NCBI GenBank assembly: GCA_902568235.1
Contig: CACFPS010000001.1
Span: 124,001-188,000 of the forward strand
Source: an uncultured Pelagibacteraceae bacterium
Lineage (GTDB): Bacteria > Pseudomonadota > Alphaproteobacteria > Pelagibacterales > Pelagibacteraceae
Direction: 5' to 3'
DNA length: 64,000 bases
Position 1 is the first letter of the stretch. The number at the start of each line of letters is the position of its first letter. Below, one piece after another: positions 1 through 64,000 of the stretch. Under the pieces are notes generated by a model. It saw only the letters and a list, made by a program, of their open reading frames with translations. It was not told the DNA's origin and searched no databases. Made by a program: the position numbers and the translations under genes.

Positions 1-36
1 GATGTCCCAACTAACTATCGAGGTTTAAGCAAATGA
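1..36 (+). CDS. pheS: Phenylalanyl-tRNA synthetase alpha subunit, C-terminal fragment (partial at window edge)
   Basis: Frame 1 reads [11 protein letters not shown], a PheS-like C-terminus; its TGA overlaps the pheT ATG (ATGA). Confidence 0.8.
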
Positions 37-2381
37 AATTTACAAAGGATTGGCTTAAAGATCACCTTAAAACAAGTAAAACCGAGGCCCAAATTATTGA
101 AAAACTAAATAGCACAGGTTTGGAAGTTGAAAAGGTCGAGCCTATAAAAAATGAACTAAGCGATTTTATTATTGCAAAAATAATTAAATCAGAAAAACAC
201 CCAAATGCTGATAGATTAAAGCTGTGTCATGTTGATATTGGACAAAAAGAATTAGTAAAAGTTGTTTGTGGCGGACCAAACGCAAAAGATAATTTATTGA
301 CAATTTATGCTCCACCAGGCTCAGTAATTCCAAAAAATAATATTAAATTAGAAGTTTCAAAAATAAGAGGAGAAACATCATATGGAATGCTTTGTTCTGA
401 GTCAGAACTAAATTTATCTAACGAAAGTGAGGGCATTATTGAGTTAAATCAAAACTACAAGTCAAAAATTGGAAAAAGCTATTTTCATACTAATTCAGAC
501 AATGTTATAGAATTATCTATAACTCCAAATAGACCAGACTGTTTGGGCATTAGAGGAATAGCAAGAGATCTTTCTGCTAGTGGATTTGGAAAATTAATAA
601 ATAATCAAAGTGTCAAAATAAAAAAAACTGGCAAACAATCTTTAAGAGTAAAAATAGAAAAAAGTAAAAACCAGGCTTGCACTATATTTGGAAGTTGTCT
701 TATTAAAAATATTAAAAATAAAGAAAGCCCCGAGTGGTTAAAAAAAAGAATTCTTTCACTGGGATTAAGACCAATTTCGGCTGTTGTCGATGTAACTAAT
801 TATGTAATGTTTGACTTAAATAGACCTCTACACGCTTACGATGTAGATAAAATAAATAAAGGAATAATTGTCAGAAACTCTAAAAAAGGAGAAAATTTTA
901 AAGCTTTAGATAATAAAGATTATATTTTGGATGATGATATGTGTGTTATTTCAGATCACCAAGGAGTTTTAGGATTGGGTGGAATAATAGGCGGTACAAG
1001 ATCTGGAACAGAGCTTAATTCAAAGAATATTTTGCTAGAGTCTGCATATTTTGATCCAGAGATTACAAGAAAAACCGCAAGGAGATTAGAATTAAATAGT
1101 GATGCGAAGTTTAGGTTTGAAAGAGGCATTGATCCAAATTCTATTTCGATTGGACTAGAAAAAGCTTCAGAGATGATTGTAAAAATTTGTGGAGGCGAAG
1201 TATCAAAATCAGATATTCAATTTACAAAAAAAATAAAGAAAAAAAAAATATTGTTCGACCCATTTCTTGCATCTAAAACAATTGGCATACAAATAAATAC
1301 TAATGAAATAATAAAAATTCTTGAAAATTTAGGGTTTAAAATTAAAAATAAAGGCAAAGCTCTTATTGTGGAAGTTCCTAGCTGGAGACCAGACGTACAT
1401 GGTCAAATTGATTTAGTTGAAGAAATAATTAGAATCAAAGGATTTAATAAAATTCAATCAATTGAACCTGAAAAGAAAAGATTAAGGCAAACTTTAGATT
1501 TTTTTCAAAGACATTTTCATTTAGCTCAAAGATCGGTTGCTTCCAAAGGATATTTTGAGGCAATTACTTGGTCTTTTACCGATGAAAAAATTAATAATAA
1601 TTTTAGAGAAAATTTTGAAGAAGTAAAAATTATTAATCCAATTAGCTCAGATTTGAATGTATTGAGAAATTCTCTTTATCCAAATTTAGTTTATTTTTTA
1701 AAAAAAAATATTCATAGAGGTTTTGAAAATCAATCATTATTTGAAATTGGACCTTTATTTTCTGGAAAAAAACCCGGTCAACAAATAACTGTTATTTGTG
1801 GCCTTAGAAAAGATAATCTTATAGATGTTTTTGATATCAAAAAAGATGTTGTGCAAACTTTAGTTGAATTGGGAATAGATAAAAACGAAACGAGTATAAA
1901 TATTAATACCCCAAGCTACTATCATCCAGGCAGGTCTGGTACACTAATAACAAAAAATGATAAAAAATTGTTGGCTTATTTTGGTGAAATTCATCCTAAA
2001 ATTATTGATAAAGCTTACGGATTCGAGATTTTCTTAGAGAATTTAGTTAAATATAAAAGTCAAAATAAGAAAGATAAACCAACAATAACTTTTTCAGATT
2101 ATCAAAAATCAGATAGAGACTTTTCTTTTGTGGTAAATAAAGATTTCCAAGCACAGGAGTTATTGGAGATTATTAACAATATTGACAGATCATTAATAAA
2201 AGATGTCAGAATTTTTGATGTATATGAGGGAGAAAACATTCCGTTAGATAAAAAATCAATAGCTTTAAAGGTCACTATTCAATCAGATGTTAAAACTTTG
2301 AATGAAAAAGACCTAAATGAAATTTCACAGAAAATTATTTTTAACGTTGAAGAAAAAGCTAGTGCAAAATTAAGATCATAA
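33..2381 (+). CDS. pheT: Phenylalanyl-tRNA synthetase beta subunit
   Basis: 782 aa with N-terminal tRNA-binding domain ([21 protein letters not shown]), B3/B4 and C-terminal FDX-ACB-like region; follows pheS. Confidence 0.97.
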
Positions 2382-4186
2382 TGAGCAAAATTGATCACAT
2401 TAGAAATTTTGCTATTATTGCACACATTGATCACGGTAAATCTACAATTGCAGATAGAATTATTCTCAAATGTGGAGGCCTAACTGATAGAGAGATGAAA
2501 TCTCAAGTATTAGATTCAATGGATATAGAAAGAGAAAGAGGAATTACAATTAAAGCCCAAACTGTAAAATTAAATTACACTTCTAATGATGGAAAAAAAT
2601 ATATTTTAAACATAATAGATACCCCTGGTCATGTAGATTTTAGTTATGAAGTAAGCAGATCTCTATATGCATGCGAAGGTTCTATATTAATTGTTGATAG
2701 CACCCAAGGAGTTGAAGCACAAACTTTAGCAAATGTTTATCAGGCTCTAGACATCAATCATGAAATTATTCCAGTCCTAAACAAAATAGATTTACCAGCA
2801 TCTGATATAGATAAGACCAATAAGCAAATAGAAGATGTTATTGGAATAGATACCTTAAACGCAGTTCCATGTTCTGGAAAAACTGGTGAGGGTATTAATG
2901 AAATTTTAGAACAAATAATTCAAAGTTTACCTGCCCCTACAGGAAAAAAAGATAAAGTATTAAAATGTTTATTGGTTGATAGTTGGTACGATACATATTT
3001 AGGTGTTGTTATTTTAATTAGAGTTATTGATGGCAAAATCTCAAAAAATATGAAAATTAAAATGATGTCAACTAATCAGGATTATATAGTTGAAAAAGTT
3101 GGTATTTTTACTCCAAAAGCAAAAGATATAAATGAATTAAATGCAGGTGAAATTGGATTTATTACAACAGGTATAAAAGTTTTATCTGAAACAAAAGTGG
3201 GAGACACCATATGTGATGCCGCTAACCCTTTGAAAGAAGCTTTGCCAGGATTCAAACCTAGTAAACCAGTTGTATTTTGTGGTTTATTTCCTGTGGATAG
3301 TTCAGAATATCAAAAATTAAAAGATGGCTTAGCCAAACTTCAGTTGAATGATGCAAGTTTTTCATTTGAACCAGAGTCTTCTTCAGCTTTAGGACTAGGT
3401 TTTAGATGTGGATTTTTAGGATTATTACATCTGGAAATTGTAACAGAAAGACTCGAAAGAGAATTTGACATTAATTTATTAACAACCACTCCAGGGGTTG
3501 TTTACAAAATTCACATGAATAATGGTGCTATTAAAGATTTACAAAATCCTTCAAGCCTACCAGACCCTACAATTATAAAATTTATTGAAGAACCTTGGAT
3601 AAAAACAACAATTATTACGCCTGACCAATATCTTGGATCAATAATGAAGATGTGTCAGAACAAAAGAGGAATTCAAACTAATTTAAGCTACTCAGGTAAT
3701 AGAGCTGTTATAAATTATGAACTTCCTTTGAATGAAGTAGTTTTTGATTTTAATGATAGATTAAAGTCGATGACCAGTGGATATGCTAGTTTTGATTATG
3801 AAATAATAGGCCATAGAGAGGGAGATTTGGTTAAAATGAGCATTTTAGTAAATTCAGAGCCTGTTGATGCACTGGCAATGATGATTCATAAAGATTTTGC
3901 ACAAATAACTGGAAGAGAAGTTTGTGAAAAACTTAAGGATTTAATTCCAAGACATAATTTTATGATACCAATTCAGGCAGCAATAGGTGGAAAAATTATA
4001 GCAAGAGAAACAATAAAGGGATTTAAAAAAGATGTTCTGACAAAGATTCATGGCGGTGGAGCTATGGATAGAAAAAGAAAACTTTTAGAAAAACAAAAAA
4101 AAGGAAAAGCAAGAGCTAAACAATTTGGAAAAGTTGAAATACCACAAGAAGCATTTATTGGTGTTTTAAAAATTTCAAAGGAATAA
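2381..4186 (+). CDS. lepA: Elongation factor 4 (LepA) GTPase
   Basis: 601 aa; [30 protein letters not shown] and the LepA C-terminal domain. Confidence 0.98.
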
Positions 4187-4243
4187 TATTATAATTAATG
4201 AGTTGGGAGTAGTTAAGTTATTAAAATACTTAATTTTTAAATA

Positions 4244-4960
4244 CTAAATATTTTCTACCTTTTCAAAAACTGTGTCATATTCTACAAGTTCACCTTTTTT
4301 GCTTCTTGTTAAATGTTGAATATAAAGAGGTTTATATAAATTTTTTTTCATAAATTCATTAATTTGCTCAAATTTATAATTTATTTCATAAATATTAATT
4401 ACTGGCATTTCTATTTTTATAAATTTTACTTTTTTAATAAATTCTTTTAAACCATATAATACTTCAATATCATTTCCCTGAGTGTCTGTTTTTAAAAAAA
4501 AGGTATTATTAATTAATTTTTCTTTGATTATATAATCATATAATTTAATTATTTCTATTTCATAGTTATCTACAACTTCTGTGTTTCTTAGTAGCTTTGA
4601 CATATTTTCTGATTGTTTTTTGATTGAACTTAAAGTTTTACCCTTATCGTTAGTGACATAAAAATTTGTTTTTTTATTAGAATCACCTACGCCCAACTCA
4701 TTAATTATGATATTATTTTTTTTTGAAAATTTCTTTTTTAAACCTAAAAATAATTCTTTATTTGGTTCAAAACAAAAAGATTTAGAAAACATTTCATTAT
4801 ATTCTTCACAAAAATCTCCAATATTTGATCCAACATCAATTAAATAATCACAAGGATTATATTTTAATCTTAAACTTAATAATTCTTTTAAGTTATCAGT
4901 TTTGTGTTTTCTTGTTAAACTGTAACCAAAGGAATTAGCTATTTTTTTTAAAACATTCAT
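4244..4960 (-). CDS. FkbM-family SAM-dependent methyltransferase
   Basis: YLIDVGSNIGDFCEEY (SAM motif I), CFEPNKELF, KTDTQGNDIEVLYG: FkbM-type pattern. Confidence 0.8.
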   Translation of the reverse strand: MNVLKKIANSFGYSLTRKHKTDNLKELLSLRLKYNPCDYLIDVGSNIGDFCEEYNEMFSKSFCFEPNKELFLGLKKKFSKKNNIIINELGVGDSNKKTNFYVTNDKGKTLSSIKKQSENMSKLLRNTEVVDNYEIEIIKLYDYIIKEKLINNTFFLKTDTQGNDIEVLYGLKEFIKKVKFIKIEMPVINIYEINYKFEQINEFMKKNLYKPLYIQHLTRSKKGELVEYDTVFEKVENI

Positions 4961-5062
4961 TTATATTTTACTCAATTCATTTTTAAATTTACAAAATATT
5001 AATGTATTTATGAAAATTGTACATGTTATAAGTTTATAAAAATTATGTTAGTAGTATTTTTA

Positions 5063-5152
5063 GGAGAGATGGCCGAGTGGTTTAAGGCGCACGCTTGGAA
5101 AGTGTGTGTACTGTCAAAGGTACCGTGGGTTCGAATCCCACTCTCTCCGCCA
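5063..5152 (+). tRNA. tRNA-Ser (anticodon GGA)
   Basis: GGAGAGA...TCTCTCC acceptor, class II long variable arm, anticodon loop CTTGGAAAG, T-loop GGTTCGAATCC, encoded CCA-type end. Confidence 0.95.
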
Positions 5153-5325
5153 AAGATTATTTACAGTCAAAAACAGCACATTTTTGAATTAATTTTAATT
5201 ATACTAAAAAATTTCAAAAAAACTTAAATTAACGTTGATTATTAAGGCCTTTTGAAGACCTTACTTTGTATCTATTTTATTAAAAAAAACAAAAATGTTA
5301 TAAATAAGCTTTCCAAAAAAAATAA

Positions 5326-7383
<2,058 letters not shown>

Positions 7384-7385
7384 AA

Positions 7386-8672
7386 ATGGAGTTTTTTAAA
7401 ACTTCTAATCTATATTCATTAAATAAAAATACATATGTTAATTTAAGATGGATTGCTTATTTTGGACAATTAATTACTATTCTAACAGTTCAGTTTATAT
7501 TAGGGTTTTCTTTTAATTACATTGCTTGTATTTGTATTATAGCTATTAGTGCTATTATTAATCTTCACTTACAATTTAAAATTAAATCAAATCAGCTTAA
7601 TAATTATTTTTCTACAATATACTTAATCTATGATATATTTCAGTTGGGAGTTTTACTTTTCCTTACAGGAGGAATAACTAATCCATTTATATTTTTGATA
7701 ATTGTGCCCGCAGTATTCTGTGCTCAATATTTACATTTTTTAAGCTCAATCATATTAGTTTTGTTTATAATTATAATTTTATTTCTTTTAACTTTTCTTT
7801 TCTATGAATTGCCTCATCCTGGGACATTACATTTTCATGCCCCCAATTACTATCTTTACGCGATACCCATATCAATTGTCATAGGATTAATTTTTTTGGT
7901 GTACTTTGGTTACAAATTTGGTGAAGAAAGTAGAATTAGAAAAAAAGCATATGATAAAATTCAAGAATTAATGGCAAAGGAAAATGAACTTCTTTCTTTA
8001 GGAGGACAGGCCGCTGCCGCTGCCCACTCACTTGGGACGCCTTTATCTACAATTTTATTAACAGTAAAAGAATTAAAAAAAGAATATGGAAATCAAACTA
8101 AAATTAGCAAAGATCTAGATTTATTAGTCAGCCAAAGTCTAAGATGCAGAGATATACTTAAAAAATTAACATTGAATCCAAATATTGAAGATGAGTTTAT
8201 AGATAGCAATATTTCATTAAAAGAGTGCGTTAAAGAAATTGTTAGTTCTTATAGAGAAATAAGTAATAAGGAATTTTTCATTAACTTAGAAAATTACAAA
8301 AATGCAATGAAAATACATAAATCTGTAGAAATTATATATGGTCTTAGAAATTTTATAGGAAATGCAAATAAATTTAGCAAAAAAAGAATAGATATATCTT
8401 TGAGAAGCGATGCAACAACATCTAATATACTTATTAGAGATGATGGTCCAGGTTTCCCCAAAGATTTGATAGATAAACAAAGATTAGGCGAACCCTATAT
8501 AAGAACAATTAATAAAAAAAATATTTCAAAATATGGTCTAGGACTTGGAACTTTTATTGGAAAAACTTTACTAGAAAAAAATTTTGCTAATATAATTTTT
8601 AAAAATTCAGAAAAAAAAGGTGGAGCAGAAGTTTTAATAAAATGGAAAAATAAAGATTTTAAAAAAATTTAA
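7386..8672 (+). CDS. RegB/PrrB-like membrane sensor histidine kinase
   Basis: N-terminal multi-TM region; H-box [17 protein letters not shown]-box [10 protein letters not shown] and DDGPGFP...[14 protein letters not shown]. Confidence 0.85.
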
Positions 8673-10471
8673 TTCAGTTTTTTATTATTTATAAAAAGAC
8701 CACTTAGTTGTCCAATCATTACATCTCCTAATTCTTGCACATCTGTTATTTTAATTGCCTTTTTGTAATATCTCGATACATCATGGCCAATACCAATTGC
8801 TAAAATTTCAATATCACTATTGTTTTCTATAAATTTAACTATTTTTTTAAGATGTTTTTCTAAAAAATCTCCTGAGTTAACGGAAAGAGTAGAGTCGTCA
8901 ACAGGAGCTCCGTCAGAAATTACCATGAGGATTTTTCTTTCCTCTTTCCTTTTTTTTAATCTATTAAATGCCCAAGTTATTGCTTCCCCATCTATATTCT
9001 CTTTTAACAAACCCTCTTTAAGCATTAATCCTAAATTTTTTTTTGATTGCCTCCAATGAGTATCTGCACTTTTATAAATTATATGTCTTAAATCATTTAA
9101 CCTTCCAGGATTTTTTGGCTTATTTTTGTTATTCCAATATTCTCTACTTTTTCCACCTTTCCAGTTTTTGGTTGTAAAACCTAATATTTCTACTTTTACC
9201 GAACATCTCTCCAAGGTTCTTGAAAGAATATCAGCACAAATGGCCGCTATAGTGATGGGACGTCCACGCATACTCCCACTGTTGTCTATTAGCAAAGTAA
9301 CAACTGTATCTTTGAATTCTAAATCTTTTTCTTTTTTAAAAGATAAAGAATTGTAAGGATCAATTACAATTCTAGGTAATTTAGAACTATCTAATAAGCC
9401 TTCTTCTAAGTCAAATTCCCAAGACCTACTTTGTTTTGCTAGAAGTTGTCTTTGTAATTTATTCGCCAATTTTATAATTAAATCTTGGAAACTCAAAAGT
9501 TGCTGATCTAAATTTTTTCTAAGTTTTGAAATTTCTTCTATATTATCCAAAGTTTCAGCTTTGGTGACTTCATCAAATTCAGTTGTAAATATTTTATAAT
9601 CTTTATCGTTTATACTTAAATTTTTTTTTTGAGATATATTTTCATATTTTTGATTTTCAACTTCATCTTCTGACATTTGTTCATCTAGTCTAAATTCATT
9701 TAAATCATCAATACTATTTGCTCCTTCTCCCTCACTATCATCATCACTTGTTTGATCTAAATTATCAGAATCATTTAATTCATTATTATTCGAATTATTA
9801 TTATCCTGTTCATTATCTTGTTCCGTTTCTTTTGTTTCTTCATCATTTTCAGACTCAAAGATATCCATATTTTGCAAGATTTCAGAAAATTTTACATTGT
9901 AAGCTTCTTGATTTTCTAAATTTTGATTTAAATAGCTAATATGTTTATTAAATGAATTATCAAAATCTTTTTCCCAAAATTTTAAAACTTTTTTATTCGA
10001 TGGATCTAGATTCATTTTAAAAAATTTATTTAGCATATAAAGTTCAAATGCTGTTGAAATATCCACATCTTCTTTTTTTTCTATATTATGATTTTTTGCT
10101 TTATTTAATTTATTTCTATAATTTTCATAAAAATTTTGCGAAATACCTTTAAGCATTTTTGTACCGAGTAATTCATATCGAATTTTTTCAGAAAGATTAT
10201 AAAGTGATCTACAAGATGATTTAGTAGGTATATTTTTTTCATAAATTTTTTTATTTGAGAATTTTCTTTTAAGAGCCTCAGAATCTGACTCTGCTCTTAA
10301 TTTTAAAAATTCATTTTTATCTTTTATATTTTCTAAATTAGCAATATTTAAACTTTGTTCGTTTAATTTTTCTTTGTTATTATTGTATATTTTATAATCC
10401 TTGGAAATAACTCTAACTGTAGAAATTAAAGCTTGTTTGAATTTTTCTTTAAAATTGTCTTCTTTGTTCAT
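8669..10471 (-). CDS. cobT: CobT-like cobaltochelatase subunit / VWA-domain protein
   Basis: 600 aa; acidic central region; C-terminal VWA/MIDAS motif [11 protein letters not shown]; next to CobS. Confidence 0.88.
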
Positions 10472-11446
10472 TTATATCTGAATATTTATCATTGATTCTG
10501 GCAAATCTTCCCCAAAACATCTTTGATAATATTCAGCTATTATACTTTTTTCTGATTCATCACATTTATTTAAAAATGTTACTCTAAAAGCATATCCATT
10601 GTTTTTGAAAATTTCAGAATTACTACACCAATTTAATACAGTTCTTGGGCTCATTACTGTAGATATATCTCCAGCTATAAATCCATTTCTTGTTAATGAA
10701 GCAACCTTTATCATATTTGCAACCTTTTCTTTGCCTTTTGAATTATTTAATTTTTTATTTTTTGACAAAATAATTTCCATTTCTTTTTCTAAACTTAAAT
10801 AATTCAATGAAGTAACTATTTCCCATCTGTCTAATTGTGCTTGATTAATTTGCTGTGTTCCCGTGTATAAACCCGTTGTATCACCCAGTCCAATAGTATT
10901 TGCTGTTGCAAATAATCTAAAATATTTATTCTGTTTTACTATTTTATTTTTATCCAAGAGGGTAAAAAAACCATCACTTTCCAAGATTCTCTGCAAGACA
11001 AACATAACATCACTTCTTCCAGCATCATATTCATCAAATACTAAAGCAACTGATGATTGGAATGCCCAAGGCAAAATACCTTCTTTAAATTCTGTTACTT
11101 GCTTTCCATCTTTTATTATAATTGCGTCTTTACCGATCAAGTCTATTCTGCTTATGTGAGAGTCAAGATTTATTCTTATACAGGGCCAATTTAATCTAGC
11201 TGCGACTTGGGTAATATGAGTAGATTTTCCTGTACCATGATAACCATGAACAATTACTTTTTTGTTATGCAAAAAACCACTTAGGATAGCTAGAGTAGTG
11301 TCGTGATCAAATTTATAATCTTTGTCTATTTCTGGAACAAATTCATTTCTTTTAGAAAAAGCTTTAACTTCCATATCGCTATCTATTCCAAAAGTTTGTT
11401 TAACTGATAAATTAATATCAGGCTCTATATTTAAATTAGGTATCAA
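10472..11446 (-). CDS. cobS: CobS-like AAA+ (MoxR-type) ATPase
   Basis: 324 aa; Walker A GYHGTGKSTH, Walker B VALVFDEYDAGR; adjacent to cobT. Confidence 0.9.
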   Translation of the reverse strand: MIPNLNIEPDINLSVKQTFGIDSDMEVKAFSKRNEFVPEIDKDYKFDHDTTLAILSGFLHNKKVIVHGYHGTGKSTHITQVAARLNWPCIRINLDSHISRIDLIGKDAIIIKDGKQVTEFKEGILPWAFQSSVALVFDEYDAGRSDVMFVLQRILESDGFFTLLDKNKIVKQNKYFRLFATANTIGLGDTTGLYTGTQQINQAQLDRWEIVTSLNYLSLEKEMEIILSKNKKLNNSKGKEKVANMIKVASLTRNGFIAGDISTVMSPRTVLNWCSNSEIFKNNGYAFRVTFLNKCDESEKSIIAEYYQRCFGEDLPESMINIQI

Positions 11447-11963
11447 TTTTTTCTCTATATGTATTTTTTAACTGTGTATAAGCTAAAGTAATTACTTTTA
11501 ATTTATCCTCAAATTTTTTATTTCCAGAATTCATATCAGGGTGAAATTTTTTGACAAGCTTTTTGAACTTTTCTTGAATTTTTTCCCATTTAAGTCCTAC
11601 ACAAATACCCAAAATACTAAAAGCCTTTATGTCGCTGCTATTAAATTTAAATTTATTCATATGATTAAACTCATTTTTTAATTTAAATTTATCCATTTCA
11701 TCACTAAGAGCATTATTCCACAAAACTTTAAAAAAATTATCTGATGAACTAAAACTCTGAGTAGGCTTATGCCAAATTATGTCTGATTTTAAAAACTCAA
11801 CTATCTGTTGATCATTCATACCAGAGAAATAATTCCAATTTTTATTAAATTCTTTAACATGATCTAAACAGAGTAACCTATAATTCTTACTATTATCCTT
11901 CTCCTTAGGGGCTTTGTACAAGCCTTCCATTTCACAATTATTCCAGTCACAAATATTTTTCAT
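11436..11963 (-). CDS. DnaJ (J-domain) family protein
   Basis: C-terminal J domain with HPD (KKFHPDMNSGNKKFEDKLKVI); N-terminal CxxxxC...CxxH cluster. Confidence 0.85.
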   Translation of the reverse strand: MKNICDWNNCEMEGLYKAPKEKDNSKNYRLLCLDHVKEFNKNWNYFSGMNDQQIVEFLKSDIIWHKPTQSFSSSDNFFKVLWNNALSDEMDKFKLKNEFNHMNKFKFNSSDIKAFSILGICVGLKWEKIQEKFKKLVKKFHPDMNSGNKKFEDKLKVITLAYTQLKNTYREKIDT

Positions 11964-11983
11964 AGTATATAATATTTAATAAT

Positions 11984-12244
11984 ATGGATATTAATCAACT
12001 TTATAAAATAGTAAAAAAAAAAATATTAGAAAATAAACACATTGAAAAAGTTGAAATTTTAGATAAGTCTTTTTTGCATAAAAATCATTCTTCTAATCAG
12101 GCTGGAAAGTTTCATTTAAAACTTATTATAGATTCCAGTGAATTAAAAAAAAAAAATAAAGTTGTTTCAAATAAGCTAATCTATAAAATTCTTGAAGAAG
12201 AAATGAAGTTATATATTCATTCTATTCAAATAGTTTTTAATTAA
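11984..12244 (+). CDS. BolA family protein
   Basis: 86 aa; IEKVEILDKSFLHKNHS...GKFHLKLIIDSSELKKKNKVVSNKLIYKIL matches the BolA pattern; divergent from dnaJ-like/cobS, as seen in alphaproteobacteria. Confidence 0.8.
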   Translation: MDINQLYKIVKKKILENKHIEKVEILDKSFLHKNHSSNQAGKFHLKLIIDSSELKKKNKVVSNKLIYKILEEEMKLYIHSIQIVFN

Positions 12245-13340
12245 ATTCCTCATATAAAAATTTTTTAATATTGTTACAATTTGTTTGATAATTGGTTTCT
12301 ATTTGGCCAAAATTTTTAATTAAGATTAAGTTGACTTTGTCTGATCTGTTTTTTTTATCTAATTTCATAAATTTTAAAATTTTATTTAAATCTTGTACAT
12401 TAAATATTTGATTAAATTTATGCTTCATTTTTATTTTATACAGATGATTATTAATTAAGGTATAATTTTTTTTTGATAATAATTTTATTTGCATGCTATA
12501 TCTAATGGCATTTTTAATTCCTAAAATAACTGCTTCACCATGATTTAGTTTTTTTGAATATCCTAAGGTTGCTTCATATGCATGTGCAAATGTATGCCCA
12601 AGATTTAGTACTTTTCTTAAATTTTCTTCTTTCTCATCTTTAATAATTATTTTTTTTTTTAAATTACAACTATTTATAATTGCTTTTTGAATGATTGAGC
12701 TCTTTAAATTTAAAATAGATTTTAGATTTTTATCTAAATATTCAAAACTTTTTTTGTTATAAATTAAACTACTTTTTAATATCTCTGCATAACCACATAT
12801 TATTTCTCTATATGGTAAAGAGCATAAAAGGTCAGTATCAGAAATTACTAAATCTGGTTGATAAAAACTTCCAATTTGATTTTTTCCATACTCATTATTA
12901 ATCCCAGTTTTTCCACCTATTGAAGAGTCAACTTGAGCAAGTAAAGTTGTGGGAATATTAATAAATTTTAATCCTCTTTTAAATGTGCTTGATGCAAATC
13001 CTGCCACATCACCAGTGATACCTCCGCCAAAAGAAATTATACAATCTTCTCTATTAAATTTATTTTTAAATAATATTTGATGAATTGTTCTAATGCTTTT
13101 GAAGTTCTTATTTTTTTCATTTGCATTAAAAATATACAAAATTTTTTTTTTTGATTTTAAGTTATTAATAAGTTTTTTTTTTAATAAATTAGGGACATTT
13201 TTATCAATGATAATTAGAGATTTTTCAAAAATTATTTTTTTTTTAGAACAAATCTTATTAAAGTTTTTTAAAATATTTGAACCTACAATTACACTATATT
13301 TCTTTGTTTTGGTGTTTATTTTAAGTTCTGTTCTTTTCAT
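12237..13340 (-). CDS. aroB: 3-dehydroquinate synthase
   Basis: GGGITGDVAGFASSTFKRGLKFINIPTTLLAQVDSSIGGKTGIN; NLGHTFAHAYE; GEAVILGI. Confidence 0.96.
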   Translation of the reverse strand: MKRTELKINTKTKKYSVIVGSNILKNFNKICSKKKIIFEKSLIIIDKNVPNLLKKKLINNLKSKKKILYIFNANEKNKNFKSIRTIHQILFKNKFNREDCIISFGGGITGDVAGFASSTFKRGLKFINIPTTLLAQVDSSIGGKTGINNEYGKNQIGSFYQPDLVISDTDLLCSLPYREIICGYAEILKSSLIYNKKSFEYLDKNLKSILNLKSSIIQKAIINSCNLKKKIIIKDEKEENLRKVLNLGHTFAHAYEATLGYSKKLNHGEAVILGIKNAIRYSMQIKLLSKKNYTLINNHLYKIKMKHKFNQIFNVQDLNKILKFMKLDKKNRSDKVNLILIKNFGQIETNYQTNCNNIKKFLYEEFN

Positions 13341-13839
13341 AAAATTTTAATATTTTTTTTACAATTTGAATTTTATTTAGCTTATCACAGTTAATTGTAT
13401 AATTTGATTGTTTATATTTTTTTGATCTATCTTTAATAAGATTATTAATTTCGTAAGTACTTAGTTTTAAAGCCAAAGGTCTTTTTTTATTTTTTTTTAT
13501 TCTATTAATAAGTATTGCATTTTTCCAATTTAACCAAAAAGTTAATGAATTTATTAAACAATTTTTTCTTATTTTTATATTCATAAATCCACCACCACCA
13601 AGAGAAATTATTTTATTTTGTAAATTTAGATACTCCATTGAAATTTGTTCTTCCAAGTTTCTAAAATAATTTTCTCCGAATTTACTAAAAATTTCTGATA
13701 TTGTTTTTTTCTCTTTTTCCTCAATTTTTTCATCTATGTCTATAAAATCTAAATCCACATTTTTTGATAGTAATTTCCCTATAGAGGATTTGCCAGAACC
13801 CATCATTCCAACTAAAACTATGTTTTTTTTTGATTTCAT
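13321..13839 (-). CDS. aroK: Shikimate kinase
   Basis: VLVGMMGSGKSSIGKLLSK, DFIDIDE, GENYFRNLEEQ, SLGGGGF; overlaps aroB. Confidence 0.95.
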   Translation of the reverse strand: MKSKKNIVLVGMMGSGKSSIGKLLSKNVDLDFIDIDEKIEEKEKKTISEIFSKFGENYFRNLEEQISMEYLNLQNKIISLGGGGFMNIKIRKNCLINSLTFWLNWKNAILINRIKKNKKRPLALKLSTYEINNLIKDRSKKYKQSNYTINCDKLNKIQIVKKILKFYEKNRT

Positions 13840-13896
13840 CAGTTTCTTTTATTGAAAAACCACAAATATGTCTTATTTTGAAAATACTTAAATTAT

Positions 13897-14082
13897 ATGC
13901 AATTTACAAGAAATACAAGCAGTAGCAAATTAAGAGGTTTATTTAAACTACTGATAAAAGTTATTCTTGTAACTATCGTTCTATTTATTGGGGTAATTTT
14001 AATTGGAAAAATTGATTTTCCAGCACCAAATAAAAAAATTGAAAAGATCATGTCTAATGAAAACTTTAAGAAGATTAAATAG
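13897..14082 (+). CDS. Small single-TM hypothetical protein (61 aa)
   Basis: One hydrophobic segment LIKVILVTIVLFIGVILIG; sits at the head of the next ORF, start and stop overlapping it. Confidence 0.55.
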   Translation: MQFTRNTSSSKLRGLFKLLIKVILVTIVLFIGVILIGKIDFPAPNKKIEKIMSNENFKKIK

Positions 14083-15799
14083 TTTATCTATTAATTTTAT
14101 AGCAATTTTTTTTTTTATAATAAATTTATATGCTAATGAACCTGTTGACATATGGAATATTGAGAAAGTAGACAACCCCAAAGTTTCTAAAGATACATCA
14201 ATTAAAAATGATACAGAGGGTAAAAACTTAATTGAAAACTCAAATACAGAGCGGCAAGAGAATTTAATAACAATTGGTCAAAAATTAGAAACCGAATCTG
14301 TCATGTTAGCTGGATTGTATGATCCGGCAGAAAATGGCCTGACAATAGACATGTGGTCTAATAGTGATGGCTATCAAATTAAACAATTATTAGACAGAAT
14401 AAATAATAAAAAATTATCAAATTATTCAGAAAAAATATTAGATATTGCTTTATTAACTAATTCTTATTTACCAGAAAATAATATTTCCTCTAAAGAATTT
14501 CTAGAATTTAAATATCAATATCTTATAAAGAAAAGTGATCTTGACCTTATAAAAAAATTTTTATCAAAAAATATTTCACTAGAAAATAAAGATAAAATTA
14601 TACGTTTTTATACTGATTTTTACTTGTCAACAGCTCAACTAGACAAGTCCTGTGAAATTTTTGATTTTGTTGAAGTGGCCAATGATGATTATTTAAATAA
14701 TTTTAAAATTTATTGTTTAATACATCAAGAAAAGAGAGAGAAAGCTCAACTTTTGTTTGATTTAGCTTCTGAACTTGGATCAATAAGTGATTTTTTTGAA
14801 AAAAAATTTAATATACTTATGGGGTATGAACAAAACGATGAAAAAATATCGGAAAAAAATATTCTGTATTTTCACTTGTCACACAAAACTAATATTAATT
14901 TTTTCTATGAGCCAAACTTAGACACCCCAAAATTTATATGGACTTATTTATCAGCTACAAATTTACTAAAAAAAACAGATTTAGTTGATATTGAAAATAT
15001 TGATCAAGTTCAGTTAATTGAAAAGGCTACCAGCGAGGAAATTTATGAAGAAAAAGATCTTCTAGATTTATATAAAAGATATAAATTTGACATTAATCAA
15101 CTAATTAATGCACTAGAAACCTACAAAGATCTACCTGAATATAAAGCAAGAGCATTACTTTATCAAAGATTACTGCTAGCTGTAGATATTGAACAAAAAC
15201 TAATTATTTCATCAAAATTGAATGAACTATTCAAAGAATCTAATTTAAGCAAAGCTTTTGACTCTGAGTTATCGGTTATTTTGAAAAATATAGACGTTGA
15301 TGAAGTACCTTCTAATTTTACAACTTTTTATAATAAAAACAAATATATAAAAAAAGATAAAAAATCAAAAATTAAATTTAATAATAAAATTATTCACCAA
15401 TCAAAATTAATTAACTATTTTTTAAATAAAATGAGTTTAAAAAAAACAGAAAAAGAAACTAATGAATTATTAAAAAAAATTAAAAAGAATAAAAAATACT
15501 TTGTTTCATCAAAAGATATAATGCTATTGGAATCTCTAAAGTCGGATGGAATTAAAATTCATAAAAAATATGATACTTTATACGAATATAAATCAAGCTT
15601 ACCAGCAGATATAAATTCAATGATAGTCAATGGTGAAACCGGGTTATTATTACTTATGTTAGTTGATATTATTGGCGAAGATAAAGTTGAAGATTTAGAT
15701 TTAGATTCAGTTAGTTTTATTGTTGGAATAATGAATGAGATGAAAATTATTGATTTAAGAAATGAACTTTTATTAAAAGTTCTTCCTTTAAAAGTTTAA
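14057..15799 (+). CDS. Hypothetical secreted/periplasmic helical-repeat-like protein
   Basis: Start moved to the internal ATG at 14057 because MKTLRRLNSLSINFIAIFFFIINLYANE looks like a signal peptide; the rest is helix-rich with no named domain recognised. Confidence 0.6.
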   Translation: MKTLRRLNSLSINFIAIFFFIINLYANEPVDIWNIEKVDNPKVSKDTSIKNDTEGKNLIENSNTERQENLITIGQKLETESVMLAGLYDPAENGLTIDMWSNSDGYQIKQLLDRINNKKLSNYSEKILDIALLTNSYLPENNISSKEFLEFKYQYLIKKSDLDLIKKFLSKNISLENKDKIIRFYTDFYLSTAQLDKSCEIFDFVEVANDDYLNNFKIYCLIHQEKREKAQLLFDLASELGSISDFFEKKFNILMGYEQNDEKISEKNILYFHLSHKTNINFFYEPNLDTPKFIWTYLSATNLLKKTDLVDIENIDQVQLIEKATSEEIYEEKDLLDLYKRYKFDINQLINALETYKDLPEYKARALLYQRLLLAVDIEQKLIISSKLNELFKESNLSKAFDSELSVILKNIDVDEVPSNFTTFYNKNKYIKKDKKSKIKFNNKIIHQSKLINYFLNKMSLKKTEKETNELLKKIKKNKKYFVSSKDIMLLESLKSDGIKIHKKYDTLYEYKSSLPADINSMIVNGETGLLLLMLVDIIGEDKVEDLDLDSVSFIVGIMNEMKIIDLRNELLLKVLPLKV

Positions 15800-15819
15800 G
15801 TAATATTGTAAAATAATTT

Positions 15820-16344
15820 ATGGCCATTCAAAAAATTATTACAGAACCAAATAAGATACTTCGTCAAATCTCCAAAAACGTTGATAAAGTTGGTAAAGAA
15901 GAGCAACAGCTAATGGACGATATGCTAGAGACCATGTATGACGCGAAAGGAATCGGATTAGCCGCAATACAAATAGGTATACCTAAAAGAATTTTAGTTA
16001 TGGATATTTCAAAAAATGAAGAAAAAAACGATCCTATGTATTTTGTAAATCCTATTATTAAAAATAAAAACTCAGAACTATCAATATACGAAGAAGGATG
16101 TTTATCTGTTCCAAACTATTTTGCAGAAATTAAAAGACCAAAAAAATGCGAAATAGAGTATTTGGATTATTATGGCCAAAAAAAAAATTTATTAGCTGAA
16201 GGTTTATTGGCAACATGTATTCAACATGAGATGGATCACTTAGAGGGAATTTTGTTTATTGATTATTTATCAAAAATTAAGAAAACAATGATTATAAAAA
16301 AATTATCAAAACAAAAAGATAGACCAGACAGAATTATTGTTTAA
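15820..16344 (+). CDS. def: Peptide deformylase
   Basis: GIGLAAIQIG, EEGCLSVP, QHEMDHLEG. Confidence 0.97.
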   Translation: MAIQKIITEPNKILRQISKNVDKVGKEEQQLMDDMLETMYDAKGIGLAAIQIGIPKRILVMDISKNEEKNDPMYFVNPIIKNKNSELSIYEEGCLSVPNYFAEIKRPKKCEIEYLDYYGQKKNLLAEGLLATCIQHEMDHLEGILFIDYLSKIKKTMIIKKLSKQKDRPDRIIV

Positions 16345-16347
16345 TTT

Positions 16348-17268
16348 ATGAGTAAGAAAATAATCTTCATGGGTACCCCCAGTATATCCGGACAGATATT
16401 GAAATCTCTTTATCAAAATGGTTGTGAAATAGAAACAGTTTATACTCAACCACCAATAGCTTCACATAGAGGACAAAAAGTTAACAAATCTCCAGTTCAT
16501 ATAATATCTGAAATTTTAAATTTACCGGTAAGAACTCCCAATTCACTGGATACAGAAGAAGAAAAAAAATTTTTAAAAAATAGAAATATAAGTATGGGCA
16601 TTGTTGTTGCTTATGGGCAAATTTTAAAAAAAGATATTCTTGATATGTCAAAATATGGTTGGATCAATATTCATTATTCTCTTCTTCCTAAGTACCGTGG
16701 AGCAGCACCAATTCAAAGAGCAATTATGGATGGTGAAACTAAAACAGGTGTTTCAATTATGAAAATGGATGAAAAGTTAGACACGGGACCAATATGTAAT
16801 CAATACTCTATAAATATTTTAGATAATGAAAATACAGAAGAACTTGCAAGCAGGTTAACAAACTTGGCCTCAGAAAAAATTATTGAAAATATAGATAATA
16901 TTTTTGAAGGAAAAGCTATTTTTAAAAAACAAGATGATAGCAAATCTACTTATGCAAACAAAATTAAAAAAAATGAAGGAAAAATTAATTGGGATGAAAG
17001 TGCAGAATTAATTGTTGGAAAAATTAATGGTTTATATCCAAATCCTGGTGCGTGGTTTATGTTTAATGGAGAAAGGTATAAAATTTTAAAAGCAGAAATA
17101 TCAGGCGCAGAAGGAGAGACAGGAACCGTACTTACACAAAATTTGGATATAGCTTGTGGCAAAAAATCAATAAAAATATTAGAAATTCAAAGACAAGGAA
17201 GAAAGGCTCAAAAATCAAAAGAATTTTTGCTTGGCACGCAAATCAAAAAAGGTGCCAATATTGTTTAA
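16348..17268 (+). CDS. fmt: Methionyl-tRNA formyltransferase
   Basis: SLLPKYRGAAPIQRAIMDGETKTGVSIMKMDEKLDTGP. Confidence 0.97.
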   Translation: MSKKIIFMGTPSISGQILKSLYQNGCEIETVYTQPPIASHRGQKVNKSPVHIISEILNLPVRTPNSLDTEEEKKFLKNRNISMGIVVAYGQILKKDILDMSKYGWINIHYSLLPKYRGAAPIQRAIMDGETKTGVSIMKMDEKLDTGPICNQYSINILDNENTEELASRLTNLASEKIIENIDNIFEGKAIFKKQDDSKSTYANKIKKNEGKINWDESAELIVGKINGLYPNPGAWFMFNGERYKILKAEISGAEGETGTVLTQNLDIACGKKSIKILEIQRQGRKAQKSKEFLLGTQIKKGANIV

Positions 17269-18008
17269 TGTTTAGATATCAAATTTTAATTGAATATGAA
17301 GGAACTTCATATGTGGGTTGGCAAATTCAAAAAAAAGGAAAATCAATTCAAAAAACAATTCAATCAACTTTAGCAAAATTATTGAAGCAAAAAATTACAT
17401 TATATGGATCTGGCAGAACAGATGCTGGAGTTCATGCATTAGAACAATCAGCTCATTTTGATGTAAAAAATAAAATTAAAAATATTGATAAATTAATTAA
17501 ATCGTTAAATTTTTTTTTAAATTACAAAAGGATCTCAATAATTAACATTAAAAAGAAAAAAATTAATTTTCACGCAAGACATTCAGTTAAAGAAAGAACA
17601 TACTTATATATAATTCAAAATAGACTCTCGCCTTCGATTTTAAACAAAAATAAAGAATGGCATATTAAAAAAAAACTAGATATAAACTTAATTAAAAAAG
17701 GTGCAAAAAAGTTAATTGGAACCTTTGACTACTCAACATTCAGGTCTTCAAGTTGTCAAGCCAAAAGTCCTATAAGAACGATTAAATCAATAAAAATAAG
17801 ATCATCGAAAAATAAAATTGAAATAGAGTTTAAATCACGATCTTTTTTACAACAACAAGTAAGATCTATGGTTGGTTGTTTAAAATACTTAGGTGAAAAG
17901 AAATGGGACTTAAAGACTTTTGATAAAGTATTTAAATCTAAAAAAAGAATATTGTGTGCACCACCTGCACCACCTGAAGGACTTTTTTTAACGAAAGTTA
18001 CTTATTAG
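17268..18008 (+). CDS. truA: tRNA pseudouridine(38-40) synthase TruA
   Basis: MFRYQILIEYEGTSYVGWQIQ, GSGRTDAGVHALEQ, RSFLQQQVRSMVG. Start at 17268 overlaps the fmt stop (TAATG). Confidence 0.95.
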   Translation: MFRYQILIEYEGTSYVGWQIQKKGKSIQKTIQSTLAKLLKQKITLYGSGRTDAGVHALEQSAHFDVKNKIKNIDKLIKSLNFFLNYKRISIINIKKKKINFHARHSVKERTYLYIIQNRLSPSILNKNKEWHIKKKLDINLIKKGAKKLIGTFDYSTFRSSSCQAKSPIRTIKSIKIRSSKNKIEIEFKSRSFLQQQVRSMVGCLKYLGEKKWDLKTFDKVFKSKKRILCAPPAPPEGLFLTKVTY

Positions 18009-18482
18009 CTTTTTCTTATTATTTATTGAAAATTTTTTATTTATTCGCCATCTGGATTCTGCTCTAACAATATAACCACAGCAGTTTTTAGATTTACATT
18101 TACAAGGGAATTGTTTGTAACTGTCATACTCAAATCCAAATCCATAGTCACAGGTAAATTCTTCACCTTTTTTAATATCTCTAATAGCTTTAACCCATAT
18201 CTTAAGTCCTTTGCCTTCATAGTCACAATTATTATTACATGAGTGATTAATAAGACCTGCCGTGTTCCAAGAGAAAGCTCCATCTAAATCAAATCTTTTA
18301 TTTATAGTGAACAAATAAATTGGCTTACTGTTATCGTATTTATTAGATTCTTCAGTTTGTTTTTTTGTTATCAGTTTTCCAACATAATCAATTATTTTTG
18401 TTCCTTCTTTTATATCTTTTGTAGCGTAAAGCCCTCGGCCTTTGTTATCTATATTTGATTTTTTAATTCTATATAATTTCAT
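17988..18482 (-). CDS. SET-domain protein (putative protein-lysine methyltransferase)
   Basis: GRGLYATKDIKEGTKIIDYVG, NTAGLINHSCNNNC, GEEFTCDYGFGFE and post-SET-like CKCKSKNCCGYI. Confidence 0.88.
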   Translation of the reverse strand: MKLYRIKKSNIDNKGRGLYATKDIKEGTKIIDYVGKLITKKQTEESNKYDNSKPIYLFTINKRFDLDGAFSWNTAGLINHSCNNNCDYEGKGLKIWVKAIRDIKKGEEFTCDYGFGFEYDSYKQFPCKCKSKNCCGYIVRAESRWRINKKFSINNKKKLISNFR

Positions 18483-18512
18483 AGTTGCTATTTATTATTA
18501 AATATAAAATTA

Positions 18513-19442
18513 TCAATCGAATTCTATCAATGCATCAACATGTCTTTTAGAGCTATCTTGAAGAGCCTTAAGATCATAACCACCTTCTAGAATTGAAACT
18601 ACTTTTCCATTGCAATATTTTTTGGAAGTTTCTAATATTCTTTTGGTAATATAATAATAATCCTCTGTTTTAAGGTTAAATTGAGCTAACGGATCATCTT
18701 CATGAGCATCAAATCCAGCACTTATTAATACAAACTCAGGATTAAACTTCTCTAATTTTTTTAAAGCAAATTCAAAAGCAATTAAATATTCCTCTGAACT
18801 TGTGCCAGCTGGCAAAGGTATATTGCAAATATTATTAAATTTACCTTTTTCTTGTTCAGAACCTGTTCCAGGATAATAGGGATATTGATGTGTTGATATT
18901 AGAAGAACTTTTTCATTTTCATAAAATATATCTTGGCTGCCATTGGGATGGTGCACATCAAAATCGACAATAGCTATTCTTTTATAATTATATTTTTTAA
19001 TAAGGTAATTTGCTCCAATGGCAATATTATTAAAAATACAAAACCCCATCGCTTTATTTTTTTCTGCGTGGTGACCCGGTGGTCTTACTGAACAAAATGC
19101 ATTTTTAAATTCTTTATTTTCAACTCCATCAATTGCAGTGATTATTGAGCCTACTGCATCAAAGGTAGCATACTTGCTCCCTGGTGAAATAATTGTGTCA
19201 CCATCAAGGGATGAATAACCTTTTTTAGGAAACGAATTTTTTACAAGATTTATATAATCAGAGCTATGTGTAGTTAATATTATTTCATCAGAAAATTTTG
19301 TTGGTTTTTTCCACAAAAGATTTTTGTTATTAAGTTTTTTAAAATTATCTATAATAACAGAAACTCTAGCTATCTGTTCTGGATGTCCAGTTCCAGTGTT
19401 GTGATTTTGATATGTATCAGAAGTTATTAAGCCAGTTTTCAC
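18513..19442 (-). CDS. Histone deacetylase / acetylpolyamine aminohydrolase family protein
   Basis: VRPPGHHAEKNKAMGFCIFNN, VDFDVHHPNGSQDIFY, LISAGFDAHEDDPLA, EGGYDL. Confidence 0.92.
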   Translation of the reverse strand: MKTGLITSDTYQNHNTGTGHPEQIARVSVIIDNFKKLNNKNLLWKKPTKFSDEIILTTHSSDYINLVKNSFPKKGYSSLDGDTIISPGSKYATFDAVGSIITAIDGVENKEFKNAFCSVRPPGHHAEKNKAMGFCIFNNIAIGANYLIKKYNYKRIAIVDFDVHHPNGSQDIFYENEKVLLISTHQYPYYPGTGSEQEKGKFNNICNIPLPAGTSSEEYLIAFEFALKKLEKFNPEFVLISAGFDAHEDDPLAQFNLKTEDYYYITKRILETSKKYCNGKVVSILEGGYDLKALQDSSKRHVDALIEFD

Positions 19443-20581
19443 TTAAAATAATTTTGTAAAATACTATAATATATTTTAGTTAATTTTTTTAAATCAGAAA
19501 TAGAGGTTCTTTCATCAATCATGTGAATAGTGTTATTTCTTAATCCCAGTTCTAGTCTTGGGATTGATCCTAAAAAGCGGCTGTCACTCGTTCCACCTCT
19601 GCAATTTAATTTTGCTGAGTTTCCTGTAAATTTTTTAACAATTTTTTTAATCATGTGTATTTCTTTATTTGGTTGAGTATAAAAAGCCTCACCACTAACT
19701 CTATATTCTGTTTTAGTTTTACATTTTTCTTTTTTTGCAACCGAATTTATAATTTTATTTAATTTTTTCTTTAAAAAAGAAGATTTGTGTTTTGAATTAA
19801 ATCTAACATTAAATAGTGCATTTGCGGACTGTGGCACAACATTTTCAGACAAATTGTCTACATTCATTTTTGTAAACTCTAAATTAGATGGAGGCATAAA
19901 TTTTGTCCCATTGTCTAAAGATGTATTTTTTAATTTTGAAATTATTTTTGCTAGAGTTGTACATGGATTAATATAAGTTCCATAAAATGCTGAATGACCT
20001 GATTTTCCATATACAGTTATTGTCCCATTCATAGAACCACGTCTTCCTACTCTTATCTCATCTCCAAGAGATTTATTTGAAGATGGTTCTCCCACAATTG
20101 AAAAATCAATTTTTTCACCTTTTTTTCTTAAGTATTTCATAACCGTTGGACATCCATAGCCTGTAGTTTCTTCGTCTGCAGAAATAATAATCGAAATAGA
20201 TCCTTTAAATTTATTATTTTTTATAAAATTACTCACTGCACTTATCCAGCAAGCTATACCACCTTTCATATCTTGAGCGCCTCTGCCATTTAAATATCCT
20301 TTACTTACAACAGCTTTAAATGGTGGAAATTTCCAATTATCTAAGTTGGCTACAATATCTGTATGGCCTAAATACATTATGTTTGGCTTTGATTTCCCAT
20401 ACCTTGCATATAAATTGAGCGCTGGTTTAGGTCCAGTTCCTTTTGATTTTATTATTGTACATTTAAACCCAATTGCAGTTAATTTTTTAGATAAGAATTT
20501 CATTATACCTTTGTCTTCAGTTTTAACTGTTGGAAATCTTATTAGCTCTTGAGCTAATTTTAATTCATTATAATTTTTCAT
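19439..20581 (-). CDS. dapE: Succinyl-diaminopimelate desuccinylase
   Basis: YLGHTDIV, GRGAQDMKGGIACWI, SADEETTGYG, GRRGSMNGTITVYGKSGHSA, CRGGTSDSRF. Confidence 0.95.
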   Translation of the reverse strand: MKNYNELKLAQELIRFPTVKTEDKGIMKFLSKKLTAIGFKCTIIKSKGTGPKPALNLYARYGKSKPNIMYLGHTDIVANLDNWKFPPFKAVVSKGYLNGRGAQDMKGGIACWISAVSNFIKNNKFKGSISIIISADEETTGYGCPTVMKYLRKKGEKIDFSIVGEPSSNKSLGDEIRVGRRGSMNGTITVYGKSGHSAFYGTYINPCTTLAKIISKLKNTSLDNGTKFMPPSNLEFTKMNVDNLSENVVPQSANALFNVRFNSKHKSSFLKKKLNKIINSVAKKEKCKTKTEYRVSGEAFYTQPNKEIHMIKKIVKKFTGNSAKLNCRGGTSDSRFLGSIPRLELGLRNNTIHMIDERTSISDLKKLTKIYYSILQNYFK

Positions 20582-20585
20582 TAAT

Positions 20586-21416
20586 CTATTCTCTTAAAAG
20601 ATCGTTTATAGAAGTTTTTGATCTAGTTTTTTCATCAACTTGTTTGATAATAACTGCACAATATAAGGATGGTGCAGAAGAATTATTCTTATCCGGCAAA
20701 GAACCAGGTACGACTACCGAGTAAGGTGGTATCTTTCCGTAAGTTATTTCACCAGTTTTTCTATTTACAATTTTAGTTGATTGTCCAATATACATTCCCA
20801 TACTTAATACTGATCCTTCACCTACAATGACTCCTTCTACAACTTCAGACATAGCTCCAACGAAGACATTATCTTCAATAATTGTTGGCAATGCTTGAGC
20901 CGGTTCAAGAACTCCACCAATTCCACTTCCTGCAGAAATATGGCAATGCTTACCAATTTGTGAACAACTGCCAGCACGACTAAAACAATCCATCATAGTT
21001 CCTTGATCAATGTAAGCTCCAATATTAACAAAGCATGGCATTAAAACTACATTCTTTCCTATGAACGATCCTTTTCTTACAGGAGAATTTGGAACCATCC
21101 TAAACCCAGCTTGTTCAAATTCTTTATCTCCCCAGCCAGCTGTTTTCCCTTTTAAAATATTACTCTTATCTCTCCAGCTCGAATAAGGTCCCGCAAGAGT
21201 CTCCATTCCATGAATTCTAAAGCTAAGCATAATTGCTTTTTTTAAGTGTTGATGAGTTACCCATTCACCATTAATTTTTTCAGCAACTCGGGATTTACCA
21301 CTATCTAAATCACTAATAACTTCATTAATTGCATCTTTTAATGATTGATCTGAATTTTGGTTTACTTGATCTTTATTTTCCCAAGCCTCATTTATAATTT
21401 TTTCTATATCACTCAT
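20586..21416 (-). CDS. dapD: 2,3,4,5-tetrahydropyridine-2,6-dicarboxylate N-succinyltransferase
   Basis: Left-handed beta helix; VGAYIDQGTMMDC-like motif; GVLEPAQALPTIIEDNVFVGA; next to dapE. Confidence 0.95.
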   Translation of the reverse strand: MSDIEKIINEAWENKDQVNQNSDQSLKDAINEVISDLDSGKSRVAEKINGEWVTHQHLKKAIMLSFRIHGMETLAGPYSSWRDKSNILKGKTAGWGDKEFEQAGFRMVPNSPVRKGSFIGKNVVLMPCFVNIGAYIDQGTMMDCFSRAGSCSQIGKHCHISAGSGIGGVLEPAQALPTIIEDNVFVGAMSEVVEGVIVGEGSVLSMGMYIGQSTKIVNRKTGEITYGKIPPYSVVVPGSLPDKNNSSAPSLYCAVIIKQVDEKTRSKTSINDLLRE

Positions 21417-21423
21417 AATATTA

Positions 21424-22110
21424 TTACTCTTTTAATAACCTTATTTTTTTTAAAAATAAAGCAAGATTATCAATTTTATAGTCAATCACATCTTTATATT
21501 TTTCTATGTCATTAATTGGTTGATCATTAATAAACCAAACTTTTGTCATATCTTTTGCTGTATCAGATGAGAGGTTTTTAGCAATATCTTCTATATAAAC
21601 AGTTTCTTCACTAGTAGGAATTTGAAACTTGTCACACATTAATTTAAGTGATTCAGGGTTAGGTTTTGGCTTAAAATGAAAATCAACAATATCCATGATT
21701 TTTCCTTCAAATAAATCATCAATACCTATTTTTTCCATACAATTAATTGCATGTTTCTTACTGCCATTAGTTGCACAATATGCCTTTACGCCTAACTTTA
21801 ATAGTTCTTCTCTAAGTTCAGTATCTTTTTTAAGACAGTCATAATTGATATTGTGTACATACTTAAGAAACTCTTTAGGATCTATCAAATCTGGATAATT
21901 TTTCATTAATCCATTAAGAGAAGTATCGTACTTATAAAAATAGTCTGCTTGAATTTTCTTAGCTTTAATTTTATCAATATTAAGTTTAAGCGAGATAAAA
22001 TCTGTCATTCTGTTAGATACTTGAGAAAATAAGGTTTTTAAATATTTTGGATGGTATACACATCCATCCATATCCAAAATTAAATATTTTGTTTTTTTTA
22101 AATTTTTCAT
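21424..22110 (-). CDS. HAD-superfamily pyrimidine 5'-nucleotidase-like hydrolase
   Basis: LILDMDGCVYHPK, YCATNGSKKHA, KPKPNPESL, VYIEDIAKNL. Confidence 0.75.
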   Translation of the reverse strand: MKNLKKTKYLILDMDGCVYHPKYLKTLFSQVSNRMTDFISLKLNIDKIKAKKIQADYFYKYDTSLNGLMKNYPDLIDPKEFLKYVHNINYDCLKKDTELREELLKLGVKAYCATNGSKKHAINCMEKIGIDDLFEGKIMDIVDFHFKPKPNPESLKLMCDKFQIPTSEETVYIEDIAKNLSSDTAKDMTKVWFINDQPINDIEKYKDVIDYKIDNLALFLKKIRLLKE

Positions 22111-22955
22111 TTTCTGATTAAAGTTCCAGCACCTTTATCAGAAAATAGCTCAAATAAAATTGAATGAGGTTTTCTTCCATCAACAATAACTACACCTGTA
22201 ACACCATTATTTATAGAATCTAAACATGTTTTTATTTTAGGAATCATTCCACCTGAAATAGTCCCATCATTAAGCATATTTTTTGCAACTTTAGAATTTA
22301 ATTCGGTAATTAGATTATTGTTTTGATCAAGAACTCCTTCAACATCTGTCATTAGCAATAGTCTTCTAGAATTTAGCTCTTGCGCAACTGAACCAGCGGC
22401 AGTATCAGCATTTATGTTGTAAATCTTTCCATCATCGCCAGTGCCCATTGGTAATATAACTGGAACTTTTTTATCTTTTATAATTTCTAGAATTTGTTTT
22501 TTATTTATTTCACTAGGATAACCAACAAGACCAAGCTCTTTTTTTTCAGGAATTACTTTAATTATATTACCATTTTTGGGTGTAACTGACATAGCTTCTG
22601 CTTGGCAATTCTTTATTTGATCTATAATTTCAAAATTCAGTTCTAATAAAGCTTCCTCGACTATATTAATAGTATTTTCATCAGTGACTCTTAAGCCATT
22701 GATAAATTTTGACTCAATATTTTTTTCATTAAGTTTTCTTTTAATATTTTTTCCACCTCCATGGACAACTATTGCTGATAATCCTAATTTATTTACAATA
22801 GAAATATCTTCGACGAATTGGTCAAATAATTTTTTTTCAAGTAAAACACTTCCTCCACATTTAACTACTATTGTTTCATTAGAATACTTCTCAATATATT
22901 TTTTTACTTCTTGAATGGATGGACCATCATTAGGTAAAATTTTTTCAATATTCAT
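22107..22955 (-). CDS. argB: Acetylglutamate kinase
   Basis: VVKCGGSVL, VVHGGGKNI, NINADTAAGSVAQEL, GTISGGMIPKIKTC. Confidence 0.96.
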   Translation of the reverse strand: MNIEKILPNDGPSIQEVKKYIEKYSNETIVVKCGGSVLLEKKLFDQFVEDISIVNKLGLSAIVVHGGGKNIKRKLNEKNIESKFINGLRVTDENTINIVEEALLELNFEIIDQIKNCQAEAMSVTPKNGNIIKVIPEKKELGLVGYPSEINKKQILEIIKDKKVPVILPMGTGDDGKIYNINADTAAGSVAQELNSRRLLLMTDVEGVLDQNNNLITELNSKVAKNMLNDGTISGGMIPKIKTCLDSINNGVTGVVIVDGRKPHSILFELFSDKGAGTLIRK

Positions 22956-22958
22956 TAA

Positions 22959-24641
22959 TTATACGGTTTTTACTGTTGTTCTTTTCATTATCACGTACTG
23001 TTGAGCCATAGTAAGTACGTTGTTAATAGTCCAGTAAATAACTAAACCTGATGGGAATGGAGCCAGTATTACAGTCAAGAACAAAGGAAAGAACATGAAT
23101 ATTTTTGCTTGAATTGGATCGGGCGGTGTAGGATTTAGTTTTTGTTGCAGATACATTGTTACACCCATAAAAACTGGCCAAGCACCAATAATTAAAAACG
23201 ATGGAGGGTCCCAAGGAATTAAACCAAATAAATTAAAAATTGATGTTGGGTCTCTTTCACTTAAATCCTTAATCCAACCAAAGAAAGGTTGATGTCTCAT
23301 TTCTATAGTAACAAATAACATTTTATAAATAGCAAAGAAGAACGGAATTTGAATGAAGATTGGCAAGCAACCGCTGACTGGATTAACTTTTTCTTTTTTA
23401 TAAAGAGCCATCATTTCTTGCTGAAGTTTCATTTTATCTTCTTTGTGAAGTTCTTTTAATCTTGTCATTTCAGGTTGGAGAACTTTCATTTTTGCCATAG
23501 ATCTAAATGAGTAATTTGCTAGAGGGAAAAAAGCTATTCTTATACAAGCTGTAATTAAAATTATTGCTATTCCAAAATTTCCGGTAATTTTAAAAAAATA
23601 ATCAATCGCAAAAAAAAGTGGTTTTACGATGAAATAAAACCATCCCCAGTCTATTGCCAAGTCATATTTGCTTATATTTAGTCTTTCAGCATATCCATCA
23701 ATTACATCAACTTCTTTCGCAGCTATAATGATTTTTATCTCATTTGATTTTGTTTCATTTGCACCTACCTCGGTTGCACTTGTTTCAATGAAATTTGCTC
23801 TAAACTTATTTTTATAATCAAAATCAGTTCTAAAATCTTTGTTATTTTCTGGTATTAAGCTAGTTATCCAATATTTATCGGTAATACCTAGCCATCCCGT
23901 TTTGGCATTGACTGAATATTTTTTTTCTTGAATATCATCATAATCTTGCTCAACAAGTTGATCGTCAAATACACCCAACAAGCCCTCATGAAGAATGTAG
24001 AAATTAGTAACCTCAGGTGCTTGGTTTCTTATAATTTGACCATATGGATAAAAATTATAAGTTTTTTCAGATTTATTTGTTATACTTTGATTAACTGTAA
24101 ATAAAAATTGATTATCAAGACTTATTTCTTTTTCGAATTTAATATTATTATCGTTTGTCCAGGTTAATCTTACTGGAGAGCTTGGTGTAAGCTTATTATT
24201 TCCTTCAATTTTCCAAATTGTATTAGAATTTGGAATGTTTATATTTTTATTGGCTGTTACCCAGCCAGTCTCAATATAATATCCATTTTGAACTTTCTTT
24301 GGATTTAATAAAACAACATTATCATTTCCATTTAAAGTTTCTGTATATTTTTTAAATGTTAAATCGTCGATTGATCCTCCCGACAAAGAGATTGATCCTT
24401 TAATATTATCATTTTCAAATAATACTCTGTCATCTACAGCCATTGCATCGTTTCTTGAAACTTTCGAAACCTCCTGATTTTGATCAATAGAAGGCATGTC
24501 TTCTGTAGTTGTCTCAACAGTAGTATTTTTTTCTGCTTGTAATTGTTTTGGGTCTGGTGCTGGAGGAGCAAAAAACAAACCATATAAAATTATTACTGCG
24601 GCACTTAAAGAAATAGCTGCAATGACATTTTTAGAATCCAT
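22959..24641 (-). CDS. yidC: Membrane protein insertase YidC
   Basis: 560 aa; N-terminal TM plus periplasmic domain; C-terminal 60KD_IMP region (NFGIAIILITACIRIAFFPLANYSFRSMAKMK, PFFFAIYKML). Confidence 0.97.
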   Translation of the reverse strand: MDSKNVIAAISLSAAVIILYGLFFAPPAPDPKQLQAEKNTTVETTTEDMPSIDQNQEVSKVSRNDAMAVDDRVLFENDNIKGSISLSGGSIDDLTFKKYTETLNGNDNVVLLNPKKVQNGYYIETGWVTANKNINIPNSNTIWKIEGNNKLTPSSPVRLTWTNDNNIKFEKEISLDNQFLFTVNQSITNKSEKTYNFYPYGQIIRNQAPEVTNFYILHEGLLGVFDDQLVEQDYDDIQEKKYSVNAKTGWLGITDKYWITSLIPENNKDFRTDFDYKNKFRANFIETSATEVGANETKSNEIKIIIAAKEVDVIDGYAERLNISKYDLAIDWGWFYFIVKPLFFAIDYFFKITGNFGIAIILITACIRIAFFPLANYSFRSMAKMKVLQPEMTRLKELHKEDKMKLQQEMMALYKKEKVNPVSGCLPIFIQIPFFFAIYKMLFVTIEMRHQPFFGWIKDLSERDPTSIFNLFGLIPWDPPSFLIIGAWPVFMGVTMYLQQKLNPTPPDPIQAKIFMFFPLFLTVILAPFPSGLVIYWTINNVLTMAQQYVIMKRTTVKTV

Positions 24642-24643
24642 AA

Positions 24644-24887
24644 TTATTTTATTTTTTTCCTTACCGGATCATAACCTTCATTGCCCCCCCAAAAATTTTA
24701 TTGGATGACAAGACAAAATTCTTTTTATACCTTTAATTGATCCTTTGATGAGACCATATTCATTTAAACTATCTATAAAATATTCAGAACAAGTAGGAAG
24801 ATATCTACAGTTATTTCCTAAATATGGAGAAATTAAAAATTGATATAATTTAATAGTTTTAATAATTATTAGTTTTAAAAACGGCAT
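24644..24887 (-). pseudogene. yidD: Membrane protein insertion efficiency factor YidD, apparently frameshifted at a G7 tract (the ORF as read ends at 24678)
   Basis: YQFLISPYLGNNCRYLPTCSEYFIDSLNEYG...CHPIKFLGGQ*; removing one G restores ...FLGGNEGYDPVRKKIK* just before yidC. Confidence 0.8.
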
Positions 24888-25228
24888 TATTTCAATTTCC
24901 TAAAATCGGAGAACAGGGTCTCTTTAATATTTTCATATTTTTCATTCAAAATAAGTCTTCTAGCTATAATTAAATAACAATAATCAAGTTTTAGATTTAT
25001 TTTTTTTGATGCTTCATTCATTATATTTCTAAGCCTTCTTTTAATTTTGTTTCTAATAATAGCATTTCCAATTTTTTTTTTAGTTATAAAACTTATATTT
25101 AATTTTTTAGTATTTTTTTTAGAAAGCTTTTTAAAAAAAATAGTAGAATATTTATTTGAGATTTTCTCACCGTTAAGTATTGATTTAAAGTCTTCATTTT
25201 TTGAAAGGCTAACTATCTTACTTCTCAT
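24887..25228 (-). CDS. rnpA: Ribonuclease P protein component
   Basis: [11 protein letters not shown]...[27 protein letters not shown]; between yidD and rpmH. Confidence 0.9.
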
Positions 25229-25362
25229 GAAACAGTAAGTTTTTTTCTTCCTTTTGCTCTTCTTCGTTTTAATAACTTTTTTCCACCTTTAGTTTTCATT
25301 TTAGATCTAAATCCGTGTCTTCTTTTTCTTACTTTTCTACTTGGCTGATATGTACGTTTCAT
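25225..25362 (-). CDS. rpmH: 50S ribosomal protein L34
   Basis: Reverse complement translates to [45 protein letters not shown]; absent from the ORF track because it is under 60 aa; overlaps the rnpA start. Confidence 0.97.
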
Positions 25363-25445
25363 TGTTAGTTAAATTATTGTTAAATTTCGGTAGTTATACA
25401 AATATATCTATATAAGTACAGCGATTTTTAATAAGTTAAAAATAT

Positions 25446-26162
25446 ATGGAAAAAGAAAAAAAAATTAAAATATTTTTAGGATCCAGCTACCTTTTGATTG
25501 TTTTAGTTTTTTTATGGTTTTTTTTCAGCTATTTTTCAATTGATGAAATTACAAGCTATGAGCTTATAAAATCAAACAGAGATAATTTAAATGAATTAAA
25601 GGAAAATAATATTATTCTTATAAGCATTTTGTTTTTTGTAGGAACTATCATTTGGGTTTTATTACTTGGATTTGCATCCCCTATTTTTCTTATTGGAGGT
25701 TTTGTTTTTGGAAAATGGCTAGGAACATTTTTAGTAGTTTTTGGTCTAACTGTTGGTGCTACTTTACTTTATATTTTTTCAAATTTTTTTTTAAAAGAAT
25801 TGATCAAACAGAAATTTTCATTAAGATATCAGAATTTAAATAACAAATTTAAACAACATGAGTTTTTATTTTTTCTACTTTATAGATTTGTAGGAGGAAT
25901 ACCTTTTTTTATTTCTAATATTTTGCCTACTTTGTTTAACATTAGGGTAAAATTTTTTTTTGTTGGCTCTTTGCTGGGTATGGCGCCTCAACTTTTTATT
26001 GGCGCATCATTGGGTAGTGGATTAAACAAATTTTTAGAGAACAATAATGAGCCTCCAAATTTTCTGGACTTACTTTATACTGCTGATATCTATTTACCTA
26101 TAATAGGGCTTATAATTTTAGTATTATGTGGAATAATTTTAAGAAAATATTTTTTTAAATGA
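25446..26162 (+). CDS. TVP38/TMEM64 (DedA/SNARE-associated) family membrane protein
   Basis: Multi-TM; GFASPIFLIGGFVFGKWLGTFLVVFGLTVGATLLY, YRFVGGIPFFISNILPTLFNI. Confidence 0.82.
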   Translation: MEKEKKIKIFLGSSYLLIVLVFLWFFFSYFSIDEITSYELIKSNRDNLNELKENNIILISILFFVGTIIWVLLLGFASPIFLIGGFVFGKWLGTFLVVFGLTVGATLLYIFSNFFLKELIKQKFSLRYQNLNNKFKQHEFLFFLLYRFVGGIPFFISNILPTLFNIRVKFFFVGSLLGMAPQLFIGASLGSGLNKFLENNNEPPNFLDLLYTADIYLPIIGLIILVLCGIILRKYFFK

Positions 26163-26169
26163 ACTATCC

Positions 26170-26243
26170 TGGTGCCCCCATCCAGAATTGAACTGGAAAC
26201 TCGTCCTTACCATGGACGTGTTATGCCATTTAACTATAGAGGC
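26170..26243 (-). tRNA. tRNA-Thr (anticodon GGU)
   Basis: Reverse complement GCCTCTATAGTTAAATGGCATAACACGTCCATGGTAAGGACGAGTTTCCAGTTCAATTCTGGATGGGGGCACCA folds with anticodon loop ATGGTAA; CCA encoded. Confidence 0.93.
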
Positions 26244-26339
26244 ATTAATTATTTTAAATTAGTGTATAAAATAAAGTTTTTCAAATTATTGCCTTAATTT
26301 TTTTGAAAAATGAGTTATATCTAATTATAAGGAAATGTT

Positions 26340-26537
26340 ATGGGCATACATTACACATTTGGTGCAAATAAAGGATCAAGGCTTATGGAAAAAAAAGCCA
26401 AGAGAGAGAAAAGGTTAGCTGAAAAAAGAGCCAAGAAACAAGCTAAACAAGGAAGCCCAAAGCAAAAAGAAGATAAAACTATACCAATAGACCAAGTAAT
26501 TACCTTAGATCATCTTACAAATCCTGATAAAAAATAA
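26340..26537 (+). CDS. Small Lys/Arg-rich hypothetical protein
   Basis: 65-aa ORF; an internal start at MEKKAKREKRLAEKRAKKQ is also plausible; intact ORF before dcd. Confidence 0.55.
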   Translation: MGIHYTFGANKGSRLMEKKAKREKRLAEKRAKKQAKQGSPKQKEDKTIPIDQVITLDHLTNPDKK

Positions 26538-26543
26538 ATTTGT

Positions 26544-26648
26544 ATGAATAGCAAGAAGGATAAAAAAAATAAACTTGCACTTGCTTTAAAAAAAAATTTA
26601 AAAAAAAGAAAAGTATTTCAAAACAAACTTAAGAAAAATAAAAAATAA
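26544..26648 (+). CDS. 34-aa Lys-rich small protein, start/stop-coupled to dcd (TAATG)
   Basis: ATG at 26544 reads [34 protein letters not shown]; not in the ORF track. Confidence 0.5.
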
Positions 26649-27202
26649 TGTCAATCCAATCGGATAAATGGATAAAAAAAATGGCTATAGACGAAGCTAT
26701 GATTTCACCATTTGAAGATAAACAAATAAGGGGTGATAAAATTTCGTACGGGGTATCATCCTATGGATATGACGCAAGAGTATCTAGTGAATTTAAAATT
26801 TTTACAAATGTTAATTCTGAGATAGTTGATCCAAAAAATTTTAAACCTACTAATTTTATAACTAAAAATGGATCAGAATGCATTATACCTCCAAATTCGT
26901 TTGTATTAGCAAGGACTGTTGAGTACTTTAAAATTCCTAAAGATGTACTTGTTATTTGTTTAGGCAAATCAACATATGCAAGATGTGGAATAATTGTTAA
27001 CGTAACTCCTCTCGAACCAGGTTGGGAAGGTCATGTAACTTTGGAGTTTTCAAATACAACTCCTTTACCGGCAAAAATTTATGCTAATGAAGGTGTGGCT
27101 CAATTTATCTTCTTAAAAGGCAATGAAGTTCCCGAAGTTACTTATGCTGATAGAAATGGCAAATATATGGGCCAAAAAGGTGTAACGCTTCCAAAAGTAT
27201 AA
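26648..27202 (+). CDS. dcd: dCTP deaminase
   Basis: [58 protein letters not shown]. Confidence 0.96.
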
Positions 27203-27204
27203 TA

Positions 27205-28467
27205 ATGGACAAGTTTTTGATTAAAGGTCCCTGTAAAATTAAGGGAGAAGTTTTAATTTCGGGAAGTAAAAATGCAGCTTTACCAATTTTGGCCTCTACA
27301 TTGCTCTTTGATAAACCGGTGAATATAAAAAATTTGCCTAGAGTTAAAGATGTAGATACCATGTTAAATTTACTAAAATCACTTGGTTCAGTGATTAAGT
27401 ATAGTAAAAATAAAAAAACAGTCACAATTTCAAAATCAAAAAAACATAACGTTTTTGTTCCTTATTCTTTAGTAAAGACTATGAGGGCAGGAATTTTAGT
27501 TTTAGGTCCACTAATTGCAAAATATCAAAAATCTATTACGTCATTACCCGGTGGTTGTTTGATTGGAGCCAGGCCAGTTAATTATCATTTAAATGCACTT
27601 AAAAAACTTGGAATGAAATATAAAATAAAAAAAGGTTATATTCACGCAAGGTCAAACGGAAAACTAAAAGGAAATAATATAAAATTTCCAAAGATAAGTG
27701 TTGGCGCAACCGAGCAACTTATTATGTCAGCAGTTTTGGCTAATGGTCTGACACTGTTACAGAACTGTGCATGCGAACCAGAGATAAAAGATCTAACAAA
27801 TTTTCTTAAATTGGCTGGCGCAAACATAAAATGGATTGGCAAAAGGACTTTACAAATTTATGGGGTTAAAAGTCTTAAAAGTATAAAATACACAGTGATG
27901 GGTGACAGAATAGAAGCAGGAACTTTTTGTATAGCAGCATGCATTGCAGAAGGAGATTTAAAAATAAAGAAAATTGACTCTAATATCATTAATACAGAAT
28001 TAAATTTATTAAGAAAAACAGGAGCAAAAATAAAAACAATTAAAAATGAAATACATGTAAAAGGTTTAAAAAATATTAAAAGTGTTTCAAATATTAAAAC
28101 AAAAGAATATCCAAATTTTCCAACAGATCTTCAGGCGCAATTTATGGTGCTACTTTGCAAAGCTAATGGAAGGAGCATTATAACAGAAAGTATTTTTGAA
28201 AATAGATTTATGCATGTTGCAGAATTAAGAAGGCTAGGAGCTAAAATTATAATAAAAAAAAATAAAGCAATTATTCATGGTGGATCAAAATTTCAGGGAG
28301 CCGAGTTAATGTCTAGTGATCTTAGAGCCTCAGTTGCTTTGGTTTTGGCAGCTATAATAGCAAAAGGAAAATCTGTTATAAATAGAATTTATCACCTAGA
28401 CAGAGGATACGAAAAAATTGAACGAAAATTAAAAAAAATTGGCGTAAATATTAAAAGAATTTCTTAA
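27205..28467 (+). CDS. murA: UDP-N-acetylglucosamine 1-carboxyvinyltransferase
   Basis: GSKNAALPILASTLL, PGGCLIGARPVNYHL, DRIEAGTFCIAA, YPNFPTDLQAQFM. Confidence 0.97.
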   Translation: MDKFLIKGPCKIKGEVLISGSKNAALPILASTLLFDKPVNIKNLPRVKDVDTMLNLLKSLGSVIKYSKNKKTVTISKSKKHNVFVPYSLVKTMRAGILVLGPLIAKYQKSITSLPGGCLIGARPVNYHLNALKKLGMKYKIKKGYIHARSNGKLKGNNIKFPKISVGATEQLIMSAVLANGLTLLQNCACEPEIKDLTNFLKLAGANIKWIGKRTLQIYGVKSLKSIKYTVMGDRIEAGTFCIAACIAEGDLKIKKIDSNIINTELNLLRKTGAKIKTIKNEIHVKGLKNIKSVSNIKTKEYPNFPTDLQAQFMVLLCKANGRSIITESIFENRFMHVAELRRLGAKIIIKKNKAIIHGGSKFQGAELMSSDLRASVALVLAAIIAKGKSVINRIYHLDRGYEKIERKLKKIGVNIKRIS

Positions 28468-28874
28468 TGGAAAAAAAATTTTTAAAAAAGATAATTGCAC
28501 AAACTCCAGAAGATTTACAAATTATATCCGCATGTTGCGCTGATTCAAAAGTTAAAACTTCAGAAATAAAATTTTTAGAATCGAATAAAATATTTTTAAT
28601 GTCATTATTGAGATTAGATAAGGAAAATAATGATAATAACAAAAGCATCAATAGTGTAGTAAAATTTGAATTTGTTGAATCATCCAAAGCAAAAAATATT
28701 GATCAGAGTGATAAAGAATTAATACTTAAATTATTAGCGATAAATATTTTTAAAAAAGAATATAATTTTGAAATAACTCTATTATTCTCAAAAAATAGAT
28801 TTATAACGTTAAGTACAGAAGTAATTGAAGCAACATTAGAGGATCAAAAATCAGTAAATGATAAAAGTTTTTGA
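28467..28874 (+). CDS. DUF2948-like family protein
   Basis: 135 aa between murA and hisD; ISACCADSKVKTSEIKFLESNKIFLMSLLRLD; placement resembles the alphaproteobacterial DUF2948 locus. Confidence 0.6.
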   Translation: MEKKFLKKIIAQTPEDLQIISACCADSKVKTSEIKFLESNKIFLMSLLRLDKENNDNNKSINSVVKFEFVESSKAKNIDQSDKELILKLLAINIFKKEYNFEITLLFSKNRFITLSTEVIEATLEDQKSVNDKSF

Positions 28875-30120
28875 TTATAAAAATAATTATATACAAAAGC
28901 TTATTAAATTTTTGGACAATAGAAGATTTGGAAAAAATGTAAATACATCTATTGTTACAAAAATTTTAAAAGATATTAAAAAAAATAAATTAAAAGCACT
29001 GATAAAATATGAAAAAAGTTTCAGTAAAAATTCAGAAATTGTACCAACTATTAATAAGATAAATCAATCTGTGAAATCTCTAGATCCAAAAATTAAAAGA
29101 TCAATAGATTTTGCATATAACAGAATATACAAGTTCCACTCTAAGCAGAAAATTAAAAATATCTTATACAAAGATAAATTTAGAAATAAGTTAGAATACA
29201 AATATATACCCATGCAGTCAGTAGGAATATATGTACCAGCAAACTTACCTTCCACACTCTTAATGAATGCTATTCCTGCAAAAATTGCTGGTGTTAAAAG
29301 AATAGTATTAGCAAACCCAAAATTAAATGGAAATTTAAATCCTGCTGTACTTTATGCTGCAAAAAAAATTGGGATTAAAGAAATTTATTCAATGGGTGGA
29401 GCGCAAGCTATTGGCAGCTTAGCCTATATCCAAAAAGTGAATAAGATAGTTGGTCCTGGAAATATTTATGTAGCAAGAGCAAAAAAAGAAGTATTCGGAG
29501 ATGTTGGCATAGAGGGAATGATAGCTGGACCGTCTGAAATTACAATTGTGGCTGATAAAGGAACTAATCTAGATGAAGTATTAACTTCAATGATTGGACA
29601 AGCAGAACATGATATTAATTCTCAATGTATATTAATTACAAAAGATAAAAAATTAATTAAGAATGTCCAAAAAAATATTAAGGTTAAATTAAAAAGCTTA
29701 CCTAGAAAAAAAATAGCAAGTAAAAGTTTAAGAAATAATGGTTTGATTATCAAGGCTAGTAATGACAAGCAAATATTAGATATAATTAATGAGATTGCTC
29801 CAGAACATTTAGAATTAAATATTCACAATTATAAAAAATATTTAAATAAAATTCATAACGTCGGAAGTATATGTATTGGAAAATATTCTCCAATGGCTGT
29901 AACTGATTATAATGCGGGTACTAATCATGTTTTGCCTACTCTTGGCTCTGCAAAATTTTCATCAGGTTTAAACTTAAATGAATTTTACAAAAAAATAAGC
30001 TACATTACGCTATCAAAAAAAGGTGTTGAGAAAATAGGAGAATACGCTACATATCTCGCTGAGTATGAAGAATTATATGGTCATGCTCAATCTATAAGAT
30101 CAAGAATGAGGAGAAAATAA
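28858..30120 (+). CDS. hisD: Histidinol dehydrogenase
   Basis: [66 protein letters not shown]. Confidence 0.97.
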
Positions 30121-30121
30121 T

Positions 30122-30337
30122 TTGGCGAAAGAAGAAATTCTTACTTTTGATGGTACTGTGCAGGAGTTACTGCCAAATGCGTCGAGTCGTGTATTATTGG
30201 ATAATGGTCATACCGTTATTTGTACTGTAAGTGGAAAAATGAGAAAAATGAGAATTAGAGTCCTTTCGCAAGATAGAGTTAAGGTGGAGGTATCACCATA
30301 CGACTTGAAACGCGGACGAATATCTTTTAGATATTAA
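30122..30337 (+). CDS. infA: Translation initiation factor IF-1 (TTG start)
   Basis: [70 protein letters not shown]. Confidence 0.97.
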
Positions 30338-30342
30338 TTATT

Positions 30343-30418
30343 GGAACCCTGGTGTAGCTGGTGCGCACAAATGCCTGAAAAGCATTGGGACCTGATTCGA
30401 TTTCAGGGGGTTCCACCA
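30343..30418 (+). tRNA. tRNA-Phe (anticodon GAA)
   Basis: GGAACCC/GGGTTCC acceptor, AATGC-CTGAAAA-GCATT anticodon arm, CCTGA-TTCGATT-TCAGG T-arm, ACCA end. Confidence 0.9.
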
Positions 30419-30476
30419 CCTAAATAAGGTCATCATTAAGCTTGCATTCAATTTTAAAATCTAATAATTATCGCGC

Positions 30477-30493
30477 TAGCTAAATTTTAGCTA
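30477..30493. repeat. 17-nt palindrome TAGCTAAATTTTAGCTA (8-bp arms, 1-nt centre) in the csp 5' region
   Basis: Read directly; lies between tRNA-Phe and csp. Confidence 0.6.
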
Positions 30494-30527
30494 AGTTTAA
30501 TACAATAAAGAAAGAGTAAAAATAAGT

Positions 30528-30740
30528 ATGAGTACATTAAAAGGAAAAGTAAAGTGGTTCAACGGTAAGAAGGGCTACGGTTTTATAGAGAGAGAAGACG
30601 GAGAAAAGGATTGTTTCGTTCATGCGAGCGCAGTTCGTGAAGCAGGACTTCGTTTTTTGAATGAAAATGATGCTATAGAATTTGAAATTCAGGACGGAGA
30701 CAAAGGTCCTAGCGCTGTTAATTTGAAGAAAATTTCTTAA
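30528..30740 (+). CDS. Cold-shock domain protein
   Basis: [35 protein letters not shown]1/RNP2 motifs of the CspA family. Confidence 0.96.
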
Positions 30741-30760
30741 ATTTATTTCATTTAAAATAT

Positions 30761-30807
30761 TTGTATAGGGATAAGATAGTTTAGAAGCTATATTTATTCC
30801 TATACAA
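30761..30807. terminator. Long bipartite hairpin downstream of csp (possible terminator or RNA element)
   Basis: TTGTATAGGGATA...TATTCCTATACAA outer arms (13 bp, one G-U) with inner ATAGTT/AGCTAT helix; no clean U-tract follows. Confidence 0.45.
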
Positions 30808-30975
30808 TTCATTCTTGCATTTTAATTTTAAGGTGCTATTTAACCTCCAATGATTAATAAAAATAGAATATTCAGAACTTTACACAGACACCATTTTCAT
30901 GCTGGCTGCATGCTAGCTATTTAATCATTTTATAAATTTAATTTTATCCACATTTAGTATAAAACAATAAGAGGA

Positions 30976-31052
30976 GCACGAGTAGCTCAGTTGGTTAGAG
31001 CAGCGGTTTGTGGAACCGAAGGTCGGCAGTTCGAATCTGCCCTCGTGTACCA
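30976..31052 (+). tRNA. tRNA-His (anticodon GUG)
   Basis: GCACGAG/CTCGTGT acceptor, D-arm TAGCTCAGTTGGTTAGAGC, loop TTGTGGA, T-loop AGTTCGAATCT, A73-CCA. Confidence 0.93.
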
Positions 31053-31056
31053 AAAA

Positions 31057-32445
31057 ATGGAAAAACAAAATAAATTAATTCCTAGCCTTGCAAAAGGATT
31101 TAAAGACAGGTGGGGGAAAGAGTTAGTTCTTAAGAAAAAATTAATAAATGCTATAGAACAAGTTTTTATTAGTTATGGTTTTGAGCCATTAGAAACACCA
31201 CCTTTTGAAAAAAGTGAAAACATAGGTTCTTTTCTTGCTAACGATGAATCTAATCCTATGAGTGATGTATTTTTATTTGAAGATGAAAAAGAATCTTTAA
31301 CATTAAGATATGATTTAAGTGCTCCACTAAGCAGATTTGTAGCTCAAAATTTTAGGGATCTTATATTTCCCTATAAAAGATATGCATATGGAGATGTTTT
31401 CAGACAGGAAAAAGCTGATAGTGCTCGTTTCAGATCGTTTACGCAATTTGATGCAGATATAATTGGTGATGCTAATGAAGCCCAAGTAGATGCTGAGATC
31501 TGTAATATTATTGCTGACTCATTTTTGAATTGTGGTCTAAATAAAAACCAATTTATCATAAACATATCTAACAAAAAAATTCTTCAGGGTTTATTATCCG
31601 AACTTAAAGTTGAAGAACAAAAACAATATAGAGTTTTAAAATCTATAGATAAATTAGATAGAATAGGCCCAGATGGAGTTAATGAGCTATTAAAAGAAGG
31701 AAGAAAAGATAAATCTGGAGCATTTACCAAAGGTTGTGAATTATCTAATGAACAAACTTCGGCAATTTTGAGTTTCTTAAATTTAAAAAGTATTAAAGAA
31801 TTGAAAACCAATTTAAAAAATCCTCTTTCAGAAGAAGGTGTTAAAGAATTAGAAGAATTACTCGAGGTAACTTCATATGGTAAAAATATAGACTTAGTTA
31901 AAGTTGATGTTACTAAAATTAGAGGTCTAAGCTATTACAGTGGCTTTATAGTAGAAACTAATCTTAATTTTAAAGCTAAAAATGCAAAAGGAAAAGAAAT
32001 TGAAATAGGAAGTTGCGCATCTGGGGGTCGTTATAATAATTTAATAGCAAGATTTAAAGGTGCAGACTACAAAGGAAGCGGAATGTCAATTGGAATTGAT
32101 CGCTTACTTTATGCTTTAAATCAATTAGAAAATATTAAAGTTAATACAAAACAGTCACTGTTAATTTGTGTATTAGACCAAAAGTATATTCAACAATATT
32201 ATAATATTTTAAATGAGCTAAGAACAAAGGGAATTCAGTCTGAAATATATTTGGATAAAAATAAAAATCTAAAAAAACAACTTCAATATGCTGATCGAAA
32301 AAACATAGAATTTGCTATAATTGGTGGTGAAAATGAATTCAATAAGAATAAAATAATTATAAAAAAATTAGCCTCTTCAAAAGAAAACGATCAAATCACT
32401 ATAAATAGAAACGATCTAATAAATGAAATCAAAAAACTTATCTGA
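31057..32445 (+). CDS. hisS: Histidyl-tRNA synthetase
   Basis: Start moved to 31057 (MEKQNKLIPSLAKGFKDRWG) since the listed ORF start lies in tRNA-His; LRYDLSAPLSRFVAQN, RYAYGDVFRQEKAD, GSCASGGRYNNL. Confidence 0.95.
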   Translation: MEKQNKLIPSLAKGFKDRWGKELVLKKKLINAIEQVFISYGFEPLETPPFEKSENIGSFLANDESNPMSDVFLFEDEKESLTLRYDLSAPLSRFVAQNFRDLIFPYKRYAYGDVFRQEKADSARFRSFTQFDADIIGDANEAQVDAEICNIIADSFLNCGLNKNQFIINISNKKILQGLLSELKVEEQKQYRVLKSIDKLDRIGPDGVNELLKEGRKDKSGAFTKGCELSNEQTSAILSFLNLKSIKELKTNLKNPLSEEGVKELEELLEVTSYGKNIDLVKVDVTKIRGLSYYSGFIVETNLNFKAKNAKGKEIEIGSCASGGRYNNLIARFKGADYKGSGMSIGIDRLLYALNQLENIKVNTKQSLLICVLDQKYIQQYYNILNELRTKGIQSEIYLDKNKNLKKQLQYADRKNIEFAIIGGENEFNKNKIIIKKLASSKENDQITINRNDLINEIKKLI

Positions 32446-33475
32446 AAATATCCTTAGATCTGTAAAGGGTAAAGGGTTTAAATTAATAGAATTGGACTCT
32501 GTAATCGAAACAAATCATATTGTTGAAAGATCGGGTGAATCCTTTAGAAGATTTATTTTTTCATTTAATGATCAAAATGGTAATGAACTTTGTTTAAGAC
32601 CCGATCTAACAATTGCCTCATGTCTTAGATATTTAAATGAAAAAACTAAAGGTACAGCAAAAGTATATTATTATGGTCAGGCATTTAGGAAGAATTTAAA
32701 CAAAACTGATCCAATAATAAGAAATCAAATAGGTTTTGAAATTATAGGATCTAAAAATGAAAAAAAAGATGACAAACAAATTATTGAGACAGCTCTTAAA
32801 TCTTTAACTAAATTTAATTATTCATCAGGAAATTTAGTTATAGGAAATGTTGAAATATTTAAATTATTATTAAACAAACTTGATATTCCAAAAAGATGGA
32901 GACTAAGGTTGCAAAGACATTTTTGGAGAGAAAGTTATTTCAATGATTTACTAAAAAGATTAGAGACTAATTCAGATGTAGATCCGACAATTGTTGAAAT
33001 TGATAAGAAAAAATTTCAAAAAATGTTAATAGGTGATCAATCAAGACAAATCGCAGGAAGATCAGTTAATGAAATTTTAACAAGATTTAATAATAAAATA
33101 AAAGATCCGAGAAGAGCAAAAAAAGGTAGAAATGTTTCTAAAATAATAAAAGAATTTCTAAAAATAAATTGTCCAATAGATCAAGCAGCAAAAAAATTAA
33201 ACTCATTTTTTATTAAAAATAAAGTTAATTTAAGGATTGAAAATGAATATTTTCCGATAACAAAAAGAAAAATTTCTAAACTTGATATTAAATACTCGGC
33301 TTCTTTCGGTAGAGAATTAGAATATTACACGGGTATGGTTTTTAAAATTATTGTTAAGTTTAAGTCAAAAAAAATTAATTTAATTAATGGCGGAAGATTT
33401 GACAATTTGATTTCTGATTTAGGATCTTCAAAGAAAATTCCTGCTGTAGGAGCAGCAATAAACTTAAATAATTAA
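32423..33475 (+). CDS. hisZ: HisZ-like ATP phosphoribosyltransferase regulatory subunit (class II aaRS-like)
   Basis: LCLRPDLTIASCLRYLNEK, KVYYYGQAFRKN, ELEYYTGMVFKI, NGGRFDNLI; co-occurs with short-form hisG. Confidence 0.85.
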   Translation: MKSKNLSENILRSVKGKGFKLIELDSVIETNHIVERSGESFRRFIFSFNDQNGNELCLRPDLTIASCLRYLNEKTKGTAKVYYYGQAFRKNLNKTDPIIRNQIGFEIIGSKNEKKDDKQIIETALKSLTKFNYSSGNLVIGNVEIFKLLLNKLDIPKRWRLRLQRHFWRESYFNDLLKRLETNSDVDPTIVEIDKKKFQKMLIGDQSRQIAGRSVNEILTRFNNKIKDPRRAKKGRNVSKIIKEFLKINCPIDQAAKKLNSFFIKNKVNLRIENEYFPITKRKISKLDIKYSASFGRELEYYTGMVFKIIVKFKSKKINLINGGRFDNLISDLGSSKKIPAVGAAINLNN

Positions 33476-34320
33476 TGATAATTTGGCTAGCATCATATCC
33501 TAAGAGTGGAAACACATGGCTTAGAGCACTCTTGTCATGCTATTTGTATTCAAAAGATGGAAAGTTTGACTTTGATCTATTAAGTAAAATAGACTCTTTT
33601 CCTAGCGATAGGTTTTTTAAAAATTATTCTGATAAATTTGAAAAACCAGAAGATACAACAAAATACTGGTTAAAAGAGCAGGAAAAAATTAATAAGTCTA
33701 AAAATATTACTTTTTTTAAAACTCATAATGCTTTGTGTAAAATCAATGGAAATAGATTTACAAATAGTGAAAATACTCTTGGCGCAATATATATTGTAAG
33801 AGACCCAAGAAATGTTATCACTTCTCTGGCTCATCACTATCAAATTTCAAAAGAAGATGCTTTAGATTTTATGTTGGATGAAAAAAGAGGAATAGTTTCC
33901 AAAGTTGATAATAGATATGTTGGCTTTCAACCCTTATTTTCATGGATTTTAAATCAAAAGTCATGGGTAGAAAATAGAAATTTTCCGGTTTTAACAATAC
34001 GATATGAAGACTTACAAGATGAAACCTTCAATACATTTAAAAAAGTTTTTGATTTTATAAATAAATTAACAAAGTCAAATAAATCAATTGATAAAGAAAA
34101 AGCTAAAGAATCTATTAAAAATTGTACTTTTGAAAGTTTAAAAAAAATGGAACAAAATAAAGGATTTAATGAGGCAATTACCAAAAAAGGAAGTAATGAA
34201 AAATTAATATTTTTTAATCTTGGTAAAGAAAATAACTATAAAAAATTACTGAATACTAGCCTGATAAATAAAATGAATGATTTATTTCAAAACGAATTAG
34301 TAAAATTTAATTATGAATAA
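33475..34320 (+). CDS. PAPS-dependent sulfotransferase family protein
   Basis: IIWLASYPKSGNTWLRALLS (5'-phosphosulfate-binding) and IYIVRDPRNVITSLAHHY (3'-phosphate-binding). Confidence 0.88.
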   Translation: MIIWLASYPKSGNTWLRALLSCYLYSKDGKFDFDLLSKIDSFPSDRFFKNYSDKFEKPEDTTKYWLKEQEKINKSKNITFFKTHNALCKINGNRFTNSENTLGAIYIVRDPRNVITSLAHHYQISKEDALDFMLDEKRGIVSKVDNRYVGFQPLFSWILNQKSWVENRNFPVLTIRYEDLQDETFNTFKKVFDFINKLTKSNKSIDKEKAKESIKNCTFESLKKMEQNKGFNEAITKKGSNEKLIFFNLGKENNYKKLLNTSLINKMNDLFQNELVKFNYE

Positions 34321-34999
34321 CAAAATTTTTAAAATTGGCATACCTAGCAAAGGCAGACTTAGAAAAAATACTTTGCAAGTTTTTAGCAAAAAAAAGTTAA
34401 AAATTTTATCTGAAAGAGGTGAAAGAGACTTATTTGGATTTATTAAAAAATATAAAAATATTGAAATAATATATCTTCATTCAAGAGAAATCATTGAAAG
34501 ACTTGGTGACGGCTCATTAGATATTGGATTTTCTGGATACGATTTGCTTAAAGAAAGTGAAATTAATATTCAAAAGAAAATATTAGTCAAAAAAAGATTT
34601 AATTTTGGTAATGCAACATTAGTAATTGCAATTCCTAATGATTGGATTGATGTTCAAACAATAGCCGATCTTGAAGAAATAGCTTTTGAATTTAAAGATA
34701 GAAAGAGAAGTAGATTAAGAGTTGCAACTAAATATCCTAATTTAACCAGAGATTTCTTATTTTCGAAAGGAGTTACTCAATTTAAATTAGTCAAAAGTCT
34801 CGGGGCAACAGAAATCTATCCATTTACAGGTTCTTCTGAAATTATTACCGATATCACTTCTACAGGAGAAACATTAAAAGCAAATAACTTAAGAATTTTA
34901 AAAGATGGTGAAATTCTTAATTCACAAGCATGTTTAATGATTTCTAGAAAAAGTCAAAAAATAAAAGGTTTAAAAAGGATTTTAAGTATACTTTCTTAG
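34313..34999 (+). CDS. hisG: ATP phosphoribosyltransferase, short form
   Basis: KIGIPSKGRLRKNTLQVF; SLGATEIYPFTGSSEIITDITSTGETLKANNL; 228 aa. Confidence 0.93.
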   Translation: MNNKIFKIGIPSKGRLRKNTLQVFSKKKLKILSERGERDLFGFIKKYKNIEIIYLHSREIIERLGDGSLDIGFSGYDLLKESEINIQKKILVKKRFNFGNATLVIAIPNDWIDVQTIADLEEIAFEFKDRKRSRLRVATKYPNLTRDFLFSKGVTQFKLVKSLGATEIYPFTGSSEIITDITSTGETLKANNLRILKDGEILNSQACLMISRKSQKIKGLKRILSILS

Positions 35000-35048
35000 C
35001 AAATTACTGGAAGTTGATTTCTTATTAATCACGTATATCCTACGAATC

Positions 35049-36143
35049 ATGGACAGTTTATTAATAATATTAGTTGGTGTTTTAATAGGAATTAGCCTAG
35101 TTATTTTGTACTTCCAGCTTAAGGCTAAACCTAAGAAGGAAGAAAACCCAACTGAAAAAATTCAAGAAGAGATAAATTCTTTGAGAAACTCTTTGAATGA
35201 ATCCTTTGGCTCCATGTCTAAGGATATGGCAAAAGATTTTACTTCTTCTTTTGGATCAATGACAAAAGAAATTGCCAAAGATATGACGGGAGCATTAACT
35301 AAAGTGGATGAAAAAGTTGCCGCTTTTAATACTCAAGTAGAAAATTTAAATAAGAGCCAAGAAGGTATAACTAAAGTTTTAGTAGGAGTTAAAAAATATG
35401 GAACTCTTGCTGAGTTTTCATTAGATGCGTTAATAAAAGATTTATTACCTGCCTCTCAATATGTGACTAATGTTAAGATGAAAGAGGACACAGGTGAAAA
35501 CGTAGAATTTGCAATTAAACTTCAAGATGGAGTTTTAGTCCCTGTGGACAGCCATTTTCCAGTAGAAAAATTCAAAGCTATTGATGACGCTTATCAAGCA
35601 GATGATAAAAAAACAGCAGCAGATGCTAGAACAAAACTAGCTAGAGCCTTTAAAGATAAAGCTAAGAGCGTGAATGAGAAATATATCGTTCCACCAAAAA
35701 GCACAGATTTTGCAATTGTATATGCTCCAACAGAAAGTTTATTCTCAGAATTAACTTCATACCAAGATCCAACAACAAAAGAATTATTAACTCAAGAGTT
35801 AATGAAAAAATATAAAGTTGTAATTTTAGGACCCAACACCTTGTCAGCTTACCTGCAGTCTTTGCACATGGGTTTTCAAACATTAAAAGTTCAAAAACAT
35901 GCAACCGAAATATATGATCATTTAAAAACAATTAGTACTAGATTTTCAAAACATTTTGATGGAATTATTAATCTTAGAAAAAAATTAGAAGAAGCAATGA
36001 GTGCTGTTGATAAGTTTGGAACAGATGCAAGATCAATTACAAGAACCCTAGAAAATATAAAGGATCCAGGTCAAATTGAAATAGCAGCAGAAAACGAGAA
36101 TGTAGAAAAATTTGAAGATCACTCAAAACAGCTTAAAAATTAA
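35049..36143 (+). CDS. rmuC: RmuC-like DNA recombination protein
   Basis: N-terminal TM and coiled coil; VDSHFPVEKFKAIDDAYQ; AIVYAPTESLFSEL; VVILGPNTLSAYLQSLHMGFQTLKVQKHA. Confidence 0.88.
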   Translation: MDSLLIILVGVLIGISLVILYFQLKAKPKKEENPTEKIQEEINSLRNSLNESFGSMSKDMAKDFTSSFGSMTKEIAKDMTGALTKVDEKVAAFNTQVENLNKSQEGITKVLVGVKKYGTLAEFSLDALIKDLLPASQYVTNVKMKEDTGENVEFAIKLQDGVLVPVDSHFPVEKFKAIDDAYQADDKKTAADARTKLARAFKDKAKSVNEKYIVPPKSTDFAIVYAPTESLFSELTSYQDPTTKELLTQELMKKYKVVILGPNTLSAYLQSLHMGFQTLKVQKHATEIYDHLKTISTRFSKHFDGIINLRKKLEEAMSAVDKFGTDARSITRTLENIKDPGQIEIAAENENVEKFEDHSKQLKN

Positions 36144-36180
36144 TTTCATTTTCGATTTAAATACACTTATAAGAGATTCT

Positions 36181-36867
36181 ATGAAGTGGAATAATAAATT
36201 TAATTATCCAAAATCATCAAGATCTATTGAAGATGGAATGAGAAAGTATTTGCTTGGAGATGAAAGATTGCCAAGCGTTACTTCTATTTTGCAAGCAACA
36301 AAATCTGAAGAAGATAAAGCAGCGTTAGAGAATTGGAAACAGCGAGTAGGGCACAAAGAGGCCAATAAGATAAAAACTGAAGCATCTACCAGAGGAACAT
36401 CAATGCATTCTTATATAGAAGATTTTTTAAGAGGTAGAATTAATGAGAGTTTTTTTGAAAGTAATGAACAGTATAAAAATATGGCTAAAGAAATAATAAA
36501 CAAAGGCATCAAAGGAAAATTAGAAGAAATTTATGGGATGGAAACTACTTTATATTATCCAGAAAAATATGCTGGAACGGCAGACTTGATTGGCATTTAT
36601 GAAGGGAAAGAATGCTGTCTTGACTTTAAGCAGAGCAATAAGTTGAAAAAGGCAGAATATATTCAAGATTATTTTTTACAATTAGGTGCATACACTCTTG
36701 CGCACAATGTTGTTCACAAAACAAATATTACTTTAGGAGCAATATTATTGTGTACTGTGGATAATTTTTATCAAGAATTTAAAATTGAAGGACCAGAATT
36801 AGAAATGTATCAAAATTTATTTTTAGGAAGGGTGAAAAAGTTTTACGAAATGAATAATATATCTTGA
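36181..36867 (+). CDS. Putative PD-(D/E)XK-type exonuclease
   Basis: LPSVTSILQATKS, RGTSMHSYIEDFL, MET...YAGTADLIGIYEGKECCLDFKQSNK (G-x-x-D ... D-F-K). Start set to the internal ATG 36181. Confidence 0.65.
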   Translation: MKWNNKFNYPKSSRSIEDGMRKYLLGDERLPSVTSILQATKSEEDKAALENWKQRVGHKEANKIKTEASTRGTSMHSYIEDFLRGRINESFFESNEQYKNMAKEIINKGIKGKLEEIYGMETTLYYPEKYAGTADLIGIYEGKECCLDFKQSNKLKKAEYIQDYFLQLGAYTLAHNVVHKTNITLGAILLCTVDNFYQEFKIEGPELEMYQNLFLGRVKKFYEMNNIS

Positions 36868-36996
36868 CTTTTGTTTACTAATTCTTAGAAGAGATAATAC
36901 TAACTAGAAGCTACTTGTTTAGATGCAAATGGTTTAGTTCTAAAAAAACTACACAAATTCCCATTAAAACAAAGCTTTTTTAAGGATAATGAAATT

Positions 36997-38427
36997 ATGA
37001 ATTTAGTTATATGGGATATAGAGTCATCAAGTGCCAGCACTGACTTTGGAAGCATAATTGAAATTGGTGGAATATTGGTTGATGAAAACTTTAATGAAAA
37101 AGATAGATTTAACCTGAGATGTAGATTGCCGGAGGGAGAAATTCCTCAAGCAATGGCCCTTATAGTTAACAAAACAAGCATCAAACAACTAACTCAAGTT
37201 AATCTAAGTCATTATCAAATGCTTGGAGAAGTTGAAAAAATATTCAAAAAGTGGAGCCCAGCAATATTTCTAGGATGGTCAAATATTGGATTTGATGATG
37301 AAATGATTAGGAAAGAGTTTTTCAAAGGAATTAGATACCCTTATATTACTAATGCTTCACCAAATAAGAGGCATGACGGTATTAACATTGCAAGAGCCGC
37401 ATATGCGATTGACCCAAATATATTACAGACAGAAATTAATGAAAAAAATAATCCTGTATTTAAACTTGAATCTTTAAGTAGAATGAATGGATTTGATTCT
37501 AGCGATGCTCACTCTGCTTTTTTTGATGCAACGCTTACTATGAAAATACTGAGACTGATAAAGAAAAAACAGCCACACACTTGGGAAGCTTTTTTAAAAA
37601 CATCTAATAAATCTGATACTGAAACTATATTTAAAAAAGAAAATATTATTACTTTGAATGAGTACTTTTATGGTAAGTCCCGTTTATATTTGTGTGCTCC
37701 TTTGCATCCAAAATATTGTATTCATCCTATTTATCAATGGGGACAAGCTGTCGATTTAAGAGTAGATGTAGAACCTTTACTAAATATGTCAATTAATGAA
37801 TTGAAAGTAGAAATGAAAAAAACACCAAAATTTTTAAGAACAATAAGATCAAATAAAGCACCGATATTAATTGATTCTGAGTATGCTATAAAAACAGAAC
37901 CATACAATGCCATGGATCCAAATTTAATAAAGAAAAGAGCTAAATTAGTTAAAGAAAATGAAAAGTTTTCTCAAAATATTCTTACAGCACTTAGAGAAAT
38001 AGCAGAAGAAAAAGAACAATCTAAATCCCAAGAAGATATTTATGCAGAAGAAAGTATTTATACTAAATTTACTTCAAACAAAGATACTGCGCTTTTTCCA
38101 GCTTGGCATTCAGCATCTTGGAAAGATAAGCTTAATTTGTTGGATAAATTTGATGACAAAAGACTTGTGGGTTTTGGAAAAAAAATAATCTATCAAGAAG
38201 CACCTGAAGTATTGCCTAAAGATATGCTTAAATCAATCAAGAGGGAAATAGCCAAGAGAATTTTAAGCGAAAGGCATGAAAAATGGTGGACTGTTCCAAC
38301 TTGTTTTAATGAAATAGATACTTTAAGAGACAAATATACCAATGAAAACAATCAAGAAAAATTAAAATTTTTGGACGAACTTAATGATTACGTTATGTCA
38401 ATACAAAAAAAATATGAAAATGCTTAG
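36997..38427 (+). CDS. sbcB: Exodeoxyribonuclease I
   Basis: DEDDh exonuclease: VIWDIESSSASTDFGSIIEIGGILVD, GWSNIGFDDEMIRKEFF, SDAHSAFFDATLT, plus ExoI C-terminal region. Confidence 0.9.
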   Translation: MNLVIWDIESSSASTDFGSIIEIGGILVDENFNEKDRFNLRCRLPEGEIPQAMALIVNKTSIKQLTQVNLSHYQMLGEVEKIFKKWSPAIFLGWSNIGFDDEMIRKEFFKGIRYPYITNASPNKRHDGINIARAAYAIDPNILQTEINEKNNPVFKLESLSRMNGFDSSDAHSAFFDATLTMKILRLIKKKQPHTWEAFLKTSNKSDTETIFKKENIITLNEYFYGKSRLYLCAPLHPKYCIHPIYQWGQAVDLRVDVEPLLNMSINELKVEMKKTPKFLRTIRSNKAPILIDSEYAIKTEPYNAMDPNLIKKRAKLVKENEKFSQNILTALREIAEEKEQSKSQEDIYAEESIYTKFTSNKDTALFPAWHSASWKDKLNLLDKFDDKRLVGFGKKIIYQEAPEVLPKDMLKSIKREIAKRILSERHEKWWTVPTCFNEIDTLRDKYTNENNQEKLKFLDELNDYVMSIQKKYENA

Positions 38428-38493
38428 TGTGAATAAAATGAAAATACCTTTTTTACCAGTTGATTTACAAGAATAAATTTATATAAAAAACTT

Positions 38494-38843
38494 ATGGCAA
38501 CAATAAAAGTTACAGATGAAAGGTTTGAAGAAGAAGTTTTAAAGAACTCTAAGCCAGTTCTTGTTGACTTCTGGGCCCGCCCTTGGGGGCGTGCTCTCTA
38601 AAAACTGAATGGTGTGGCCCATGCAAGATGGTAGGGCCTTTATTAGAAGAAATTTCTGAAGAGATGTCCGATGAAATCGTTATAGCAAAACATGACATTG
38701 ACTCTGAACCCAATACTCCAACCAAATATGGTGTGCGAGGAATTCCAACTATGCTACTATTTAAAGATGGAGAGTTAAAAGCAACCAAAGTAGGTGCAAC
38801 GCCTAAAAGTGACATTGTTTCTTTCATAAAAGAAAATATTTAG
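38494..38843 (+). pseudogene. trxA: Thioredoxin, interrupted by a 29-nt insertion at 38578..38606
   Basis: MATIKVTDERFEEEVLKNSKPVLVDFWA | 29 nt with in-frame stop | EWCGPCKMVGPLLEEIS...IKENI in another frame. Confidence 0.88.
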
Positions 38844-40093
38844 TTTAAATTTAAAACTTCTCCCGCAAGATATAAAGAACCTGTAATTAGTACTATATCA
38901 TTTTCTTGAAGATTTAGTTTGTTTATAGCTTCCTGTATTGACGATCTAAACTGTGCTTTTGGAAATTTATTTTTAAGATCTATTCCATTTATTGCATTAG
39001 TTTGATTTGGTATATCGATTGTTGTTAATGATGCAATATTTTTAAAATAATTCATATATTCAATATGATCTTTATTATTCATCATTCCCAAAATTATATG
39101 TTTGTTGCAATTCAAAGTTTCTAAATATTCATTTAAAACTTTTGCTCCAAGAGGATTGTGTGAACCATCAACAAAAATTTTATTATTTCTGCATAAGTCT
39201 TTTATTTTACCGTTTTTAATTTCTTGTAATCTTGCAATACTTTTAATTTTAGTTATTCCATTTTTGATATGCTTGTCTTCTATTTTCAAGTTAAGACTTC
39301 TGACAGTCGCTATCGCTGTTGCAACATTTTCAATTTGAAATTTTCCTATAAGATTAGGTTTAGAAAGTTTTAATCCGCCAATTTCATCTTCATAATAAAT
39401 AAATCCATTTTCATTTTCAGAGATATTAAATTGCTCATTATATATGATTTTTTTTGAATTATTTGATGATATATTTTTTTTAATATTATCTAATATTTTA
39501 TTATTTTCTTGTTTAGCAATTACAATTTTTGAATGTAATAATGATGAAGTTTTTTCATAAACTATTTTTTCAATTGTTTTCTCATTCTCAGGAAGCCAAT
39601 CTAAATGATCTAAACCTATAGCAGTAACAATGCTTGCCAAATTCTCATTTATAATATTTGTTGCATCAAAACGGTGAAATAATCCACTTTCAATAAGATT
39701 AATATTTTCAAAGTATTTTGCTTGATAAAAATAAGCAGCTGTCAATATTTCGAAATAAGTAATGGGTTCACCGGCATTAATTTCCTCTACTTCGATTAAT
39801 AATTTTGCCAGGTTATCATCTGAAATTTCTCTATCGTTAAAAACAAATCTTTCATTAATCTTTTGAATATGAGGACTTGAATAAATATTAACATTTATAT
39901 TGGCTTCTTTAAGAATTGCTCTTAAGGCTTGAATTGTAGAATATTTTCCATTGGTTCCTACAATAGAAATGCATTTTAATTTTTTCTCTGGATTTCCTAA
40001 TTTTTTACAAAGATTTAGAATTCTTTCTAGACTTAAGTCTATTTCTTTAGGATGCAGCTTTTGTAAGCGTGTCAGTATTGTCTGAAGTTTCAT
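38840..40093 (-). CDS. folC: Folylpolyglutamate synthase / dihydrofolate synthase
   Basis: ISIVGTNGKYSTIQALRAIL, SSPHIQKINERF, ATAIATVRSL, FVDGSHNPLGAKVL. Confidence 0.93.
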   Translation of the reverse strand: MKLQTILTRLQKLHPKEIDLSLERILNLCKKLGNPEKKLKCISIVGTNGKYSTIQALRAILKEANINVNIYSSPHIQKINERFVFNDREISDDNLAKLLIEVEEINAGEPITYFEILTAAYFYQAKYFENINLIESGLFHRFDATNIINENLASIVTAIGLDHLDWLPENEKTIEKIVYEKTSSLLHSKIVIAKQENNKILDNIKKNISSNNSKKIIYNEQFNISENENGFIYYEDEIGGLKLSKPNLIGKFQIENVATAIATVRSLNLKIEDKHIKNGITKIKSIARLQEIKNGKIKDLCRNNKIFVDGSHNPLGAKVLNEYLETLNCNKHIILGMMNNKDHIEYMNYFKNIASLTTIDIPNQTNAINGIDLKNKFPKAQFRSSIQEAINKLNLQENDIVLITGSLYLAGEVLNLN

Positions 40094-40982
40094 TGGATTT
40101 TTCTGAATTTACCTCAGAATTTTTTTTAAGCAATATTGATAAAATAGTACTGATTTCTTTTTTTAGATTTTTTCTAAGTATAACCCTGTCAACAAAACCA
40201 TGTTTTTCTAAAAATTCAGCAGTTTGAAAATCTTGTGGTAACTCTTCTTTTACTGTTGCTTTTACCACACGAGCTCCAGCGAATGCTATTAGCGCACCTT
40301 TTTCAGAAAAATGAATATCGCCTAACATTGCAAATGATGCCGTTATACCTCCGGCGGTTGGATCAGTAAATATAACTATGTATGGGAGATTATTTTTTTT
40401 CAATTCATTAATTGCAAGCGTAGTTTTTGTCATTCCAGATAAAGCAATCATAGACTCAAACATTCTCATTCCACCACCACATGGAAAAAAAACTAAAGGT
40501 GTCTGATTGTCTATTGAGTGTTGAACTGCATATACAACAGCTTCAACTTCACTAGCTCCAAATGAGCCACCAATAAAATTAAAATTTACAGCTCCTGCTG
40601 TAATTTGAATATCATCTATATAGCCTTTGGCTACCATCACAGCACAATTTTGATTAGTTTTATTTCTAGCTTCTTTAAGTCTTTCTGTGTATGGTTTAGT
40701 ATCGACCCAACCAAGAGGATCATCTGATGCAATAGGCGTCTTTAAGATTTCATAATTATTCTTTCCAAAAAAAATATCAAATCTTTGAATAGGATCAATT
40801 CTATGATGTTTGTCGCAGTTAGGACAAACCCAAAGGTTTTCTTCTAAATCTTTTTTGCGTATTGGTCCTTGGCAACAGCTTGTCCAATCAGAATTAGCAA
40901 TTTCTTCCTTTGTTGGGAACTTTTTTTGCAAATTCTTTTTTATTTTATCTCCAAAATTTTTAATTTTTGTTAACCAATTCAT
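40047..40982 (-). CDS. accD: Acetyl-CoA carboxylase carboxyltransferase subunit beta
   Basis: CCQGPIRKKDLEENLWVCPNCDKHHR zinc ribbon; GGSFGASEVEAVVYA; GGGMRMFESM; DPTAGGITASFAMLGDI. Confidence 0.96.
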   Translation of the reverse strand: MNWLTKIKNFGDKIKKNLQKKFPTKEEIANSDWTSCCQGPIRKKDLEENLWVCPNCDKHHRIDPIQRFDIFFGKNNYEILKTPIASDDPLGWVDTKPYTERLKEARNKTNQNCAVMVAKGYIDDIQITAGAVNFNFIGGSFGASEVEAVVYAVQHSIDNQTPLVFFPCGGGMRMFESMIALSGMTKTTLAINELKKNNLPYIVIFTDPTAGGITASFAMLGDIHFSEKGALIAFAGARVVKATVKEELPQDFQTAEFLEKHGFVDRVILRKNLKKEISTILSILLKKNSEVNSEKSNETSDNTDTLTKAAS

Positions 40983-41779
40983 GAAATTTTATTTCTTAAT
41001 TTTGCTACTATTTTGCTTACATTTGTGACAGGATTTTGTCTATACTTCAAACTTCTTGTGATTTCTTTGCAAATAGCACTGCCAACTACCAAACCATCGG
41101 CTGATTTCAGCGCTGAAATGGTTTTTTCAGTAATTCCAAATCCAATTACACAATTTTTTTTGGGGTCAATTTTTTTTATTTTATTATAATTTGTTAATAT
41201 TTTTTTTGGAGATACTTTTAATTTTCCACCTGTTGTGGAAAGCATGCTAATGTAATAAATCATATCATGTGAGTCTTTGATTATTTTCTTTAATCTCTCA
41301 TCAGAAGTTGTTGGTGACAACAATTGTATAAAAGCAATTGATTTTTTTTTACACTTGTTTGAGAAAATTTTATTTTCTGGCCAAGGCAAATCGACAACGA
41401 TTAAACCATTTACATATGATCTTTTACATTTTTCTAAAAATTTATTTTCTCCGTATTGATAGATCATATTGTAGTAACCCATTAATATTACAGGTTTTGA
41501 TATAAATTTTTTCTTAAACTCTTTTACTATTTTGAAAACATCATTTATTTTAAGACCATTCTTTATAGCGCGATTTGAGCTTGTTTGAATTTGCCCCCCA
41601 TCTGCAATAGGAGTATTATGTGGAAAACCTATTTCACAAATATCAACGTTATTTGATATTGATTTCAAAATTTCTAGTGATTTTTTTTTCGAATTATCTC
41701 CTGCCACTGTGTAAGTTAATAGTGCAGGTCGACTTTGCTGTTTTGCTTTTTTAAATGCAATACTTATTGGATTAATCAT
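40979..41779 (-). CDS. trpA: Tryptophan synthase alpha chain-like protein (divergent motifs)
   Basis: TIM-barrel TrpA family: ICEIGFPHNTPIADGGQIQ (Glu49/Asp60 equivalents kept), GFGITEKTISALKSADGLVVGSAI; several family motifs changed. Confidence 0.85.
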   Translation of the reverse strand: MINPISIAFKKAKQQSRPALLTYTVAGDNSKKKSLEILKSISNNVDICEIGFPHNTPIADGGQIQTSSNRAIKNGLKINDVFKIVKEFKKKFISKPVILMGYYNMIYQYGENKFLEKCKRSYVNGLIVVDLPWPENKIFSNKCKKKSIAFIQLLSPTTSDERLKKIIKDSHDMIYYISMLSTTGGKLKVSPKKILTNYNKIKKIDPKKNCVIGFGITEKTISALKSADGLVVGSAICKEITRSLKYRQNPVTNVSKIVAKLRNKIS

Positions 41780-43008
41780 ATAATTCTTCCTAACCTTTTT
41801 CTTAAAATGTCACGATCTTTTTTTGCATCACCGCAAGAATTAACTATCACAACTATATCTTTGTTTAGTTTGGGTGCAATTTTTATTGCCTCAGCAAAAG
41901 CATGACTTGGTTCTAAACTAGGATTTAATTTTTCATATTTTGTAACTAGTTTATATGCATTTAAAGCTTCTTCATCAGTAGCGTAAGTATATTTTGCTCT
42001 TTTTGTATCTTTTAAAAAGCAATGAAGTGGGCTTACGCCAGGATAATCAAGACCGGCACTTATAGACTCGGTCTCATTTATTTGCCCTTCATTGTCCTGG
42101 CAAACGTATGATGCGGCGCCATGTAATACACCTAGTTTGGCACCTTTACTTAAAGGAGCTGCATGCAACTTTGAATATTTTGGTCCACCCGCCTCAACAC
42201 CAATAAATTCTATTTTTGTTTTTGGGTAATCAATAAATTCACTCCAAAATCCATAAGCTGAACTGCCACCACCAACACAGTTAATTAATTTAATCTTTTT
42301 TGGAAATTTATTAAATTCTTTTTTTATTTGTTTTTTAAGCTCTCTAGAAATTTGAGCTGTACTCCATCCACAAATCTTTACAAATATGTTGGGTCCTACA
42401 GTAGAACCAACACACATGTGAGTAGTATCACAGTTAGAAACCCAATAACGCATGCATTCACTTACTGCATCCACTAATGTTTGACTACCAGTATAAACCG
42501 GTACTATTTCGGCACCATTTTTTCTCATTGCATCGCAATTAGGTTTTTGTCTTTTTATATCTTTGATTCCCATAAATATTTTACATTTGAGGTCAAATTT
42601 TTTTGCTGCCATACTTAACATTTTTCCAGCATATCCAGCACCAGTATCACCAACAATATATTTTTTTCCCATACTCTTACAAATTAGAGCATGGACCGTT
42701 GCATTATATATTTTATGAGCACCACCATTAGCATCTGAAACTACCTTTGCCCAAATTTGAGCACCACCAAGATGATTTGATAGTTTTTCTAATTTTATAA
42801 ATCTAGTGGGAGATCCAATATAATTTTTAAAATAGAAATCTCTTTTTTTTAAAAAACTTTTATTTTTTCTAAGTTTTTGAAATTCTTTTGTTAAATCATC
42901 AACGGGTTTTTTTAAAGTTTCTGGTATGAAACTTCCACCAAATTTTTTACCCCAAAAACCAAACTTATCATGTTGGTCTATTAATGGGATTTTTTTTTTT
43001 ATTCTCAT
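41776..43008 (-). CDS. trpB: Tryptophan synthase beta chain-like protein (divergent motifs)
   Basis: TrpB family overall: GGAHKIYN with PLP Lys, DTGAGYAGK, CVGGGSSAYG, SISAGLDYPGVSPLH, LEPSHAFAEAI; many canonical residues replaced. Confidence 0.85.
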   Translation of the reverse strand: MRIKKKIPLIDQHDKFGFWGKKFGGSFIPETLKKPVDDLTKEFQKLRKNKSFLKKRDFYFKNYIGSPTRFIKLEKLSNHLGGAQIWAKVVSDANGGAHKIYNATVHALICKSMGKKYIVGDTGAGYAGKMLSMAAKKFDLKCKIFMGIKDIKRQKPNCDAMRKNGAEIVPVYTGSQTLVDAVSECMRYWVSNCDTTHMCVGSTVGPNIFVKICGWSTAQISRELKKQIKKEFNKFPKKIKLINCVGGGSSAYGFWSEFIDYPKTKIEFIGVEAGGPKYSKLHAAPLSKGAKLGVLHGAASYVCQDNEGQINETESISAGLDYPGVSPLHCFLKDTKRAKYTYATDEEALNAYKLVTKYEKLNPSLEPSHAFAEAIKIAPKLNKDIVVIVNSCGDAKKDRDILRKRLGRII

Positions 43009-43621
43009 TTTTAATATTATTAATATTATTTAAAAAAATATTTATTTTTGAAATATCTTTGTCTCCTGCCGTCTCTAAACTTCCTGATATGTCAATAATA
43101 TCTGTTATTTTTTTATATTTATCAAGGTTATCATTATATTGAATATTGCCAGCGAGCATTTTATTTATGAAAGTTGGCACATTATTTAGTAGTTTGTGAT
43201 CGAAACTAGCAGATTTTTCGTAGCCTTTGCCATCAAATAAAATTATTTCAGAAATGTTTTGATAATTTTTATACTCTTCGACATCTTTTATATTTTTTAT
43301 TGTTAGAGCGGTTATAATTTTTATTTTATATTTGTCTTTTATTAATTTAGTTTTTTTTGGGCTCACATCATATAGTTGATAATAATCAAAATTTAGACCT
43401 TGAATATTTTCTAAATTTTCTTCACTTGGATTAACAAGAACCGAGACAAAGTTTATTCCTTTCTTATCAACATTAATTAATTGTTTAAGATTTTTATACT
43501 CTAAATATCTTTTTGATTGAGGGTAATTAGTTATAAAACCAATGTACTTTGGTGGGCAATTATGATTTATCAAATAGCTTAAAGTTTTAGGATCTTTTAT
43601 TCCACAAATTTTAGCATCCAT
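42968..43621 (-). CDS. trpF: Phosphoribosylanthranilate isomerase
   Basis: AKICGIKDPKTL, YIGFITNYPQSKRYL, FDGKGYEKSASFDHKLL, MLAGNIQYNDNL, DISGSLETAGDKDISKI. Confidence 0.85.
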   Translation of the reverse strand: MDAKICGIKDPKTLSYLINHNCPPKYIGFITNYPQSKRYLEYKNLKQLINVDKKGINFVSVLVNPSEENLENIQGLNFDYYQLYDVSPKKTKLIKDKYKIKIITALTIKNIKDVEEYKNYQNISEIILFDGKGYEKSASFDHKLLNNVPTFINKMLAGNIQYNDNLDKYKKITDIIDISGSLETAGDKDISKINIFLNNINNIKNENKKKNPINRPT

Positions 43622-44295
43622 TATTCTTTAAGATGATCAATTAATTTTTTAATATTTTTTTTTATATCACCCTTAGTGATCGGTCTACCAATTACTAGCC
43701 AGTCACTACCATTTTTATATGCTTCTTTTGGTTTCATAACTCTTTTTTGATCCTGTGTATTTGTATCTAATCTAATACCAGGTGTTATGATTTCTTTTTT
43801 GAATATTTTTTTCACTGATTTTACTTCTTGGGCGCTAGATACAATAGCATCAAGTCCAGCTTTATTAGCCAATTTTGCTTGATGGATAACTAGTTTTTTT
43901 ATTTTTTTGCTAAAACCAATTTGTTTTAAAGCATTATTATCTAAAGATGTAAGTGAAGTAACTCCAACTAGTTTTGTTTTACCAGAAACTTTTTTTGCTG
44001 CTTTTAAAGCCTCTAGACCAGAACTTACATGAATAGTTAAATAATTTACTTTGAGATCTTTAATAGCTTTCACAGCCGAAGCACATGTATTTGGAATATC
44101 ATGCAATTTCAAGTCTGCAAAAATAATTTTATTTTTTAATTTAGATATAAACTCTCTACCATACTTTGAATTTAAAAATTCAAGTCCAAATTTATATCCA
44201 ATTTTGATTTGCGAATTATTTGTTTTTTTGATTATTTCCTTCACTCTTGAAATTTTAGTACTGTCACAAGCAATAAAAACTTTTCTAATTTTCAT
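43621..44295 (-). CDS. pyrF: Orotidine 5'-phosphate decarboxylase
   Basis: KIGYKFGLEFL, IFADLKLHDIPNTCASAVKAI, ITPGIRLD, GSDWLVIGRPITK. Confidence 0.95.
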   Translation of the reverse strand: MKIRKVFIACDSTKISRVKEIIKKTNNSQIKIGYKFGLEFLNSKYGREFISKLKNKIIFADLKLHDIPNTCASAVKAIKDLKVNYLTIHVSSGLEALKAAKKVSGKTKLVGVTSLTSLDNNALKQIGFSKKIKKLVIHQAKLANKAGLDAIVSSAQEVKSVKKIFKKEIITPGIRLDTNTQDQKRVMKPKEAYKNGSDWLVIGRPITKGDIKKNIKKLIDHLKE

Positions 44296-44572
44296 TTATT
44301 TTTTTTGTCCATTCTTTTGACATTTTAAATTGTATTGTTGTTTTTTGCGGTGTATTTACTTTTTGATTTGTTTTAGGGTTTCGAGAAATCCTCGCTTTTT
44401 GTGTTCTTGACTCTAATGTAAAAACGTCTCTTAATTCAACTCTTTCTTTACGTTTCAAAGCGTTTTGCATTTCATACAAAATTATATCTAATAATTTTGT
44501 TAAATCTTTTCTTAAAAAATTAGGATAATTATCTGCTAGCTGTTTTATTAGTTTTGATTTTACTACTGACAA
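44285..44572 (-). CDS. ihfB: Integration host factor beta / HU-family DNA-binding protein
   Basis: KSKLIKQLADNYPNFLRKD...VELRDVFTLESRTQKARISRNPKTNQKV; directly after rpsA. Confidence 0.88.
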   Translation of the reverse strand: MSVVKSKLIKQLADNYPNFLRKDLTKLLDIILYEMQNALKRKERVELRDVFTLESRTQKARISRNPKTNQKVNTPQKTTIQFKMSKEWTKKINEN

Positions 44573-44580
44573 TTTAATTC

Positions 44581-46314
44581 TTATTCAGTTTCTTTATCTT
44601 TCTTTTTATCATCTAATTTATCTGATAGCGATGAGAAAGGTAAGTTTTTCCCGCTAAGAGGGCTAGAAAACTTAGAAACTGCCTCTTTATTTTGAATTTC
44701 CTCTAGCAATTTAATGCTTAGACTAACCTTTCTTTTATCTAAATTTATTTCTGCTATAGCGGCATCAATTCTTTCTCCGCCAACAAATCTTGAAGGTCTT
44801 GCGTCTGCCGCGCTAACGGCAATTTGTGATTTTTTTATTAGATATTCTAATTCGCATCCTTCGGGCTTCACTGTTAGTCCTTTGTTGTCAGATGAAATTA
44901 CTTGTACTGTAATTATATCCTTAATTTTTTTATCTTGAAAATAATCAAATGGATCATTCCCGAGTTGTTTAAGTCCAACACGAACTTTTTGATCTTCCTT
45001 TTTAATTTCTAAAATTTTTACTTTTAATTTATCACCTTTTTTATATTTTTTTAATTCTTCTTCTGAATTGCCAGTGTATGAAAGATCATTTGAATGTAAA
45101 AAACCATCTATATCAAAGTTACCCAGTTTAACATATATTGCATATTCATTAATACTAGAAACTACTCCTTCAATTTCCGAATTTATACTATATTCACGCT
45201 CTAACTTACTGTAAGGATTTTCTGTATTTAGCCTATAAGATATAGCCACTCTTCTTTTATCCTTATCTATTTCTGTAATTACACAATCAATATTATCACC
45301 AACTTTGAAAAATTTTTTTGGAGAAACATTTTTTTTTGTCCAACTAATTTCACTACTGTGTAACAAAGAACTTAAACCAGGTTCTAATTCGCAAAAACAT
45401 CCATAATCAGTTATTTTAACTATTTTTACTTTATATGATTTATTTATTTCATAGTTTGAAATATGTTCAAATGGATCAGGAGATAATTGTTTTATAGAAC
45501 ATCCTATTTGTAATTTTTGCATATCTATTGAAATAATTTTTAAGTCGTGTTTTTCACCAATATTAAATACTTCATCGGGATGATTAACTCTAGAATAAGA
45601 AATTTCTTGTAAATGTACCAAAACATCAATTTCATTATTTACTTCAAAAAAACAACCAAATGAAGAATATCCTTTTACTACAGCATCCTTAATAATATCT
45701 CCGACTTTAAATTTCCCAATTATTTTTGCCTTATCTTCTTTTTTATTTGTTGAAACTATTTGTCTTCTCGAAACACATGCATTTCCTCTGATTTTGTCTA
45801 ATTTAATAATTGCAAACTTTTGATCGACATTAATAAGATGATCAATATTTTTAAGCGGTTTGTCCGATATTTGTGATCCTGGGCAAAACATTAGCGATCC
45901 AGTTTCCAAATGTTCAACTATTACTCCACCTTTACATTTAGATACAATTTTTCCATTAATGGACTCTTTGGATTCATAAGCTTTTTCAAGTTCATACCAA
46001 CCTTTTATTTTTTGGGCTCTATTAGCAGATACAATTACATCTCCATTTTTATCTTCTATTTTTTCAAGCAATACAGATACAGTCTGTCCTACAGCAATTT
46101 TATCCTGCATTCCGATTGATTTCATTTCATTTAGATCAATCACCGGTTCACTTTTAAGGCCTGGTATAAAGAGAAATATATATTTTTCTGTAATTTTGGT
46201 TATTTTTCCATCAATTATTTTTCCTTCTTCAATTTTTTCCTTTGATAATTGACTTTTAAGTAGTTTTTCAAATTTTTCTGACGCAGGTGAACTAATTTTT
46301 TTATAAATTTCCAT
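44581..46314 (-). CDS. rpsA: 30S ribosomal protein S1
   Basis: 577 aa with multiple S1 repeats; follows cmk. Confidence 0.96.
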   Translation of the reverse strand: MEIYKKISSPASEKFEKLLKSQLSKEKIEEGKIIDGKITKITEKYIFLFIPGLKSEPVIDLNEMKSIGMQDKIAVGQTVSVLLEKIEDKNGDVIVSANRAQKIKGWYELEKAYESKESINGKIVSKCKGGVIVEHLETGSLMFCPGSQISDKPLKNIDHLINVDQKFAIIKLDKIRGNACVSRRQIVSTNKKEDKAKIIGKFKVGDIIKDAVVKGYSSFGCFFEVNNEIDVLVHLQEISYSRVNHPDEVFNIGEKHDLKIISIDMQKLQIGCSIKQLSPDPFEHISNYEINKSYKVKIVKITDYGCFCELEPGLSSLLHSSEISWTKKNVSPKKFFKVGDNIDCVITEIDKDKRRVAISYRLNTENPYSKLEREYSINSEIEGVVSSINEYAIYVKLGNFDIDGFLHSNDLSYTGNSEEELKKYKKGDKLKVKILEIKKEDQKVRVGLKQLGNDPFDYFQDKKIKDIITVQVISSDNKGLTVKPEGCELEYLIKKSQIAVSAADARPSRFVGGERIDAAIAEINLDKRKVSLSIKLLEEIQNKEAVSKFSSPLSGKNLPFSSLSDKLDDKKKDKETE

Positions 46315-46966
46315 ATTTATTTATAATAGAATTTTTAACTATATTTAATAACTTTAACTCCATTTCTCTTAATGTTAATTTAGTGGTGTCGACTAATACA
46401 GCATTTTTTGTTTTTATCAAGGGACTTATTTTTCTGTTTGTGTCATACCCATCTCTTTGAATTAAGGCTTTTTCTACTTGTTTTAAGGTAATATTCTTAT
46501 TTACTCTCTTAAATTCTTTAAGCCTTCTTTTTGCTTTTTCTTTTATTGAGCACTTAAAATAGAGTTTTAAATCTGCTTTTGGCATAACTTTGCTTCCAAT
46601 ATCGCGACCCTCAATTATTGCTAATCTTGAATTTTTAATAAAGTTAGTTTGAAATTTTTTTAGAGCTTTTCTTACATATGCCTTTTTTGCAATAATCGAA
46701 GATAGCTGAGTTATTTTGGGATCATATAGCTGGTTGTGATTTAAGCTATTCATGGTAATTGAATCTGCAACTTTTTTAACAAATTCTACATTGTATTTTT
46801 TATTATTTTTCAAAATTTTTAAAGCACAATATCGGTACAAAGCTCCGCTTGATAAAAATTTAAATCCAAAATAATTACTAATATATTTTCCTCCTGTTGT
46901 TTTTCCAGATGCACTTGTGCCATCAGCAGCAATATGGAATTTGATTTTTTTATTTAGTTTAATCAA
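46301..46966 (-). CDS. cmk: Cytidylate kinase
   Basis: IAADGTSASGKTTGGKYIS, LSSGALYRYCAL, IEGRDIGSKVMPKADLKLYF. Confidence 0.95.
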   Translation of the reverse strand: MIKLNKKIKFHIAADGTSASGKTTGGKYISNYFGFKFLSSGALYRYCALKILKNNKKYNVEFVKKVADSITMNSLNHNQLYDPKITQLSSIIAKKAYVRKALKKFQTNFIKNSRLAIIEGRDIGSKVMPKADLKLYFKCSIKEKAKRRLKEFKRVNKNITLKQVEKALIQRDGYDTNRKISPLIKTKNAVLVDTTKLTLREMELKLLNIVKNSIINKYGNL

Positions 46967-48288
46967 TTTATTTTTGCCCCAAGTTTTCTTAAAATTTTAA
47001 TAAAATTTGGAAATGAAGTATTAATTGATTTTTTGTCGTATATCTTCCATTCACCACCGAAAACTAGTGCAGCAACACAACTCATCATGAATACCCTATG
47101 GTCCTTAAAATAATCCTTAACTACAAATTTCCCCTTTAAGTTTAAATCAGGCTTTCCATGAATTTTTAAATTATTGTTTTTTCTCTCAACTTTTATTCCA
47201 ATCATTCTTAGTAATTTAATTGCAATTTCAAGTCTTGGGCTTTCTTTTTTATTTAATTCACCTAAATTTCTAAATTGTGAAATTCCTTTAGCTTTTGAAG
47301 CTACTAAAAATATTACTAAAAACTCATCAATCGCAGAACTATTTAAAGATTCAGGACAATTAATTGATTTCAATTTGTTATTACTTTCTACAAAAATGTC
47401 TGCAATCTGTTCTCCCTTATAAATTTTTTTATTTAAATATGAAATTTTAGCATTCATCATATTTAGAATTTTTATAATACCTGTTCTGCTTTTATTTATA
47501 TTTATATCTTTAATTGTTATTCTCGAATTATTTGCAAGAAGTGTAAGCACAATAAAAAAAGCACTTGAGCTTATATCTCCAGGAACTTTGTAATCAAACC
47601 CTTCAAATTCATTTAATCCTCTCAATTCTATTAAATCAAACTTTTTTGTAGATTTAATTTTTATTGGGATTTTTAAACTTTTCATCAAAAGCTCAGTATG
47701 GTTCCTAGATTTTTTTGCTTTAATTTTTGTTATTCCCGCTGTATTAAGTGCAGCAAGCAAAATAGCACTTTTGCATTGAGCACTTCCTATATTTTCTTCG
47801 TAATAAATAGGTCTTAAAAATTCGCCACCGTAAGTTTTTACTGGTAAAAAACCATTTTTTGACCTTATATTAATTCCAAAATTTTTTAATGGATTAACTA
47901 CTCTTGAGAAATCTCTTTTTGACAGGCTTTTGTCTCCAATAATTTTAATTCTACTTTTAGTTTTGGCCAATAATCCTAAGATTAGTCGTGCTAAGGTACC
48001 TGAATTTCCAGCATCTATAACTAAACTTGAATTTGTGACAAGTCCATTTAGTCCAGAACCATATATAATATAATTTTTTTTTTTTTTTTTATATTTAATT
48101 CCTAATTTTTTGACAGCTCTAAGAGCATTTAAAACATCCTCCGACTCTAAAAGATTTTCAATTTTAGAAGTTCCAATAGCAACGGATGCTAAAAGTACAC
48201 ATCTAATTGACAAACTTTTATCTGAAGTTACAAAAATTTTATTAACAAAAGGTTTTATTTTTTTCTTAATTAAAATGTCATTTGGCAT
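46963..48288 (-). CDS. aroA: 3-phosphoshikimate 1-carboxyvinyltransferase
   Basis: SDKSLSIRCVLLASVA, DAGNSGTLARLILGLLA, GSAQCKSAILLAAL, VPGDISSSAFFIV, RVFMMSCVAAL. Confidence 0.95.
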   Translation of the reverse strand: MPNDILIKKKIKPFVNKIFVTSDKSLSIRCVLLASVAIGTSKIENLLESEDVLNALRAVKKLGIKYKKKKKNYIIYGSGLNGLVTNSSLVIDAGNSGTLARLILGLLAKTKSRIKIIGDKSLSKRDFSRVVNPLKNFGINIRSKNGFLPVKTYGGEFLRPIYYEENIGSAQCKSAILLAALNTAGITKIKAKKSRNHTELLMKSLKIPIKIKSTKKFDLIELRGLNEFEGFDYKVPGDISSSAFFIVLTLLANNSRITIKDININKSRTGIIKILNMMNAKISYLNKKIYKGEQIADIFVESNNKLKSINCPESLNSSAIDEFLVIFLVASKAKGISQFRNLGELNKKESPRLEIAIKLLRMIGIKVERKNNNLKIHGKPDLNLKGKFVVKDYFKDHRVFMMSCVAALVFGGEWKIYDKKSINTSFPNFIKILRKLGAKIN

Positions 48289-48290
48289 TT

Positions 48291-49067
48291 TTAATTTATT
48301 TTAAAATCATCTCCAAAATAAGCATTTTTTGCGTTCTTATCTTCAATTATTTCATTAGGCGTTCCCGATACTATAATTTTACCATTAGACAAAACTACAG
48401 CTCTATCAACACAAGATAATAAAGATTTTGCATTATGATCACAAACAACTATTGTTATTTTTTCCATTGCTTGTAGGTTAATAATTATTTCTTGTATCAT
48501 TTGTATTGAAAGTATATCCAAAGCTGCCATGGGTTCGTCCAGTAAGAGTATATTGGGATCATTGACTAGAGCCATTCCAATAACCAATTTTCTTCTTTCT
48601 CCTCCAGAAATATGTTTTGCTTTGACGTTCAAAATTGAGTCTAAAGAAAATTGTGCAATAATTTTATCAATTTTTCTTTGCCTGTCTTTTTTTTCTTTAA
48701 TATGAATTTCCGCAACTGTTTGAAGGTTTTCAAGAACACTTAGTTCATAAAAAAAACCTCCATACTGTGGACACATAGATAATTTAAATTTTGTTGCTCT
48801 TTCATAAACGGGTAAATTTGTGCAATCAGTATCGTTTATTATTACTTTGCCGTAAGTTGGATCTTGTAGCCCATTAATTATTTGGAATATTGTTGATTTA
48901 CCAACACCATTCGGTCCCAAAAGTCCAAGAACTTCATGACGGTTTATTGCTAGGGATATATCATTCAAAATTACTCTTTTATTATAAACCATTGAAATTT
49001 TTTCGAGCTTAACAATAGAGTTTTGCTCTTTGAAAGACTTTATTCTAAATCTTTTTACAACGCCCAT
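48291..49067 (-). CDS. lptB: LPS export ABC transporter ATPase
   Basis: LLGPNGVGKSTIFQII, CPQYGGFFYELSVLENL, HISGGERRKLVIGMAL, LLLDEPMAALD; next to LptC-like gene. Confidence 0.9.
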   Translation of the reverse strand: MGVVKRFRIKSFKEQNSIVKLEKISMVYNKRVILNDISLAINRHEVLGLLGPNGVGKSTIFQIINGLQDPTYGKVIINDTDCTNLPVYERATKFKLSMCPQYGGFFYELSVLENLQTVAEIHIKEKKDRQRKIDKIIAQFSLDSILNVKAKHISGGERRKLVIGMALVNDPNILLLDEPMAALDILSIQMIQEIIINLQAMEKITIVVCDHNAKSLLSCVDRAVVLSNGKIIVSGTPNEIIEDKNAKNAYFGDDFKIN

Positions 49068-49073
49068 ATTTTA

Positions 49074-49862
49074 CTAATTTGTTAGAACTTGCACTTTACT
49101 TTTTTTTTCAGGTGTAATTTCTATATCCTTTGTTTTAATATTTAAATTAATTTTTCCAGCTCTCATAATTGAAGTTGGATCTGTGACTATAACATTTCCG
49201 TATGCAGTTGCAAAATTAGTTTTCATATTTAAATCAAAAAAATCACAATCAATTTGTTTTTCTTCGTAATTAATTATTACATTTTTGTAAAAATTTGAAT
49301 TTAAATTTGAAGAATTATAAATTGCAAAATCAGACACAATATAAATATTTGGTCGATTAGCAGAACTTACTATTCCTCTTACATCTGTCAAATCGAGCAA
49401 AGATCTATCTTCTTTATTTGTTTTTCCGGATTTTGCAAATATTTTATATTTATTGCCCTTCTTGTCTGTGCCCACATATTCAATTTCATTAAGTAAATTT
49501 TCCGAGTCTTGTTCTTTAATCTTTTTAGTTTTTTTATTTTCCTTTTTTTCTTGAAAATTATTTTCATTATTTTTTGTTGATAATTTTTCTAATTCAGTAT
49601 CATCACTCTGTTTCTCTACCAGATCATCGCTCTGTTTCTCTACCAGATTATCACTCTGTTTCTCTAACAGATTTTCACTCTGTTTCTCTACCAGATTTTC
49701 ACTCTGTTTCTCTACCAGATTTTCACTCTGTTTCTCTACCAGATTTTCACTCTGTTTCTGTATAAGATCTTTATTTTCTTTGAAATACAACAAATATACT
49801 GTTCCAATAATTGTAAATATTAGGCAAATTACTAAAATTTGTAAAAATGTTTTAAATGACAT
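49074..49862 (-). CDS. lptC: LptC-like LPS export protein with N-terminal TM and 8-aa tandem repeats
   Basis: TM ILVICLIFTIIGTVYLLYF; repeats VEKQSENL; C-terminal YKIFAKSGKTNKE...DLTDVRGIVSSANRPNIYIVSDFAIYNSS; between kdsD and lptB. Confidence 0.72.
   Translation of the reverse strand: MSFKTFLQILVICLIFTIIGTVYLLYFKENKDLIQKQSENLVEKQSENLVEKQSENLVEKQSENLLEKQSDNLVEKQSDDLVEKQSDDTELEKLSTKNNENNFQEKKENKKTKKIKEQDSENLLNEIEYVGTDKKGNKYKIFAKSGKTNKEDRSLLDLTDVRGIVSSANRPNIYIVSDFAIYNSSNLNSNFYKNVIINYEEKQIDCDFFDLNMKTNFATAYGNVIVTDPTSIMRAGKINLNIKTKDIEITPEKKSKVQVLTN
49603..49770. repeat. Seven tandem 24-bp units (consensus tcactctgtttctctaccagattt) inside lptC
   Basis: Unit starts at 49603, 49627, 49651, 49675, 49699, 49723 and 49747; near-identical inner copies, degenerate ends. 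Confidence 0.95.
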
Positions 49863-50843
49863 TTAATTAATGTTTGCATTCAAAATTGTATGAATATGTA
49901 TAATTCCTAATGTAATTTTTCTTTTTTTACCTTTGTGAACACATAGACTTGTTATTTTTTTTGTATTCATGATTTCAAGAGCTTTTACTGCCAATGTGTC
50001 CTTTTCAATACTTATTGGATTTTTTTTCATTACCGATTTTATTTTTAAATTATGTAAATTGTCAAATTTTCTATTTAGTCTTTTTAAGTCTCCATCAACT
50101 AATACGCCTGTGGTTATTTTTTTATTATTTCTAACGATTAATACACCTAATTCTTTTTTAATTAATTGCTTTAAAGCATTTTTCATCTTAGTTTTTTCTT
50201 GAATAAAAGGAATTTTATTACCAGTTAACATTAGATCTCCAACTGTTCTTAATTTTATACCTAGCGAGCCAGAGGGATGGAAATTTTTAAATTCCAATTT
50301 TCCAAATTTTTTATATTTCATACATGCAATTGCCATAGCATCTCCAAGAGCCAAGGTGTTGGTTGTGCTTGAAGTTGGCACAAAATTTCCAGGACCAGCT
50401 TCTTTTACATTAGGTATAAGAATTTTCACATCTGAATTTTTATATAAAACAGATCTATTATTTGATGTTATTCCAACTAGTTTAATATTTCTATTCCTAG
50501 AACAATATTGAATTATATTTTTTAATTCATTAGATGAGCCACTTAAACTTATTAAAATCACTATATCATTTGAACTAATCTGACCTAAATCACCATGGCT
50601 TGCATTAGATGCATCTAGGAAGAAAGAAGGCGTTCCTGTAGAAGAAAATGTTGCTGACCATTTTTTACTTATTATTCCGCTTTTGCCTACACCAGATATT
50701 ATTATCTTGCCATTTTTGCAATTTAAAATTGTTTTAACAGCTTCATTAAATGAATTCCCTAATGATGACTTAAGTTTTTTTAAGGCATTGATTTCGTTCT
50801 GAATTACATCTTTAGCTATTAGTTTAAAATTATTTTTTTTCAT
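49863..50843 (-). CDS. kdsD: Arabinose-5-phosphate isomerase (KdsD/KpsF/GutQ family)
   Basis: GVGKSGIISKKWSATFSSTGTPSFFLDASNASHGDLG; FHPSGSLG; tandem CBS domains. Confidence 0.93.
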   Translation of the reverse strand: MKKNNFKLIAKDVIQNEINALKKLKSSLGNSFNEAVKTILNCKNGKIIISGVGKSGIISKKWSATFSSTGTPSFFLDASNASHGDLGQISSNDIVILISLSGSSNELKNIIQYCSRNRNIKLVGITSNNRSVLYKNSDVKILIPNVKEAGPGNFVPTSSTTNTLALGDAMAIACMKYKKFGKLEFKNFHPSGSLGIKLRTVGDLMLTGNKIPFIQEKTKMKNALKQLIKKELGVLIVRNNKKITTGVLVDGDLKRLNRKFDNLHNLKIKSVMKKNPISIEKDTLAVKALEIMNTKKITSLCVHKGKKRKITLGIIHIHTILNANIN

Positions 50844-51455
50844 TTAATGGGACCAAATATCTTCTCTGAAGTGAGCTAAATCTAAATCTACTCTAATCGG
50901 AAGAAAATTAATTACTTTCTTGTATAGATCTAATCTATTATCTCTAACTAAAATTTTATATAATCCTTCATAAATTTTATGAAGATATACAACATCCCTT
51001 GCGCAATATTGAAGTTGTTTATCTGTTAAATCTCCGCCGAAATCAGATGTTTGTAATTGTTTACTTACATCTATACCTATAAATTCTTTAATTAAGTCTT
51101 TTAATCCATGCTTATCGGTAAATGTACGTCCTATACGAGAACATAACTTTGTATCGTCTATATTGTTTAACTCAATGTTTAAATATTTTTTTATAAACAA
51201 AAGATCTGTTCTTGCATAATGAAAAATTTTATTAATTTTGTTATTTAACAATAATTTTTTTAAATTTGGAGCTTTGTAATTTTCTCTATTGAGTTGCACA
51301 ATATGAGCATCATTATTACCCGAAGATATTTGAACTAAACATAGTCTGTCTCTCTCTACATTTAAACCTGACATCTCACAGTCTATTGCAATTTTTTCAC
51401 CAAATGTTATTTGATCTGGTAAATCTTCTTTATGTAATTTAATATCTATTTGCAT
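50844..51455 (-). CDS. Ribonuclease D-like 3'-5' exonuclease
   Basis: IAIDCEMSGLNVERDRLCLVQISSG, KIFHYARTDLLFI, CSRIGRTFTDKHGLKDL, LQYCARDVVYL. Confidence 0.9.
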   Translation of the reverse strand: MQIDIKLHKEDLPDQITFGEKIAIDCEMSGLNVERDRLCLVQISSGNNDAHIVQLNRENYKAPNLKKLLLNNKINKIFHYARTDLLFIKKYLNIELNNIDDTKLCSRIGRTFTDKHGLKDLIKEFIGIDVSKQLQTSDFGGDLTDKQLQYCARDVVYLHKIYEGLYKILVRDNRLDLYKKVINFLPIRVDLDLAHFREDIWSH

Positions 51456-51470
51456 TTGAGAAATATATAT

Positions 51471-52433
51471 ATGAAACCAAAAGAAATTCTAGTTTTCGGT
51501 GCTTCAGGACAGATAGGCAGGCATTTAATTAGAAAGCTTACCAAAAATAACTATAAAGTTATTGCCGTTACAAGAAATATTCATCAAAAAGGATACATTT
51601 TGAAAACTCAAGCTAATCCAGGCTATTTAGAAATGGTAGAACTTAAATCATTAAATTACGATAATATTAATCATCTACTTCAAAATTGTGAAAAAGTAAT
51701 CAATCTAGTTGGTATACTGTTTGAAAAAAAGAATGATGAATTTAATAAAATTCATACAATTTTCCCTTACATGCTTTCTGAAATTTCAAGGAATAATAAA
51801 ATTAAACAATTTGTTCACATCTCATCACTTGGTATAGATGATTCAAAAGATAGCAAATATGCTGTCAGCAAATTTGAAGGTGAAAAAAAAGTCAGGGACA
51901 ATTTTGAAAAAGCTGTAATATTAAAGCCATCAATTGTATATTCAGTAGACGACAATTTTACAACCAGATTTATGACTTTATTAAATCGAACACCAATTGT
52001 ACCATTGTACTATGGAGGTAGAACTAAATTTGCGCCAATCCATGTATCTGATTTTTCAAATATAATATTTAATATAATAGATCAAAATATTCAAAATTTA
52101 ACTCTTGAATGCATAGGACCAGAAATTTTATCTTTTAAAGATATAATTAACCAAATATTAAATTCTATTAATAAAAAAAGATTGCTAATACCATTTTCAT
52201 TATCATTAGCAAAATTATCAGCTACTATACTGCAAATGTTTCCAAATCCATTATTAACCAAGGATCAATTAAAATTATTAAAATATAACAATATTCCATC
52301 AGGAAAATTTCAAACTAATATTGATCTAGGTTTTGAAGCAAATAAAAAATTCAAAAATGAAATTGATAAATACAGTTTTAATTGGAGAACTGGTGGACAA
52401 TTTTCAAAAAACATAAATTCCACTACATCATAA
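51471..52433 (+). CDS. NAD(P)-dependent epimerase / complex I NDUFA9-like protein
   Basis: EILVFGASGQIGRHLIRKLTKN; KVINLVGILFEKK; YAVSKFEGEKKVRD. Start set to 51471. Confidence 0.85.
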   Translation: MKPKEILVFGASGQIGRHLIRKLTKNNYKVIAVTRNIHQKGYILKTQANPGYLEMVELKSLNYDNINHLLQNCEKVINLVGILFEKKNDEFNKIHTIFPYMLSEISRNNKIKQFVHISSLGIDDSKDSKYAVSKFEGEKKVRDNFEKAVILKPSIVYSVDDNFTTRFMTLLNRTPIVPLYYGGRTKFAPIHVSDFSNIIFNIIDQNIQNLTLECIGPEILSFKDIINQILNSINKKRLLIPFSLSLAKLSATILQMFPNPLLTKDQLKLLKYNNIPSGKFQTNIDLGFEANKKFKNEIDKYSFNWRTGGQFSKNINSTTS

Positions 52434-52673
52434 TGTTAACTTATTCAGTTATATTGTAGCTTTAATAATTTTTTAACAGTTATCTTAATATCATCAAAAC
52501 CAATTAACAAAGGTTTTCAAGCTAGACAGAAAATAAAATTGTAGTTTCTAATTCAGATGAAAACGAAAAAATAGAGATGACATTTTGATAAAAGAATTAA
52601 ATAAGATAGATAAATATTTAATAACAGATTATTATAGCAATAGAGGTTTTAAGGGCAAAAGAAAAAATTTAAA

Positions 52674-53168
52674 TTAAGCGGACTTAATCTTTTTTTCTAT
52701 AAATTGTGGAACATCATCCTCTTTATCCACAACATCTTCTTTTTTGCCTTTTGGTTGAAAAACAATCATTAAATGAAGTGGACAATATGAAAATTTTTCT
52801 ACATTTTGTCTTCCACAAAATGAAGATTCTTTTTCGTCAGGATGGCCCTCCATGTATTTGCAAGTTTTTTCAGTTAATTCTTCTAATTTTAAGTTTTTTG
52901 CAGGCTCAAAATTTTTATCTAACAAAAGTGATTTAAATCTATTTTTTCTTCCCCTTGTCTGATTGTTAATTTCATTTTTTCTAAAAGAAGATTGATTATT
53001 TAAAGTTCTTGATCTTGTTTTTATTTTAGCTGATAAATTTAATCTATGAGCTTTTCCAATAACTGCATTTCTAGAAATTCCACCAATTATACCTGCAATT
53101 TGGCTGGCTGTTTGACCTTTTCCCCAAAGCTCTTTTAATTTGTTTACTTTTTCTTCTGTCCAGCTCAT
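52674..53168 (-). CDS. gcrA: GcrA-family cell cycle regulator
   Basis: MSWTEEKVNKLKELWGKGQTASQIAGIIGGISRNAVIGKAHRLNLS; C-terminal Cys cluster CGRQNVEKFSYCPLH. Confidence 0.93.
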   Translation of the reverse strand: MSWTEEKVNKLKELWGKGQTASQIAGIIGGISRNAVIGKAHRLNLSAKIKTRSRTLNNQSSFRKNEINNQTRGRKNRFKSLLLDKNFEPAKNLKLEELTEKTCKYMEGHPDEKESSFCGRQNVEKFSYCPLHLMIVFQPKGKKEDVVDKEDDVPQFIEKKIKSA

Positions 53169-53342
53169 AATACTATATTTTGTATATAAATTATTTTATA
53201 TAACATCATCTTGAAGCATAAACATAATAAAAAACAAGTTTTTTTTTAATGTTTTTAACAAAAAACAACAATTTTGAGTATTAACTGTAGGTTGAATTAA
53301 AGATATATAACCCATTGTATAAATCAAAATGTATAAAATCTT

Positions 53343-54509
53343 ATGAGCTCTTTAGCAAAAAATTATAATAGAAGAAATTTATCATTTTTGAAAGGCAAGG
53401 GAAGTTTTCTCTATGCTTCAAATGGAAAAAAGTATTTAGATTTTGTACAAGGAATCGCAGTTAATTCATTAGGACATGCAAATCCATACTTAGTTAAAGC
53501 AATAAACAAACAATCAAAAAAACTTTGGCATGTATCTAATTCATTTAGGATACCTGAAGGCGAAAGATTAGCAAAAAGATTAACCCAAAAAACATTTGCT
53601 GAATCAGTAATTTTTCAAAATAGTGGTGCAGAAGCTACAGAAGCCGCTATTAAAGTTGCTAAAAGATATTTTTATTCTATAGGCAAATCAAGAAAGAATA
53701 GAATCCTTTGCATAAAAAATTCTTTTCATGGAAGAACTATTGCAACAATTAATGCAAGCGGTTCAAAAAAGATGATGGAGGGTTTTGGACCTAAGATAAA
53801 AGGATTTGATCATTTTGAATTTGGAAATCATAAAAAACTTAAAAAAATGATTACTAAAAAAACAGCAGCAGTTATGGTTGAGCCAATAATGGGCGAAGGA
53901 GGCATAAAGGTAATTCCCGATTGGTGTTTAAGAGAGCTAAGAAAAATTTGCAATAAAACAAAAACGCTATTAATTTTAGATGAAGTTCAATGTGGTATAG
54001 GAAGATCTGGCAAATTTTTTGCTTTTGAACATGCAAAAGTTAAGCCTGATATTGTGCCTATAGCTAAAGGCATTGGCGGAGGTTTTCCCATAGGCGCAGT
54101 TTTAATGACAAAAAAAGTTGCCTCTGGAATGACTCCTGGAACTCATGGTTCAACTTTTGGAGGAAATCCATTAGCTATGTCAGTCGGAAATGCAGTTTTA
54201 GATCAAATATTTAAAAAGGAATTTCTCAAAAATGTAAAAAAATTATCAAGATATTTTCATTCTGAATTGAATAAAATCAAAGAAGAATTTCCAAAAATTA
54301 TTAAAGAAGTTAGAGGTATTGGTTTTTTAATAGGCTTACAATTGTTTAATAATCAATCAAAGTTTATTCAAAAGTTGATGGATAATAATTTACTAACAAT
54401 TAGAGCGGCAGAAAATGTTATAAGAATATTGCCACCACTAAATGTAAAAAAAAAAGAAATAGATTTGGCTCTTAAAATTATAAAAAAAGTTTGCTTAACT
54501 TATAAATAA
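53343..54509 (+). CDS. argD: Acetylornithine aminotransferase
   Basis: Class III aminotransferase: NSGAEATEAAIKVAKRY, SFHGRTIATINASG, LLILDEVQCGIGRSGKFFAFEHA, GTHGSTFGGNPLA; next to argF. Confidence 0.93.
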   Translation: MSSLAKNYNRRNLSFLKGKGSFLYASNGKKYLDFVQGIAVNSLGHANPYLVKAINKQSKKLWHVSNSFRIPEGERLAKRLTQKTFAESVIFQNSGAEATEAAIKVAKRYFYSIGKSRKNRILCIKNSFHGRTIATINASGSKKMMEGFGPKIKGFDHFEFGNHKKLKKMITKKTAAVMVEPIMGEGGIKVIPDWCLRELRKICNKTKTLLILDEVQCGIGRSGKFFAFEHAKVKPDIVPIAKGIGGGFPIGAVLMTKKVASGMTPGTHGSTFGGNPLAMSVGNAVLDQIFKKEFLKNVKKLSRYFHSELNKIKEEFPKIIKEVRGIGFLIGLQLFNNQSKFIQKLMDNNLLTIRAAENVIRILPPLNVKKKEIDLALKIIKKVCLTYK

Positions 54510-54511
54510 AG

Positions 54512-55441
54512 ATGAAAAATTTTATTAACCTAAAAGATGTACCAACATCGGATCTTAGAAAAATTATAGAAGATGCAAAAAAAAGAAAAATAAAAAGAAA
54601 AAAATTTAATACAATTGATATAGATAAAGATAATCCTTTAAAGGGAAAATTACTTATTCAAATGTTTGAAAAGGCTAGCTCAAGAACGAGATTAAGTTTT
54701 TACCTTGCGATAAAACAATTAGGAGCAGGAACTATAACTATCAAACCAAAAGAAATGCATTTGGGAAAAGGTGGCGAAAGTTTATCTGACACTGCAAAGA
54801 TTTTATCAACTTATGGAGATGCATTCATGTTAAGAACTGATAGTGACAAAAAAATGGAAGAGTTTAGTAAATATCTAAAAATTCCAATTATTAATGGATT
54901 GAGCCCTTCATCACATCCTACACAAGTTTTATCAGATATTTTTACAGTTGAAGAGATTAAGAAAAAACCAATTTCAAAATTAAATATTTGTTGGATTGGC
55001 GACTGTAATAATGTTCTTAATAGTTTAATTGCTGCATCAGTTAAGTTTTCTTTTAAATTAAATATTGGTTGCCCTAAAAACTATGAACCAAAAAAATTTG
55101 TAATGGATTGGGTAAAAAAAAATAAAAAAAAAATAAATATTTTTAATGAAGCAAAAAAAGCTGCAAAGGATGCTGATGTTATTTTTTCAGATAAAGTTAT
55201 TTCTTTAAATGATAAAGTTAATAAATTTAAAAAGATGAAAGATTTTAAGAAGTTTAAAATTGATACAAAATTAATGAGTTTTGCAAAAAAAGATGTCATT
55301 TTTTTACACTGTCTACCAAGAGGCTCCGAAGTTATAGATGAAGTATTTTTTGGAAAAAATTCTAAAGTTTGGTTGCAAGCACTCAATAGAGTTCACATTC
55401 AAAAAAGTATTTTGTTATATTGTTTTGATAAACTACGGTAG
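54512..55441 (+). CDS. argF: Ornithine carbamoyltransferase
   Basis: FEKASSRTRLSFYLAIKQLG, PSSHPTQVLSDIFTVEE, FLHCLPRGSEV. Confidence 0.95.
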   Translation: MKNFINLKDVPTSDLRKIIEDAKKRKIKRKKFNTIDIDKDNPLKGKLLIQMFEKASSRTRLSFYLAIKQLGAGTITIKPKEMHLGKGGESLSDTAKILSTYGDAFMLRTDSDKKMEEFSKYLKIPIINGLSPSSHPTQVLSDIFTVEEIKKKPISKLNICWIGDCNNVLNSLIAASVKFSFKLNIGCPKNYEPKKFVMDWVKKNKKKINIFNEAKKAAKDADVIFSDKVISLNDKVNKFKKMKDFKKFKIDTKLMSFAKKDVIFLHCLPRGSEVIDEVFFGKNSKVWLQALNRVHIQKSILLYCFDKLR

Positions 55442-55963
55442 AGGGAGTGGGTTATCTGAATTTTGATTCATAAAAAGAATTACTGAAGCCCTATCTTTCT
55501 CTTTTTTTAATCCAGCAAAAGCCATTTTTGTTCCTTTAATATGAACTTGTGGTTTTATCAAAAAACCATTCATTTCACCAAACGTCCATGATTTTCCGTA
55601 AGCCATTAAGGCTTTAGAATATTTATAATCACTTAAAGCGGCAACATTTCTACCAAGAACATTATATAGAGCGGGGCCTATTTTATTTTTTCCATCTTTT
55701 TTTACAGAATGACAAGCACTACACTTTTTAAAAACACTTTTTCCATGATCAACATTGCCCATTGCTAACAAAGCTGAAATGTCAACTGTCTGAACAGAAT
55801 CTGCAGCTTGAGAGGTAGTTTCAGTTGAGGCTTCTACTTTGTAAGCGCTAATATTTGGTTTATCAACATGGAAAATTAGATCAGAAAATTTTCCTATTCC
55901 AAAAATTACAAGAAAAACTACTAAGACAGCAGCAATAATTTTATTTACCTCAAATGAGTCCAT
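55433..55963 (-). CDS. Membrane-anchored cytochrome c
   Basis: N-terminal TM IIAAVLVVFLVIFGIGKF; heme site CSACHSV; KIGPALYNVLGR; distal Met region GTKMAFAGLKKEKDRASVI. Confidence 0.9.
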   Translation of the reverse strand: MDSFEVNKIIAAVLVVFLVIFGIGKFSDLIFHVDKPNISAYKVEASTETTSQAADSVQTVDISALLAMGNVDHGKSVFKKCSACHSVKKDGKNKIGPALYNVLGRNVAALSDYKYSKALMAYGKSWTFGEMNGFLIKPQVHIKGTKMAFAGLKKEKDRASVILFMNQNSDNPLPLP

Positions 55964-56060
55964 GATTTTTACTTAATAAGGACGTATAACATGATAAACA
56001 AAAAAAATACTAAATTTTACTTTAATTATTGCGTCTGAAAGACGCATTATAATTAGATTT

Positions 56061-56801
56061 ATGAGAAAAAGTATAGTTTTAATACCTTCCAGGATGGCAG
56101 CTACAAGATTGCCAAACAAGCCCCTACTTAAAATAAATAACAAATCTTTAATTATGCATGTTTATCAAAAAGCAAAACTAAGTAATGTCGGGGATGTTTA
56201 TGTTGCAACTGGCGATGATGAAATTTTTAATGAAGTGATAAAAAATGGTGGAAAATGTCTTAAAACTGAAAAGTCACATCAAACAGGAACAGACAGAATT
56301 TTTGATGCCTTCAAAAAACTTGATATAAAAAATATTAATTATGTAATCAATCTTCAAGGCGATGAGCCTCTCATTGATATTAAAGATATTCAAAATCTTA
56401 ATATTAAAGCAATTAAAAATAACTCAGATATGGCTACGCTTGCCTGCAAAATTGATGATAATAAAATTTTTGAAAATAAAAATATTGTAAAAGTAGTTAC
56501 AAATAAAGAGATTGATAATAATACTATTTCAAGTGCAATTGAATTCTCAAGAAATATTAAAAAGTACGATAAAAACAATATTTATCATCATATTGGTATA
56601 TATATTTATAAGCCCTCAATATTAAAAAAATTTGTTCAATTACAACAAACCAAAGATGAAAAAAAAGAGAAACTAGAACAACTTAGAGCATTACAAAACA
56701 ATATTAAAATTGATGTTGTTTTTGCTAACTCCAAACCAATTGGTGTAGATACTAAAAAGGATTATATAGAAATTAAAAAATTAATGGAATATAAGAACTG
56801 A
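56061..56801 (+). CDS. kdsB: CMP-KDO synthetase
   Basis: IPSRMAATRLPNKPL, TGTDRIFDAFKKL, NLQGDEPLI, GIYIYKPSIL, EQLRALQNNIKIDV. Confidence 0.95.
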   Translation: MRKSIVLIPSRMAATRLPNKPLLKINNKSLIMHVYQKAKLSNVGDVYVATGDDEIFNEVIKNGGKCLKTEKSHQTGTDRIFDAFKKLDIKNINYVINLQGDEPLIDIKDIQNLNIKAIKNNSDMATLACKIDDNKIFENKNIVKVVTNKEIDNNTISSAIEFSRNIKKYDKNNIYHHIGIYIYKPSILKKFVQLQQTKDEKKEKLEQLRALQNNIKIDVVFANSKPIGVDTKKDYIEIKKLMEYKN

Positions 56802-56805
56802 AATT

Positions 56806-57633
56806 ATGAAAATTCTTTATCAAGGTGTAGCAGGAAGTTATAGTGAGAGTTGTGCTAAAAAAATGTATCCTGATTGTGAAACAATATCTTGCAAAACATT
56901 TGATGAATGTTTTGAAAAAGCGAGTAAGGATAATTCGTTAAGAGCTATTATTCCTGAATCAAACAAGACTACAGGCAATATAGGAGTAGAATATTTATTA
57001 TTTAAATATAGATTAAATATTTATGCAGAACATTTCTTTCCTATTAATCATAATTTATTAGGTATAAAGGGTTCTAAAATTTCTGATGTTAAAAATGTTT
57101 ACTCTCATGGACAAGCTTTGAGTCAATCTTCTGAATTTATAAAAAAATATCAATTAAACGAAAATGTTAGAGCAGATACGGCCGGTTCTGCTAAATATAT
57201 TTCGGAGACAAAAGATAAAACAAAAGCCGCAATTGCATCGAAACTCAGTGCTAGCATTTATGGATTAGATATCTTGCGCGAAAATATTCAAGATGATAAA
57301 AATAATGTAACGAGATTTTTAGTTATGGGTAAAGAAATATCTCAACCAAAATATAAAGATGGAAATTATATCACTTCATTTTTGTTTAAACTAAAGAGCA
57401 AACCTGCGGCTCTTTATTCTTCCCTATCAGGTTTTGCGATTAATGGAGTTAATATGACAAAACTACAAAGTTTTCCTGAAAAAAATTCATTTTCTTCTTT
57501 TTTTTTTCTTTGTGATATTGAGGGTCATATCGAGGATCAAAAAATCAAAAATTCTTTAGAAGAATTAGGTTTGCATTGTCAAGATATGCACGTACTAGGT
57601 GTTTTTAATTCCGATAAATTCAGAGAAAATTAA
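56806..57633 (+). CDS. pheA: Prephenate dehydratase
   Basis: YQGVAGSYSESCAKKMYPDCE, PESNKTTGNIGVEYLL, DKNNVTRFLVMGKE, ACT domain. Confidence 0.93.
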   Translation: MKILYQGVAGSYSESCAKKMYPDCETISCKTFDECFEKASKDNSLRAIIPESNKTTGNIGVEYLLFKYRLNIYAEHFFPINHNLLGIKGSKISDVKNVYSHGQALSQSSEFIKKYQLNENVRADTAGSAKYISETKDKTKAAIASKLSASIYGLDILRENIQDDKNNVTRFLVMGKEISQPKYKDGNYITSFLFKLKSKPAALYSSLSGFAINGVNMTKLQSFPEKNSFSSFFFLCDIEGHIEDQKIKNSLEELGLHCQDMHVLGVFNSDKFREN

Positions 57634-57645
57634 CTTTTAAGATTA

Positions 57646-57675
57646 TTGTAGAATAGAAAAAATTATTGGTATAAT
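57646..57675 (+). promoter_or_regulatory. Putative sigma-70 promoter for ffs
   Basis: TTGTAG (57646-57651), 18-bp spacer, TATAAT (57670-57675), then GGAGG at 57682. Confidence 0.65.
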
Positions 57676-57681
57676 AACATT

Positions 57682-57769
57682 GGAGGCCAATCAGGTGGAG
57701 TTACCATGAACTCCCCTAGACTTGAAAAAGAGCAAGGGTAATGAGTATTTTCCAGGTTGGTTGGTCTCC
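57682..57769 (+). ncRNA. ffs: 4.5S / small SRP RNA
   Basis: Closed by GGAGGCCAA/TTGGTCTCC; apical CCCT-AGA-CTT-GAAA-AAG-AGCA-AGGG fits SRP helix 8 with a GNRA tetraloop and the conserved AGCA side; directly upstream of dnaX. Confidence 0.85.
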
Positions 57770-57781
57770 TTAATTAATTCT

Positions 57782-59416
57782 ATGAATCAAAATTCAAAAG
57801 TCTTAGCTTTAAAATATAGGCCTCAGGTTTTTGAGGATCTTATAGGACAAGAAGTTGCTGCTGAGACAATTTTTAACTCAATTAAATCCAAGAAATTAGC
57901 TAACGCTTACCTTTTTACAGGCATAAGAGGAATAGGCAAAACAACATTTGCAAGAATAGTTGCTAAGTCACTTAATTGTAAGAATGGAGTTGATAATTTA
58001 TGTAAACAAAATTTTTGCAATCATTGTGAATCAATTATTAATTCCAATCATATTGATGTGCTCGAAATGGATGCGGCAAGCAAAACTGGAGTTGATGACG
58101 TAAGAGATTTAATTGAGTTTTCTCGCTACAGACCTACTTCAGCAAAATATAAAATTTTTATAATAGACGAAGTTCACATGTTAAGTAAACAAGCATTTAA
58201 TGCATTATTAAAAACTCTTGAAGAGCCACCTGAATATTTAAAATTTATTTTTGCAACAACGGAAATAAAAAAAATTCCAATAACTGTTGTATCAAGATGT
58301 CAAAGATTTGACCTTTCAAGAGTAAAATCGGAAAAACTATTTAATTTTTTAAAAGGGATTGTAGCAAAAGAAAATGGAAAAGTAGCTGAAGACGCTTTAA
58401 GACTTATAGTTAAGATATCAGAGGGTTCTGTAAGAGACGCTCTATCTTTATTAGATCGAGGTCTAATTTCATATTCTAATGGTGAAGAACTTACTTTAAG
58501 TAAAGCTCAGAATATTTATGGATATTTTGACAAAAGTTCACTCATAGACCTTTTTGAAGATTTGTTTCAAGGGAAAGAAGACTCTGTAATAAATAGATAT
58601 AGAAAAATTTTTGATGCAGGAGTAGATCCAAAAGTATTTTTAAACGACTTTCTTGAAATACTTTATTATATTAAAAATATATCATCAATTAAATTGCAAG
58701 GAACAAATTTTTCTCTTAATGATGACGAATTTAATAAGATTAATAATATTTCCAATCAATTAACAACAAAAGATTTGTTACTATTTTGGCATTTTACAAT
58801 TAATGCAATTGATGAGGTAGAAATAGTATCTAATAAAAACTTATCAGTAGAAATGTTTTTGATTAGATTAATGCATTTAAAATCTTTTAATAAAATTGAC
58901 AATGAAGAAAATGAAAAAAGTAAATTAGCAAAAAAAGATGATACTTCTTCTTCAAAAGGAAAAATTGTTGAACAAATAAAAAATATTACACAAGAGGAAA
59001 AATCTAATCTAAAAATAAAATCTGACGAAACTATAAATTATTTATCGCTAGAAAACTTAGAAAGTTTAATCCAATTGTGTAATTTTAAAAAAGAAATAAA
59101 ATTAAAATATGAATTAGAAAATAATGTTAATTTGGTCTCATTCTCAATGGGAAGAATTGAAATAGCTTTTAATGAAAAATTAGATAAAGATTTTATAAAA
59201 GAATTATCCACCAAACTTTATGATTGGACGAGTAAAAGATGGATTATTTCTTTGTCCAAAAAAGAAGGACAAATCTCAAAAAAACAAGAGGAAAAAAATA
59301 AAAAAATCGTACTTTTTAATAATACAAAAAAAAGTCATGTTTATAAAAAAGTTTTAGATTTTTTCCCCGATGCTGAGCTGATTGATGTGCAAGAGAGAGA
59401 TAAGCAGAATGACTGA
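57782..59416 (+). CDS. dnaX: DNA polymerase III subunits tau (and possibly gamma)
   Basis: MNQNSKVLALKYRPQVFEDLIGQE, FTGIRGIGKTTFAR, CNHCESI zinc module, EMDAASKTGVDDVRDL, DEVHMLSKQAFNALLKTLEEPPE. Listed start 57722 lies inside ffs, so start set to 57782. Confidence 0.93.
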   Translation: MNQNSKVLALKYRPQVFEDLIGQEVAAETIFNSIKSKKLANAYLFTGIRGIGKTTFARIVAKSLNCKNGVDNLCKQNFCNHCESIINSNHIDVLEMDAASKTGVDDVRDLIEFSRYRPTSAKYKIFIIDEVHMLSKQAFNALLKTLEEPPEYLKFIFATTEIKKIPITVVSRCQRFDLSRVKSEKLFNFLKGIVAKENGKVAEDALRLIVKISEGSVRDALSLLDRGLISYSNGEELTLSKAQNIYGYFDKSSLIDLFEDLFQGKEDSVINRYRKIFDAGVDPKVFLNDFLEILYYIKNISSIKLQGTNFSLNDDEFNKINNISNQLTTKDLLLFWHFTINAIDEVEIVSNKNLSVEMFLIRLMHLKSFNKIDNEENEKSKLAKKDDTSSSKGKIVEQIKNITQEEKSNLKIKSDETINYLSLENLESLIQLCNFKKEIKLKYELENNVNLVSFSMGRIEIAFNEKLDKDFIKELSTKLYDWTSKRWIISLSKKEGQISKKQEEKNKKIVLFNNTKKSHVYKKVLDFFPDAELIDVQERDKQND

Positions 59417-59726
59417 TTTTGGCAAAATTTTAGAAAAAGCTAAAGAATTGGAAATTAAGATGAAGGAAAGCCAAAATAAAATAAAAAAAATTGAGGTAAT
59501 TGGTGTTTCGGGTGGTGAGACAGTAAAAGTTACTCTTAACGGAGATGGCGAAATGATCAATCTTGATATAAGTGATGAAATTTTAAAAGAAGATAAGGGC
59601 ATTATTGAAGATTTGATATTGGCAGCTCACAACAATGCAAAATCCAAGTTAAAATCTAAAACTTCAGAAGAAATTTCTAAAGCTACTGGCGAATTTGGTA
59701 TTCCAGGATTTAAATGGCCACTGTAA
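59409..59726 (+). CDS. ybaB: YbaB/EbfC nucleoid-associated protein
   Basis: MTDFGKILEKAKELEIKMKESQNKIKKIEVIGVSGGETVKVTLNGDGEM; between dnaX and recR. Confidence 0.93.
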   Translation: MTDFGKILEKAKELEIKMKESQNKIKKIEVIGVSGGETVKVTLNGDGEMINLDISDEILKEDKGIIEDLILAAHNNAKSKLKSKTSEEISKATGEFGIPGFKWPL

Positions 59727-59727
59727 A

Positions 59728-60342
59728 ATGCAAAGTATCTCAGAAATAGACAATTTAATTAAACTTATTTCTAAGCTTCCTGGATTAGGTCCAAAATCAG
59801 CTAAGAGAATAATTCTAAAATTAGTTAACAATCGGCAAGAGATTTTAAAACCTCTTGCAGAAACTTTGAATGTGGTATTTAAAAATGTAGTTAGATGCAA
59901 GAAATGTGGGACACTTAAATCAGGAATATATATTTGTGATAACTGTGAAAATACTAATAAAAAATTTAACAAAATTTGCGTAGTTGAAAATATAGCTGAT
60001 CAATGGGCAATAGAGAGCTCTACTATTTTTCAGGGATACTTTCATATTTTAGGTGGCACTCTTTCAAATTCTAATAATCAACGTAAAGAAGATCTTTTAA
60101 TTGATTCATTAATTTCTAACATAAAACAAAAAAAAATTGAGGAAGTAATTTTAGCAACTAGTGCAACTGTGGAGGGGCAAACAACTGCATTTTATATTCA
60201 AGATAATTTGAAGAATTTAAAAATTAAAGTATCAAAACTGGCGTATGGAATTCCAATTGGTGGTGAAATTGAAAATTTGGATGATGGCACTTTAATTTCA
60301 GCTTTTAAAAATAGACGTGGATTTAATTCAGAATCAGATTGA
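59728..60342 (+). CDS. recR: Recombination protein RecR
   Basis: LISKLPGLGPKSAKRIILKL, zinc finger CKKCGTLKSGIYICDNC, TOPRIM VVENIADQWAIE, KVSKLAYGIPIGGEIENLDDGTL. Start set to 59728. Confidence 0.95.
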   Translation: MQSISEIDNLIKLISKLPGLGPKSAKRIILKLVNNRQEILKPLAETLNVVFKNVVRCKKCGTLKSGIYICDNCENTNKKFNKICVVENIADQWAIESSTIFQGYFHILGGTLSNSNNQRKEDLLIDSLISNIKQKKIEEVILATSATVEGQTTAFYIQDNLKNLKIKVSKLAYGIPIGGEIENLDDGTLISAFKNRRGFNSESD

Positions 60343-62511
60343 TTTTTTAATCAATCTATTAAAATGTAGCAAAGGCTCTGTATAACCTGATGGTTGAAAT
60401 TTACCATGAAAAACTAAATCACATGCAGCCTTGAATGCTATGGACTTATCAAAATTTCCTGCCATAGGTTGATAAGCAGATTGGTCTTTCATGGTGGGAT
60501 CCTTTAAATTTTGTCTGTCAACAATTTTTGCCATTTTTTTCATAATTTCTAACACTTGTTTTTTACTACACACACCATGATATAGCCAATTAGCTATATG
60601 TTGACTGCTTATTCTGCAAGTAGCCCTATCCTCCATCAAACCAACTCCATTTATATCAGGAACTTTCGAGCATCCGACAGATTGATCAATCCATCTAACC
60701 ACATATCCTAAAATTCCTTGGGCATTATTTCTAAGTTCATTATTAATTTCTTCAATTGACCAGTTATTTTTTTTTGCCACTGGAATAGTTAATAAATCTA
60801 AAAGTTTAGCAGGTTTTCTTTTTGATAACTCTTTATGTTTATCAAATACGTTAATTTCGTGATAGTGAAGAGCGTGAATTGATGCTGCAGTAGGGGATGG
60901 TACCCAGGCACAATTAGCTCCTGACGCAGGATGAGCAGCTTTCTGTTTTAACATGTCCCTCATTAAGTCTGGCATTGCCCACATTCCTTTTCCGATTTGA
61001 GCTTTTCCTGAAAAACCACAAGAGAGACCTATATCAACGTTATTATTTTCATAAGCTGAGATCCATTTTGAAGATTTCATGTTTCCCTTAAGAATCATTG
61101 GGCCAGATTCCATTGAAGTATGGATTTCATCTCCAGTTCTGTCTAAAAATCCAGTATTAATAAAGAAGACTCTATTTTTTAAAACTCTTATACATTCTTT
61201 TAAATTAACAGAGGTTCTTCTTTCTTCATCCATAATTCCACAAAGTATTTGATTTTTTTTTAATTTTAATACTTTTTCAACTTTCTCAAAAATTAAATTG
61301 GTAAAAGCACATTCCTCTGGACCGTGCATTTTTGGTTTAACGATATAAATTGAATTAGTTTTTGAATTTCCTTTTCTTTTAAAATCATGAATGCTAGCAA
61401 GAGAAGTAACGAATGCATCTAAAATTCCTTCAGGACATTCAGATCCGTCATTTAAAAGTATTGCTGGAGTTGTCATAAGATGACCAACATTTCTATTTAA
61501 AAGCAATGATCTGCCATGTAATTTAAATTTTTTACCTTTTTTTGAAATATAATTTCTATCAGCATTTAATTTTCTTATAATTTTTTTTCCTTTTTTTAAA
61601 AATTTTACTTTTAAATTTCCTTTCATTAATTCCAACCAATTTCGATATCCAAGAACTTTATCTTCGGCATCTACGGCTGCTACACTGTCTTCATGATCAC
61701 AAATAGTAGAAATAGCAGATTCTAAAAAAATATCGTGTATATTTATTTTATTTCCATCAGGATTATTAGGCTCCATATTTCCAACTTGATTAAATAAAAT
61801 ATCAATATGAAGATTATTATTAACAAATAATAACGAAGATATTTTATTTGATTTTTTATTATAACCTACAAATTGTTTTGGATTTTTTAGTTTTAAAATT
61901 AATTTATTATTTTTTATTTCTGGAATTTTTCTTAAATTGTTCCAACTTTTATTTTTTAAAGGTATGTATTTATCTAATAGATTGAGAGAATATTCTATAA
62001 CTTTTTTACCTCTAATTGGATTGTAAGTATTTCCTTTTAATGCTCCATGAGTTTCTGGGATTATATCTGCCCCATATAAACTATCATATAAGCTAACCCA
62101 TCTCGCGTTGGCAGCATTTAATAAAAATCTAGAATTAGAAACAGGACAGACTAGCTGAGGACCACAAATACTCGAAATTTCATTATCAACATTTTTTGTC
62201 AAAATTTTAAAATTTGGCCCAGGTTTTAATAAATAACCAATTTTTTTTAAGAATTTCATATATTCTTTTAAATTTAAATTTTTATATTTTCTTTCAATAT
62301 GCCAAGTATCGATTGATTTTTGAATTTTTTCTCTTTTTTCTAATAACTTTTTATTTTTTGGAGCTAATTCTGTTACCGCTTTACTAAAGCCGTTCCAGAA
62401 TTTATTTTTTTTAATATGAATCCCCTTCAAAAGCTCATTATTTATAAAATTAAATAGAATTTTGGATACTGAAAAGTTTTTAATTTTAATATATTCTTCT
62501 TTTTTTTTCAT
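60334..62511 (-). CDS. glcB: Malate synthase G
   Basis: 725 aa; NARWVSLYDSLYGADIIPE, IMDEERRTSVNLKECI, NTGFLDRTGDEIHTSMESGPM, HPASGANCAWVPSPTAASIHALHYH, EDRATCRISSQHIANWLYHG. Confidence 0.96.
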   Translation of the reverse strand: MKKKEEYIKIKNFSVSKILFNFINNELLKGIHIKKNKFWNGFSKAVTELAPKNKKLLEKREKIQKSIDTWHIERKYKNLNLKEYMKFLKKIGYLLKPGPNFKILTKNVDNEISSICGPQLVCPVSNSRFLLNAANARWVSLYDSLYGADIIPETHGALKGNTYNPIRGKKVIEYSLNLLDKYIPLKNKSWNNLRKIPEIKNNKLILKLKNPKQFVGYNKKSNKISSLLFVNNNLHIDILFNQVGNMEPNNPDGNKINIHDIFLESAISTICDHEDSVAAVDAEDKVLGYRNWLELMKGNLKVKFLKKGKKIIRKLNADRNYISKKGKKFKLHGRSLLLNRNVGHLMTTPAILLNDGSECPEGILDAFVTSLASIHDFKRKGNSKTNSIYIVKPKMHGPEECAFTNLIFEKVEKVLKLKKNQILCGIMDEERRTSVNLKECIRVLKNRVFFINTGFLDRTGDEIHTSMESGPMILKGNMKSSKWISAYENNNVDIGLSCGFSGKAQIGKGMWAMPDLMRDMLKQKAAHPASGANCAWVPSPTAASIHALHYHEINVFDKHKELSKRKPAKLLDLLTIPVAKKNNWSIEEINNELRNNAQGILGYVVRWIDQSVGCSKVPDINGVGLMEDRATCRISSQHIANWLYHGVCSKKQVLEIMKKMAKIVDRQNLKDPTMKDQSAYQPMAGNFDKSIAFKAACDLVFHGKFQPSGYTEPLLHFNRLIKKSI

Positions 62512-62609
62512 TTAATAACTGTTTTTTTACAAAAAATATAATTTTTTTTAATTTCACCATTTTATTGCCTATTTTAAATTGATAAACAACTGTAATAATT
62601 ATTAAATAT

Positions 62610-63716
62610 ATGAAAAATTATCTAAATTTTGAAATTGAATTAAAAAATCTTGAGAAAGAACTTGATCAATTAAAAGATCCCTATAACCAAGAAGGTTTGT
62701 CCGAAGTAGATACTGAAAAAATTTCTGAAGTACAAAATGAAATAAATGAAAAACTAAAGAATATTTACTCCAATCTAGATCCTTGGCAAACTGCTTTAGT
62801 GGCAAGACATGAGGACAGGCCTAAGGCAAAATTTTTTATAGATAATTTATTTGATGATTTTGTTTCGCTTTCAGGCGATAGATTTTATGGCGAAGACAAA
62901 TCAGTCATATCAGGATTTGCTAAATTTGATGGAAAATCAGTTTTAGTTATTGGCCAGGAAAAAGGTGAAAATTTAGAAACTAGAATAGATAGAAATTTTG
63001 GCATGATGAGACCCGAAGGTTATAGAAAAACAATTAGATTAATGAAACTTGCAGATAAATTCAGAATACCAATCATTTCATTTATAGATACACCTGGCGC
63101 ATACCCAGGAGTTGGGGCCGAAGAAAGAGGACAAGCTGAAGCAATAGCAAGATCAATAGAATGTTGCATGTCTCTTACAGTTCCAACTTTATCTATTATT
63201 ATAGGCGAAGGTGGCTCTGGTGGAGCAATAGCACTAGCATCCTCAAATAAAGTTTTAATGCTTCAAAATGCAATTTACTCAGTTATTTCTCCCGAGGGAT
63301 GCGCAACAATACTTTGGAGAGATCCTAAAAAAACTTTAGAGGCATCAACAGCGATGAAGCTTTCCTCTAAAGATCTTTTGCAGCTAGACATAATAGATGA
63401 AGTAATACCAGAACCAATTGGAGGAGCTCACAGAGACAAAGATTTGACATTAGACAACGTGAGAAATGCTATTAAAAAAAATTTAATTTTATTTTCAGAT
63501 ATGGATAAGGAACAAATACTAAATCACAGAAAAAATAAATTTTTATCTATTGGGAGAAAAAAAGGTTTTGCCAGCAGCTCAAATTTTTCAGAAAATCTCC
63601 TGATCAAAGAAAATTTTTTTAATAAAAATATTGCAAAGTTAAAAAAAGATAAAAAATTTTTATTTATTGGGATATTTATAATTTTAATTACAGCTATTTT
63701 AATTGCTTTTATTTAA
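62610..63716 (+). CDS. accA: Acetyl-CoA carboxylase carboxyltransferase subunit alpha, with C-terminal TM-like extension
   Basis: NYLNFEIELKNLEKELDQL; HEDRPKAKFFIDNLFDDFVSLSGDR; IDTPGAYPGVGAEERGQAEAIARSI; GEGGSGGAIALA; SVISPEGCATILWRD; tail FLFIGIFIILITAILIAFI. Confidence 0.95.
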   Translation: MKNYLNFEIELKNLEKELDQLKDPYNQEGLSEVDTEKISEVQNEINEKLKNIYSNLDPWQTALVARHEDRPKAKFFIDNLFDDFVSLSGDRFYGEDKSVISGFAKFDGKSVLVIGQEKGENLETRIDRNFGMMRPEGYRKTIRLMKLADKFRIPIISFIDTPGAYPGVGAEERGQAEAIARSIECCMSLTVPTLSIIIGEGGSGGAIALASSNKVLMLQNAIYSVISPEGCATILWRDPKKTLEASTAMKLSSKDLLQLDIIDEVIPEPIGGAHRDKDLTLDNVRNAIKKNLILFSDMDKEQILNHRKNKFLSIGRKKGFASSSNFSENLLIKENFFNKNIAKLKKDKKFLFIGIFIILITAILIAFI

Positions 63717-63718
63717 CT

Positions 63719-64000
63719 TTACAAAGATCCGTGGCAGTGTTTGTATTTTTTCCCAGAGTTACATGGACATGGTTCATTTCTGCCAATTTTAGATTTGGAT
63801 AATTTTTTAAAATTTTCAGAAGTATTATTTTCTTTTACTTTTACTTTTTCAACTGGGTTTTCTATAATTTTTAAGTTTAATAATATAGTTACTAGATCCG
63901 TTTTTAATTTATTAAGTAGATTTTCAAATAGTGTAAAGGCTTCTTTTTTATATTCTATTAAAGGATCTCTTTGACCATAAGATCTTAAACCGATTACTTG
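63719..64000 (-). CDS. secA: Preprotein translocase subunit SecA, C-terminal fragment (partial at window edge)
   Basis: Minus strand reads [29 protein letters not shown]...[23 protein letters not shown], with the SEC-C zinc motif; absent from the ORF track as it has no start in the window. Confidence 0.95.

Follow-up and report, generated by a model that had tools for sequence, protein, structure and literature searches.

The window, a stretch of 64,000 nucleotides from an uncultured member of the Pelagibacteraceae, hosts a trpB gene whose product is very probably a functional tryptophan synthase beta subunit of the SAR11 group, in which both the pocket and the contact with the alpha subunit have been rebuilt. 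The residue changes are a fixed, clade-wide trait of a group of SAR11 TrpBs denominated D-type, and trpB and trpA move as one exchangeable cassette while the flanking genes stay similar. A divergent SAR11 TrpB cluster has been known since 2008. The rebuilt motifs, the alpha-beta co-change and the replacement of cassettes are apparently new: no description of replaced catalytic residues, of a matched TrpA change or of interchangeable cassettes was found in the literature searched, most subscription papers falling outside the search.

The gene, its locus and its family

The first-pass annotation had placed an intact TrpB-like frame of 410 aa at the trp locus, and such a frame is indeed found on the minus strand between trpF and trpA (Table 1). 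It starts with ATG, lacks internal stops, and overlaps trpF by 41 bases, at the trpB start, and trpA by 4 bases. Because of these overlaps, the three genes are probably co-transcribed. Scans for promoters and terminators revealed no signals above chance level. The genome carrying the window (1.12 Mb, 32 contigs) is 80% complete.

Table 1. Genes of the trp region and of its flanks, with positions in the window
Gene	Product	Position	Strand	Remarks
folC-like		38840..40093	minus	downstream flank of the slot
accD-like		40047..40982	minus	downstream flank of the slot
trpA	266 aa	40979..41779	minus	partner of trpB; alpha Asp56 replaced by Thr; Glu49, Asp60, Thr183 and Gly184 retained
trpB, SAR11 D-type	410 aa	41776..43008	minus	active site and interface rebuilt (Asp109, Tyr114, Ala115, Ala148, Val167)
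trpF	217 aa	42968..43621	minus	
pyrF-like	orotidine 5'-phosphate decarboxylase	43621..44295	minus	upstream flank of the slot; named by published SAR11 gene order and synteny
himD-like	HU/IHF-type DNA-binding protein	44285..44572	minus	upstream flank; named by published SAR11 gene order and synteny

Scored against the NCBIfam model TIGR00263 (TrpB), the window protein reaches 388 bits, just under the cut-off of 392.45; several relatives sharing its motifs exceed the cut-off, with up to 410 bits. The Pfam PALP threshold is passed, and the adjoining TrpA scores 204.7 bits (cut-off 102). As modelled, the protein has the TrpB fold. The AlphaFold prediction, obtained from a 35-sequence alignment, has a pLDDT of 87.8 and a pTM of 0.89, and P. 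furiosus TrpB is the closest solved structure (TM 0.90, rmsd about 2 A). A TrpB2 identity was discarded, since the TrpB2-type models TIGR01415 and NF009057 give no more than 91 and 87 bits where 518.85 and 366 are required, versus 388 bits for TrpB1.

D-type proteins share with canonical TrpB1 (TIGR00263; P. furiosus, LBCA-TrpB, Salmonella/E. coli) the fold, Lys87, the GGGS loop, the TGAG core, the Arg141-Asp305 pair, Glu350 and the trpA neighbour. They are, however, only ~40% identical to it, and differ at Asp109, Tyr114, Ala115, Ala148, Val167, Asn195, Ser236, Ser310 and Asp379. Common to D-type and TrpB2 are the PLP fold-type II and Cys377, which is also usual in alphaproteobacterial TrpB1. 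The TrpB2-type copy hosted by the same genome is a separate gene (L002:1267-2628, contig C7; 453 aa, motifs ETGAGQWG and FNLCGHGHFD), and falls on a long branch separate from the D-type clade. Genes of this type were found in a minority of relatives, and are missing from closed genomes of the genus.

Residue changes and their fixation in the order

Positions are given in E. coli TrpB numbering, and the window protein has been compared with 18 canonical, mainly alphaproteobacterial TrpBs. The motifs AKVVSDANGGAHKIYNA, DTGAGYAG, GSTVGPNIFVKI, GGGSS, SISAGLDYPGVSPLHCFL, LEPSHA and NSCGDAKKD were all confirmed. Unchanged are K87, T110, G111, A112, G113, R141, N145, G232-S235, D305, E350 and K382, and L279/H280 also agree with the canonical set. 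The first-pass annotation had listed several motifs as replaced. Genuine departures are found in the KREDL stretch preceding K87, in the Glu109 motif (E109D, Q114Y, H115A) and in GPHPYP (H195N, P196I). For two motifs the claim stood only in part: in the change from AHKTN to AHKIY, N89Y is real, whereas Ile88 is normal, being found in 18/18 canonical sequences; in the Ser377 motif, read as NSCGDAKKD, R379D and D381K are real, whereas Cys377 is the usual residue (17/18). Further departures from the canonical set are Q94H, R148A, K167V, N236S and G310S.

One hundred D-type sequences of the order, chosen partly for odd cases and near relatives and not a random sample, have been tabulated. Lys87, Asp109 and Val167 are found in all 100, and the GGGS phosphate loop in 99/99 readable sequences; retention of the PLP lysine and of this loop was originally noted for the window protein. 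Asp at 109 contrasts with Glu in 18/18 canonical proteins, an acid being retained in both. Residue 114 is Tyr in 92 and Met in 8 sequences; residue 115 is Ala in 83, Asn in 10 and Phe in 7. Positions 114 and 148 are paired, as Tyr114 comes with Ala or Ser148 in 91 of 92 cases, and 7 of the 8 sequences with Met114 have Phe148. The Arg141-Asp305 closing salt bridge is conserved in 98/98 readable sequences, and Glu350 is retained.

The roles of Lys87, of residue 109 and of Arg141-Asp305 in TrpB are established (PMC9512447). In the closed state Gln114 bonds Asn145 and Arg148, and the Gln114Ala change impairs the beta reaction (PMC9512447). The width of the indole subsite is set by the distance between His115 and Phe306 (PMC9512447); Ala115, together with Asp109 and Tyr114, therefore suggests an indole site reshaped rather than missing. 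Judging by its title, the study of Brzovic et al. 1992 (a reference of PMC9512447) found that Glu109Asp alone alters the substrate specificity and activity of the Salmonella enzyme. A full-text literature search for tryptophan synthase with E109D gave no match beyond this cited title.

Of 247 genomes of the order, 228 contain a match (E<=1e-40) to the TrpB of the window; most matches are D-type, and the remainder belong to other cassette types. Twelve genomes lacking a match at this threshold were checked. In 10 of these accD is also missing, in the other 2 it is located at or near a contig end, and trpD was found in 10/10 TrpB-negative genomes searched for it. Because accD is missing or at a contig end while trpD is present, the absence of TrpB looks like the result of assembly gaps, not of loss. 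Closed genomes of the genus host one TrpB1 each, of D-type in G026, and no second TrpB1 or TrpB2-level match was found in them. The search for a canonical trpB suggested by the first-pass annotation has returned no second TrpB1 in closed genomes, and the TrpB2-type gene described above in the genome carrying the window. Searches also covered about 380 genomes of Alphaproteobacteria and about 400 of Proteobacteria, in which the best matches from outside the order are 41-45% identical. The motif is ETGAGQHG in 15/15 alphaproteobacterial matches from outside the order in which it was read; the scan of named genomes covered the best 80 of 442, and rare occurrences outside the order are possible.

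Replaced motif residues in a small genome might reflect a decayed gene, or an assembly or sequencing error. Apart from the number of replacements and the small genome nothing points this way, and the probability is negligible. The identical changed residues recur in about 100 further loci, closed and single-cell genomes included, the frame is intact, and the median dN/dS (Nei-Gojobori) is 0.034 over 102 pairs with dS<0.5; for the nearest pairs of the window sequence itself, dS exceeds 1 and dN/dS is about 0.07-0.08. Recurrence and dN/dS refute both decay and error, and bear out the earlier suggestion of purifying selection.

Co-variation with TrpA and exchange of cassettes

Alpha Asp56 and beta Lys167 are here taken to form an ion pair in the Salmonella structure; no statement of such a pair was found in the literature searched. 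Both residues touch beta Tyr279 (PMC8187860), and the subunit contact is built from alpha loop L2 together with helix beta H6 and the COMM domain (PMC9512447). In the TrpA encoded beside D-type TrpB, loop L2 is altered (PHNTPIADG versus PFSDPLADG), while Glu49, Asp60, Thr183 and Gly184 are retained. Across five cassette types, the charge at beta 167 matches that at alpha 56 in 129/129 readable loci. Lys167 is always accompanied by Asp or Glu at alpha 56 (28/28 loci), and a neutral residue at 167 (Val, Leu) by a neutral one at alpha 56 (Thr, Ala, Cys; 101/101 loci). The pattern reflects few independent events (some two losses, and one replacement of Asp by Glu), and the co-variation is therefore a small sample, consistent with TrpA having changed in step with TrpB. 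In the closed genome G040 the trpA next to a D-type trpB (L052:777-1573) is split over two frames, the gene being otherwise 95-97% identical; either a sequencing error or a true frameshift may account for this.

The slot rpsA-himD-pyrF-trpF-[trpBA]-accD-folC hosts at least five deeply different trpBA types in the order. These are the D-type, found in the window, and the types marked by ESGAGQHY/F (e.g. closed genome G078, L004), ETGAGAHL (L107-L109), ETGA[S/F] (L039, L121, L122) and the canonical ETGAGQHG (L104-L106). Genomes with different occupants remain similar in the flanks. The window and G078 are 70% identical in rpsA, 69% in pyrF, 61% in accD and 64% in folC, versus 38% in trpB and 29% in trpA. 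Corresponding figures for G026 and G173 are 84% in rpsA and 80% in himD versus 27% in trpB and 33% in trpA, and, in the sister family, G176 and G120 are 86% identical in rpsA and 82% in accD versus 50% in trpB and 43% in trpA. In the trees every type of TrpB is matched, with no exception, by a TrpA clade of its own, and the D-type clade is supported at 100/100 in both; the two genes therefore move together. The reverse pattern was found in G118, also of the sister family, whose D-type TrpB is 68% identical to that of the window while the flanking genes are 27-47% identical; transfer between families, or unusual constraint, is therefore suggested.

The ESGAG and ETGAGAHL types retain Lys167 with Glu56 and lack the Arg141-Asp305 pair, Arg being found with Gln or Thr, and Leu with Asn. 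ESGAG TrpAs (L004:2609-3421 and others) feature Glu at the catalytic Asp60 and YCTSEASAEGP as loop 2 in 7/7 loci. The ETGA[S/F] type, also represented by regions L246 and L247, is rarer and located in the same slot. Its TrpBs carry ETGASM or ETGAFQ and HLCGSGE, and are about 28% identical to that of the window; long branches hamper their placement in the TrpB tree. The flanking genes accD, folC and pyrF also fall into distinct similarity classes among close genomes (L246-L250 compared with 38840-46314 of the window): folC is either 30-32% or 64-71% identical, and pyrF either 47-53% or 67-69%. The region 38840-46314 appears as if it were a mosaic of swapped alleles.

As to origin, D-type TrpBs form a single clade (100/100) whose stem is roughly one substitution per site long, apart from the genome's own TrpB2, as established by the phylogeny that the first-pass annotation had called for. 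The clade is also set apart from alphaproteobacterial TrpB, on long branches, yet joining the two is not rejected by the AU test (p 0.25). A divergent early branch of the D-type is represented by L118, and was seen again in single-cell genome records. A deep early branch marked by DTGAGMAG and SQSHKLNN (L250, from G238, L161 and L162) is 53-58% identical to the rest; it is found in one whole genome and matched in the single-cell records AG-390-C19 and AG-365-D07. A viral source for D-type trpB was looked for, and none was found. The D-type may have arisen by rapid evolution in place, or by acquisition from an unsampled lineage.

Probable function of the rebuilt enzyme and its significance

According to the available text of Kagan et al. 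2008 (PMC2395257), the SAR11-like trpB1 cluster, which includes sequences of the Sargasso Sea metagenome and of P. ubique HTCC1062, is distinct, single copy and presumed functional; HTCC1062 has one trpB, belonging to this cluster, in the gene order found in the window. Replaced catalytic residues, a matched TrpA change and alternative cassettes are not described in that text. HTCC1062 grows in artificial seawater to which glycine, glycine betaine, pyruvate, DMSP and vitamins are added, tryptophan not being listed (PMC5069961). Given this growth, and the lack of a second TrpB in closed genomes, D-type TrpB most likely makes tryptophan. Points against a working enzyme are the effects of Glu109Asp and Gln114Ala in Salmonella, the TIGR00263 score under the cut-off, the TrpB2 hosted by the same genome, and trpD, which was not found in this 80%-complete genome. 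In favour of it, trpD was found in the other 9 of the 10 genomes checked, and in 16/16 further ones.

The enzyme might have been re-specialised, acting with TrpA as a fold-type II PLP beta-replacement enzyme whose main substrate is another amino donor or nucleophile. Residues of the carboxylate loop and of the indole subsite (109, 114, 115, 148) are altered, and the Salmonella Glu109Asp precedent goes in the same direction, as far as the title of Brzovic et al. 1992 (in PMC9512447) tells. This reading is nevertheless improbable. Closed genomes that retain the rest of the pathway carry no other TrpB1, HTCC1062 must have its own source of tryptophan, and the catalytic residues of TrpA are retained in a subunit that co-varies with TrpB. 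On the same grounds, along with the predicted TrpB fold, neither a weakly active synthase nor a lyase or synthase for another substrate, both entertained in the first-pass annotation, finds support; its notion of a modified activity fits a modified TrpB, with the predicted fold and with residues fixed across the D-type. Less probable still is a pseudoenzyme resembling plant TSB-like proteins, which would make no tryptophan, activate TrpA and let free indole be released. The plant proteins have Ala, Ser or Pro at the indole-activating Glu, altered also in D-type, and Glu in place of Asp305, and are accompanied by a normal TSB (PMC12727527). In contrast, D-type proteins keep an acid at 109 and Asp305, and are the sole TrpB1 in closed genomes.

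The preferred reading of a working tryptophan synthase would imply the following course. TrpB and the adjoining TrpA would form an alpha-beta complex, in which TrpA would split indole-3-glycerol phosphate to give indole, and TrpB would couple indole to the PLP-bound aminoacrylate derived from L-serine. As in the usual chemistry, Lys87 would provide the Schiff base and the proton transfers. The carboxylate at 109, here Asp and not Glu, would steady indole N1. Tyr114 and Ala115 stand in place of Gln and His in a loop holding the carboxylate of the substrate and lining the subsite for indole, and Ala148 takes the place of the Arg bonded by Gln114 in the closed state. The presumed alpha Asp56-beta Lys167 ion pair is lost on both sides, and the complex may still close via the retained Arg141-Asp305. 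A broader proposal, advanced tentatively and in itself rather doubtful, is that the SAR11 enzyme embodies a different catalytic and allosteric solution, with an Asp indole site, no alpha56-beta167 pair and possibly an altered use of serine or donor, and that trpBA is exchangeable, at least five pairs having replaced one another and the allosteric ion pairs that are lost differing between cassettes.

Tryptophan synthase serves textbooks as an example of allostery and channelling. Glu109, Gln114 and Lys167, held to be near-universal, have here given way to a matched set of other residues in most of a group of very abundant bacteria. The cassettes of SAR11 amount to natural experiments, as one drops the alpha56-beta167 pair and retains Arg141-Asp305, and others do the reverse; the contacts needed by the enzyme become directly testable, and the cassettes are fresh starting points for TrpB engineering. 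That closely related genomes swap two core biosynthetic genes in place bears on the evolution of SAR11.
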